From: Quercus robur
Lineage: Eukaryota; Streptophyta; Magnoliopsida; Fagales; Fagaceae
Length of the DNA: 64,000 bases
NCBI RefSeq assembly: GCF_932294415.1
Contig: NC_065538.1
Coordinates: forward strand, 18,451,656-18,515,655
Direction of reading: 5' to 3'
Of the stretch, positions 1 through 64,000 are shown one piece after another. The notes under the pieces were generated by a model. The model made no database searches and was not told the origin of the DNA. It saw nothing but the letters and a program-made list of their open reading frames with translations. Position 1 is the stretch's first letter. Every line of letters starts with the position of its first letter. Made by a program: the position numbers and the translations under genes.

Positions 1-1230
1 TCCTCAATTAGCCTTTGAATGGCTAAAAATATAAATAAAATAAATAGTAGAAAAGATCTATTTGATTTTGTTTGCAAGAGCCATTTTCCACAACTCAGCC
101 TAGTCAGAACCTTACCGAACCTTTCTTTTTTATTCTTATGAAACATAGAAAAAATGTTGATCTTGGTTAGAGAGTCAATGCTCAATTTACCCAGCTCCTC
201 TATTAGCCTTTGAAAGACTAAATATATAAATAAAATAAATAATAGAAAGATCTCTTTAATGTTGTCCACAACCCAACATAGTCAGGACCTTGCCGAGCCT
301 TTATTTTTTGTTCCTATGAATTACACAAAAAAAAAAAAAAAAATGTTAATATTCGCTATAGGATCAATGAGCAACTTACCCAACTCCTCTATTAGTCTTT
401 GAACTGCTAAATATATTAATAAAATAAATAATAGAAAACATCTCTTTGATTTTGCCTACAAAAGCCTTTTTTTACATCCATAACTCAATCTAGTTAGGAC
501 CTCGCCGAGCCTTTCTTCTTTATTGCTATGAATCATTAAAAAAAAAATGTTAATCTTGGCTTGAGGGTTGATGAGAAACTTACCCAGTTCCTCTATTAAC
601 CTTTGAAAGGCTAATTATATAAATAAAATAAATAATGGAAAAGATCTCTTTCATTTTGTCCACAACCCAGCCTAGTCAGGACATCATCGAGCCTTTCTCT
701 TTTGTTCCTATGAATCATAGAAAAAAATGTTAATCCGCGTTAAAGGGTCGATGCTCAACTTACCCGGCTCCTCTATTAGCTTTTAAACGGCTAAATATAT
801 ACATAAAATAAATATATTAATAAAATAAATAATAGAAATGACCTTTTAAATTTTTTCTTCAAAAGCCTTTTTTACTTCCACAACCTAGTCTAGTCAAGAC
901 CTCGTCAAGCCTTTTTTTTTTTTTATTCCTATGAATTATAGAAAAAAAGAATGTTAATCTAGGCTAGAGGGTTGATGAGCAACTTATCTAGCTCAGCCAT
1001 TAGCCTATGAAAGGCTAATTATACAAATAAAATAAATAATAGAAAAGATCTCTTTGATTTTTTCCACAACTGAGCCTAGTTAGGACCTCGCCAAGCCTTT
1101 CTTTATTGTTCTTATGAATAATTAAAAAAAAAATGTTAATCTTGGATAAAGGGTCAATGCTTAACTTACCCGACTCCTCTATGAGCCTTTGAACGGGTAA
1201 AAATATAAATAAAATAAATATAGTAAAGTG
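1..1230. repeat. Degenerate tandem satellite, unit about 190-200 bp, block 1
   Basis: The phrase CTCCTCTATTAGCCTTTGAA or a close variant recurs at about 190, 378, 580, 760, 982 and 1168, so the spacing is about 180-220 bp. Each unit also carries an A/T-rich AATAAAATAAATA stretch, a CCTAGTCAGGACC-like segment and an A-tract followed by TGTTAATCTTGG. No open reading frame spans the units. The block starts at the window edge, so its true length is unknown. The same unit returns at 18.2-19.26 kb. Confidence 0.85.
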
Positions 1231-2704
1231 AGCTAACTAAGTTTTCTATCTTAACAGTGTCAAGATCCTTGCTTCCACAATGACAGCCACTTTGGGATGG
1301 AACCTCTTAGTAGGGAGAGATCTAACGACTTTCCTAGCTATATTGGACTCAGGGATTCATTCTCCTAGGTTAAAGCTTGAATTAACAGTCACTTAGTTTG
1401 GTGTAGAACTCACAAAAGCTTCATCCTAATCTCTTATAACCTAGATGTTAACATTTGTAATTTTGTGTTCTTCGCAGTTTTAATTCCCTCATTAGTTGTT
1501 TCCAAGAGATACCAAACCACTTTACTTTTCTCACACATAAATATATTTTCAAACTCTTCTTGTGAGACAAACATGAAAATGGCATTCAATCCTTTACTAC
1601 TCCAATTGCTTTCACATCAATCATCCTTAGACCACTCACCTACACTAGTTTAAGGTTCGGTCCAACCCTCTTCAACAAACAATCATACCTTTTCATCAAT
1701 AGATTTCGAGAACATTCTTGTGTGAACCTTACAATAAGCATAAGTATTGCCATCAAAGTCTAGACATTAATGGGCCATGCTTTATCCATGACAGCCAGGC
1801 TCAAGCATCAGTGGATCACACTCAAGATAGTAAAACACAACTAATTAAGTGAACATGAACTCATAAAAAATCTTATTTAGACCCAATTATAACTTAACCA
1901 ATAAATATTCAATCAACCAGATATTTTTATTTTACGCATAAGTAAACAATCTATCTAGGGCCAAATCTATCACAGCAATAAAGATAAAAACATGAAGATT
2001 TAGTAACAAAGTTTAAAGCCAAAGAACTTCTTCAGTGAAAACAAAAAAAACAAAAAATACACCACTCCGGGATATTGAACCCCATAAGGCAATTAATTAT
2101 AATGAATGATTTTACAGACTCTCACAAAACCTTTATAACTAGACCCTACTAACACAGTAGTATTGAGTTCACCACTGGAACTCCAAAAACCTCTACACTT
2201 CTTCTACATGAATTCCAAGATATCAATGCAAGCACTAATGTTGAGCAATGAACTTTTTAGTTTAAATAAAATTTGGAACTTGAAGTTAATCAAAGGTATG
2301 CCATGAGAATGCAAAGCCCAGCACAAGATCAAGATCAAACTAGGGGAGGTTAGAACTTAGAAGCAAGGAGGCTCTGCAGAGTTTTCTAGAGTGACTTGCC
2401 TACCTACTGAGTAAGATGTGCCTTGCTATATTCAAGAAATTGTGCACATCTTGCTCACCAAGTCATGTTTTATAAAAACAATATCTGACCATCTCGCTTG
2501 AGTGAGACTTGAGCAAGATGCAAGCAAAACTTTCGGGTTGATCAATTGATTTGTTCAAGCAAGAATGAAGTTCCCATGTGCAACCTTACTGTTTCAATTG
2601 AGCAGAAATTGGTTCCACTCGAGCGAGCTACCCTAAATTACACATCATCTAGAAATTTCAAGATTTGGCTCTCTTCACAAATGAACAAGGATACAAATCA
2701 TATT
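1231..2704. other. Non-coding stretch, nothing recognised
   Basis: No open frame here has recognisable protein content and I saw no terminal repeats. The short open frames have random-looking composition. It lies between the satellite block and the 356-bp duplication. Confidence 0.5.
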
Positions 2705-3416
2705 GTAGATTACATTGCCAACAGATATTGCCAATCAAAATCTTACCACAATAGTATTTGTAACCCGAAGAACTTTGCAGTAGTTGTACTTTCAAGCTCA
2801 ATGCGTAGCTTCTTTGTCCAAATTTGTAACCCATGCCTCTCATGTATATGAAAGGATTGCTAATTTTTCACTCTTATAGAAATAGTTGTACAGAATTTAA
2901 TTCCCTTTTTCCAATACTTTCTCATATTTATGCAAAATCCAGCTATACATTTCTTTAATCTCCAATTAATAGCATTATCTAGTCTTTTCTAAATATCACA
3001 TTCAGCATTATAACTTTACATTCTCAAATTCTTGAAATTGTAAAACAGTCATGTTTACTTGTAGATTACATTGCCAACAGATATTGCCAATCAAAATCTT
3101 ACCACAATAGTATTTGTAACCCGAAGAACTTTGCAGTAGTTGTACTTTCAAGCTCAATTTGTAGCTTCATTGTCCAAATTTGTAACCCATGCCTCTCATG
3201 TATATGAAAGGATTGCTAATTTTTCACTCTTATGGAAATAGTTGTACAGAATTTAATTCCCTTTTTCCAATACTTTCTCATATTTCTGCATAATCTAGGT
3301 ATACATTTCTTTAATCTCCAATTAATAGCATTATCTAGTCTTTTCTAAATATCACATTCAGCATTATAACTTTACATTCTCAAATTCTTGAAATTGTAAA
3401 ACAGTCATGTTTACTT
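2705..3416. repeat. Tandem direct duplication, two 356-bp copies
   Basis: The segment beginning GTAGATTACATTGCCAACAG at 2705 is repeated at 3061 with only a few differences, for example AATGCGTAGC against AATTTGTAGC and TTATGCAAAATC against TTCTGCATAATC. Copy 1 runs 2705-3060 and copy 2 runs 3061-3416, directly abutting. The high identity suggests a recent duplication. No coding content is evident. Confidence 0.9.
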
Positions 3417-4812
3417 TTAATGTCCTGTGAACTTATTGGGGTCAGCTATATTCATTTGCATCTAACTTACCGAGTGACCAAAATCCCCTTAGGAGTTAGA
3501 ACTCCTTGCTCCAAAATCTTCACTTGGTAACCTTTATATATTACTCTACTTTGTAAGTATTTTGCTTTTCTCTCTCTTTCACAATTCAGTAAACTTGATT
3601 TTAAAGGCCTGTAAAAAATGACTTCCATAAAGTTGCAAGCACTTTTTCTCTACAAAGATTCAATCTTCAAAGAGAGATCAAGGCAGCAAAGACTAATGAT
3701 AGCCTCTCATAAAGGTTAACTAATCAGTTCTTCAAGTTGGTGGGACTCAAGGAAAAGGAATTATATATGACAGTCACCAAGGAAGCCACCTAGCAACAGT
3801 TATCATGTCCAGGCCTAAATGTCCAAGTCATTCTTTAACTAGTGAAAAAGTGGATATTTTCTACCGGTGTCTTCATCTTAACGCCAAATAGCCAAATATT
3901 TTGTATATAAGGCTGTCTCACCCAAACTGTAGGAAGCCAATTCTGTTCAAGGTTCTGTCTCACCCACACAGGAAGAAGCCATGTGTTGGAACATGAGAGC
4001 ACTTGAATTAGAGTAAATCCTGGGAACTAGTAAGCTTACCTGTAGAATATCCCTGGTTGATAGTGTGGGACAACAGAAACTTATATATGGAAATTCTCTA
4101 AGCCTCACAAGACACAACCTGATATTGTATGTATGGTCAACTTACAGATTCCTTGACAAAGGTTATACACTTTTACTATATTAAAATCCATTTTTATTGC
4201 AATTAACTTTAGTCACCATTCAGCCATTTTAAGAGGTTGAACAATAAACAAGCATTTGCAGAAAGCAGTAGTGTAGAAGCAACACATAAGATCAAAGCCA
4301 AAGATGACTTTGTGAATTCTCTGGCCAAAATTTGCTTTATAAAATTTGAGTCTTGTACATGCATAGAGTAGAAGGCCTTCAATTCAACGTATCATATTAT
4401 ATTCTATGATAAGGTAAAACTTAATGCAAAATATAAATAAAATATCAAAACGGGCTATGGACTGATGTGCAATGAAACAAATATTCTCTCAGTTATTACT
4501 CTAAATTTAGTTAAATACAATCTCAGTACCTTGTCTTAACAAATAAAGTTTTCCTAACGCAACAATGCCTGAACTCCAACTTCTTAAGTTCAGTGCTAAA
4601 TCATATGAAAGCGCCCCCCCACCCCCCCCAAAAAAAAAAAAAAAAAAAAAAAACATTGATATATAGGGATCAAGTATACACAGTTTCTGCATAATTAGCT
4701 TAAGGCCAAAGAATGAGTAATCAACATTCTTATCCCAATTTTAACAATTACCATTAGAAGAATACAGTGTAGAATGCACTAAACAAATGATTTCTGATCC
4801 CTAGAGCAGATA
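3417..4812. other. Intergenic and 3' flank of the HVA22-like gene
   Basis: Nothing coding is recognised. The stretch includes a C-rich then A-rich simple tract at 4614-4652. The part nearest 4812 should contain the 3' UTR of the minus-strand HVA22-like gene, but no polyadenylation site can be assigned with confidence. Confidence 0.4.
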
Positions 4813-5215
4813 TTACTTTTCCTTGTCAATGGATACCTTATCAGATTTAGGCCGTGATGCTGAATGAGAAGAAACATACTGCAGAATCTCAAAAAACCTT
4901 GTCTGGCCAAAACTCACAGCCTTTTGCCAATACAGAATTGCAATATCCACAGCCTTAACCCTCAACTCCAATAAGGTGTGATCAATTTCCCCTTCATGTT
5001 TAGCCACATAAGGCCGGAAGAAAGAATTATAAACATATGATGTTCCCTAGAAACAATTAAAAATTATTATGTCAAAGAAACTGTTAGGAATGTATAAGTT
5101 AATTAAACAAAATAGTTCTGCAAGTTCAAGATGTCAAATGCATGCCTTTGTTTTAGGATGCCAAAGATACATAAAGATTGCCAACTTTGCTTCACTGTAC
5201 AGAGGTAGCCTTGTC

Positions 5216-5256
<41 letters not shown>

Positions 5257-5717
5257 AAGAAAGTCAAGAATCCAAAAATAAATGCAAAAGAGAATAGGAC
5301 TATATGAAAAATCAGCTTATTTGTGTTGTGTTAAAAAATTGCATACCATGAAATGAAAGTATCCCCAATTCTCTCAAAGACTGTAAGCATAGCAACAATA
5401 GTCCTACAAAATTAGAAGATGACACATTTTAGCACTAAAATAAGTTGTACCCTAAGATACTATCATACTAGCACAGCATGAAAATACATACCAGTATTGG
5501 CACCAAAAAAGAAGTTGCTCCATCTCTGGCTTATTCTTCTCCAAAGTTTTAAAACACTCATAAGCCGGATAGGTATAGCCAAAAACAAGTCTGCAAATAC
5601 AAGTTAATGTTGTTAAATTTCCTGTATAACAAACAAGCAAAACTGATGAAAATGGGGAATTCCCATATCACTTTTTGTTACATACAGAAGTGCCCTTGAA
5701 AGAAATGACCCCATCAT
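4813..5717 (-). CDS. HVA22-like protein (TB2/DP1/HVA22 family), 5 exons
   Basis: Minus-strand exons are 5686-5717, 5492-5590, 5347-5403, 5146-5209 and 4813-5046. Together they make 486 nt, or 161 residues plus stop, with the frame kept across every junction. The protein starts MMGSFLSRALL, continues with VFGYTYPAYECFKTLEKNKP and LTVFERIGDTFISW, then LPLYSEAKLAIFMYLWHPKT, and ends with a FFRPYVAKHEGEIDH segment and a basic tail. This order matches the plant HVA22 / yeast Yop1 / animal REEP5 family. Those are ER membrane proteins with hydrophobic hairpins that shape tubular ER, and some plant members respond to abscisic acid or stress. Length and motif order fit a complete copy. The second ATG (5712-5714) is an equally good start. 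Intron 4 appears to begin with GC (AAG|GCATGC) rather than GT. Intron 3 ends in a 38-base T tract. I did not place a promoter. Confidence 0.9.
5217..5254. repeat. Poly(A/T) tract of 38 bases inside an HVA22 intron
   Basis: An uninterrupted run of A on the plus strand. On the gene's strand it is a T tract ending 7 bases before the 3' splice site of exon 4 (GGACAAG then exon). It may serve as the polypyrimidine tract. The length is likely to vary between alleles or to be misassembled. Confidence 0.85.
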
Positions 5718-8422
5718 TTTGAGTCCCGAAAACAATTGGTGCATTTATTTCTCAACTTTATGACATCAATTCTATCTGAAATGAGAAAAAAAAACAAATC
5801 CCTGATAAGTTTGAGGAAGTCACAACAGATATTTCCTAATCATGGGCCAATATCAAAGGTTGATAACTCAGTCGACTACCAAATATACAAGCAAAATTCA
5901 ACATTTGAACAATAGATGAAGTTATTAAGATAAGACCCACTTGTCAAATTTTTTTTCTTTTTTTTGTGCCTTTCACTACAAATTTTATAATTGCTAAGTT
6001 GATCAACTGTAAGTGATGGACACAATTAAGTACTAACATTCAGGGACCCGTCATTTTTTCTCTATCCCTCATAATTGACTAACAGAATAAATGTGAAATC
6101 GGTTGTAAAAAAAGGTTAACATTAATGTATGCCTAAAGTCTAGAGAAGTGTTAGTAAAACTTGAAATAAATGCATTAACATATAGAGAGGACAGAGGAAT
6201 AGAGCATACAGGTTTAGAGAGAGTCTGAGAATGTGAAAAAGTTGTATTCAATTACGAAGTGGAAAAACCGAATCGACATTTTGATCAAGCAGAATGTGGC
6301 ACGAAACGGCGCGAATAGAGAGTGCCTTTGGTTTTGAATTTCCTTTTGACAGTTTTTGTAGTTAACCGCAGGACTCCCTCTCGGTTGCCGTGGTTTAGTG
6401 CCACATCGATCATATTATTCAATCACTCTGAAACCGCTGTTCATAAGGCCGACTTCTATAAGATCATCACCATGCTTTTGGCTAGTAGTTTTTTTTTTAA
6501 ATCCTTTTTTGATCGGCAAGCCTTTGGCTAGCTTATTTGTTTAAAAGCGAGACAAAATAGGTTTTAACCGGGAAAAAAAAAATTTAAGTAAATAAATTTT
6601 TTTTAGAGAGAGATTTTAAGTAAATAAATTGATTTATTTAAGTTGATTTTAAGTAAATAAGATAGTATTTTTATTGTAGTTTTGGCTGGGTGCTAAATTA
6701 TTGTGCCGAAAGAAAAAGGTCTGCATCTAATCTGATACGGGGTGAACCAATTATCAAAAATAATGTGCAAAGCTTCGGTTTGGTGTGCTCAGTTTTTGAT
6801 GACAATCATTTTATACTTCGGTTTGTTAATTTTTAATGACAATCAGTTTTTGATTCAAATTTTTAATTTTTAATTTTTTTTCCAGATTTTTGTAAATGTT
6901 TAAATTTTTTGAAAATGCCGACACAAAAACGCAAGTATAAACTTGTTTTTTTTTTTTTAATGAATATGGACTTGTTTTTTTTAGTAACTAGTCCGAAACA
7001 CATATGATGCACCGGAAAACTTTGCCTAAAAGTATGTTGGTCTCAAACTTTACATATAAAATATAATTAAATTATATTGGTCTCAGGGCCGGCTCAACAA
7101 ATTTGGAGGCCTTAGGCGAAAACTTTAGGCAGAATTTTTTTTAATTATTTAAATATTAATTAGATAATATTTATTTAATTTTTAATTTTTTTAATATTTA
7201 GTATCTATTTATCATTCTCTTTGAGATACAAAATTACTAATTAAATTTTTACATTTAAGTTTTATTAACATTTTCTTTTAATATCACTTAATCTTTAAGT
7301 AATAATTTGTAATTAAAATAAAACATGATCTGTAATAGAAAAATTATTAATTTTATGGAATAAAAAATTATTTATCACATAGGGACTAATGATATAAGAA
7401 TCTGGAAAAAAAATATATCTGAACTTATTATCCTAAAATTTTAACTTATTATCCTAAAATATATTATCTACTAAAGGGACAAATGATATAAGAATCTATT
7501 AACACAGTATCTCAATTGTTTGTCAATATCTGAACTTATGATCATCTTTATGCTTATGATGGACTTACCACTTTCATGCATTTGTGTAAAAAAAATAAAA
7601 AATAAAAAACCTACAATTTGAAGGCACACAAACAATTTGATCCAACTTGTAGTGAATTTCTTAATTGGTTGTAGGAGCATATCAAAAATCGTTAACAAAT
7701 TGGTTTTCATACCTAGTACCATAGCATCATTGACGACTCAAAATTTAATATGAATATAATTAAATGCAATATGACTATTGGTGACTATGCCATATCACAT
7801 AGCATTTGACTTTTTCTTTAACACAGAAAATTCTTAGGTACTCTTGGAATATAGTAAAATGGTGCTTCCTCCTTTCACATTCATGATAGACTCCACCATG
7901 AATTTAATGAGTGGATCCTACCATAAATTTGAGATAAGGGAACACTATTCACCGTGCTCTGGAAGTACCTAAGAGTTACTCCTATAACATAGCAAGAGAA
8001 GCACTCATCATCTTAGCAGACAATCCTTCCAATTTGTAGCTCATTGGTAAGATTGAATATTATCTTCAATTTGGGAAATCCTAATATAGCACTCAAAATG
8101 TGAGAGAGAGAGAGAAATTTTGGAAGAGGAAGAGAAAATAGAGTGGTGAGACTATACATTTCCTTTTTATTTTTATTTTTTGGAGTGATTATATATATTC
8201 TTTGACCATACATCTCTATTTGTTTAAACAGAAGGACTGAATTAAGACTTGAAAAATGAGTAGCAACATTAGTTTGGTCAGTTGCTAGTCGCGAGTCAAT
8301 TGCAAGATCCAATTGCGAGACTCCTCTTAAATGCACACAACTTGAGTTTAAACTAATCTAATAATGAGTAATGTATTTCGTAATCCAAAACACCAAAAAA
8401 AACGTAAACTAAAAAAAATTAA
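5718..8422. other. Upstream region of HVA22 and intergenic DNA
   Basis: The part next to 5718 should hold the 5' UTR and promoter of the minus-strand HVA22-like gene, but no TATA box or 5' UTR intron can be fixed. The rest is very AT-rich and has no recognisable coding sequence. A fragment of a hAT-like element end lies at about 7085. Confidence 0.4.
7085..7135 (+). mobile_element. hAT-like element end (fragment)
   Basis: CAGGGCCGGCTCAAC followed by TTTGGAGGCCTTAGGCGAAA closely resembles the left end of the complete hAT-type element at 35608 (CAGGGCCGGCCCAAG and TTTGGAGGTCTAAGGCGAAA). I found no matching right end within the next kilobase, so this is either a truncated copy or one whose other end has decayed. 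Confidence 0.55.
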
Positions 8423-9211
8423 TAAAACTTAACAATGATTAATTGAACCAATATTAGGATAAAATTTTGTTTTTTATAATCTATTAAGGTTATTTTCTTT
8501 GTAGAAATTTAAAATTTCAGCCACCCAAAACATATTATCAAATAAACAATTATTAGCGAAAACTAAGAATTAAATTTCTATACATGCATTGTTATAAAAT
8601 AATAATAATAAAAATAAAATTGCAAAAGTTAAAATTTGTCACATATCCGATTATTTTCGTTTGGCTAACTTTGGCTTTTCTTTAAATAAATGGCATTATA
8701 GAGTACTTCTAATACAACTATTAAGAGTACTTCGTCCACCACAAATGATTAGAAAATAAACAAAAATTAGTAAAGTCTCATCGTTTAACATCTAAATTGA
8801 GCACTATAAAAAATCATGCTATGTAATAGAATAAATACCAAATTATCCAAATCATGCTATGTAATAGAATAATATTATATTTTTATATGTTATATTTAAT
8901 TCTTTAGAACGCAATATGATAACATTTAACAATCAAAGAGAATAAAAAAATAAATAAAACAACAACAAAAACAACAATTTAAAAAGCTAAACTAAATCAC
9001 AATTTAAAAAACAAAACTAAATCGCATTGACCCAAAATAGGTTTTTTAAGAATATAAAAAATTATCAACATAAAGTAGAGATGTAAGAAAAAAAAATCCA
9101 CCAAAAAATTTAGAGAGTGAGAGGGAGAGAGAGAGAGAACCTTTTTTTTTTTTTTTTTTTGAGGGAAAATTATGCATAGAATAAAAGAGATAGTAACAAA
9201 TTTATAGTAAT
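8423..9211. repeat. Tandem duplication, copy 1 (about 790 bp)
   Basis: From about 8428 (ACTTAACAATGATTAATTG) the sequence is repeated from about 9217 (ACTTAACAATAATTAATTG) with scattered substitutions. It ends near ACAAATTTATAGTAA. Copy 1 is uninterrupted and keeps GCAATATGATAACATTTAAC at about 8911-8930, which is the empty version of the site where the LTR element entered copy 2. It is AT-rich with a GA-repeat and a T tract, and has no coding content. Confidence 0.8.
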
Positions 9212-9711
9212 AAAACTTAACAATAATTAATTGAATCAATATTAGGATAAAATTTTGTTTTTGATAATCTATTAAGGTTATTTTCTTTGTAGAAATTTAA
9301 AATTTCAGCCACCCAAAACATATTATCAAATAAACAATTATTAACAAAATCTAATAATTAAATTTCTATACATGCATTGTTATAAAATAATAATAATAAA
9401 AATAAAATTGCAAAAGTTAAAATTTGTCACCTATCCGATTATTTTTGTTTGGCTAACCTTTACTTTTCTTTAAATAAATGGCATAATAGAGTACTTCTAA
9501 TACAACTATTAAGAGTACTTTATCCACCACAAAGGATTAGAAAATAAACAAAAATTAGTAAAGTCTCATAGTTTAACATCTAAATTGAGCACTATAAAAA
9601 ATCATGCTATTTAATAGAATAAATACCAAATTATCCAAATCATGGTATATAATATAATAATATTATATTTTTATATGCTATATTTAATTCTTTAGAACGC
9701 AATATGATAAC

Positions 9712-10324
9712 TGTGGGGCCCGACAACAGATGGGCCAGATCCACCTATTCACGGGGATACTTAAGGCCCAAGCCGAGGAGGATAGTAGTCCCAGCCCAAT
9801 AAACACAAAGCACTAATGGGCCATAGAAGCCGCCGAGGAAGGTACAGCCCTCGGTTAGCCCAGAGCTACACTAAGGAAAGGGGCAAAAGTGGTATAGGGA
9901 TAATCTTGTAAGAAATCTAAAATATCTAGGAAAGGCTGCCAATACTACCGGCCCTAGACAGAGCTTTGCCTCTCACAGAGTCGTGTTTCTTTGGCCTACT
10001 CAACCACTCCCAGCAACTCAGGTCTGAAACTGATGGGACAGGTGTCAGTCTTGGAAAGTCCGACCCTACACGTGGACGAAGGAAATTGAATGCATGCTAA
10101 TATAAAAGGAAAATATCCAACCTAAAGAAAGGGGGATTTCTCTGGAAAGAAGAAAGACCTAAAGGGGTGAACACCTCTAGATCATGCATGAACAACTCAA
10201 CTAAACCACGGCTGAGTAAACATGGTTTAGCCTTTCGACCCCATTCTCTACAAATGATATTGTACGGGTCCATTTACGTGTGAACCCAACCCTACCGTGG
10301 GCCCACGCGAACTGTGTCCCTACA
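9712..10324 (+). repeat. 5' LTR, 613 bp
   Basis: Starts TGTGGGGCCCGAC and ends TGTCCCTACA. A TATAAAA motif after GCATGCTAA (about 10101) is a candidate core promoter. The start is fixed by the target duplication and the end by comparison with the 3' LTR. Confidence 0.93.
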
Positions 10325-10580
10325 ATTGGCGCCGTCTGTGGGGAGGCTTGCATGTTAGCTCGAGCGATGGTGAAGTTGAGCTTCCGTCGAACAAGGGGCT
10401 ACGAAGGTGCCTATATCACCGGCGACACATTACTGATGTTCCAACATAAGCTCTTACTAGGGGCTACGTTCCACGTCGTCGACGACATAGACAAGCCTAG
10501 GGGCTTCAAACACCAGGCCAGCTCCCCCCACCTTGTTCGAAGAGTCAAGCCTTCAGAAAACAAGCAAATAAAAAGAAACA

Positions 10581-11853
10581 AAAGCAAGTTTTGGACAGAA
10601 CCAAGGCCTTGCATGGTCCTCGGACCCAAGCCTCTGGGGAAACCAACTACTTACAAAGAAAAAGCAAGTTTTGGACAGAACCAAGGCCTTGCATGGTCCT
10701 CGGACCCAAGCCTCTGGGGAAACCAACTACTTGCAAAGAAAAAGCAAGTTTTGGACAGAACCAAGGCCTTGCATGGTCCTCGGACCCAAGCCTCTGGGGA
10801 AACCAACTACTTGCAAAGAAAAAGCAAGTTTTGGACAGAACCAAGGCCTTGCATGGTCCTCGGACCCAAGCCTCTGGGGAAACCAACTACTTGCAAAGAA
10901 AAAGCAAGTTTTGGACAGAACCAAGGCCTTGCATGGTCCTCGGACCCAAGCCTCTGGGGAAACCAACTACTTACAAAGAAAAAGCAAGTTTTGGACAGAA
11001 CCAAGGCCTTGCATGGTCCTCGGACCCAAGCCTCTGGGGAAACCAACTACTTACAAAGAAAAAGCAAGTTTTGGACAGAACCAAGGCCTTGCATGGTCCT
11101 CGGACCCAAGCCTCTGGGGAAACCAACTACTTACAAAGAAAAAGCAAGTTTTGGACAGAACCAAGGCCTTGCATGGTCCTCGGACCCAAGCCTCTGGGGA
11201 AACCAACTACTTACAAAGAAAAAGCAAGTTTTGGACAGAACCAAGGCCTTGCATGGTCCTCGGACCCAAGCCTCTGGGGAAACCAACTACTTACAAAGGA
11301 AAAGCAAGTTTTGGACAGAACCAAGGCCTTGCATGGTCCTCGGACCCAAGCCTCTGGGGAAACCAACTACTTACAAAGAAAAAGCAAGTCTTGGACAGAA
11401 CCAAGGCCTTGCATGGTCCTCGGACCCAAGCCTCTGGGGAAACCAACTACTTACAAAGAAAAAGCAAGTCTTGGACAGAACCAAGGCCTTGCATGGTCCT
11501 CGGACCCAAGCCTCTGGGGAAACCAACTACTTACAAAGAAAAAGCAAGTCTTGGACAGAACCAAGGCCTTGCATGGTCCTCGGACCCAAGCCTCTGGGGA
11601 AACCAACTACTTACAAAGAAAAAGCAAGTCTTGGACAGAACCAAGGCCTTGCATGGTCCTCGGACCCAAGCCTCTGGGGAAACCAACTACTTACAAAGAA
11701 AAAGCAAGTCTTGGACAGAACCAAGGCCTTGCATGGTCCTCGGACCCAAGCCTCTGGGGAAACCAACTACTTACAAAGAAAAAGCAAGTCTTGGACAGAA
11801 CCAAGGCCTTGCATGGTCCTCGGACCCAAGCCTCTGGGGAAATCAACTACTTA
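10581..11853 (+). repeat. 80-bp tandem array, 16 copies, inside the LTR element
   Basis: Copies start every 80 bases from 10581 to 11781. The last is slightly shortened and ends in AAATCAACTACTTAAATGG. The unit starts AAAGCAAGTTTTGGACAGAA and contains TGGTCCTCGGACCCAAGCC. Differences are few and clustered: TTGCAAAGAA replaces TTACAAAGAA in copies 2-4, CAAGTC replaces CAAGTT in copies 11-16, and GGAAAAGC occurs once near 11298. Since 80 is not a multiple of 3, the three forward frames permute from copy to copy. All three stay open for over a kilobase, giving an 80-residue periodic translation. A 524-codon frame (10280-11854) starts inside the LTR and crosses the primer-binding site, so I do not call it a gene. 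Confidence 0.97.
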
Positions 11854-14848
11854 AATGGAAGAGCTGTGTTACATGGACTCTCTAGTCTGCTTTTGAACCC
11901 TTAACACTAAAGGGACCAATATGGAATGGATTAACAAGTTTTCAAAAGCACCACCAAAGTCACGCAACGTTTGGTCGTGCTCTTAGATGAATTATTCAAA
12001 GTTCGACACCCTCAGACGATATTCTCACACTTATTGCAGAGCGTTCAATCGACATCTCGGTTAGTTTTCTAAGTTTAACTTATTACGAGTTATTATCATG
12101 TCTGTTAGTGTGCATAGATTAAAATTAGTTGAATCGGGTTTCAAGAGTCCTTGCCCTGAATACTGCCAAGGAGAAACACACACATGGAGTACACCAACTC
12201 ACAAAGTAGTTCTATCAAAGGAACAACATTCAGAATAAATAAAGAAATCGTCATTTCTTACTAAAGCAAAAAGACAGTACAATGTACAATGAAAAACTAG
12301 AACCGGTCTGTGTCAAAGTTCACTACATGACCAAAAGAAAGGAAGATACAAGAAAATAAGTAAAAGCCGAGGAAGTAGGTCAGAGGAGAAGTTGGCTACA
12401 GCTCCAAGACCTTGTTCTTCTTCAAAGCTCTCACTTGCCCACAACTCAAACAGCGAAAGAGATCCAACTTGAACCTGACACCATTGAAGAAAAGGTGTAG
12501 GGAGTTGAAGGTGGTGGGGCTTTCTCTAAATATACGCCTACCGCAAAGCGGAGGCGCTGAGGGAGGAAAACCCTTCTTCTGCCGTACCAAAACTCTGGCA
12601 TGAACAGAACCTGCTTCGGATTTTGACTAAAAGAGGGGACGATTCTTTTCCCTCTCGGCGGAGAGGGAGTATTCTCCTGAATTTGTGCTTCCTGCGCCCA
12701 TGTCTTATGGTAGTAAGCCTCATGAAGACACGATGCTTCTGCGGCGGAGGAAGTTCTTTATTCCCAACCCTCGTTTTCAACATGTTATGCCAAGAAAGGA
12801 GAGCTCCGGATGTGGGGAGCGTGATGTGAGAGAAAACTGAAAGAAGGGGTGTTATATATAACGCAACCATCTCTCCCTCCTATTTATTTGAAAAGACAAG
12901 ATGATGGTAGTCAACTCATGCAGCGTCCCAAGGAGCACTACAGACAAAGTGGTCTTGGCTCAACTTCCAACATCGACTGCAACCACAAGATTAAAAAGCC
13001 TCGTAAAGGCGCATTTCGGTCATCGTGACATCAGAGAGTACCACGTGGCCAGAAGTTGCAGAAATATCTCTTAATTCATAGGCTAGGTGGATTCGTGGAC
13101 CCGGGGCCGCTTGGCGTAAGGGCCCCGGTACCTTGGCCGACGCGGAGCAGCGGCCATGGCCGAGGACAGTCACTTTTGGGCGAATCGGGAAATGCTCAAA
13201 GATAAGGGAAACCAAGTACTGGTGCGGACATTGGTCTCGGACAAAACCTAAGGCTCGCATGGTCCTCGGACCCATGCTAAAAGGTAAAACTCAATACCGA
13301 CAAAACCCAAGTCTCGGACTCATGCCTCCGAGAAAACTCAAGTACGTAAGATAAAACGTATAAGTCCTGAACAAAGCCCAGGTTTGGCAAAGTCCTCGGA
13401 CTTAAGCTTCTTTGGAAGTCAGCTGCCCTAATGAAGGGATTCTTTTCGGCTTAAATAATGGAAAAGGTTAATGCTCACGCCTCGTGGAGATGGCAGAGCA
13501 ACCTAATGATCGTCAACCTAAGGAGGCCATTCATCCGAGAGGTAACATGTCCTCGGGTAAATACTTCTCACACCTAATCGGACATTTGACACCCATCACT
13601 GCTAATTTTAAGATAAGTCTCATTCCTTACTGGTCGGACTGTTATATTGAATAATAATTTTGTTAAAATTATCGTGGCATCATTTTATCAACGATTACTT
13701 CGTCCTTAGTCATTATTGATTCAAATTCTATACTATTATGCCGAGCAGCGCTTTCGCATTTGTTAGAATATATAAACAAGACATAAGAAATAGAGTAACA
13801 CTATCTTTTATTAATATGAAAATTTGTTACAACGTACAAGGAAGGGCTTAAACAAGCCTATACAAAAAATGAACTGCAAAAACAATAACAATATCTGTAA
13901 TACAAATAAGTAAACCATCAGGTGTCTTTTGAATCTGCCTTCAAGGTCTCTCTGAAATCCATGCCTCAGTACTGCTCATATCAGGAGAAGAACCTTATAC
14001 AAAAATAATGAAGGACAAGGAAGAAGAATTGGAACACATGGAAGCACTCCAGCAAGCTCTTGTTGCTGAAGAAAGCAAGGGAAAAAGAAGATGGAGGACA
14101 TAAACGGGAAGGAGGAGAAGAAGAGTGAAGCAATGAAAAGAAAGTAAAAGGAGCAAAAGAGGGAGAAGGGGAGCCTAATTAGGTATGCTCATGAGAGAGC
14201 AGATGGAGATGACAAGGGAGGTTTTCGACTCAGTCACACCAGAAATGGGGTATGACGAGTCCCTGCTTCGGATTTTGGCTAAAAGAATGGGGAGACAAAC
14301 CTTGAGTCTCCACCATCCTTGTCCCGACCGAGCCATCTCAAGTTTCGTTAAGATATGGTGTTTCAGGGAAAGGAGGGATTCATTCATGGTTGATCACTGT
14401 GGTGGACGTGTTATCAAATGAGGGATAACCAGAGGGAAGAGGCGGATTCTGGGAAAAGTCTAAGGGATTCGCATATGAGAGAATCACCCTCTTATCTTCT
14501 CTCTTTATATAGGGGAAAAAGACGAGGGTACGTGACACGTTCCGATCCTCTAAGAAATCTGCTAGTAAATGCAAAACCGTTTCGTTTCTCCAAGCCATCC
14601 TTAACCGATAGAGTTAAGAGACCTCGTAAAAAGAAGACATTAAAAGCGCACTACGGCTATCCAAACGGAATAAACGCCTCATGCGTAGGTCAAGGGAATT
14701 GTCACGTAGACCGGCGCATTACTTGGGGAGGTGAGAAGTCGCTGACGTTGATCAAGGGCCGAACTTAATAAGCCGCAATAAAGTCTCGGTATTATCAAAA
14801 CCCACCTTTCCAACCGAAGAGTTGGATAGCAGGGTTTTGAGGGGCTAT
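11854..14848 (+). other. Interior of the LTR element, no recognised gene
   Basis: Short open frames occur on both strands, but none resembles a retroelement protein. Two internal segments resemble each other: CCTGCTTCGGATTTTG followed by CTAAAAGA occurs at about 12609 and 14263. At 13225-13400 there are degenerate relatives of the 80-bp repeat (GGTCCTCGGACCCATGC, GTCCTCGGACTTAAGC). Confidence 0.6.
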
Positions 14849-15461
14849 TGTGGGGCCCGACAACAGATGGGCCAGATCCACCTATTCACGGGGATACTTA
14901 AGGCCCAAGCCGAGGAGGATAGTAGTCCCAGCCCAATAAACACAAAGCACTAATGGGCCATAGAAGCCGCCGAGGAAGGTACAGCCCTCGGTTAGCCCAG
15001 AGCTACACTAAGGAAAGGGGCAAAAGTGGTATAGGGATAATCTTGTAAGAAATCTAAAATATCTAGGAAAGGCTGCCAATACTACCGGCCCTAGACAGAG
15101 CTTTGCCTCTCACAGAGTCGTGTTTCTTTGGCCTACTCAACCACTCCCAGCAACTCAGGTCTGAAACTGATGGGACAGGTGTCAGTCTTGGAAAGTCCGA
15201 CCCTACACGTGGACGAAGGAAATTGAATGCATGCTAATATAAAAGGAAAATATCCAACCTAAAGAAAGGGGGATTTCTCTGGAAAGAAGAAAGACCTAAA
15301 GGGGTGAACACCTCTAGATCATGCATGAACAACTCAACTAAACCACGGCTGAGTAAACATGGTTTAGCCTTTCGACCCCATTCTCTACAAATGATATTGT
15401 ACGGGTCCATTTACGTGTGAACCCAACCCTACCGTGGGCCCACGCGAACTGTGTCCCTACA
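14849..15461 (+). repeat. 3' LTR, 613 bp
   Basis: Read side by side, it is identical to the 5' LTR as far as I can see. It is preceded by the polypurine-like GAGGGGCTAT and followed by the target duplication ATAAC at 15462-15466. Confidence 0.93.
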
Positions 15462-16009
15462 ATAACATTTAACAATCAAAGAGAATAAATAATAAATAAA
15501 TAAATAAAACAATAACAACAACAACAATTTAAAAAAAAAAAAAAAAAAACTAAATCGCATTAACCCAAAATAGAGTTTTAAAGAATATAAAAAATTATCA
15601 ACCTAAAGTAGAGATGCAAGAAAAATAAAATAAATAAAAATACCCACCAAAAAATTTAGAGAGGGAGAGGGAACCTTTTTTTTTTTTTTTTGTGAGGAAA
15701 AACTATGCATAGAATAAAAGAGATAGTAACAAATTTATAGTAAGAGGGTGTGAATAAGAAGAGACAAAAATAAAGGAAGATGAAGGGAAAGAAGAAGAAT
15801 AATATTAATGTAGAGGGTAGTGGGAAGATGAAAAGGTAAGGGAGGAAAAAAGATTGAAGAAGTAGTGGAGAGATGAAATGGTAAGGGAGAGAGAAAGGTT
15901 GGAGAAGTGTAAATATTAAAAAAAAATAAATGTTAAAAATAATTAAAAGAAAATTGAAAAAAAAAACCCTACTTTTTTTTTTCCTTTAAACTAAAAAGGC
16001 TCACACAAA

Positions 16010-18205
16010 ACCCTAAAACTAAATTGAAAAGGTTTTGGATTGGGCTTGATAGTGGAACTAAATAAATAATAGGTGAGCTGGATTAATTATACAGATTTAT
16101 TATAAGGTGATAGTGGAAGTAAATAAATAAGTAGTGGGCTGCATTTATAGGACTGAAAATTGTAAAAATCATTTTAAAATTGTAGGACAAATTATATTTA
16201 AAAAAAAAAAAATTGAAGTGGCAGCTGATGTGACGCAATGTGAGAGCAGCAGCATTAAACGCTACGCTTTAGTTTTTTTTTTTCTCTCTTCCCGGGGCGT
16301 ACTAGGCCTGTAAGAACCCAGAATGCTGATTCTCTAAACTATATGATCTTTCTCCATGCTTATTATGCAATAGAGTTTTGTCCTTTCCATTTACCTCTAT
16401 AGGTCCTGCATAAAAAACACACTATACAATACACATATCTTCAAATAATTGTTAGTTTCTTAGATTAGGATATATATTTTAATACATATACAAATGAATT
16501 TCATGAGAATGATTCAGTCATGAGCATCCTGGCCCCAATTCTCATAGACTTAGTGCCTTTGCACAAGACTTATGGGATTTTGAACTCAAGTCGAAGTGGC
16601 TTTGTTTAGGCATTGCCTTCCAAGATAATTAGGTGAAAAGGATTTTTGTGGGAAAGAATGATATCTGATATGTGCATATTTTAGCATGTGTTTCTTTGGA
16701 GGCTAAGTGTGTCCAAGGCCCAAGTTGAAGTGAGGACCCCAGTAAAAAAGACTCAACTTTTGGCTGAGAAAAGGAAAACTAACAAGTTAGAATATATGTA
16801 TTGAACATTAAAAAAGCAGCAAAGGAAAACAATGTAATAAAGAAACACACGAAATAACTATTAAGGATCCTCCAATTACTATAAAATATTTCATTATTTT
16901 TCTTAATTGTGGATTACACTCACTAAGACGTGTTACAAGGTCCAAATAAGATCAAAAATTACAGACTTCGATGGCTATCTAAGCCTCTAAGACTTGCAAA
17001 GTTTGAATCCCTTTGAATCCAAGTATGTTCTGTAGTGGCTGTCTCTGGGATACCGGGCACTGTTTTCTATTTTCTTTGAGTTTTTGATAGAGTTTTCTCA
17101 ATAATTTTTGTTCTGATTCCCTATTATTGAATCCCCTTTCAATGTTGGCTGTCTTCCCCTTTTATAGTGTCATTTTAGAGTTCAGGGTACCACTAATTCT
17201 TCCCCCTTGGCTCCCTAGGTACCAGCGCCCCTGTTGTACCAGCCATTCTGACAGCTAATTTTTTCTCTGTTTCTCATAGTTTTCATCTTTTAGTCCTGTT
17301 TTCCTAAAAGCCACCTTGCACTTTCCATTCCGACATGTCCTTGGAGAGCTAAACTTCACCCTCTCTTCTTTCAAGGCTTTTTACCTTTTAGACTCAGCTT
17401 TTTAGCTGTCCTTCTTGCTGTCATTTTTCCCAAGTGAGCAAAATCCATTCCTGCTAATTTGAAGGTTTTCCCAGCCACATCTCTTTATAGTTCTTCATTC
17501 TGGGTTTCCCAAGGTACCAGCCTTTTGTTCATGAATTGTCATTCTTCAAGCTTTCTGGTTCTTTGCTGCACCAATGGGTGCTTGAGAAGGACATATCTAT
17601 TCTTCGTTTCTTGTATTTCGTGGTACCCCTTTTGAGCTGTCTCAATCTCACGTTAGTTGTGCTACACGTCTCGAGGATCTCGAGCCTCTGACAGCCTCTA
17701 GGTATCCCAGCCCAGTTCTTTCATTGGATTTTGCTGGATTTTTTAATGGTATTTTTGCTGGAAATCTAAACATACATAGGGCCTTAATGTTGATTCTTCT
17801 TGCTGCACGAATTGGGCCTTCTTTACTTTTTATGGAATGGGCTTTCTTGTGAAATTTTAGACCTCAACAAATTGAAAAGGTTTTGGGTTGGGCTTGATAG
17901 TAGAACTAAATAAATAAAAGATGGGTTGGATTAATTATACAAATTTATTATAAGGTGATAGTAGAAGTAAATAAATAAAGTAGAAGTAAATAAATAAGTA
18001 GTGGGCTAAATTTATTATAGGGTAATAGTGGAAGTAAATAAATAAGTAGCAGGCTGCATTTATAGGGCTGAAAACTATAAAAACCATTTTAAAATTGTAG
18101 GAAAAATTATATTTTAAAAAAGAAAAGAAAAAAAAGAGTGACGTGGCAGCTGATGTGATGCAACGTGAGAGTAATAGCATTAAACGTTACGCTTCAGCTT
18201 TTAGT
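16010..18205. repeat. Second local duplication flanking an LTR-like insert
   Basis: The segment from AAATTGAAAAGGTTTTGG to a GCATTAAACGCTACGCTT-like end occurs at about 16018-16270 and again at about 17870-18192. Shared features include TATTATAAGGTGATAGT, repeated GAAGTAAATAAATAAGTAG and GTGGCAGCTGATGTGA. The second copy has an extra internal GTAAATAAATAA expansion. Between the copies lies the unrelated, LTR-like block 16312-17869. Confidence 0.65.
16312..17869 (-). mobile_element. Possible solo LTR or LTR fragment, minus strand
   Basis: Read on the minus strand, the block opens TGTTGAGGTCTAAAATTTC at 17869. It has a CACTATAAAAGGGGAAG promoter-like motif near 17160, and could end GGGTTCTTACA at 16312. 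TG..CA ends and an internal TATA box suit an LTR. However, the five flanking bases do not match (AGGCC against AATTG), so the boundaries, or the whole call, may be wrong. It has no coding sequence. Confidence 0.4.
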
Positions 18206-19262
18206 AATATATAGATAATAGAAAGAATCTATTTAATTTTGTTTGCAAAAACCTTTTTTACATCCAGAACCAAGCATAGTCAGGATCTCGTTCAACCTTT
18301 CTTTTTTATTCCTATTAATCATAGGAAAAAAAAAATGTTAGTCTTGGCTAGAGGGTCGATGAGCAACTTACCTAGCTCCTCTATTAGCCTTTGAACATCT
18401 AAATATATTAACAAAATAAAAAATAGAAAAAATCTCTTTAATTTCATCTGCAAGAGCCTTTTTTACTTTCACAATCCAGCCTAGTTAGGACCTCACCGAG
18501 TCTTTCTTTTTTGTTCCTATGAATTATAGAAAAAAAAAATGTTAATCTTGGTTAGAGGGCTGATGCTCAACTTACCGGACTCTTGTGTTAGCCTTCAAAC
18601 AGTTAAATATATAAATAAAATAAATATATTTATAAAATAAATAATAAAAAAGATCTCTTTAATCTTGTCCACAACCCAGCCTAGTTAGGACCTTACTGAA
18701 CTTTTCTTTTTTGTTCTTATGAATCATAGAAAAAAAAAAAAAAAAAAGTTAATCTTGGTTAGAGGGTTGATGCTCAACTTACCTGGCTCCTCTATTAGCC
18801 TTTGAACGGTTAAAAATATATATAAAATAAATAGTAGAAAAGATCTCTTTGATTTTGTCCGCAACCCAGCCTAGTTAGGACCTTGCCAAGACTTTTTTTT
18901 TTTTTTTTTTTTTTTTAATTCTTATGAATCATAGAAAAAAAAAATGTTAATTTTGACTAGAAGGTCAATTAGCAGCGACTTACCCAACTCCTATATTAGC
19001 CTTTGAATGGCTAATGTGGACTCCTCACATATGGTGGGGGCTCGCATGTCCTATATAATTCTTAACATCCTAAATAATTTATAGAAGTAATAAATAAAAA
19101 GTAAATATATATGAGTTAAATAAATAATAAAGTAAACCTTGTTTCTTTCGTCCGCAAGAGCTTTTTTCATTTTCACAATGCAGCCTAGTTAGGACCTCAA
19201 TGAGCCTTTCTTTTTTGTTCCTATGATTCATGGAAAAAAATAATGTTAATCTTAGGTAGAGG
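18206..19262. repeat. Degenerate satellite of about 205 bp, block 2
   Basis: Same unit as at 1-1230. The marker CTCCTCTATTAGCC or a variant lies at about 18376, 18582, 18787 and 18988, about 205 bp apart. A-tracts vary between units. An unrelated insertion beginning GTGGACTCCTCACATATGG (about 19016) interrupts the last unit, and the array stops abruptly near 19262. Confidence 0.85.
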
Positions 19263-21770
19263 ATATTAGGTTATAGAACTAGAAAGATCCTTATAGAATT
19301 TGTGGAGGTGAGATCCCAGAAATCGTAATTGTGGGCTTGTTGGGCTCGAATCCTCAATTAATTTGTATTCCATTAAGGGTTTAGCATGGGAGGTCCCAAG
19401 AAAAGTTTGGCTAATAACTGATAATTTGAAAAGGTGGTACAATGATTTCCTGATGGTGACTATTCGAGGAGAATTTCAGACAGTCGAGATGTCCCTTTGG
19501 AAATCTGAGCTGGATCCCCTTCCCTAACTATTACCTTTTGATCTCTCACTGTTCACTCGTGTTTCTCTCCCCAGCATTATGTTCCAACCTCTTGCTCCTC
19601 CCCCTTGACCCTTTTTTATAAGCTTGCTTTTAGTGGGTTTGTCATGATTAGAGAAACTTTGGCGCATATGTGGGTCCCTCCACTTATAGAGCTCGGGTGG
19701 ATTCCTAAGTCTGGGCTACTGTTTTGGCACATCTAATCACACATTAGTGATAGGTCCCACATGCATGCCATGAAAATGATTTTCTAGTAAGTTGTGTTTG
19801 ACGCTAAATTTTTTGTTCAGTAGGAGGATTTCCCTAAGGCATTGCCTTCTTTCTTCGGGGATAGTGAGCTTTGTTCGGATATACATGCTGGGGACATGTG
19901 GATCTATGTTTTAACTCAACGTTCATTAGATTTAGGCCAAACCTAAATTTACTGACCCCAAGCTTGGGCCTAGTATGGGCTAAGCTCTTATTAAGCCCCA
20001 AGCTTGGGCCTAGTATAGGCCAAGCTCTTGTCCATCTACAATAGCCCCCACGATCCCATCTCCAATTCATGGTGAGGGGATCGTGGTTGTGACCCCAGCA
20101 TCTTGGGACGTGCTCCGCTATAACCGTCATGTCTTGGTGACACCAAGCGTTAGATAATAAATGTGCCAAATTTGACAACTTCCCCTTCGCACGCTTCGTG
20201 ACAGTTGTCATGGTTCAATAATCATGATTGCCTGTCCGTTGAGTTCCCGAGGTACACAGAGATCGAGCGACAGCGTGGGCGGTAATTTTCCCACCTATTG
20301 CTCTAATTCCTCCCCTATAGATACTCCCTTGAGACTCTAGTTTCATTTCTTTTATTTCTTTGCTCTAGCCTTTCACTCTTTTATTGCCTCTCTCTCTTTT
20401 CTTGCTTAGAGCGTTCCTATTGAGACCACTTGCCCATCCCCTGTAAGTATACTCATCCTTTCTCATTTCCATATTCTTTGGGTACTTATGGGTAGATTTG
20501 CTAGGTTAGTAGACACCCCTGAGGTTGTGGCTAAGTATCACATCCCTCATGATGTTTCCTTCAAGATGCTATAGCCGAACAGTGGGAACCAAGGGCTATT
20601 TTTGTTCCTTTAATAGTCATAATAGAAGGTGGGGTTAGGTATCCTTCCTCTCAACTAGGGTGCCTTGGACTTAGACTTGCCTTGCAGCTGATCATCCTCT
20701 AGTCTTTTGTACTCCTCTACCCTTTCCATCAGCCCATGCATATCTATGACGAGCTAAAGGGTGAGTGAGGTCTTGAGTTCGGCTTAATGGAAACGCCGAC
20801 TTTAAAGGTGCTGGCTACCACTCCCCCATTGTTTCCCCTAATCTCGTGGTATAATTCCCACTATCGGTCTAAGTATGCCCTAAGGGTCTCCTCTTCCATG
20901 GACATACTAATCCAATGGCTTTGGAACTTAGCTACAAGTCACGAAACCTTGCCCCAAATGTCCGGATCAATTTGTCATAATTGTGAATAAACCCCTTCTC
21001 CAGTCCATCAAACCATCTCATAGCTATAGGACCCAACTGGATGGGAAAATCTTACATATCAAGGTCTCGTTCTTAGAGTTAATGGCCATGTTTTGGTTAT
21101 AATGGCTGACGTGCTCCATGGGGTCAGACTTCTCATTATAGTTGGTAAATATGCGCTTCACGAACCTTTGTGGCATGTTTGACCTTTTGATGACCTAAAA
21201 AAATTGAGAACAAGAAATCTGCTACAAGGGGGGACTCATTGCATTGTTACCCTATTGTTACCCTATGTTGAGGGTTCACCCTATGTCCTTACGATCTGGA
21301 AGCTCCTCAAAGAAGTCTTTCTTTCCTCGATCCTCCACGGGGGGATTCTTTCCTATTATTCCTCTACAAAGGGGGACTCTATCTGGATCCTGTGCCTACT
21401 TACAGGGGATAGCGTCATTTCCCTATGTCTCCGTGAAGGGGAATTCAACCTCTCTTGATTCACACAATGAATCTCCTCGGTGTTTTGCCTCTACAAGAGG
21501 CCCCTTTCATTGGGCTTATCTTCGGTTGGTCCCTATTCTCCACGAGGATCCTCTTCTCCCGTTGCAACACTAGAACCTGAGCCCTTAGACGATCCATCTC
21601 CCCATCCCTGTTGTCTTGCGGAGTTGGTCGTCAACTTTTCCCTAAGGCGCGCGAAGGGAGAACCACTAGGGTTCCTCCTGGCCCTCTCTTCTTACCTCAA
21701 AATGTATCCTACAATCGAGAAGGTTCAAGAGCCCCATTCCTTCTTTAATTAGTCATCCTAACCCCAACTA
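19263..21770 (-). mobile_element. Degraded Ty3/gypsy-type retrotransposon remnant with gag
   Basis: On the minus strand, about 21175-20930 reads PQRFVKRIFTNYNEKSDPM, then EHVSHYNQNMAIN, then after a frameshift MRWFDGLEKGFIHNYDKLIR and TFGARFRDL. This is the pattern of plant gypsy gag (Retrotrans_gag). Further along that strand, GGGGGCTATTGTAGATGG at about 20050-20033 looks like a polypurine tract followed by an LTR start. A near-direct repeat with CAAGCTTGGGCCTAGTAT lies at 19960-20030. Frameshifts and stops are everywhere, and I could not identify polymerase domains. The outer limits are approximate; the left one is set where the satellite is broken. Confidence 0.6.
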
Positions 21771-22129
21771 ACTTCTACTACTGCTTAGTGGATTTTCGAC
21801 AAACTGCACCAATTGGTCATAAATACAAATACAAAAACCAAGTTAAAAGGGCTCCTTCTTAATGATCAACCATGATCTCACCAAAACACACCACACATTT
21901 CCTCTGAAACTTGGACTTCCTTTGGGAAAATTTTCCTCCCTAAAAAAATCATCCTTTTTATTGCAGAGTAGACACTATCTTACAACTCAATCACAGATTG
22001 GACAATCAATTCGCTTCGTGGAAGTAGAAAAGAATCCAAACTCAATGATAGCATTCCAAAATTTTTTGTCACTCTTTGGTTTATTGTGCTAACAACCACC
22101 TCTCTAACTCACAGGTACACACCAGCCTT

Positions 22130-22620
22130 TCATGATTTGCAGGTTTTGATCGACCAATTGATGGTGGTAATAATAGTAATCCTCTAGCTTGGCCTTATTG
22201 GGAGGAGTGGCAACTACTAATACAAGCCGAAACTACAAAGCAGTTGATCAGAGAGAAGAGCTTAGATTGCATAGGGAAAACCAGAGATGGAACTCAGGTC
22301 TTAAGAAGGGCTTTCACCACCACATCTAAAGACTGTCGCTCAGCAAGACTCATTGCAATTCGTGAAGCTCTAATCTGTGCAGCAGGCTTGGGCTTCCATA
22401 CAGTGGTCATTCTTAAAAGCATGTATAGATCCAACAACACTGGAAAAACAAAATGCACTGACCTTGGTGGACTGAAGCTATCCTAGATTATATTTATAAT
22501 ATTATACAGCAGAACTCTATGCTGATTTCTATTTTGTATGCTTCTAAGTTTATGTTTTCTGATTGTAGGAATCTAGCTACAATGGTAGCTAAACAATCTC
22601 CTCACATTATGACGTAACCT
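22130..22620 (+). mobile_element. Plant LINE fragment: RNase H-like domain (RVT_3 type)
   Basis: The translation includes RDGTQVLRRAFTTTSKDCRS, IAIREALICAAGLGFHTVVI and, later, FSDCRNLATMVAK. This is the pattern of the RNase H-like domain that follows reverse transcriptase in plant non-LTR elements. The frame is short and interrupted, and the end near 22620 leads into unrelated AT-rich sequence. Assignment to the domain is by motif memory only. Confidence 0.5.
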
Positions 22621-23090
22621 ATTATCTTTACCAGGTTTTAAAAAAAAAGCACATTGTGTATATAAATAAAAATATTCTAGGCACGCCCATATATAATATA
22701 TAACTAAAACAGAAAAACCCAAACGAAAGTTACAAAACCTACGGGTGGCTGGTACTACCACTACCCAACAAAACAAAACTTAAGAGTAGTAGTTAAAAAC
22801 CTAACGGCACACGCATAACACACACACAAAGAAGGTAAGATTACTGCAATCAGCCTTACATATCATCGTGAGGTGTTATCGTTTCAAACTAGAAAGATAC
22901 ACTAAATCCATTTTTATTGACTAGCAAAATTACCATTTTTTTCATGCATTTTGTAAATGTACATGAATCAAACACATGAACATAATTCCTGCCTCTAAGA
23001 TAAGGAACCAGTATTTATCAAACACATGCACTTAAGGTAAGCAGATATACACAAGTTATTAAGGGAAAAAAACTAAGTGAACACGCTTTA
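22621..23090. other. AT-rich intergenic stretch, nothing recognised
   Basis: No coding content and no clear terminal repeats. I looked here for the end of a capturing transposon (terminal CTRR with a hairpin, or inverted repeats) that would explain the adjacent gene fragments, and saw no convincing one. Confidence 0.4.
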
Positions 23091-23097
23091 AGCTAGC

Positions 23098-23548
23098 AAT
23101 TAGCTTTCGTTCCGTGCCCATTTCCACAGCTTCTGAACACCATTTGATCTAAGTGCCAAAACCCCAATGCCAGAATTTGCATATAGAAGTTGAACAACCT
23201 AAGTATAAACATAGGACAGAATGCATCATCAAGTATATAAACTTTATAATAAAAAGTCAAATATAGTAAAGTTGCAGAGAGTTGAGAGGTCACATTATAA
23301 CCAACCTGTGTATTAATTATTTTGAACTTTTAGTAAAATTTATAATACTTATTGAAAATATGGTATTAAATACAAGATACTTCACAAACCTTGCTGGAAG
23401 AATCTGTGCCTTCAGGCATGGCAAATAATCGGCACTGGACAGCATCCACAATTTCAGACAACTGCCAGGGTTTGGTTCTATCGGTTCCATCCTCCATGGT
23501 TCTTAGCTTTTCCATGCTTCTACCATTTGGATCAACTCCATTTTTCAA
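23098..23548 (-). pseudogene. TOPLESS-related corepressor fragment (WD40 region)
   Basis: Two minus-strand exon-like blocks. The block at 23390-23548 reads NGVDPNGRSMEKLRTMED, then KPWQLSEIVDAVQCRLFAMP, and ends AGCAAG|GTTTGT. The block at 23098-23198 follows an AG acceptor and reads LLYANSGIGVLALRSNGVQK then LWKWARNES before a stop. Both resemble consecutive exons of the WD40 domain of TOPLESS/TOPLESS-RELATED proteins, nuclear corepressors of over 1,100 residues that act with EAR-motif partners in auxin and jasmonate signalling. Only about 85 residues are present, with no N-terminal LisH/CTLH part and no clear acceptor for the first block. It is therefore a fragment and not a gene. Confidence 0.75.
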
Positions 23549-24290
23549 AGATATAAAAGTTTAGTTTTATATATATAAGTCTGAATAATTTTATTGAAAT
23601 GAGACAAGGCATACAAACAGAAGCACACCACAATAATCAGCAGACATAAATCACCACAAAAAAAAAAAGAAAAGAAAAAAAAGGGTGCTTTGGAGTTCGA
23701 CCCATTATTCTGAAGCATAGAAGAATGCAATTGTCTTACATAACTACAGTGTGACTACCAACTAAACAAATAACTGTCAAGATGTCTTCTGCGTCAAATT
23801 ATATGCATGGCCAGGGCAACATACAAAAAGGTAATTTATAGATTGAGCTAAGGCATTAAAGAGAGGCCTAAAAGGAAAGAAAAGCATAATCATAAAAAAT
23901 ATAACAGAATATGGCCCTAAATAGGGCTGATTGGAGAAGAAGGATTTATGTAGCCCACCAAAAATAGAAGCACTATACATTGCCCAAAGAGTATTTAGTG
24001 TACGCTCAAACATACTAGTTTAATTATGAACACTTCCTACAAAAATCTAATATTATACAATGTAGATTCTATATGATACTAAAGACATCTATGAATACTG
24101 ACCTCTTTTTTTTGATAGTTAAGAATACTATCTATATAGATATGTAAACTAAATGACACTTTATTTTTTATAAGACTTAACTGAAGAATACAAATTTTAG
24201 ATGCAAAGCTCCCTTGTTAAATGTATAACCAGATAATAAGAAAAGAAAGTGCATAACTTTTGTCCATGAGTAGTAAATTTGCAAAAGTAC

Positions 24291-25639
24291 CTATCATTTG
24301 CTAGATTCCAAGCTTCCTGCCTCAGTTCTGGAGGTGTTTCGAGAATGGCAAGGTAGTTAGATATGAATTTACGAGGATGTTCAACATGACAAACAAATCC
24401 CATCTCTTTCAATATATGTCTTTCTGTTCTGCTCAAGTCAGTCTTGAGGTCATGATATTTCTGTTAGAAAAGTAATAGGATAAACAAAGAAGCCATGAGA
24501 ATTTATTGCATTTTTAGAGAAAAATAGGAGGATTATGTTAGTGCAAAGACACCTGAAGTGCTAAAATTAACCACCTATTCAGACAAAGCCATTATACTCG
24601 TGGTTGCCAAAAAGAAAAAAAGAGTGAAAATTAAATTCTTGTGCCGAAGAAGAAAATGATAAACAGGTAATTCCATGGAAAAGAAGACCTGTGAACCAAT
24701 CTCCAAATGCTCTATCGGTAAGTTCTCCATCGTACATTCTATCCTGTGGAAAAAAGTAAGGATTTAGATTGCTTTCCTTGGGCTTTCCTTGAGCTTTGAT
24801 GCAAGCCACAAGCAGCTTGCAGCAACTTTCTGCAAAAAACTATCATATCCCAGAAAATTAATGGATAAGTTACATGGGCATAGAAGTTTTATGCTGTTCC
24901 AAGTTAGTAACACAACTATTATTCATTTGTTGCTAAGAAAATGTAAGAATAAAAATACATTCTGGAAAACAAGGACCTTAATTCAATGAAGCTCAAGGCA
25001 ACTATTGGACTTGGTAGAGGTGAATTACAAATACAAAACTAGTGGTAAATTATCAATTATCCCAAAAGCTTAACTAATAGAAAGTAGTGTATTTAATTAT
25101 CTAACCATAATTCTAACACTCCCTTCATGTATTATCTCAAACTCTCTCTTAAGAAGTGAGGCCCAACACATGGGATTTTTAACATTTTTAATGAAAGTTG
25201 GAGTAAAGGTAGGGTTCAAACTCATGACCACCAGTGTTGATACCCTGATAAATCACTAATTGTCCCAAAAACTTCAACTATTAGGAAATTGTGAATTTAA
25301 CCATAATTCCAACAATTAGAACATCATGGATACATTTCAAAGAAAACTTTTCTTTCCTACATTTATTCTCAATGTATAGGGAGAATGATAAGAGACAAAA
25401 CTTAACCTTAAAATTGAAGCGGGCAAACGATTTCTTGCAATAGAAACGATGTTATAGAACCTGCTCGGTCGGCACAGCTTCAGGTCTAGTACAAAGATTA
25501 AGGTAACATACTGAACCAACAAAATTAAGAAAAGTAAACAATTTCATAAACCCAACATATAAAGAAATCAAAAAAACAGGATACAGTTTAAGCAAGATGC
25601 CACTTTCTTGGATGAGATCACAGCCATAGATTCATAAGG
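24291..25639 (-). pseudogene. Cyclin-L (SR-like cyclin) pseudogene
   Basis: Four minus-strand exon-like blocks with splice borders: 25585-25639, 25407-25485, 24689-24829 and 24291-24460. They read IYGCDLIQESGILLKL; PEAVPTEQVL, stop, HRFYCKKSFARFNFK; KVAASCLWLASKLKESPRKA with IECTMENLPIEHLEIG; and DLSRTERHILKEMGFVCHVE with ETPPELRQEAWNLAND. That is the cyclin fold of plant cyclin-L, the partner of CDK11/CDKG-type kinases in RNA processing. At least three in-frame stops are visible: TTA TGA just before IYGCD, CTA TAA CAT in block 2, and ATC TAA ATC in block 3. The N terminus, second cyclin half and RS tail are missing. Retained introns rule out a processed pseudogene. Confidence 0.85.
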
Positions 25640-25783
25640 CTGCCACATCATAACAAATACAAAATTTTAGTCTAAACATACCCATCAAAATTATTATTTT
25701 GATTTTACAAGTCACAAACTTGAAACTGTGTATAAACATGAATGAAGCATTTAGATTGAGAAAATCTGGAGATTACCTTAATT

Positions 25784-26204
25784 ATTGTAAGGGCGTCTCT
25801 AGCTCCTATCACCATTGAACTCATCGGAGGAGGGCGGGTCTGGCTGTTGGGGGGTGGACCGGTGGTAGTGTGGTGATGCAGAGGCCAGTAAGGGGATGAG
25901 AACTATAATCTGGAGTCTGGTCTTAACAATCCACAATGGATTTGTTGTGAATGAAATGATAAAAGGGGAAAAAAAAATAGGAAAAGCAGTGATGCCCAGT
26001 CCTTTTTTTGTTTGTTTTGGTTTTTCCCAATTCCAAAAGAGAATGAATTAATAGAGAAAAGTAATTGAGTTTGATCAAAGCAAAGAAACAAATTTTAAAG
26101 AGAGAGAGAGAGAAACCTGTGCTGCGAATGAGAAGAATACCTCTGAAGCAAACGGAGGCAGCACTCCTCACCCTTTTGCCCCATCGCTCTTCGGATCAAA
26201 ATAA
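25784..26204 (-). other. Putative first exons of an unidentified gene fragment
   Basis: On the minus strand an ATG near 26186 opens a frame MGQKGEECCLRLLQRYSSHS that ends at a possible donor CACAG|GTTTCT. A second exon-like block (about 25784-25897) contains MSSMVIGARDALTIIK, ending AAG|GTAATC. I could not join the two blocks in one frame with ordinary splice sites, and I do not recognise either. They may be the 5' part of a fragment captured next to the cyclin-L piece, a 5' UTR, or chance. Confidence 0.25.
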
Positions 26205-26636
26205 CGCCTCCATTCCCGATACCCCCATCTCACTCTCTCTGTCTCTCCCTGTGTGATTTCAAAGTCTAAAACAGAGTGTGGGTTTTTGCGAGGATTCTTA
26301 TTTATGGCCCCGATTTTTGAGTGTTGCTCAATTCAACGGTAACATTTTTTGAAATTCAAAAGAATTCTGTAGTTGGACTTGGATCATGCTTGGATCACTG
26401 CTGGCTTATGCTCGTTTTAATTGGGCCTAAAATAACGATAGTGTTTTTCTAGCCCACTAAAAAAAAAACTAAATTTATTAGTGTATATATTAAAAAAATC
26501 ACTAATGTGAAGTGGAAATTTTCCATAATAAATAAATAAATAAATAAAGTTGATTTTTGTTATAGGTTTTCACATCCAAATTTTGATGATATTTTAGTGA
26601 TTACCATTTGTCGATCATAACAAAAAAAAGGTGATA

Positions 26637-26838
26637 GGGTTTGTTTGAGATCCGCTTATTTTGTTGAAACTGAAATTGAAATTTTTTGCTGAAAGTACTG
26701 TAGATAAAAGTAAAAGTTAGCTGAAATAGTAAGTAGGACCCATGAATAATACCAAAAAGTACAGTGGGACTCACGAATAATAGCAAAATTAAGTTGAATA
26801 GTAAAATAAGCTGGCTTTTTAATTTATAACCAAACACA
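26637..26838 (-). mobile_element. MITE-like element, orientation 1
   Basis: About 200 bp with TTGTTGAAACTGAAATTG, GCTGAAAGTACTGTAGATAA and AGTAGGACCCATGAATAAT, ending in CCAAACACA. It is a near reverse complement of the element at 27934-28142. This type of short repeat, with a GTTTG-type end and a GGGACTCAC/GGACCCAT core, is common in plant genomes. It is non-coding, and I could not establish terminal target duplications. Confidence 0.6.
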
Positions 26839-27064
26839 CACATAGTGTAAGGAAAGTAGGATATTGTTAGCGTAAATAATTTTTTTTTTTATAATGTATT
26901 TACCTTTTTTTTTTTTTTTTGAGAAATCTAAAGAGAGAGTTAGCTTAGCCTATTGTGGGCATAAATATATATTTTATTTACTTTGATATATATGCTATTT
27001 GAGTAGCTTTTACATTATATATGGAGTTCAGAGTATAGATTCTCTACCTATTTATTTTGATTTC

Positions 27065-27739
27065 TGTGGGCCAGAAAATTCATGGCCCAGGCCCGCCCTA
27101 TATCAAGGCTCAAGGTCTGATCTGAGGAGACCTATTGCCAAGAAAGAGTTTAATGCACGGATAGGATAGGTGAAAAGACTACTCATACTGTAAGAGAGAA
27201 CTCTGTGCCTGACAAGCCCCTATTTTTGACCAAGCTATTCAACCTTTACGTCTACTCCCAGCCATTGGAGGTAGGGGCGGATAGGACAAGTCTTCTGCCC
27301 GAAGAAAAAGCTCACACGTGGACCCTAAAGGGAGGGAGGAATACAAGTATAAAAGGAAACGAAAGCCAGAAGGAGAGGGAGGGGGCCAAAAAGTAGAGCC
27401 TCCCATCTCACCTCCAGGAGAAGGACTCCAGGGGTGAGAACACCTTAACTATGTATGCACACCACCACAAAAAACCCACCCCCGGGTAACCGGGGAAGAC
27501 CTTGATGCTCCTCGGACCGATTCCAAGGAGTCCAATCCCTCAGGCTACGAAGCTGTAGGGCTGGGATGTCCAGACTGAAACCCTTTTTTACATGAGTTCC
27601 CCTAAATTCAGGTCCGGATCATCGCCTCGTGATCAAAAGCCAGCCTTTTAAGCCCACTCTCTACAAATCATATTGTGAGGGATCTTTCATGTGCGAGCCC
27701 AACGTCACTCTTGGGCTGTTAAATAATCGTGTCCCTACA
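27065..27739 (+). mobile_element. Solo LTR, 675 bp, with 5-bp target duplication
   Basis: It begins TGTGGGCCAGAAAATTC and ends GTGTCCCTACA. It is flanked by ATTTC at 27060-27064 and 27740-27744, a perfect 5-bp duplication. A GTATAAAAGGAAACG promoter-like motif lies near 27348. The ends resemble the LTRs at 9712 and 14849 (TGTGGG start, TCCCTACA end, GTGCGAGCCCAAC near the 3' side), so it belongs to a related family. No internal region remains, as expected after LTR-LTR recombination. An open frame at 27205-27396 lies wholly inside it and is not a gene. Confidence 0.9.
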
Positions 27740-27933
27740 ATTTCATTGAGCTAAATTATTATATTTAATATTCTAATTTAATTTGTATATTTTTATTTTG
27801 GCATTTGTGAACAACAACAAATGGAATGGTTACCTAATGATATTATATGCTACATGGTGATATTTTGGAGTTTAATTCTTGTTGAGGCAATTTCAAAACT
27901 TTTTTTGCATGGTGAATGAAATGATGAAATTTA

Positions 27934-28142
27934 GTGTTTGTTTAGGACAAGCTAAAAATTTCAGCTTATTTGCAATTTCAGCTTATTTTTAATGCTATTC
28001 ATGAGTTTCATTACACTTTTTTATACTATTCAATGTATTCATGGGTTTTATTATACTATTCAGCTAATTTTTACTTTTATCAACAATACTTTCAGTAAAA
28101 AATTTTCAGTTTCAATTAAATAAGTTGTTTCCAAATGAACAC
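27934..28142 (+). mobile_element. MITE-like element, orientation 2
   Basis: About 210 bp from GTGTTTGTTTAGGACAAGC to TTTCCAAATGAACAC. Its reverse complement matches the element at 26637-26838 in order: the CTTATTT and GAAACTGAAA blocks, then CTGAAAGTA and GATAAAAGTAAAA, then an AGCTGAA block and CCATGAAT. The two copies flank the solo LTR in opposite orientations. Confidence 0.6.
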
Positions 28143-29217
28143 TTATTTTGTATGAATGGATTTAATTTTTTTATTTATGTATTTTAATACTTGAATAGGT
28201 TTTATCTGTTTATGTATGAACAAATTTATGAAATATGTGGAACTTATTTCATTCACCATGTATGAACATGATTTTTTTATGTATGATATATGGTTGTTGT
28301 ATGGATAATTGGACTTTTTCTTTTATGAATACTTGATAAATGGACAATTAGACATCTAACAGGTTGCTAGCTAAATAATTAGAGTTTAAGCTTGCCCATG
28401 TAATTGGACACAGCTAAATAAATAGAAGTTTTTATTTGCTTGAAGTTTTGAATATGTTGATGTATAGATATTGGGCTTGAGAGCCCCGATTTTTTTAAAG
28501 ATATTTTACTAATTTTTCAAATCAATTAAACCAATCACATAAACTGCACCGCTTTAGGTCGAAAAACTGACCTTGGACGGTGTGCATTGATTTGGTTATG
28601 GGGAAACCGATACTAATTAGTTTGGTTACAAATTTGGAAAAAAAAAATGATTTAACTGAACTGTCCACACCCTTTGTCATAGACTTTGGCATTGTAAGAA
28701 ATAGATACACTTAACTTTATATTTCGTAAATTTAGTACATAAACTTTGATATTGTAACAATAAGACCGCCTTAACTTTTTTAATTTTTTTTTCTCCAATT
28801 TAAACTGTTTTAGCACCAAATCATTATAAATAAATTAAAAAAAATAAAATGAAGGTGTTATATTTTTAGGGGGTATATTGCTTATAGTACCAACACTTAT
28901 ATACTAAATTAGCTATAAATTAACTAAAATAAAAGTTACATGATCTATTTGTTACGGTACAAAAGTTTATCTGCTAAAATTAAAAAAAAGTTCTTCCAAA
29001 AAAAAAAAAAAAAAATCAAAATGTTTGGTCGGGCCCACCCAATTTTGCTTAAGCAAACTCGGGCGAGTGCAACTCCGAGTCGTCACTCACTGCTACGCTC
29101 CAGAATAATGAAAAAACCACACAAAATAAAAATAGCCCGCCTTTCACAATAAATTCAAACACACAGCGAGAGGAGAGCCCCAACGTTTCTCACAGATAGA
29201 GAGAGAGAGAGAGAGAG
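28143..29217. promoter_or_regulatory. Upstream region of gene A
   Basis: AT-rich and non-coding. The last 25 bases before the ATG at 29218 are a GA microsatellite, as is common in plant 5' UTRs. No convincing TATA box was fixed. Confidence 0.35.
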
Positions 29218-29464
29218 ATGTTAAAGAACGAAGCGAAATCGAAGTCGAAGACGGTAAGGAAGCCATTGAGAGACGTATCCAACAAGAAGTATAATAATGG
29301 CGGAACGTTCTCGAAACCCTTGGATATGAAGAAGGATCTCAGATTTTCAGAGAAAGAAGAGGATCGGTGTAAGGGAGTGGAAGAAGAAGTAGATGAAGAA
29401 GATGGATCGCTCGACCGCCTTCTGCTCGTCCAGTCCGATCTCTCCTCTCTCGTCCATCAGGTCA

Positions 29465-29504
<40 letters not shown>

Positions 29505-31079
29505 TACGATCTGTTTGTTTCTTGAGAAAATGATTTCGAATAACAAGGATTGCATCTTGCTCTGTGTAATTTACAATCCCGACGAAAATTTTGCTCAGTC
29601 TTTGTTTCATTCGGCTTTTGCAAGTTTGATCGGATTTGTGCTTGACTCTCTCTCTCTCTCTCTCTCTCTCTGTGTCAGCTTTTGTGTTTGTTTGGTTGCT
29701 CGGAAAGTGTGGGAGGCTATATTTGTGTTTTTGAATACTTAGCTTCAAATTGAAAGAGAAATTTACTGAGTGCATTTCAAATTACAGATTGCACAGTGTT
29801 GTAGTTGTAGGTACTTGGATCTTATAGTTTGATAAATCTTGTTCTTATTGTGATTTGGTTTTGATTTTCGAAATGTATAGGAAATTTTTAATTTAGGAAA
29901 TGATTCAAGGCACAGTTTTTATCTATATGTTCTCAATGAAATATCAGTTATTTTATAATTTGTTGGTCTTAGACAGTGGTTATAGTTTAATATTGGTTTC
30001 AATTTCATATTGTTTTCATTTTGTGTTGTACTGTTATATAATTCTTCTGTGGTTTGAATATGTAAAAATTTGAGAATGTTTACTTGGCTGCCTCACTCTT
30101 CTGTTTAATTGGATTTGAATTGCTTGGTATTTTTTGGGAATATATTTTTTAAGTGAACAAGATAGGCAGGTTTTTTGAAATTGGTGTATGCAATATAAGG
30201 TTTTTATAATCAATGTTTGTTTGATTGGGAAAATATCTTCTTCTTTTTTTCGTCATCTACTTATAATTTTAGGCCATGGTTTGTGTTTTTGCTTGTATTT
30301 TTTTTTTTTTTTTTTAATTTTTAGATATGATAATATTTAAACATATTCCGCTCTATGATGAGTGCTCTTTATCATTGGGCCAAGACACTAATTGATTTTT
30401 GGTGTAAGCAGGAATCAAAAATCTTTGATTTGACAACAAGAAACTTCACCAATTGAACTAATTGGATTTGGAACCCACATGTTTGTGTTTGTGATTAGAA
30501 ATATACTTTTGCTTCCATTTTGGGGGGTGGGGGGGTTGTTTGAGAATTTTGGTATGAAATGTTCACTTTCTTGTTAGATATCCCTGCTTTTTGTTTAATT
30601 TGCCATTAGGAACTATAGCATTATAATTCATAGAATAAGATTGGATAAACCTGGAAGGTTGTGTGCATGATGACAAATTGAATCTTAAATTGGTCATTTT
30701 TTGACAATCTTCAATTGTTTCTGTCTAGCAACAGTTCTTCATTTTAGAATCAAACCATTATTGTGGGAAGGGCACCTGTTGGACACAGATGTGCACATTA
30801 TTCACTGTATCGAATTTATATTTTGGTGAAACTTTTGTGCTAGACTTCTTTAGTTTGGATTTATATTTTTATTTGAACTTGGGTTTTAGCAACTATGACA
30901 TCAACATGTGGCATTGCCAAAGATGTTGACATTTAAAAAATGGGAATGTTGTGAGAATATGTTTGTGGTGGTTTAGGTTCAAACTTTCATATACCATTAT
31001 ATATTGACCTTGGAGAACTGGTTAAGATAGTAACTGTTTTTTCTTACCTAGTTGAACTGAGGACAACATGTATTTCAGG

Positions 31080-31110
<31 letters not shown>

Positions 31111-33022
31111 GACTGAATGGTAACAGCATGTTGAGACTGGAGTGTGTCCCAGCTTTAAGTTTAATCAATTTTATAATATATATGAGTGAACCAGCAGATC
31201 TTTGCATATTATTTAAGATGGTTTGTTGAACCTTCTTAAAAAGATTTACTTACAGTTTAGTTGTGTCTTATGCTGGTAAATTGATTTATTTACACATCTT
31301 GCTTATACTTCAATTGGCTGATTTCTAGTTTTGAAGAAGTTTCAAAACTTTTCTCCAGCAGGTGTGAATATGTATATTTGTACTGCTTTTACTATGCTGA
31401 GCCACTTGTTATCATCAAACTAGTTTATGCCTATACACCATTAGCTTTTATTTTTCTGTGATTGATCATTATTGTTGTGTTGTCATTGCTTCTCTTACAT
31501 GGGGTTCTCTTTCTCTGAGACCTTTTTTTTGGTTGCTAAATTATGCATGAAATGGCAGTTTGATGAGCTCGTTGTGCAAGCATTTAAACTGAAGTCAACG
31601 AGCAAACAGGGGAGAATAGAAATTGAATCTTTCACGCATTTCTTGTCTGAAATGCTTTCTTCTTTAAAGGTTAATCCTACCTTCTATCAGTATATCACAC
31701 TTCTATTTCCATACATTCTCTTTCTGATATGGGTTATCATTTCTCAAAATGTAGCCATGGCTTCCCAGATTTCAGAAGGTTCTCTCCAGTCCTTCGGCAG
31801 AGTCTGAAAATCAGTTGGGACAGACTGGGGAAAGTAAAATAGTTTCTTCGATTAATGACATTGAAAGTGATGCTGTTGACAGTCCAGAAGAAACCAAGTT
31901 GGATTCATTAATCTCTCCTTCTCCCCTTGTATCATGGCGTGCTGACTGCACTGTTGAGAGAGGTAGACAGCTTTTTTTGCTTACACCTCTTCCTATATCA
32001 AAAACATTATCGTCCAAATGTCAGGGCCCATCTAAATCAGTATTTGAAAGGAATACTTCCAATACTGCTTCTGAGCAGCCAACTTTTTGTACTCTTTTAG
32101 AAGATGTAAATGATGATTTACTTGAAAGTGTTCCCATAAGGCCAACTACAAGTAAGCCTTCTGATTCTGCTACCACTGAATTTAGAAAAACTTTACAGTC
32201 TGAATTTGCATCTTTGTCCTGTTTTTCAAAAAAGGAGTGCTCCATGCTTGTTATGACTCCATGCTCGAAAATGTCACCTCCAAAATCTTGTGTATTGCTT
32301 GAACCTATATCTGAGACCTCTCATCAAGGCAATTACAGGTTTCGTAAGGCTACCCCATTTCCTGTTGGGATTAATTGCAGTAGATCACAACTTTCTGAAT
32401 CCTCTAGCAGTGATACTTCTGAAGGTCTTGCTTTCAAGTATCCTGAGCTCTTAGGGATTCAAGGGGCTTATAAACCTGGGATTGGAAAGAAAAAGGCAGA
32501 AGCATCGCCAGGCTGGTTTGTGTCACCTCCTAAAACTTGCGTCTTACTTCAGCCACCTGATGAGAAATCATTGAATGATGCAGCTGATGGCTGCCAGATG
32601 CCTTCGTCTCATGTTTTCAATAATCAAAAGAACTTGTCATTTGCAAAGCAAGACAATGTCCAATGTGGTGTTCTGCAAACCAGCAAATCTTGTAACCAAG
32701 GTATTGCTTTATAATTTTTATCTTCTTTTGGTTAATGCAGCATTTCAAATGTGATATGTACTTATTAAGTTTCTCCCTTTCCACAGAAACTCTTGGTGGC
32801 AATTTAGCATCCATAGACAGCACTCCAATGTGGAGGGAACCCGAAAGCACAATCCACCGAGGCAAATGTCCCGGTGAGAATACTTTAAAGAAAGAGTTGT
32901 GGACAAGGTTTGAAGCAGCATCCACTCATGGGCTTCGTTTTAATGCCTCTGTGCCTGAAAATACTGCTTCTAAAGGATTTCTTGACTTACTCGACGAGGC
33001 CTCTTGTGACGAAGAAAGTTAA
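29218..33022 (+). CDS. Gene A: unidentified plant protein, 4 exons, 511 aa
   Basis: Exons 29218-29460, 31559-31669, 31755-32700 and 32787-33022 have GT..AG borders, and the frame is kept to a TAA (1536 nt). The protein starts MLKNEAKSKSKTVRKPLRDV, a lysine-rich segment, followed by an acidic stretch and LLLVQSDLSSLVHQ. Exon 2 gives FDELVVQAFKLKSTSKQGR, which looks helical. The long exon 3 is serine/proline-rich, with LVSWRADCTVERGRQLFLLT and two similar motifs, PPKSCVLLEP and PPKTCVLLQP. The end is KGFLDLLDEASCDEES. No membrane segment or signal peptide is visible. I considered an ALC-interacting or TRM-type nuclear/microtubule-associated family but cannot support it from sequence. Three decayed copies nearby keep the same intron positions, which supports the exon model. 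Confidence 0.75.
29461..29672. repeat. CT microsatellites in intron 1 of gene A
   Basis: CT runs at about 29467-29501 and 29644-29672, just after the donor of exon 1. A separate TA run lies at about 31084-31108 in the same intron. Their lengths are likely polymorphic. Confidence 0.85.
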
Positions 33023-35596
33023 AATGGTTGCGGGTTTGAGCCAGCAAACGTAAATTTTTTTTCATTTATTTTTGGATATGTAAATGGTGGTTCTTGTTGT
33101 ATGCTAGAACAGGAGAACTATTTAGGGGCTCGGTCATTGGTTTTGTACCACCTATGACACATGTATCCTTTGGTGGCACAGGCGCTTTTGTTCGCTGATC
33201 AATTTTTCGATAATACATATGTTGCTTATAATTTGTATGGAATGTGTATCAGATATAATCTGAATTCAAAAACATATCCGAAGAGTAATTGCATTTGTGA
33301 GCATGCTTGCAAGACTAGACACAAATTTGAATTAACACCCAAAAAAAAGGTACTGAAAACCTCAACAGCCCTACTCTGTTTTTGCTGTGTAGTATTCTTC
33401 TGCCAATGTTTTGTTAGTTTGAGAGCTGTTGATATTGTAAAGATTGGTTAGAAGTCTGCAGTATTACATCTCATAGATGCGTACATGGTATTCCCCAAAA
33501 TGTGGTAAACAAGGAGGATGCTAATAAGTATAAATAGGATTCAGTTGCTGTCCACCTTTGACCACTAACCCGTGCTGCAAAAATTTGCTTCCTGATACAT
33601 GTGGCGTATTTCAGCTCTCCAGGGTTTTAGAATGCAGAGATTCCTGCTCCCATGCAATAATTGACATCATTACTCCATTTAGAGCTTAATTGGATTTAGA
33701 AAATGCTTACATTACAAAATATTTGGATCATCTTCGCAACTTTATATCAATGTGTCTTGACATGAATAATTAACCAAGTCATTTTGAATTGATTGTAAGT
33801 TAAGCATGTAAACACCGTTTCAGCAAAAAGACAACTTCGGGAGCCTAATAAACAAGAAGACAACGTTATAAACTCATTTAATCAAGACTCTTTCAAAGCC
33901 CAAGACACAAAAAAAGTCAAACATTTCCTGATCCACCATATAAACAGACAAAACCAGGCCTATGAATTAGACAAACTGCAAGAAAGAGTGTAAAACCTCC
34001 ACCAAGGCTTCCAAGTCCATTAAGAAAAGCTATTATAAATTGGAGTTCTTCAAGCCTAAAAGCAAGCCAAGCCCACTTGGAGCCCAATTTGCAACTCAAG
34101 TCTAAACCTGAAGCAACATTCGGCTGGTGAACTCGTAGTCTTGAACTGGAATCAAGTCACCGAATCAGAAGCACGTCACACCATTGTCTACGAGAGAGCC
34201 ACTTGCCTTACCAAAAAAGAGAAAAGAAATAAAAGAGAGCCACTTGCTAGACAATAGACTTGCATGATAAATTTTTTTGAGAAACAAATGCACACAAACT
34301 AAAAGGAGAGGGAAAAGGGTTCACACATTACAATCTCCACTCAAATAATAATTAGTTATTTAGGTTTTCCTGTGTAACCTTTAGTTCATTTATGTTTAGA
34401 TGGAAACATGCTTTTGTAGTAAATTTAAACATGAATCACGTGTAGTAACATAAGAATTGCACTTTATTAGATGTAACACACACTCACATTATATATTATT
34501 ATGTATATATTTTTAATTAAATTAATAATTTTAATTATAAATTTATAATTTCAATATTATTAATTATTTATATATGATGTCAGTGGTCAGGCCATAGAAT
34601 CGGGAACCTTTCTAGTTCTTTGTTTTGTTTGATTTTTCAAACCATGCAAAAACCTCTCTACCGTATTTAAACCGATTGCAAAATATGTTCATTGCACTGC
34701 TAATCATGGTGGAGGTGCAAAAACGGGTGTCATGCAGTTTTCAATTCTGTTTTTAAAAAAACTGCAAAAAAATCATATCGCACCTATTAATACATAGGTT
34801 TTATTTTATAATTAATTTGCTAATATAGTAAAAAACATATAAAAACTGATCAAACCAAACCGCATCTCATTGCACTGCACAATAATCGATCTATTAAGGT
34901 GAGGTGCGGTGACACTTTTGGGCAAATTGCATCAAACAAACCATGTTCGGCCCTACCTAAAACTGTTGTGGTGTTAGGATTAAAAAAAAAAAAAAAAATC
35001 AACGTTTTAAAAAAAAAAAAAAAAAACCCAACAATACTTTTTTTTTTCCTTATAAAATATTAAATGAAAAATTATATAATAAATATATGAGAGTAAATTT
35101 ACACAAATTATTTTATACCCTCTCATTTTTCTTCCCAATTAATCAACATAATTTTTCACTCTTCCACTTTTCTGTCATCCATTCAAATACATATAAAATT
35201 AAATCTTTCCTAAATCTCACTTTTTCCATAACCAAGCCTTTAACTCCTAATGAGATATTTTAATCCTTTTTTTGATGAACTGAGATATTTTAATCCTATA
35301 TCACATCGTGGATCTTAATTACATGATTTACATCCACTAAGTCCACTTCTTCTTTATCTTTTTCTTTTTGAAGAATCCACTCCACTTAAGCACCAGATAA
35401 ACCTATCCAATAACTTATTTTAAATTATATATCTTTTTAAGAAGATATTTTAAGTTATATTAATCGTTTAAGAAGCCCAAAATATTAATTTCCATTTCCT
35501 TACAAAAACAGGACAAAAGAAGAAGCACAGCTGCTAGCATTCTCACTTTCATTCATATTGTTATCAATAAAAATTTGCATCTCCATTCTCCAAATT
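33023..35596. other. Intergenic region between gene A and the CNL pseudogene
   Basis: No coding sequence is recognised. The first few hundred bases are the 3' flank of gene A: CATATCCGAAGAGTAATTGC at about 33275 has relatives at 41147 and 51590, which links the duplicated copies. The region also has A-tracts at about 34981-35026. The last 60 bases before 35597 are the remaining 5' leader of the CNL pseudogene. Confidence 0.5.
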
Positions 35597-38500
35597 ATGG
35601 CCGAGGCCAGGGCCGGCCCAAGCGTTTTGGAGGTCTAAGGCGAAATCTTCAAATGGGGTCTTTATGGTATTACTTAAATAATATTTAACTAGCATTTTAT
35701 ATAATAATTTTTTTAAAATCCATTCTTTTTACTTTTTAATATGATTTTTTTTTTCGAGAAAATGTTAAAGTTATAACAAATTTTACTACAAACTAGTGTT
35801 GTAATGAATGTGATCAATGACATGAGGCTTACAAAAATACTAGAAATATTATAAAATTTACAACATGAGAATTACAAAGATATATCACCAATCACAAATA
35901 TTTATTTAAAAATACATTCAATAGTTTATTAAAATCCATCTATCATATTCATTGTCACATCAAATCATAAAAGTTATGGAGACCACCACGCACCATTGGT
36001 GCAGTGATCACTCCACAAGTATAAGTTCTTGTGAGGTGTGGGGGGCAATGACCAAGATCTAAGTCTCTAGAAGAGAGTTTCGCACACATATACACTTAAA
36101 TTAAGTTAGAGTAGAATTTTTATTTTGTATAAAAATAATTAAATAAATACAAGTTATGTAGTAAAATTTATAGTATTTTTAACATTTTCCTATTTGAATT
36201 ACTTGTGATTAGTAACACATCTATTTGTAAGACCTATTTATTTAAATTTGTCTCATCTCTGCCTCTAACATTACTTAATTCTTTGAGCTTTCTTAATAGT
36301 GAAAAAAAAAATGTAAACTAAAATGTTTTAATATCTCCTAAAAATATTTATATAAAAAAATATAAAAAAAATTTGCCCCCATATTTGGGGCCTTCTCTAG
36401 TAAAAGGGCCCTAGGCAATGGCCTAATTGGCCTAAGCCTAGGGTCGGCCTTGGCTGAGGCTCTAGTTTTTGTTCTGTTGGAGCAATTGCCTTCAATCACT
36501 ACTCAGGAGGCAAAACAAGGTATAAGTTTGGTTGTTGGTGTTGATGAAGAAGTCCAAGAGCTTGAAGACAATCTCCGAATCATCCAGGCGGTGCTTGAAA
36601 ATGCTGAGAAAAGACAAGTGACTGATGCAGCTGGGAAGCTTTGGTTGGAAAAATTCAAAGACACATCCTACAATATGGACGACGTGTTGGATGAGTGGAA
36701 CACTGCATTGATCAAACAAAGGATCCAGGAAAAAGAAAAAGAAGAAGAAATAGTTGAAAACGCTCATGTATTAAAGAAGTTACGCTTCTTTAGCCCCTCC
36801 ATTCCATCATGGTTCAGTAGAGTTAAAAAACTTGGTTTGCGCTGTGACATTGCTCACAAGATAAAAGAACTGAATGGAACGTTAGATGAGATTGCCAAAA
36901 AGAGAGTTGCATGAGTTTGAGTTGACTAGAGACAGTGAAGTAGTTGAGTGACCAACAACTACCACATTTGTTGATGTGTTTGATATATGTGGTCATGACA
37001 AGGATATGAATGATCTAGTGAGCAACCTATTGGGTAAGGATAGTGGACAAGAAAGAAACCCTATTGTAATTTCCTTAGTAGGTAAGGGTGGAATTGGGAA
37101 AACAACTTTAGCCCAACTAGCTTACAATGATCATGAGGTACAAGCCCATTTTGAGGAAATAATGTGGGTTTGTGTTTTTGATCCTTTCAATCAGTGTAGG
37201 GTTGCTAAAGAAATCATTGAAACTGTTGAAAATCGATCTCCGAACATTATTGAATTGCAAAGTCTATTGAATAGAATTTGTGATTTGATTAGAGGGAAAA
37301 AGTTTTTTCTTGTTTTAAATGACGTGTGGACTATAGATCACAAAAAGTGGGAGCCTTTCAAAAATGCATTCAAATGCGGTGCTCAAGGCAGTAGAATTCT
37401 AATCACCACACGTAATGAAGTTGCAAAGATTATGGGGATTGCTTACACAATCAATTTGGAGGTATTGTCTAAAGAAGAATGTTGGTTAATGTTCAGTAAG
37501 ATTGCATTTTTTGGGAAGGATCCTAAGCAATGTAAGCAACTAGAAGACCTTGGTAGGCAGCTAGCAAATAAGTGCAAAGGCTTACCCCTTGCTATAAAAG
37601 ACTTTAGGGGGTCTCATGTGCTTTAAGAAGAGTAGAGAACAATGGAAGAATGTTGTGGGAATTAGAAGATGTTGAGGAAGGGCTTTTCATATCGTTGTTA
37701 TTAAGTTATTATGAACTGTTGTTAGCAATAAAACAGTGTTTTTTATATTGTGTCGTCTTTCCAAAGGATCATTACCTTGCTGGAAAGGAGTTGGTCTATA
37801 AATGGATGGCACGAGGATATCTTCACTCAAAAGCAAATATAGAGCTAGAAATTGTGGGAGAAGGGTACTTCAAAAACTTAGCCATGCGCTGTTTCTTCCA
37901 AGATTTTGATAAGGATGTAAATGATGGCAAGATAATAAGGTGCAAAATGCATGATATATTGCATGACTTGGCCTAATTCATGACACAAAATGAATATGAA
38001 TGTTTTGCTGTGGTAGCTAATAGTGACCAAGGATTGGGGATAGACTATAAAAATGCTCGTCATTTGTTACTAACGGTTACACAATTATACACGTAACTCT
38101 ATACAATTCAAAAAATATGCGTACTTTTTTAGTGGGGGATTCTAACATTGTTGTATCCAACTTATTGAATTTGACACGTGTACGAGAATTATGTTTGAAA
38201 TGTTATTCCATTAAGGAACTTCCAAATGAGGTGGGAAATTTGATACATCTAAAATATCTTAACTTATCTCATTCTACACTTGAAGAATTGCCTGAAACAA
38301 TATCTAATTTATGCAAATTACAAACTTTAAATGTTAGTGCATGTCATAAGTTTAAGAAATTACCGCAAGGATTGGGTAAGCTAATTAACTTAAGGCATCT
38401 CATTTTTGAATTTATTTATTTGATTTGTCCAAAAAGGATTGGAAGATTGAGTTCTCTCAAAACATTAACTCAATTCTCCCTCAATTCTCTATAGGTGGTT

Positions 38501-39297
38501 GTCGTGATAATGAAGGATGTAAACTTGGAGAATTGAAAATTTTGAACCACCTTCAAGGAGATCTTCTTATCGAAGTGTTGAGACATGTAGATGCATATGA
38601 GGTCGAAAATGAACAACTCAAGAAGAAAATATACCTTCGTAATTTGCGTTTACGTTTTAGTAGAATGTTTGACAAAAATAGAATTGAGAATGATGTACTA
38701 GTTTTGAATGCCTTAGAACCACCTCCAGACTTGAAATATTTAGAAATTTATGGGTATTGGAGTACCACAATGTATCCTGATTGAACAATGTCCTTAGCCA
38801 AACTAAAAGCGCTTAAGCTCACAAAAATTAACCTATAGTGTTTGCCTCCTTTGGGGAAGCTGTTGTTACTAGAATCATTAGAAATACAACTGGCATTTAG
38901 TTTGAAAAAGGTGGGTGTTGAATTTTTGGGAATAGACTCCAACAACAACAACAAAGACATTGGATTAGCATCATCACTTGTCTTATTCCCAAATTTGAAA
39001 TCTCTAAAATTTGTCCTTTCAAAGAAATGGGAAGAATGGACTGGGGTTGGAGGAATGAAAGAAGAAAGATTAGAAAAGAAAGAAGATGGTGCAACTATAA
39101 TGCACATCTTCATTCCTTAACAATTAACTGTTGCCACAAGCTCAAGTCATTGCCAAACTTCCTTCAAACAATTCCATTGAAGGAATTGGAGATCATTAGA
39201 TCACCAATTATCAGCAAATGTTGCCAAAGAGGGAGAGGAATGGTCCAAGATTTCTCACATCCCTAATATCAAGATTGATATGCATATGTGCAAATAG
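35597..39297 (+). pseudogene. CNL-type (CC-NB-ARC-LRR) resistance gene, broken
   Basis: The original start is ATGGCCGAGGC at 35597-35607. A hAT element then intervenes and the frame resumes at 36453 as GCTGAGGCTCTAG (AEALVFVLLEQLPS). Recognisable parts are a coiled-coil domain with AVLENAEKRQ, P-loop GKGGIGKTT, kinase-2 FFLVLNDVW, GSRILITTRNEV, GLPLAI, CFLYCVVFPKD, CKMHDILHDLA, then leucine-rich repeats with LPPLGKLL and VKKVGVEFLG. Damage includes stops near 36912 and 36949 (TGA), a one-base insertion near 37600 followed by a deletion near 37645, TAA at about 37973 just after the MHD region, and further frameshifts or stops near 38492, 38782 and 38836. It is closely related to the intact CNL at 42165. 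An apparent start at 36450 is a TTG created at the element junction. Confidence 0.93.
35608..36452 (+). mobile_element. Non-autonomous hAT-type element, 845 bp
   Basis: It begins CAGGGCCGGCCC and ends GGGTCGGCCTTG, so the terminal inverted repeats match at 10 of 12 positions. It is flanked by an 8-bp duplication, GCCGAGGC at 35600-35607 and GCTGAGGC at 36453-36460, with one mismatch. The 8-bp size is typical of hAT. The subterminal stretches TTTGGAGGTCTAAGGCGAAA and GCCTAATTGGCCTAAGCC are partly complementary. The interior is AT-rich and has no transposase. It sits after the third codon of the CNL pseudogene. Confidence 0.9.
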
Positions 39298-40230
39298 ATG
39301 GATGTGCCCCGTCTGTGTGAGTAGACAACGATGAAGTTTTTGCCTCTGAGGTTGTTTTTGGGTGTTTCTAATGCATGGTGGTGGAGTTAATTTCAAAGGT
39401 GGAAGAGTTAGGCGTAAAGATGATCTTCATGCAATCTAGTTCGTTGCAGCTGAAAAAGATGTAATTGTATATTATACGTCCCATTCAAGCATGACATATT
39501 TTGAAATCTTTAGTAATCATTTTTTTTTTAATAGTGAAACTATTATCTAGCATCTAGGTGGATTGATAGTTGATTCTTCTTCTTCTACTTTTAAATGATC
39601 TTTTATATTTTTTTGTCTTTTTGTCTATTTGAATTAATTTGAAAGGAGAAGGAAATTTTTGGATTGAGAACATTAATGATTCTATTTTCTTGACTAGAAA
39701 AGGCTTAAATTTTAGGATTGGAAACAATGTACTTTATTTTCTTATTCTTTAATTTTTCCTAATTAATTTACTAATTTCAGTTATAAAAAGAAAAAATAAT
39801 AAAGAAAGTTGAGGATAATTTTTCTGTATATATGGTCAATAAAACATAATGTTGAGTAATTTTGAAAGAGTTGAATTTAAGTGTCATTTTCGTGTCAAAT
39901 TTTTGGTGTTTGCCTTTTTTTTTTTTTCTTTTTTTTTTATATTATATTTTTCTCTCATTATCATAGTCATCAATTTATTAACTCATTTTTTATTTGAATG
40001 CTATATAATTTTTTTTCTCTCAAAGGTGATATATATATATATGTGTGTGTGTGTAGGTTTGAAATTAGATAATAGATAAGATATAACAGCTTAATTTTTC
40101 TCATATAAAGAGAATTTAGGATATCCTTTGACTCCTTAGATGAAATCCTGGTTTTGTCCATGCCATTGTGTTTGCTCTTTTTTTTTTCTTTTTTTTAATT
40201 TTGACTATTTTATAAGGAAAATTAAAATAA
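39298..40230. other. 3' flank of the CNL pseudogene, AT-rich
   Basis: No coding sequence. It contains T-rich tracts near 39917-39940 and a TA then TG microsatellite at about 40031-40055. From about 40230 the sequence is shared with the region after the intact CNL. Confidence 0.45.
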
Positions 40231-41160
40231 ATACTTGGTAAGTTGTGATTGGTGGAACACAAAGTAAGACAAAAAATTTGTACTCATATGTTCTCTTGCT
40301 CATATTTTGCATTAATCTCTTGTCATAATATGTATTTTACTATCCTATTTTGTTGTACTTAATTAGACCAAACATCAAACTCTACTACTTTAGTATTGAG
40401 AGAAGTATTTTTTGTGATCAGGCAAATTTTCGAACATGGACATACTTTGAAGAGGCAAAATTTGCCAAATAGTATAATATTGGGAAAATTTTTGGCAGAT
40501 GGCATGCGTTCAAAGTTTATTCATTAGTTGGACTGTTTTTTGGAAATCGAGTATAGCAAAATCGACTTCCAGCCAAAATCCCAGCCAAGATCAAGTTTAC
40601 TATACTCGACTTCCATTTTTATCCATCTCAGAGCTAATTTTCCGTAGGAAGTCGAGTATATGAAAGTCGATTTTGGTGATTTTGGTTGGAACTCAATTTT
40701 GTTATACTCGATTTCTAAAAAATAGTCCAACTAACTAATAAACTTTGAACACATGCCATCCTCCTAAATTTTTTTTAGAATCATACCATTTGGCAGATTT
40801 TGCCCTTTGAAGAAGGCCAATAGAAGTCACTCCTGTATCATTTCATAATGATAGCAAAGCTTGCATATGGTATGACACAAGAAAGGTGAGCTAAGTACTT
40901 AACCAAATTGCAACTGATACTGTGATGCATCCTTGAAAACTTAGTTGCTAATCATCAAGCTTCGATGTTACAATACTATCAGCTCTATGAGTTTGAATCC
41001 AAAAGGCATGTGAATTTCTTGTGAGATCAATGAAAAATGAAGTGAAATTGAAGTCTAGAAAGAAGGCATTGAGAGATGTATCCAACAATGGGGGAAGGTT
41101 TTGCAGTTGTGAATTTAAAGAAGCAGTCATTTCAATTAAAAAAGCATATCTGAAGAGTAA
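40230..41160 (+). pseudogene. Duplicated flank with a gene A exon 1 remnant
   Basis: GAAGTCTAGAAAGAAGGCATTGAGAGATGTATCCAAC (41048-41084, opening GAAGTCTAGAAAGAAGGCAT) matches exon 1 of gene A around KSKTVRKPLRDVSN, but the ATG, acidic stretch and donor are gone. It is followed directly by CATATCTGAAGAGTAACTAC, which belongs to the 3' flank of gene A, so the rest of the gene was deleted. The block before it (CTTGTCATAATATGTATTTT, CTCCTGTATCAT, GGTATGACACA, GGTGAGCTA) is shared with about 46390-46750. It is a relic of a duplicated gene A copy. Confidence 0.7.
40454..40804. mobile_element. Mutator-like MITE, 351 bp, 9-bp target duplication
   Basis: It begins GGCAAAATTTGCCAAATAGT and ends ATTTGGCAGATTTTGCC. 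The arms are long imperfect inverted repeats, up to about 150 bp per side: ATGGCATGCGTTCAAAGTTT on the left pairs with AAACTTTGAACACATGCCAT on the right, and ATCGAGTATAGCAAAATCGA pairs with TCAATTTTGTTATACTCGAT. The flanks are CTTTGAAGA at 40445-40453 and 40805-40813, a perfect 9-bp duplication typical of Mutator-type elements. It carries no coding sequence. The paralogous segment near 46555 lacks it. Confidence 0.88.
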
Positions 41161-41544
41161 CTACACATTTGAGCAGTGAGTACTAGTTCGACAGCCAATG
41201 AAACAATTTGGTTGGTCTCTAATCTTTTGGTATTGTGTCAACATAATTTCTGCCATTAAATGATAGATGAAAAATGCTGACCTAGCTAATGACCAAAATA
41301 AAATATTATTTCCATGCCACATAGATGGTCACATGTATTGACACATCAGCATATATTTAAAAAAAAAAAAAAACCAAACAAACAAACAAATTAGAAACAC
41401 AAGCAAAAGGTTATAGACCAAATCCGTAATTTATCCTAAATTTTTTAAAATGTAGTTTATGTTACTGACATTGTTTAAAATGGGTTTTAATGAATTGAAA
41501 ATGTAACATCAACTCGCGTAACAAACCATGTGAAAAAGGCCTAT

Positions 41545-41900
41545 ATTAAATACACACGTGGATGCCATAAAGCTGAGTAGTCTATTGGAGTATTGGTTAG
41601 GAACGTTAGGTGTATTAAATACACAAGTCGATGCCATAAGGCTGAATAGTCTATTGGAATATTGGTTAGGAACGTTAGGTGTATTAAAGGAGGACAACAG
41701 AAGCCGGTGGAAAAACCATTCTATTTATTAAAGTGGATGCCATAATGCTGAGTGGTCTATAGGAGTGTTGGTTAGGACCGTCAGATGAGTAGTCTATTGG
41801 AGTACCGGTTAGGACCAAAAGGTACCATAACTCTTGAATGTAAATGCCCTCTTTGTTAATTAAATACAAGTGGATGCCATAATGCCATAAATAGAAGTAG
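41545..41900. repeat. Degenerate repeats upstream of the intact CNL
   Basis: Two units of 69 bp containing GATGCCATAA, AGTCTATTGGA and TATTGGTTAGGAACGTTAGG start at about 41545 and 41614. Diverged or partial units follow, with GATGCCATAA at 41736 and 41873 and a TCTATTGGAGTACCGGTTAGG block at about 41792. The array ends about 260 bp before the CNL start codon. Confidence 0.8.
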
Positions 41901-41989
41901 TTTATTGGTTATTTAACAAAATTGTGAATGTGGTTGGTTGCTTATACAAGTAGTTTATTGGTTAGGACTGTCAGGTAACAAAAATTGGC

Positions 41990-42010
41990 AGTCATTGACC
42001 GATTGACGTC
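41990..42010 (+). promoter_or_regulatory. Two W-box-like sites upstream of the intact CNL
   Basis: TTGACC (41995-42000) and TTGACG (42003-42008) lie about 160 bp before the ATG at 42165. W-boxes with a TTGAC core are bound by WRKY factors and are common in plant defence promoters. The match is short, so this is suggestive only. Confidence 0.4.
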
Positions 42011-42164
42011 GCCAATCGTTATAAAATTCTGAAAGGACAATAGAAGCACAAACACACCTCTGCTACTGCTAGCTATTTCATTTTCTCATTTAGTCCATCA
42101 ATTACCATTTCCACTTTCTGTGTCTTGTATTTTCATTTTTCAATCAAAATTTCCACCTTCAAGC

Positions 42165-45100
42165 ATGACTGCTATAGTTTCTGGCCTCTTGGAAAAGTCG
42201 GGTTCACTCCTTGCTGAAGAGGTATGGCCAGAGCTGAAGTCGTTCCTGTGTTTTCAAAATGAAGTCCGAAAGCTTCAGAGCACACTTCGTGCTATCCAGG
42301 CGGTGCTCGAGGATGCTGACAAAAGACAACTGAAGGAGGAAGCTGTGAAACTTTGGTTAGATAAGCTCAAAGAAGCAGCCTACGACGTGGATAATGTGCT
42401 GGATGAGGTGGAAACTGCAATCATTAAAGCAAAAATTGAGGAGGAAGAAGAAAAGGCTGAAACAACCACTGCTACTGCTAAGGTATGGTCCTCTTGCACC
42501 ACCTGCATTTCCTGGATTTTCAGAGTAGTTACTGAGCTTGTTCAGCGTGGTTTCATTGTTTTCAAGATAAAAAATTTGAATGAAACGTTAGATGAGATAG
42601 ACAAAGAGAAAGGGAGGTACAATTTTGTGTCTGGGCCGATTACTAGCCCTGAAGTAGGTGAGCGACTAGGAACTTACTCCCGTGTTGATGTGAAAGAAAT
42701 ACACGGTCGTGATAAGTATAGGGATGATCTAGTGAGGATGATTTTGGGAGAGGGTAGTGAAATGATGAAGCTTTCGGGTGAGGGTAGTGAAGTGAGGGGT
42801 AGTGAAGGAGAGAGAAGCCCCTATGTCATCTCCATAGTAGGCATGGGGGGCATTGGAAAAACCACTCTTGCCAAACTAGCCTATGCTAAGGTGCAAACTA
42901 AACTAGCCTACAATGATACTAAGGTGCAAACTGCCCTTTTTGATGAAAAACTGTGGGTTTGCGTATCCAATCCTTTCGACGAGCGTAGGGTTGCCAAAGC
43001 AATCATTAAGGGATGTCGTGGTTCCACCAACTCCAATGAATTGGAAGAGCTACTAAATGAAATGTGTGAGTTGATTAGGGGGAAGAAGCTTTTACTTGTC
43101 TTAGATGATGTGTGGACTGAAGAATTCAATCATTGGAAGCCATTTAAACTTGCACTCGAATGTGGTGACCTAGGTAGTAGAATTTTAATAACCACGCGTA
43201 GTATTAGAGTTGCAGAAATGGTGAAAAGTGCCTATACAATTAGATTGGATGTATTGTCTGACGAAGATTGTTGGTTGATATGTAGTCAAATGGCATATAT
43301 TGAGAAGGATGATGAGCAACTAGGAGAACTTGGTAGAGAATTAGCAAAGAAGTGCAAAGGCTTGCCACTTGCTGCAGAGACTCTAGGAAGTCTTATGCGC
43401 AACAAGAGAAGTAAAGAAGAATGGAGGGATAAATTGGATAGTAATTTATGGAAATTAGAAAATGTTCGAAAAGGTCTTTTAGGACCGTTATTATTGAGTT
43501 ATTATGAACAACCGTTAGCAATAAAATCTTGTTTCTTATATTGTGCTCTCTTCCCAAAGGATTATATTTTTTCAAGAAATGAGTTGATCCACCTATGGAT
43601 GTCACAAGGATATCTTGGCATAAATCCAGAGGAGATGGAAAACATAGGAGAAGAGTACTTTGAAATATTAGTCATGCGCTCTTTCTTCCAAGATTTTGAA
43701 AAAGACAACGATAATGATAAGATAATAACATGTAAAATACATGATATTGTACATGATTTTGCCCAATCAATGGCATCAAAGGAATGTTTCACAATTGATG
43801 GTGACAAAGAGTTAGGGACAAATTGTAGAAGTGCTTGCCATTTGAGATTAGAATTAATAGGGGAAACACAATTTCCTATGTCTATATGTAATGCAAAAAA
43901 TGTACGCACTCTCTTTTTCGCTCCATTGAATAAGAGGATTGTCTTCCCACTCAATTTATCCCAGCATTTGACATGCTTACGGGCATTGACTTTGAAATGG
44001 TATTCCTTTGAGATTCTTCCAAATGAAGTGGAAAAGTTGATACATTTAAGATTGCTTGATTTATCAGAAAATCATAATATTAAAGAATTAGCTGAAACAA
44101 TGTGTAATTTATGTAATTTACAAACTTTGAATATTAGTGGATGTGGGAAAATTACGAAATTACCCCAAGGAATGGGTAAGCTAATTAAATTAAGACATCT
44201 TCTTATTGGTGATTGTTATAAATTGACCGAACCCTTTCCAAAAGGGATTGGAAGATTGAGTTCTCTTAGAACATTGGAGAAATTCATAATAGGTAGTATA
44301 GATGATATTGACGGATGTAAACTTGGAGAATTGAAGAATCTGAACCACCTTAAAGGGTCTCTTATGATAAAAGGCTTGAAAAACGTAACAGATGTACAAG
44401 AGGCTGAGAATGCACAGCTTAAAGATAAGAAATATCTCCGTGAGTTGGGGCTATCGTTTGACAGGAGAGTTGAGGAGATTGAAAGAGTAAGGAATGATGA
44501 AATCGTTCTTAAAGCCTTAGAGCCACATTCAAACTTGGAAATTTTAAAGATTGATAAGTGCATGGGTAGAGTGTATCCTAATTGGATGAATTCTTTGTCC
44601 AATTTGAAAAGGCTTCATCTTTGGTGCTGGCCTAATTTAGAGCAATTGCCTCCTCTGGGGAAGCTGCAGTTCCTCGAAACATTAGTGTTAAGGGATGCGT
44701 ATAGTGTGAAAAAGGTGGGTGTTGAATTTTTGGGAATAGAAGAAGCCAATGGGAAGAACGGATCAACATCACCACTTGTCTTATTCCCTAATTTAAAGTC
44801 TCTCGAATTTGGGGATATGAAAGAGTGGGAAGAATGGGATGGGATTGGAGAAAGGAGAGAAGAAGAAGGAGAAAGTGGTGTTTCTGTTTTAATAAGTATA
44901 ATGCCACGTCTTCAGTTTTTGGATATTTGGAGATGCCCAAAGCTAAAGGCACTGCCCAACTTCCTTGAGACAACTTCGTTAAAGCAATTGGAAGTCGATT
45001 GTCGAATTTCCAATTGGATGACGTTGGCAACATTACCCGGATTGAAAACACTTTGTCTCGGTCTGAATAACGACGTGGAGCATTTGCCCCCTTTGGGGAA

Positions 45101-45614
45101 GCTGTTGTTGGTCGAATCATTAGAGATATACGGTGGTGCCGAAAGAGTGAAAAAGGTGGGCGTTGAATTTTTGGGAATAGAAGAAGAATCCAACAACAAC
45201 AAGAAGAAGATAGACGACGAGAAGGGATCGACATCATCATCTTCTTCTTCTTCGCTTGTCTTATTCCCTAATTTAAAGTCCCTCTCATTTTGGGGGTTGA
45301 AAGAGTGGGAAGAATGGGATGGGATTGGAGGAACAATGAGAGAAGAAGAAGCACAAGAAAGTGGTGTTGCAATTACTATCACTATTATGCCACGTCTTCA
45401 GTCTTTGACAATTTCGGATTGCCCCAAGCTGAAGTCTCTGCCAGACTTCCTTCCTACAACTCCATTGAAGACACTGAAGATCATTACGAGTCCAATTCTC
45501 AGTGAATGTTGCAAAACAGAGATAGGAGATCAATGGCCCAAGATTTCTCACATACCCAACATCCTTATTGATCATACATGGGTGCGAAGAGATGGTCATC
45601 CAATGCAAAATTAA
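42165..45614 (+). CDS. Intact CNL disease-resistance protein (RGA-like), 1149 aa
   Basis: A single exon. I prefer ATG 42165 (MTAIVSGLLEKSGSLLAEE), which matches the usual CNL N terminus, over the in-frame ATG at 42120. Numbering from 42165: coiled-coil domain about 1-165 with AVLEDADKRQ and YDVDNVLDE, the EDVID-like segment; P-loop GMGGIGKTT 226-234; kinase-2 LLLVLDDVW 309-317; GSRILITTRS about 337; GLPLA about 400; CFLYCALFPKD about 456; IHD 525-527 in the MHD position; then leucine-rich repeats to near the C terminus. As a family, CNLs are intracellular immune receptors that switch from ADP to ATP binding on pathogen sensing. Odd points are an extra 9 residues after the P-loop, IHD for MHD, an in-frame LRR duplication of 146 codons and a serine run from a TCT/TCA microsatellite. 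No stops or frameshifts, so it is probably functional. Confidence 0.93.
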   Translation: MTAIVSGLLEKSGSLLAEEVWPELKSFLCFQNEVRKLQSTLRAIQAVLEDADKRQLKEEAVKLWLDKLKEAAYDVDNVLDEVETAIIKAKIEEEEEKAETTTATAKVWSSCTTCISWIFRVVTELVQRGFIVFKIKNLNETLDEIDKEKGRYNFVSGPITSPEVGERLGTYSRVDVKEIHGRDKYRDDLVRMILGEGSEMMKLSGEGSEVRGSEGERSPYVISIVGMGGIGKTTLAKLAYAKVQTKLAYNDTKVQTALFDEKLWVCVSNPFDERRVAKAIIKGCRGSTNSNELEELLNEMCELIRGKKLLLVLDDVWTEEFNHWKPFKLALECGDLGSRILITTRSIRVAEMVKSAYTIRLDVLSDEDCWLICSQMAYIEKDDEQLGELGRELAKKCKGLPLAAETLGSLMRNKRSKEEWRDKLDSNLWKLENVRKGLLGPLLLSYYEQPLAIKSCFLYCALFPKDYIFSRNELIHLWMSQGYLGINPEEMENIGEEYFEILVMRSFFQDFEKDNDNDKIITCKIHDIVHDFAQSMASKECFTIDGDKELGTNCRSACHLRLELIGETQFPMSICNAKNVRTLFFAPLNKRIVFPLNLSQHLTCLRALTLKWYSFEILPNEVEKLIHLRLLDLSENHNIKELAETMCNLCNLQTLNISGCGKITKLPQGMGKLIKLRHLLIGDCYKLTEPFPKGIGRLSSLRTLEKFIIGSIDDIDGCKLGELKNLNHLKGSLMIKGLKNVTDVQEAENAQLKDKKYLRELGLSFDRRVEEIERVRNDEIVLKALEPHSNLEILKIDKCMGRVYPNWMNSLSNLKRLHLWCWPNLEQLPPLGKLQFLETLVLRDAYSVKKVGVEFLGIEEANGKNGSTSPLVLFPNLKSLEFGDMKEWEEWDGIGERREEEGESGVSVLISIMPRLQFLDIWRCPKLKALPNFLETTSLKQLEVDCRISNWMTLATLPGLKTLCLGLNNDVEHLPPLGKLLLVESLEIYGGAERVKKVGVEFLGIEEESNNNKKKIDDEKGSTSSSSSSSLVLFPNLKSLSFWGLKEWEEWDGIGGTMREEEAQESGVAITITIMPRLQSLTISDCPKLKSLPDFLPTTPLKTLKIITSPILSECCKTEIGDQWPKISHIPNILIDHTWVRRDGHPMQN

Positions 45615-45779
45615 ATCTCAGTTCGATTGCGGGCGCTGCAAGTCGCATCCATTCCGTTAAGGTAACTTCTTTCACTTTGTCTTCTTCGTTTCTTTCTTTC
45701 TTTCTTTTTCCACAAAAAATAAACAATATTCGCAGATAAATTTGTCAGATTTGTGACCTAAATCTGACAAATAGTTCAA

Positions 45780-45960
45780 TTTCGCTGCCAGACTTCCTTC
45801 CTACAGCTACATTGAAGCAATTGCATATCCAGAACAGTCCAAATCTCTCAGTCAACGTTGCCAAAGGGAGATAGGAGACCAATTGCTCAACATTTATTAT
45901 CATTAATAAGTGGGACAGGATGATCAATCAAGGGAAAATTAATTCTCGGGTAACTTCTTC
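45780..45960 (+). pseudogene. Duplicated fragment of the CNL 3' end
   Basis: LPDFLPTATLKQLHIQNSPN (45785-45845) repeats the last LRR of the intact CNL (LPDFLPTTPLKTLKI), followed by sequence like its C terminus and then GGTAACTTCTTCCACCTTGTC, which repeats the flank at 45660. This is a partial tandem copy of the gene's last part plus flank, displaced by about 290-350 bp. It has no start and is broken. Confidence 0.75.
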
Positions 45961-46390
45961 CACCTTGTCTTCTTCATCTTTTTCTTTTATATCTATTAAA
46001 AATATTCTATTTTTCCTTCAAAATTTCCTCAAAAAATAATAACTAAATAACAATATTGGTAAATAAATTTCTTTCTTATGTTACTATGGGAGTGTGGTAT
46101 AATGGTATTACATTACTCTCTCAATCATATTTTCGTGTCTCTTTCAATGTACTAGGTGTGCTTTGTTACTCTGTTCCTTGTTAATATAACCTTCATTCAT
46201 CAAAAAAATACAAATAAAAAATAGAGTAAAAATAACAATGCAATATTACTATGAACAAGCTGTGTAAATCTAGTATTACTTCCTATATAAAATAAGTCGT
46301 GCTGAGGCTATCAATTAGGATGACAGTTTTTTATTCACTATACATTTCTTAGAAATAAAAAACAAAAAAGCATGTGAATCCGGTTGTTGT
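45961..46390. other. Intergenic, AT-rich, nothing recognised
   Basis: No coding sequence. After about 46390 the sequence matches the flank that also follows the CNL pseudogene (about 40230 onward). Confidence 0.4.
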
Positions 46391-48597
46391 CCCACCTATT
46401 GTGTATGCTTCATGTTACATAGTATGCATTAATATCTTGTCATAATATGTATTTTTCCTATCGTATTTTGTTTGTTCTTATTTATAACAATCATCAAATT
46501 CCAGTATCAAGTGAAGCATTATTTGTGATCAAGAAAATATTCAAGGCGTGAGCATACGTTGACGTAGGCCTACAGAAGAAACTCCTGTATCATATATGGT
46601 ATGACACATGAAAGGTGAGCTAGGCACTTAACCAAACTGCAAACTAATGCATCCTCAATTGTTAAGGACTTGAAAATGAAGTTGCTAATTAATCATCAAA
46701 CTTTAATGTTACAATACTTACAGGTCTTATGAGTTTAAACCCAAAGGCATGTGAATTTCTTGTGAAACCAATGAAAGATGAAATGAGATCGAAGTCTAGA
46801 AGAAAGGCATTGAGAGACATATTCAACAATGGTGGAAGGTTCTTGAAGCTGTGAATTTGAAGAAGAGATCTCATAAGTGGTGTAAAGACGATATGCTTGA
46901 TTACCTTTTGCTCCTTCAGTCCAATCTCCTCTCTCTCTTGCACCAGGTATAACTAACACTCACAGTGACACAAAATAGAGAGATATGCCTGTTTGTTTCT
47001 TGGGTTCTGTACAAGAAAAATGAAAATGTGGCAAACAGTTTTAATTTGCTTTATATCTTGACAATGTCAATAAACTTACTCATTTCTGATTCTTCACTAT
47101 TTGATTTGACAGGATTTATGTGAGCGTCAGTGAGTGAGTTTGGGCTTTTTGAGATGTTGACTTTTGGATGATCTAGGTTCTGTTTGGTTGCTAAGAAAGT
47201 GTAGGAACCAATGACATTTTTAAGAGCAAGAGAAAGACAGATGTACTCTTCCATTTGAATAGTCATAGTTTAGTGGTATCTGTTGCGGGTGAGTTTATTA
47301 TTTAGACATTTTGCACATACTTTAATTGGCTGCTTTCTAGTTTTGGAGAACTGTCAATACCTTTCTGCAGTAGCAATGTGTGTGTGTGTGTATTTCTACT
47401 GCTTTACCATGTTGAGCCATTTATCATTAAACTATTTTATGTTTGGACAACATTAGCTGTTAATTGCAAGAAAATGACCATTTAGTAATGTTGTTCTCAT
47501 TGCTTCTCTTAGATAGAATTCCTTTTTGAATGATGTTTTCTTTGATTTGTTGCTAATTATACAGGAATTGATTTGTGAAATGACAGATTAATGATGATGC
47601 AGGAGATGCAAAAATATTTTTATTTATTATTATTTATGTTTACAAGTCAATTGTATTTTTATGTTTTAGGTCCATGTAACTTATTAAGCTATTAGTATTT
47701 TAATTTGGAAGCAAGGTTATGTTCATAATAAGGCAACTAGGGTTTCCTAGGCCAATTAGAACTAGGGCTTAGCAATCTTTTATAAGCAACCTATTGTACT
47801 CCTTATGGAGATAATTGATATTTTGATGAATGAAAAAAATGGCCGTTTCGTCTCTCTTTGGTTTGGTGCTTTTGAAGTCCATCCTAGGTGCTGTCTTTTA
47901 GTGGTTTCCCCGCTTAGTGCTGACTCCAAGATAGGCCTAAGTGCTGACTTTTACTTCATATTCATTTATTTTCCTGTTGTTTAATTTTTTTCTGGTTGTC
48001 CTGCATCAAATGATCTTCTGCAAACAAAGGAGAAAAGAAATTGAATCATTCACATATTTCTTGCCTGAACTGCTTTCTTCTTCAAAGGTTAATCCATAAT
48101 CCTACATATGTCAGTAGATCACACTTCCATACTTATTCCCCCCTTGATATGAATTATCATTTTCTTAGATATGCAGCCGTGGTTCTCCAAATTTCAGAAG
48201 GTGTTCTTCAATCCTGTAGAGTTTGAGGATCAGCTGGCAAACTGATACAAGTATAATAGTTGCTCCGACTAATGAAGTTGAAAGCGATGTGGTTGACTGC
48301 CCAAAACAAAATAAGTTGTTTTCATAATCTCTCCTCCCCCTGTATTATGATGCGCTGACTGCACTATTGAGAGAGGTAGGCATTTGTTTCTGCTCACTAC
48401 TCTCTCCGCATAAAAAATAATATTGCCCAAATATTAGGGCCTATCATTAATTCCTTTGGTACAACTTCAGAAGATATAATTGATGTTTTACTTGAAAGAG
48501 TTCTTACAAAGCCAACTCCAAGTAAGCCTTCTCATTCTGCTGTCATTGAAATGGTTAAAACTTTACAGTTGGAATTTATATTTTCAGTTGTGTTTTA

Positions 48598-48631
<34 letters not shown>

Positions 48632-49378
48632 CAATGCTTGAAAATGTCACCTCCTAAGTCTTGTGTACTGTTTGAACCTATATCTGAGTCCTTTCATCAT
48701 AAGGGCAATTACAGGGTATGTAAAAGGCTGCTCCATTTCTTGTTGGAATTCATTGCAGTAGTTCACCGCTTTCCACATCCTCTGGCAGTGATACTTCTGA
48801 GGGACTCACTTTGAAGCATCAGGAGCTCTTTGGGATTCAACAGTCTTATAAACCAGGAATTGGAAAGCGAAGGGTAGAAGCATCACCATGTTGGTTTATA
48901 TGCCCTCCTAAAACTTGTGTCTACCTAGAGCCACTTGATGAGATATCATTGAACAATGTAGTTGATGGCTGGCAAATGCCTATGACAATGCCTTTTCAAT
49001 CAGCAAAAAAATTTGTCTTTTCCAAAGGAAGATAATATCCAGTGTGACCTTCTACAAAGTAGCAAATATTGTAACCAAGGTATTGTTTTGTTCGTTTTTG
49101 TTTTTTGTTTCAAACTTTCTGTTCTTCCAGTTAAAAAATAGAAGTTTCTTTCAATCTACAGAACACCTTTGGGGCAATTTAGCATTTATAGAAAACACTC
49201 CAGTGTGGAAGGAACCCGAAAGCATGATTCACAGAGGCAAACATCCGGGTGAGAATACTCTAAAGTAAGAGTTGTGAACAGAGATTGAAGCAGTATCCAC
49301 TTGTTAGCTTTGTTATAATGCCCCTGTGGCAACATACTGCTCAGAACTGGATATGGCCTCCTGTGATGATGGAAGTTA
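46390..49378 (+). pseudogene. Gene A copy 2, broken, introns retained
   Basis: The shared flank (46390-46780) is followed by remnants of all four exons: exon 1 at about 46779-46946 ending in CACCAG|GTATAA, exon 2 at about 48027-48088 ending TTCAAAG|GTTAATCC, exon 3 from about 48179 to 49080 ending TAACCAAG|GTATTG, and exon 4 at about 49162-49378. Intron positions match gene A, so this is a genomic duplication and not a retrocopy. Frameshifts, stops and lost segments interrupt exons 1-3. An AAT microsatellite (about 48599-48629) replaces coding sequence in exon 3, and exon 4 has a premature TAA after GAGAATACTCTAAAG. Confidence 0.88.
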
Positions 49379-50050
49379 AATGAATGTGATTTGAGCTGGA
49401 AAAAACATCTTTTTTCTTTAATTTTGATTGTAAATTTTGTTGCTCATGTGGGTCTGTTTGTGTGTAATGGATCCCATTATTATATTAGTAGATGCATGTG
49501 AACTTACATGAAAGCTAGGTCTTATAGTTAATATGACAGGGCATTTGTGCTAGTAGGCTAATCACTTATTTACCTGTATTTTGATTAAAAATGGTTCCAA
49601 CTTCTTCAGCCGGTTGTCTTTACCACTTGGAGGTGGCTCTTCAAGCAGAGACCACTACAGGAGCAGGTTTCTTACAGAATTACATTGAGTCTATTTTGGC
49701 TCTTCAAGGTGCTAGCTGCAGACTCACACAAGGTTTGTTACCATCCAAAGCTTATGTCATGTCATATATAGAGACTGGAGTTAGAATTCTATCCTGGCAT
49801 TTTTTTTTTCGGTTTTTCCCAAATTTCCATGAACCATTTAATATTAATCATTAGTGCAAAACCTTCACAGCAAAAAAATAAACAGAAAATTTAGATATTA
49901 TGTGAATGCTGGATAGAGGACTGATTATCTATGATGGCATATGTTGGAGGCCTCTAAAACCATATTAGATAAAAATATTTTTAAGCACACGATTGTTAAT
50001 AAAATATAAAAATACAACTGTTTTTTGATTTATTGCTAATTATATAGCTT
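49379..50050. other. Spacer between the two broken gene A copies
   Basis: Mostly non-coding. A frame at 49591-49854 opens MVPTSSAGCLYHLEVALQAE and contains TTTGAGFLQNYIESILALQG. I do not recognise it, and it has no relative in the rest of the window. It could be a fragment of another gene or chance. Confidence 0.3.
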
Positions 50051-50052
50051 GC

Positions 50053-51412
50053 TATGCAAACAAAGTAGAAAAGAGATTGAATCATTCACATATTTCTTGT
50101 CTGAACTACTCTCCTCTTCAAAGGTTAATCCATATTCCTACATATGTCAGATCACAATTGCATACTTTTTCCCCCCTTGATATGGATTATCATTTTCTTA
50201 GATATGCAGCCATGGTTCTCCAGATTTCGGAAGCTGCTCTCTAATCCTGTAGAGTGAGAATCAGTTGGCTGACTGATGCAAATATAATTTTAGTTTCGAC
50301 TAATGAAGTTGAATGCGATGCCTGTTGACAGCACATAACAAAATAAGTTTGATTCATGATCTCTCGTCCCCTTGTATTATGGTGTGATGACCACACTATT
50401 GAGAGAGGTAGACAACTTTTTCTGCTCACAATTCTCCCAACATCAAAAAAATTATTGCCCAAACATCAGGGCCCATCATTAATTCTTTTGGTACTATTTC
50501 AGAAGATATAAATGATGATTTACTTGAAAGAATTCTTATAACGCCAACTCCAAGTAAGCCTTCTTATTCTGCTGCCATTGAAATGATTAAAACTTTACAG
50601 TTTGAATCTGTATTTATATCTTCAGTTGTGTTTTGGAAAAGAAAAAAAAAAAAAAAATCAATGCTTGAAATGTTACCTCCTAAGTCTTGTGTTTTGTTTG
50701 AACCTATATCTGAGTCCTTTCATAAAGGCAATTACAGGGTAGGTATGAGGCCGCTCCATTTCCAGTTTCATTGCAGTAGTTCCCCACTTTCCAAATCCTC
50801 TGGCAGTGATGCTTCTGAGGGTCTCACTTTGAGGCTTCTGGAGCTCTTGGGATTCAGTAGGCTTATAAACCTGGAACAGGAAAGCAAAAGCTAGAAGCAT
50901 CACCAGGTTGGTTCACGTGCCCTCCTAAAACTTGTCTTACTAGAATCACTTGATGAGAAATCATTGAACAATGTAGCTGATGGCTGGCAGATGCCTATAA
51001 CGACACATTTCCAATCAGCAAATAAACTTGTCTTCACCAAAGGAAGACAATATCCAATGTGGCCTTCTACAAAGTAGCAAATATTGTAACCAAGGTATGG
51101 TTTTTTTTGTTTTTGTTTTTTGTTTTTTGTTTTTTGTTTTAGACTTTCTGTTCTTCCCATTAAAAAATATAAGTTTCTCTCTTTCTACAGAACACCTTGG
51201 TGGCAATTTACCATTTATAGACAACACTCAATGTGGAAGGAACCTAAAAGTGTGATTCACAAAGGCAAACATCTGGATGAGAATACTCTAAAGAAAGAGT
51301 TGTGGACAAAGTTTGAAGTAGTATCCACTCCTTAGCTTTGTTATAATGCGTCTGTGCTGCAATATACTGCTCAGAACTGGATAAGCCCTCTTGTAATGAT
51401 GGAAGTTAAATG
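50053..51412 (+). pseudogene. Gene A copy 3, broken, exons 2-4
   Basis: Exon 2 remnant at about 50058-50122 ends TTCAAAG|GTTAATCC. The exon 3 remnant at about 50208-51094 includes LPPKSCVLFEPISESFHKGN and ends AACCAAG|GTATGG. Exon 4 at about 51191-51412 includes GENTLKKELW-like sequence read as DENTLKKELWTKFE. It is most similar to copy 2, including the altered exon 3 start, so one of the two probably arose from the other. Exon 1 was not found. Stops and frameshifts rule out a full product. Confidence 0.85.
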
Positions 51413-53152
51413 AGTGTGATTTGAGCTGGAAAGCACATCTTTTTTCTTTAATTTTGATTGTAAATGGTGGATCATGTTGTATGTTGGTCGTATTTTGAGG
51501 CTCTATAATTGGTTTATATATCAGTACCACCTATGATGCATGTATCTCTTGGTGGCGTTATTTTCACTAATCATTTGTCCGAAGAGTAACTACAGCACAT
51601 ATGAGCAACAGTGGGACAGCCCAAGGACCATGCACAAATTTCAATTTTTGTAATCGAAAAGCTAAACAGCCCTACTGTTTTTGGTTTATATTAGTCTTCT
51701 GAAGATGTTTTGTTGGATTGTGAGAGCTCGTTGGGTTATGAAAAGAAGGATTGGCTAGAAGTCTGCAATGGTGTTAGCTTATTCTGTTAGTATTGTGTTG
51801 GAACTGTTTTTATCTCATTGTTTAAATAAATTTATCATTCATCGTGATACAGAAACAGCACACTATGTTTCAACTATTGGCTATTGCAAAGTTCCATGCC
51901 ACATCTTTTGTGGGATGTCATGCGGGGTGCATCCTTGCACCATGTATACTATAGAACTGGTTATGTACACAAAACTGTTCTTATATGAATAAGCTTCCCC
52001 TTTGAGACGTGTTATTTGATTTTTTTTTTTACATGTTATGTCTACAATCATGTCCATCGGTCCTTTAGTCACTATTTGGGGTAGGTGCATGAGTATTAAG
52101 TTTTCTATGACATATGTTTCACTCCAAATCTAGTCTTATTCTCATCCACAACTTGGACACTTTCTATCCACTAACTTTCTCACATTGATAACATGTAGCT
52201 GTGTATAAAAAATGACACATCATTATTATTCTTTTTTATATCATAGCCATCAAATTTAACAATAAGTTAAATTTACTATGAGAGCTTAATTGTGTTCAAA
52301 ACATACATTTACTCCTCCACATAATAAATTATCCCCCAAAAAAAAAAGAAAAAAAAAAAGAAACATATATGTGCTTCCTAAGCCCAAAAAACCAGTTTTT
52401 CTTGACATGTTGAATCGTTGATCTTACTTTCCTGAGTCCCACACCTAAAATAAAAATATTCCGATTTTTTAAAGCAGTTTTAATAAAGGAGGGAAGAAGA
52501 GCCTCATTACTAGAATAGGTTTTTTTATTATAAAAAATATATATTTAAATATTTGGGTTTCAAATAATGTCTAACACAAAATAGGGAATTGTTTGGTTTC
52601 AAATATGTTTGGATCCTTAGGTTCTAACTACTAAGAGAAAAATGACAAATGTCCCGTTATGTGCAATATGTATAACTCACTTGATTAATTCAATTAAGTG
52701 AATTATATAAATTGCAAATGACAATTGTAAATATCATCTTCATATTAGTGGTTAGAATCAAGCTCATTTCCACACATCATACACACATTATTTTAGTTTA
52801 GTTTATTTATTTATTTAGAATAACACACAAAATATTAGTTGTAAACACAATTTCATAATTTCAACCGAAACAATTTCAGGATTAATCATTAATCTCGTGT
52901 AAAAATTAAAATTAAAATAATTTTTTTTTTAAAAGCATATACGAAGACATGCACACCAAAATTATACTACAAAAACAGAATCAAAATATATACCGTTTTC
53001 CAAATATATATACACACACCGTTTCTTTCTTTAACTTTTGGTCCTTTTTGTTTGCTTTTATAGACTCTGTAGGCGCGTTCACCTCAAACTCCCAAAACCC
53101 TCTCTCACTCTCTCTCTGAAACTCCTAAAACCCTAAAATCTTCTGTATTCGA
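51413..53152. other. Intergenic region and promoter side of MMS19
   Basis: The first part is the duplicated 3' flank of gene A (GTCCGAAGAGTAACTACAGC at about 51579). The remainder is AT-rich with A-tracts and no recognisable coding sequence. The last 60 bases before 53153 hold CT repeats and two CCTAAAA blocks, compatible with a plant 5' UTR. Confidence 0.5.
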
Positions 53153-56100
53153 ATGGCAGAACCGATTCAGTTGAGTCATCTCATTGAGTCCTTCGTCGAC
53201 TCGTCTCGTTCCCCGACTCAGCAGGTTCACGCTTTGCTTTCTTCTGCTCCAAATTCGTCACCTTTCATTGTTAAAATTTATTACTATCTTTTACTATTAC
53301 TCTCGTTTCATGCCGTGTTTGGTTGCCTAGAAAATCAATTTAAAAAAGAAAACCTTGGAATTTGAACTAATTCACATAATTATGTGTTAATTCAATATGA
53401 ACCCTCTGCTCAGGCTAGCACAATTCAAATAATTATTGGAAAAAAAGTTAAAAAGAATATTAAATTACTAAGTTCTGGGTCGTTAAATATTGAATTACTT
53501 GTTTTTTATATTGTTGTTATGGCAAAAACGATGATGGGTGTGAAATTATTTGGCTATCTAAGTTTTATATTGACACCATATTTCATATATTGTTCTTTGG
53601 AATAAGTACTATTTGTGTGAAATTAAAGCCTTGGATAGCATGAGTACATTGCCTGGAAAATGCAAAATTTAATGTAATTTAGGAAAAATATGCCATTGGT
53701 TACATGGCTATTGAAGAGCAAGAGGTTTGGTGGGTCACAAAAGAGATAAAAGTTTTAAGTTGGAATTGTATGCGTGATATCCACATGGGAAGCCATACAT
53801 GTTGCTACTGACAATTTTGGGATGTAAGCTATAAACATATGGAATAAGGGAAAGGAATGGCAAGAAGGGACGTGATCATGCAGTTGCCTATAGGTTTTAC
53901 TGTCTAGAGATAAGTCCAAAGGGCTCTTCTTTAGAAAGGTTCCCTATGTTATCAAAAAAAAAAAAAAAAGAGGGATGTGATCATGGTAGTCTTGCTCAAC
54001 ATTTACCTTTTTCCTACTCTTGTTATTTTTTCTGATTTTTATTTTTTATTTTTATTTTTATAAGTGTTATTCTTTCTGATTTCAACTGGGAAAGATTTGA
54101 ATTCACTGGTGCATGTGTGTATTGACCATCCAAGTAATATTTGTATGTAGCTTTATGATAGTTGCTTCATTCAAAATGGGCAATTTCTGTTGATTACTCA
54201 ATTTTTTGTTTTATTGTTATACTACTTTTTTGTCGGATTTCATTTATGTTTTGCTATGCCGTGAGCTAGGTTGAATTCACTCAATATGTGTGTGCACTAC
54301 AGGCTGCAAGCTTGGACAAAATTGCTTCTCTTGTGAAGAATGATGTATTAACTATGGAAGGACTGGTGTGCCTCTCTTATATAATATTTGTGTTTATTTA
54401 GTATTATTCTCTTGTTGGTCTATTTACTTTTTGGTTTGTGTCTCTTATCATTTTCTAAAATTTAGGTCAGGGAGATGCAGATGTATTTGACCACTACAGA
54501 TAACATCGTTCGTGCGAGAGGTACTTTAAGCATCTCTTATGAGGTGTTGGATGGAATGGTAGTTTTTCCTTTTGTGGTAATTAGTATATAAATAAATCAA
54601 ACTAAAGCTTGAATTCGAATACTCAAAATTTTATTAGCCAGCTACACTTTTTGAGTAGATTGCATGAATTTTTCAGTATACAGCTGTACAATGGCAGAGC
54701 TAGGGAGTTGCCTCCCTGACCCAGCAAACTTTGATATGTTCAAATCTTAAAACCATGAAATGTAAAAATGTTATCAGTGTATTGCTTTGTTGAGATTTAC
54801 CTGATGCTTTGATACTTGGATATGTTCATGTCTTAAAACCATGAAGTGTAAAAATGTTTTCAATGCAGTGCTTTGATGAGACCTAACATGTCCATCAACT
54901 TCTTTACGTAGAAAATTTATGTGTGTGTGTGTGTGTGTGTGTGTGTCAGTTATAAACTTTGTGATGGTCCCTTGTAGATATCTGCATGGTAAAGTTTTGT
55001 ATTTTTTCCCTCTTTTGGTTGGTATGGGCTTGGAAAAAGTAGAGGGGGAGGGGAGGGTGGGGGTCTTGTGGGCCTTATAAGTTAACAATATAACTCTAGA
55101 TTTTTGATAGGTTTTCTTATTCCTAAACCAAAATGATATTAGTTCCTGACAATTTCTTGAGACATGGTATTCTTTTCCAGGTATCCTTCTTCTTGCAGAA
55201 GTGCTTACATGTCTTGCAACAAAGCCACTAGACAGTGCTACATTACATAGCTTGATAGGGTTCTTCACTGACAGATTGGTGAGTAGGAAGTTATTTTCTG
55301 CAGCATCATATATGAAAGATCTTAATTTATAATTTCTGATTGTGATCTTTGTTTTCTTTCAAGTTTATGACTTCCATTTCCTTTTTAAATTCTACCTGGT
55401 TTGTGTGGTTTTATGATGTGCCCGGAGCCTTGGACAGATTCTGCTCCATCAACTTTACACGTTTAAGACATATATTTTTCATAATTATGTGAATAATTTT
55501 TTTTTCTTATCAAGAGTCAATTACAAAAATAATTCTTATTGGAGATCAGGCTTTTATTTTATTTTTGCACAAAAATCTGTAAATCTATCATACTTTGATT
55601 GCTTTGCACACTGTACACTAGAAGTCTTTTTGTCCGTCTTCAGGCTTAAGGCCTCTATATTCATTCTCTGTGGGTACATGAATCCAGGAAAATTTCACAA
55701 ACATGGTTTGATTTAGGTGGTTTTGTAGTTGCCTCCTTAATTGTTCTTCCTCTTGCTGAAATGGGTTACTATTTTGAAGCCTGTCTTTTCATGATTTGAT
55801 GGCATGGGGAAGGGTCTTTCCAAGAGAGGAAGTTTGTGACTTGATCTTGATTTAGAGGTTGCATATGTTTTCATCATGGTTAATCATGTAAATACCACAA
55901 ATAGAGATAGAGAATGGATATTATACTAGCCTCTGAACACGCACTACACGCATGTTCAGAGGCACTTCCTTTTTTTTCAATTAAAAAAAAAACATTTGTA
56001 TTTCTCTTAGTCAAGGTGCCTAAGAGGGTGGCTTTCTTCTTGTGGACCGCAGCACATGGCCAGATCCTTACCTTGGATAATCTCCGGGGCCTCCATTTGG

Positions 56101-59100
56101 CGAATAGGTGCTATATGTGTTGCTGTTCTTCGGAATCTGTGGGCCATTTTCTCATTCATTGTCCGGTAGCTTATGCTTTGTGGGTGCAAATGTTACAAGC
56201 TTTTGGGATTCAATGGGTCATGCCAGGTTCTGTGGTGAGTTTGGTGTCTTGTTGGAGCAATTGGTTGGGAAAATATGCTTTGGACGTATGGAATATGGTT
56301 CTTGGTTGTTTGATGTGGGTTGTTTGGTTGGAAAGAAACCGACCCTCTTTTGAGGGTTTGGAGAGAACGCTTGATCAGTTACAAGTGCTCAGCCGAAATA
56401 CTCTTTTTGAATGGGCTAAGTGCTGGGGTTATTCAAACTGTTCTTCTGCTTTGGAGTTCTTTTTTACCCTTAGTAGTGCCACTTAAGTTGCTTCTCTTAT
56501 TCTGTTTTCAGTTGTTTTTGTTTGCTGTTTTTTGTGTTCACCATCATGAACACTTGTAATGGCTGTTTGCATTTCTCTTGTTGAATAAAAGTCTTATTAC
56601 TTATAAAAAAAAAAACAAAATCAAATGAAATGTACCTTTCTCAAATGTGAGGTATTGTGTCACCATCAGAAAGACCTTTAATTTTTGTGGGGAGGTTTGG
56701 GGAGTTAGAGGAGAGAAATGAGAGCAGGAAGGATTGGGGAGGAAGGGAAAACTGAAATCAGGAAAAAAAAAAATCATATCCAATTGTGGGTTTTAAACAT
56801 GGAGTCCATCTATAAAAAAAATAATAATAATAATAAAAAGTGATATAGTTTTAAATTTTAGAATGGAAATACGTTTAAGGCTTGGAAGTTATCTTTTTAG
56901 AGAACTCCAACAATACGTGGGTGTTACAATGTTAGAATTCAAATGAAAAATGTAACCGCCCTAGATAAAGATGAGCATTATTATTATTTTTAAAAAAATT
57001 ATTGGCTTGTTTTGATTTTGAGTAAAAATCAGAAACATAGGTTATTTTGACAATATTGGAAGCATGGGATTGTTTTGATTCGAACGTGGGTTAGTGAGAG
57101 TTAGAGTAGTTAAAATTGCTTTTTTGTCCCTAAGTGACTGTTTGACACTTTGACCCACAAAATGTGTAGACTAATCATTAGGGATAATACTGGAAATAAG
57201 GACAAGAGGACATCTATGGTCTACTCTCTCAATATATAGAGATGTGTGAAGGGAGATTGAATTTGGTTAATCACCTTCATATTATTTCCTATTTTTTAGC
57301 TGTGGTGTTTTTGTATTGTGTTTGGGGCTTCCAACAATGACAAGTTCTTATAAAGTCGATGTGCTATATTTGTGGATATGTACTTTGGAAATTGGATAGG
57401 TTCCTTTTTGGCATTTTTCCCCATGTGTATTGATAGAGTAGCATATAGCTATTCTTTTAAAATTTGTTGGTTCTTGGATCGTTTTGTCAAGGGGAATTCA
57501 AGTGGAGTCTCTTTTCTTAATTTCTTTCTTTTGTTTCTTTTCAGTTTGACAATTCATTATAAGAACTGTCAGTAGTACTTAATAGGTACTCATCTCCTAC
57601 ATGTGTATGGCTTAATAGATCAGGATGTGCCCTTGAAAGTGAGTCTCATCTACTCTGAAAAAACATAGTTGGTCATGAACAGCTTCAATCCTGTTCAAGA
57701 TTATTCATAAAAAAAAATTAAAAAAAAAAACCCCTAGGTTCAAGCCCTAATGTCGGGCTCATTATCTCAGAAAGTGTTTGTACCGTTGAAATTAATAGTT
57801 TGCATTCATGTGACTGTATGTATGAATATGTTTGGACACATAAACATCTTCATATGTATTTACGTATATAAGTATTTATGTATGTCCTGTTGAATTTTCA
57901 TATTAATTAATTTATGCATTCATGTGAATGTATGTATGAATAATTTACACATACAAACGTCATCATATGGATATGGTGCATTTTTCTCCAGGAGGAGGTC
58001 ATGTTACATGTTCAGGTGGTTGCATTTAATGATTTATATAATAACAATTCCAAAGACAGATTTACTCATCTCTCTCTCTCTCTCTCTCTGGTTTGGTATT
58101 CCAGAGCTGTTTATATCAGTTTAAGGCCAAGGGTTTTGTTTACATGTCATTCTGCACTTTTTTGTTAATTTTTATCTCTCTTAATATATGGAATTTTAGT
58201 TTTACCTCATATGATATATAGATTTTTTTAGATTTTAATGTAATTTCCCTCAGATGAAAATTATAGCCTTTTTTACTCATGGTTTACTAGTTTACAGTTG
58301 TTTCTTATCAGTTTGTCTGGAAACTACCAAACCATAGAACCTAATCTGGAAAAGAGTCTAAAATAGATGATATCATATTTATATCAGGAAAAGAGGATCA
58401 TTAAATTTACAGGTGTTTCCTCAGATGACAATTATTGACTCCCTTCAGAACTTTCTCATTGTCTTCTTTGAATTATATCTGTTCTGTAATATTAAAGTAT
58501 AATAGATGATATCATATTTATACCAGGCAGATTGGAAAGCTTTACGTGGTGCACTTGTTGGTTGCTTGGCACTGATGAGGAGGAAAAGTAGTGCTGGTGT
58601 GGTTACTAGCACTGATGCCAAAGCAGTTGCAGAGTCTTTTTTACAGAACCTACAGGTGCAGTCTTTAGGACAGCATGATAGGAAGGTAATTCTTTTTTTC
58701 TCTCAAGCCATAGTTAATGGAGACAAATTAATAAATCTACACCAGATACCTACCAATACAATGCCTTATTACAATTTCAAAGTTTTTGACTTTACCATAA
58801 AAATGTTCTTGCAGCTTTGCTTTGAACTTCTGGAGTGCCTGTTAGAACGCTACCCCAATACAGTTACTCCAATGGTATCATTTCCAGTCTCATTTTTATT
58901 CTACTTTTCTTGTCCTCTTTTTGTAGTAATAAATTATTTTCATATCTGTTACTATAGAAAGAGGTCCAATGCTTTCTCCTGAAACCTGTTGAATTGAGTG
59001 TCTTAGAAAATTAACTTAAGACTAAGATAAAAGCTGTTGAGTTTGAGAAGGAATTTCTATGGTCAAATGACAAACCATGTGGGTTACTTTGTTCAACATG

Positions 59101-62100
59101 ATGACTGTAGACTTGCCCCATTTCTCCACAAGAAATACCCTCTGGACCCACCATTTGATCGCTGTTAGTTTCCATATGCATCTACACTGCACTCACAGAG
59201 ATACTTTATTTATATGACTAATGTAAAATCTAGAATTAAACATGTCTACTTTTGGCAATGGTTTTTTTATATTAAGACTGAGTTCAAATGAAGTTTATAT
59301 CCCAAAACTGTAAGCTAGTTCTTAGTCATGCCATATTAAAATCATTTAGATTATCCCAAAACGGGGTTGTTTCTGGCATTATTCATTTATTTGTTTCTCC
59401 TTGCCACAACTGTGCTTCATGCTCTGTGCATGCAACTTGAGCTTTATAATCTCTCTCTCTCTCTCTCTCTCTCTCAGACACATGCACAAGCATACACAAA
59501 TGCACCACCAAACCCTCCATTAGAGATATTATAGTCGTCCAATGGTGTCTCTTACTTTAACATACTTCATCCTTTTTGTATGTTTTTATTAATTAGGCTG
59601 TTCTTTGTCATCTAGGGTGATGAGCTTATTTATGGAATTTGTGAAGCCATTGATTCAGAAAAGGATCCTCAATGCTTGATGCTTACGTTTCATATTGTTG
59701 AAGTTCTGGTGCAACTGTTTCCAGATACATCTGGTCCATTTGCAAGTTTTGCTGGGGATCTTTTTGAAATTTTGAGCTGTTACTTTCCTATTCATTTTAC
59801 ACATGTAAGCTGAATGCACACCAGTGGTTTTATTGTTTCACATGCTCTTTCCTGTCATTGATATGTGAAAATGGTTTCTTTCTTTGCATTATACAGCCAA
59901 GGGGTGAGGATCTTGGTATCAAAAGGGATGACCTCTCTCGGGCACTAATGGTATGTGGTGCTTACATTGGACTTTTTAGAGTATATTGTACTTAGTCTGG
60001 TGCGTGAATTAATATGTGCTATAATGCCTTTTTACAATGTAGAGTTTCATGATGATTTATTGTAAAACATCTCCCCCCCACCCCTACTCTCTCTTCTTCC
60101 CACCCCCCCACCCCCCAAAAGAAAAAGGTGGTGCAAGGGTTACTGGAAACACAGGTCTGATTGATTTCTACTAGAGGTTTATGCATATTTCATCAATTCA
60201 TTATGGTCTATGGTTTGCCTTACATATTGTTTAAGGATCTAGCTGGATGTGCTTAAGTAACAAAAGAAGCCTGTGAATGGGTTGATTAAGTTAGTCTTTA
60301 AAATGTTTTAATTAAGGATTTTGGGTCTAGGAAGATGTTTTTAGCTATATGAGAGGTTAATTCTTTACAACTTCCTTGCCCTCTTATTTCTTCTCCTCCT
60401 TCTGAAGGGGTAGCCTGAACCTGGGTTGTTATATGTAATAAAAAATTATATTGAAGTCTATGAATAATGTTCTGTGAAGTTCAAACTAGTTTTGTTTTTG
60501 TTTTTAAATCATGGTTTTTCAGTTGTTGGTTAATTTAATTATGACCAAGCTTAAGACCTTGTCCCAAGTCCGAACTTTTTGGGGTTGGTAGTTTCAATTC
60601 TGTATCTAGAGCAATATGTCATGTTATGATGTTCTTTCTCCTCATCTCTGCTGATGCCTTTTTGGCCTTTTGTCCATGCTATGCAACAAACTTGAATAAT
60701 ACTTCTCATCTGCACTGGTTCATTCCTTGGGCTTTTTGCACACATTAACTGGTTTCACTCCCAATTACTGTTCTCGTAATCTTTTCAATGATCAAGGGGA
60801 GGAGATTTGTGCTGGCTGTCTGCCTATCTATTGCAACATACCCTTATTCAGGCTACTGCCAGCAGTCATAATTGATAATTCGTTAAAATGCATGCAGAAA
60901 GTGTTAATTAAAAATTTAACGGTATTAAATTGATCATGTGATGAGGTGGATGTGGTGGATGATTTCTTTCAATTCTTGGCATCCAATTTACCTTCAGTGA
61001 TTGATGGTGATTCTATGAGATGGAAGTTGACAAAGAACGGGGATTTTAATATCCGTTTGTTTTATCATAAGTTACATGGTTCTTCCTCCGTTGTTTTTCC
61101 ATGGAAAGGTATTTAGAAGGTTAAGGCACCCTGGCGTGTCTCTTTCTTTGTTTGGACAGCCGCATGGGATAAAATTCTCACGGGAGATAACTTGCGGGTT
61201 AGGGGCTTTGATTTCATTGACTGGTGCATTATGTGTCGTTGCTGTGGGGAGACACTGGATCATTTGTTGTTACACTATGGAAAGGCTTATCGGCTGTGGA
61301 GCTTTGTCTTTAGAACTTTTGGGATTTCGTGGGTTCCCTCACATTCGGTGACAAATTTTCTATTTAGTTGGTGGAACTGGTGGGGGAAGCATTCATCTCG
61401 CATTTGGAATTTAGTTCCGTTGTGTTTGATGTGATGTATTTGGAGGGAACGCAATCGGCATACTTCTGAGGACTTGGATAAATCAGATGACCAGCTGCTT
61501 GCTCTCTTTTCTGATTCCCTTTTTGATTGGTCTAGGGCTTGGGGACTCGCATCTAGTGATTCTCTCCCTTTGTTCCTTAGCTCTCTCTTTCTTTGTAATT
61601 AGTGCTTCTTTATGTTTTTGCTTTTCTCTTCTTTTTTGTACTTTTTGATATGCTTTGTGCTATTTTGCATTTAGCATTTAGCATTTTTGTGAATATACAT
61701 CTTTCTTACTTATAATAAAAAAAAATTGATCATGTGATGTGAGGTGAGAAATAGGTATATGCAAATTTTTTATTGTATGATAGTAAAGTTAAATGCATCA
61801 CTTAAGTGAATTTCCTATGATAATATGACTCCTAAAAAGGAAGGCAAATAGATTTACTTATCACTACTATTTTACCGGGTTATTTGCATACAAACACTAG
61901 TTTGATATGTTATCTTTACTTGCAAAGTAACTGTATGTACCTCATTCTTCTGTAGTTGGCATTTTCCTCTACTCCTCTGTTTGAGCCATTTGCCATTCCG
62001 TTGCTTCTTGAGAAGCTTTCTTCTTCTCTACCATCAGCAAAGGTTGGTGCTAATTCAATGTAGTTTCACTCTGTTAATGTTTGTAATGCAGCAATCTGTA

Positions 62101-63606
62101 CTATCATGCTGTTTAATTGATTGAGCCCCAACTTTATATGCTCACAGCTCGATTCACTGAAGTATCTCAGCAGTTGCACATCAAATTATGGACCAGAGAG
62201 AATGGCAAAACATGCCAGAGCTATCTGGTTGTCAATTAAAGATGCATTATATACTTCACTCCAAGAGCCTACTTTATCCTTTACTTCAGAATCTCTAGAT
62301 GGACTTGTTTTTCAGGAGAATGAAATTGCAAAAGAAGCTTTAACGCTTCTGCAGCAGGTTATTATGCAAAACAATGGTCTTTTTTTAAGTTTGATTGTTG
62401 AAGATGAGGACATAAATATAATTTTGAACACTGTCCCTACTTATGAGAGTTATAATGATATTCCCTTGCAAGGCAAGCTTAAATTATTTGCAGCTGGTTG
62501 TATCCTGTCTATTTCTACCAAGACCTCCGTTGCTTGCTGTCATATGATTTTCGAAAGCTTCTTCCCCCGCTTGATGGAAATTCTGGGGCTTTCTGAAAAA
62601 AATTTATCTGGAGATCACTCACCGAAGGACAATTATTTAATCTCCAAAAGACTAAATTTTGGAGCTCTTTATCTCTCTGTCGAACTTCTTGCAGCATGCA
62701 GAGATTTGATTGCAGGCTCCACACAAATTGCTTGTAAATCAGTTTCTACATATGAGACAAGCTACTGCATGCTTCATAGCTTTTCAAATTTATTAACTAA
62801 GGCCTTTTGTTCTACCTTGGTGACAAGTCCTCATGATGCAGATATTTATTTTGGAGGTGAATGCTCTTATCTTACAATACCATAGGATATATAGATTTTT
62901 TTGTCCTGACCATGTTAATTTTTTCCATAAAAAATCTTAAGGATAGACCTTTTTTAATTAAGCATATAATATGATTAGCAATACTAATTACACATGTAAT
63001 CACTTACCAAAAAAAAAAAAAAAAAAATCTAATTACACATGTTATCATGTGCAAAATCTGTCATTTTGAAAGCTTTGCTGTTCAAGTTTATCTTTCTTTC
63101 TTGCCATTGTTTGCTTTTTAAATTAGTTATCACTGTTCCTTTTCTTTCTTTCTTTTTTTCTCTAATGAGAATAAATTATTTGTAAAACCTGACAATATTG
63201 ATCATTTATTTTGGACTTATATGCAGTGAAGGGTTTACAGATTCTAGCTACTTTCCCAGGAGATGTTTCTCCAGTACCAATATCCGAATTCGAGAATATT
63301 TTAATCACATTCATGTCAATTATCACAGTGAATTTCAAGAAGACACTATTATGGAGATTGGCATTAAAGGCATTGATGAATATTGGCTCATTTATTGATA
63401 GAAATAATGAGTCTGAGAAAATTTTAAGCTATATGCGAATTGTGGTTGAAAAGATTGTTTCACTGGTGTCTCTTGATGATGTTACCATGCCTTTCCCCCT
63501 CAAACTGGAAGCAATATCAGGCATTGGCACAAGTGGACTGAATTATATGCTGCACATTATCCAAGGGTTTGAAGAGGCTTTATTTGCCAATTTATCTGAG
63601 ATTTAT
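53153..63606 (+). CDS. MMS19: MMS19, 5' part (11 exons, continues beyond window)
   Basis: Exons: 53153-53224, 54303-54365, 54466-54520, 55181-55278, 58527-58685, 58815-58874, 59616-59804, 59897-59950, 61956-62042, 62148-62856, 63227-63606. They total 1926 nt (642 codons), frame intact. The protein starts MAEPIQLSHLIESFVDSSRS. It continues with SLVKNDVLTMEGL, VREMQMYLTTTDNIVRARGI, ADWKALRGALVGCLALMRRK, CFELLECLLERYP and PFASFAGDLFEIL, as expected for MMS19's N-terminal HEAT-repeat region. MMS19 works with CIA1, CIA2/AE7 and NAR1 to insert iron-sulphur clusters into nuclear and cytosolic proteins such as DNA polymerases and XPD-type helicases. Plant homologues are about 1,130 residues, so nearly half lies outside the window. 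Introns 4 (3.2 kb) and 8 (2.0 kb) contain LINE insertions. The donor after exon 2 is GTGTGC and that after exon 11 is GTATGT. No defects seen. Confidence 0.95.
54918..54946. repeat. GT microsatellite in MMS19 intron 3
   Basis: An uninterrupted GT run of about 14 repeats following TTTATGTGTG. It is non-coding. Other CT/TC runs lie at about 58071-58090 and 59452-59476 in later introns. Confidence 0.85.
55914..56620 (+). mobile_element. 5'-truncated LINE with zf-RVT domain in MMS19 intron 4
   Basis: An open frame at 55914-56486 includes VPKRVAFFLWTAAHGQILTL, RCYMCCCSSESVGHFLIHCP and LGCLMWVVWLERNRPSFEG. This is the reverse-transcriptase zinc-binding (zf-RVT) region at the end of plant LINE ORF2. 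It is followed by AATAAAAGTCTTATTACTTA and a poly(A) stretch at about 56606-56620. The reverse transcriptase and endonuclease are missing, so it is a dead 5'-truncated copy. I could not find target duplications. The frame upstream of about 56005 may be host intron. Confidence 0.75.
60944..61722 (+). mobile_element. 5'-truncated LINE with zf-RVT domain in MMS19 intron 8
   Basis: The translation includes DDFFQFLASNLPSVIDGDSM, KAPWRVSFFVWTAAWDKILT, DNLRVRGFDFIDWCIMCRCC and GETLDHLLLHYGKAYRLWSF, with in-frame stops. It ends ACTTATAATAAAAAAAA. A 17-bp target duplication, AAATTGATCATGTGATG, lies at 60927-60943 and 61723-61739, which fixes the ends and the plus orientation. The element is related to but clearly different from the copy in intron 4. 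Confidence 0.9.
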
Positions 63607-64000
63607 GTATGTATAACACTGAACTCATCTAACTTTTTTTTTTTTTAATAAATCATTTGACTCTTCTATTTGGGACTAAGGCCTCGTTTGGGAGGAGGGA
63701 ATGGAATGGAATGGAAAGGAATAAAAAGAATAATTTTAGAATATTCTTCCCTTCCCCTTGTTTGGGAGTTTTAATGGAGGGAATGGAAAGCTCATTCTCT
63801 TGTTTGGGAGTTTAAGTAGAAGGGAATGAAATGAGTAGGAGGGAACACTCATTCCTCTCTATTCCCTTAAAATCTTAAATTTTCATTCCCCCCGAAATTG
63901 GGAGGAATGGGAGGGAATGGAATTAGATTTAATGATTTTTTTACTAAAACTCCCAAAATACCCCTGTATATTCAATTATTTATTTTAAAATAAGGGTCTA
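63607..64000. other. MMS19 intron, with a partial MITE-like end
   Basis: From 63680, AAGGCCTCGTTTGGGAGGAG leads into GGAATGG repeats and a purine/pyrimidine-rich segment, with a TTGTTTGGGAG repeat at about 63759 and 63799. The GGCCTCGTTTGG start is common in plant MITEs. The element runs off the window, so its other end is unseen. Confidence 0.45.

Follow-up and report, generated by a model that had tools for sequence, protein, structure and literature searches.

A non-autonomous hAT element interrupts a plant CNL immune-receptor gene in its fourth codon

A non-autonomous hAT element splits a plant CNL immune-receptor gene in codon 4. This was confirmed in the stretch of Quercus robur DNA analyzed here (64,000 nucleotides; hereafter the window), where it forms a clear and datable transposon interruption of such a gene, the gene's own mutation load serving as a second clock. 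The features at the insertion site are as follows:

35597-35599, + strand: start codon (ATG) of the CNL gene, left of the hAT element (from paralogue starts and upstream alignment)
35600-35607, no strand: left copy of the 8-bp target-site duplication, GCCGAGGC, which spans codons 2 and 3 plus two bases of codon 4
35608-36452, + strand: non-autonomous hAT element of 845 bp with the termini CAGGGCCGGCCC and CAAGGCCGACCC (from family matches with the same ends)
35608-35619, + strand: left terminal inverted repeat
36441-36452, − strand: right terminal inverted repeat
36453-36460, no strand: right copy of the target-site duplication, GCTGAGGC, followed by TCTAGTTTTT

Read from 35597, the order is ATG GCC GAG GC, then CAGGGCCGGCCC as the start of the element and, 845 bases on, GGGTCGGCCTTG as its end, followed by GCTGAGGCTCTAGTTTTT. 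The two copies of the duplication are equal in 7 of 8 bases, and their location in codons 2-4 is as an earlier, sequence-only reading had described it. That reading had also recognized the hAT element and the start of a CNL gene, both of which stand, but it had placed the element right after the third codon, whereas the insertion point is between the second and third bases of codon 4. Its proposal that the flanks join into the CNL start MAEALV is borne out by paralogues, in which the start region is uninterrupted. From the ATG at 35597, 13 codons are read before a TAA at 35636, within the start of the element, in keeping with the claim that the insertion by itself abolishes the normal protein. 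The TTG with which the element end was said to create a false start is indeed present in frame (36450-36452); it is, however, an accident of the ORF finder rather than a real start, because it coincides with the final three bases of the element, and at 36450 the family most often has C (21 of 39 copies, against T in 4, most of the rest being unaligned).

Short terminal inverted repeats beginning CA(G/A)GG are typical of hAT elements, and those of the element begin in this form. In the window copy, 10 of their 12 bases are equal; the family consensus has the termini CAGGGCCGGCCC and GGGCCGGCCCTG. When the genome itself was searched with the element (786 Mb in 42 contigs), at least 40 further matches of 85-92% identity were found, most of them with the same two ends; as 40 of 3715 first-look candidates were scored, this copy number is a lower bound. 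Thirty-nine of the 40 matches were fetched, a partial match beside another copy being left out. With end shifts of as much as 4 bases permitted, 31/39 copies were flanked by 8-bp repeats that differ in no more than one base, compared with 3/113 controls, for which the flanks were moved outward by 15, 25 or 35 bases. By the number of mismatches in the best such repeat, the 39 copies divide into 15 with none, 16 with one, 2 with two, 3 with three, 2 with four and 1 with five. Under a stricter limit (end shift of at most 1 base in all), 28/39 copies kept the 8-bp repeat. With one mismatch in 16 of 39 copies, the single mismatch of the window copy is thus normal for the family.

The terminal motif alone is not rare: CAGGGCCGGCCC with up to three mismatches occurred 11 times in the window, compared with a mean of 6.5 in shuffled sequence, and 7 of 100 shuffles held as many. 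The insertion structure is nevertheless no chance product, because the ends are exactly those of a repeat family whose copies are flanked by 8-bp repeats. Although one assembly stands behind the structure, the duplication falls exactly at the family-exact ends of the element, and an artefact of assembly or chance is therefore extremely improbable. The genome encodes at least 150 hAT dimerisation domains (of 1503 candidates, 150 were scored), and the element was presumably moved in trans by a transposase encoded elsewhere in the genome. The diverged end of a related hAT element lies at 7084-7197 in the window (71% over 116 aligned columns, terminal motif one mismatch off).

A genome search with the gene body returned 78 candidates, of which 40 were scored and 19 paralogue loci (L010-L028) fetched; among these best 40 of 78, the best full-length paralogues are ∼71% identical. 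An open frame of 875-1250 codons is present at 11 of the 19 loci and, after a longer fetch (L031), at a twelfth. In 8/19 loci (L010, L011, L012, L013, L014, L015, L020 and L027), an ATG directly precedes the base that here follows the element; a ninth, L028, has ATGTCA there. L010 starts with ATG GCT GAG GCT CTA GTT, its ATG standing directly before GCTGAGGCTCTAGTTT; it is the nearest locus by identity (73%) but not a firm sister of the window gene in the tree (supports 76 and 88). Upstream of the ATG, 70 bases align to L015, L022 and L028 better than 300/300 shuffles; against the other 9 of 12 paralogues, the score was reached by 3-90 of 300 shuffles. The empty site is shown by the starts of paralogues, and therefore in paralogues rather than in an allele: this single assembly yielded no element-free allele, nor did it contain a second copy of the 5′ flank (35210-35607), to which only a 40-base match on another contig was found. 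An uninterrupted orthologue lacking the start region, which the sequence-only reading had named as counter-evidence, did not appear; the paralogues carry that region intact.

Restoration of the frame by splicing, likewise named there, finds only weak candidate sites in the sequence. Eight donor–acceptor pairs (at least 70 bases apart each) would join the ATG at 35597 to the CC domain without a frame shift as far as 36914; by this route the element might leave the transcript as an intron, and either a CNL or a short protein with the CC domain still be made. These eight pairs, however, use just two donors, 35624 and 35633, neither of which agrees with the consensus at more than 4 of 9 positions (home-made score), and the T at 35634 that makes one of them the better donor is found in 6/39 other copies (C in 31/39). 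Whichever pair is used, the frame ends at 36914 and further lesions lie beyond, and no intron occupies the insertion position in the paralogues that have a long open frame. A full protein can thus not be made by splicing now, and continued synthesis of any such product is very unlikely.

The remainder of the gene, and the intact neighbor used as a yardstick, are located as follows:

36453-39300, + strand: body of the CNL pseudogene with Rx_N, NB-ARC and LRR parts, end approximate (from Pfam, tblastn and frame-tolerant alignment)
42168-45614, + strand: neighboring CNL gene, one open frame of 1148 codons

On the broken pieces after the element, Pfam recognized Rx_N (E 2.6e-21) and NB-ARC (E 5.1e-47), and the LRR part was recognized by tblastn alignment to the intact neighbor. 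Lesions were counted with a home-made frame-tolerant alignment to five intact paralogues, against each of which the gene body showed 4 in-frame stops, together with 8, 8, 6, 8 and 7 frame changes; they are located between ∼36.9 and 39.3 kb. With 4 stops and 6-8 frame changes, the reading frame is not intact and the CNL gene is therefore a pseudogene. Its membership in the CNL family suggests a former role in disease resistance.

Both the element and the gene body carry a record of time. The window element differs from the family consensus in 43/843 bases (34 transitions and 9 transversions) and by 3 indel events, at a distance of 0.051 and with a terminal branch of 0.033; as 27 of the 43 differences are C>T or G>A and 12 are private to the window copy, this branch is an inflated upper bound. 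In the gene body, 4 stops at 0.038 stops per neutral substitution correspond to 0.037 (95% interval 0.010-0.096), and 6-8 frame changes, scaled by the indel-to-substitution ratio of the element copies, to 0.022-0.061 (intervals together 0.008-0.120). The lesion load of the gene body thus amounts to ∼0.02-0.06 neutral substitutions per site, near the element branch of 0.033, and the two ages agree within wide limits. The whole branch of the gene measures 0.234; were it neutral, 25 stops would be expected compared with the 4 seen, and most of it was therefore spent as a gene. A codon-position test (branch lengths at positions 1 and 2 versus 3) was tried as a clock for the death of the gene and rejected: the value of the pseudogene, 0.733, falls inside the range of the other 12 genes (0.654-1.323), which leaves the test silent on the time of death.

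A partial duplicate of the pseudogene gives some order to its lesions. L029 contains 584 bp of the LRR part at 95% identity; of the four stops, two are missing there, as is one frame change, and these three lesions therefore postdate the split. Over 580 bp since then, the window copy has gained 14-18 substitutions (4 of the 18 in the last ten bases) and the fragment 6, with 2 ambiguous. The fragment (L029:4063-4646; contig C5, near 33688062) is without the rest of the gene and lies ∼1 kb from open frames that look MULE-transposase-like by eye.

The gene might already have been dead, in which case the arrival of the element in what was by then a pseudogene had no effect. The upper bounds of the lesion clocks (0.049-0.120) do exceed the element age (0.014-0.051), and L010 is in pieces (340 and 506 codons) without any element at its start. 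The point estimates of 0.022-0.061, on the other hand, overlap the element branch, and the two stops and one frame change just mentioned are younger than the L029 duplication. Prior death is accordingly possible but the less probable course, and the gene may plausibly have died close to the time of insertion. The suggestion that the many later frameshifts followed the loss of function is compatible with the lesion clock, which does not prove that the insertion came first; the estimates of element age and lesion age overlap, but with intervals too wide to single out the first inactivating event.

The element itself contains a further insertion:

35967-35981, no strand: left copy of the duplication flanking the SINE, ATAAAAGTTATGGAG (repeat family D10, 87% identical)
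35982-36146, + strand: SINE within the hAT element, ends approximate (from family alignments and free copies)
36147-36161, no strand: right copy of the duplication flanking the SINE, ATACAAGTTATGTAG

The 15-base direct repeat is equal in 13/15 positions here and in 14/15 in the family consensus (by eye), and the inner stretch of ∼165 bases is also found at other genomic sites. Fifty-one exact matches were obtained with a 17-base pattern based on the SINE; one of its bases had been changed to the form expected of free copies, and being one base off the hAT-borne form, the pattern favors free SINE copies. Eight of the 51 loci were fetched, and all eight (8/8) were free copies outside the hAT element, their similarity to the element consensus being limited to positions 354-390 to 530-547, bar short A-rich matches. 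As the copies of the family carry the SINE, it was captured before the family multiplied; arrival in the window copy after the hAT insertion is ruled out, the family alignments running through the SINE. The SINE may be tRNA-derived: a resemblance to A and B boxes was seen by eye. ARAGORN found no tRNA in the window. A hAT family bearing a SINE is a mild curiosity.

A second CNL paralogue has been hit in a similar way. In L016 (also L084), a related hAT element of 868 bp (L084:377-1244; contig C3:13849376-13850243) lies 98 bases into the CNL coding sequence. It is oppositely oriented and its 8-bp duplication, GTTGACGA, is perfect; it is ∼72-78% similar to parts of the window family, and this gene, too, is in pieces. 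The SINE had no match in this element, which is no clean empty SINE site because its middle is filled with other sequence. Two independent insertions, at 11 and 98 bases into the coding sequence, thus affect 2 CNL paralogues among 20 loci (the window gene and the 19 others). If hAT elements of this group did prefer sites in or near the first coding stretch of CNL genes, receptors would be lost recurrently, and transposition could be measured as a source of receptor turnover. Such a preference does not follow from two cases, and we consider it improbable.

Taken together, the following course is very probable. A high-copy hAT family would have supplied a non-autonomous transposon, which a transposase from elsewhere in the genome brought into a single-exon CNL gene, between the second and third bases of codon 4, with duplication of 8 bp of the coding sequence. 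Translation from the normal ATG would then have ended after 13 codons at the stop inside the element, and the gene body, freed from selection or already free of it, would have gathered stops and frame changes at the neutral rate. Loss of function at the insertion, and with it this order of events, is compatible with the clocks. Transposon insertion together with breaking mutations is an ordinary death of plant immune-receptor genes; in substance the finding holds, and it is nothing unusual in kind.

Elsewhere in the window, a tandem array at 10580-11853 comprises ∼16 copies of an 80-bp unit (99% matching) and is open in several frames because of the unit period. A remnant containing a zf-RVT domain (55914-56486; E 7e-13) suggests a non-LTR retrotransposon, and two frames with MMS19_N matches (58506-58982 and 62121-62885; E 1.2e-06 and 2.2e-05, the second below the Pfam cut-off) are probably exons from an MMS19-like gene.

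A literature search recognized no description of this hAT family, SINE or locus, which does not prove its absence, but each component has relatives in known systems. The high-copy hAT families of grapevine have 8-bp duplications and terminal repeats of 8-23 bp (PMC2528002); the window family resembles them in its short terminal inverted repeats, 8-bp duplications, high copy number and many defective members, and differs in carrying a SINE in its middle. The RGA08 cluster of banana contains resistance-gene pseudogenes with frameshifts, in-frame stops and one repeat insertion (PMC3017797). These are likewise CNL genes, but the repetitive element there is RE5, whereas the window gene has a hAT element in codon 4. 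In MER6, a mammalian Tc1/Mariner MITE, SINE sequence has been multiplied inside the MITE (PMC6887750). The likeness lies in SINE-derived sequence multiplied within a non-autonomous DNA transposon; superfamily and host are different, and the SINE of the window looks whole and has its own flanking duplication.
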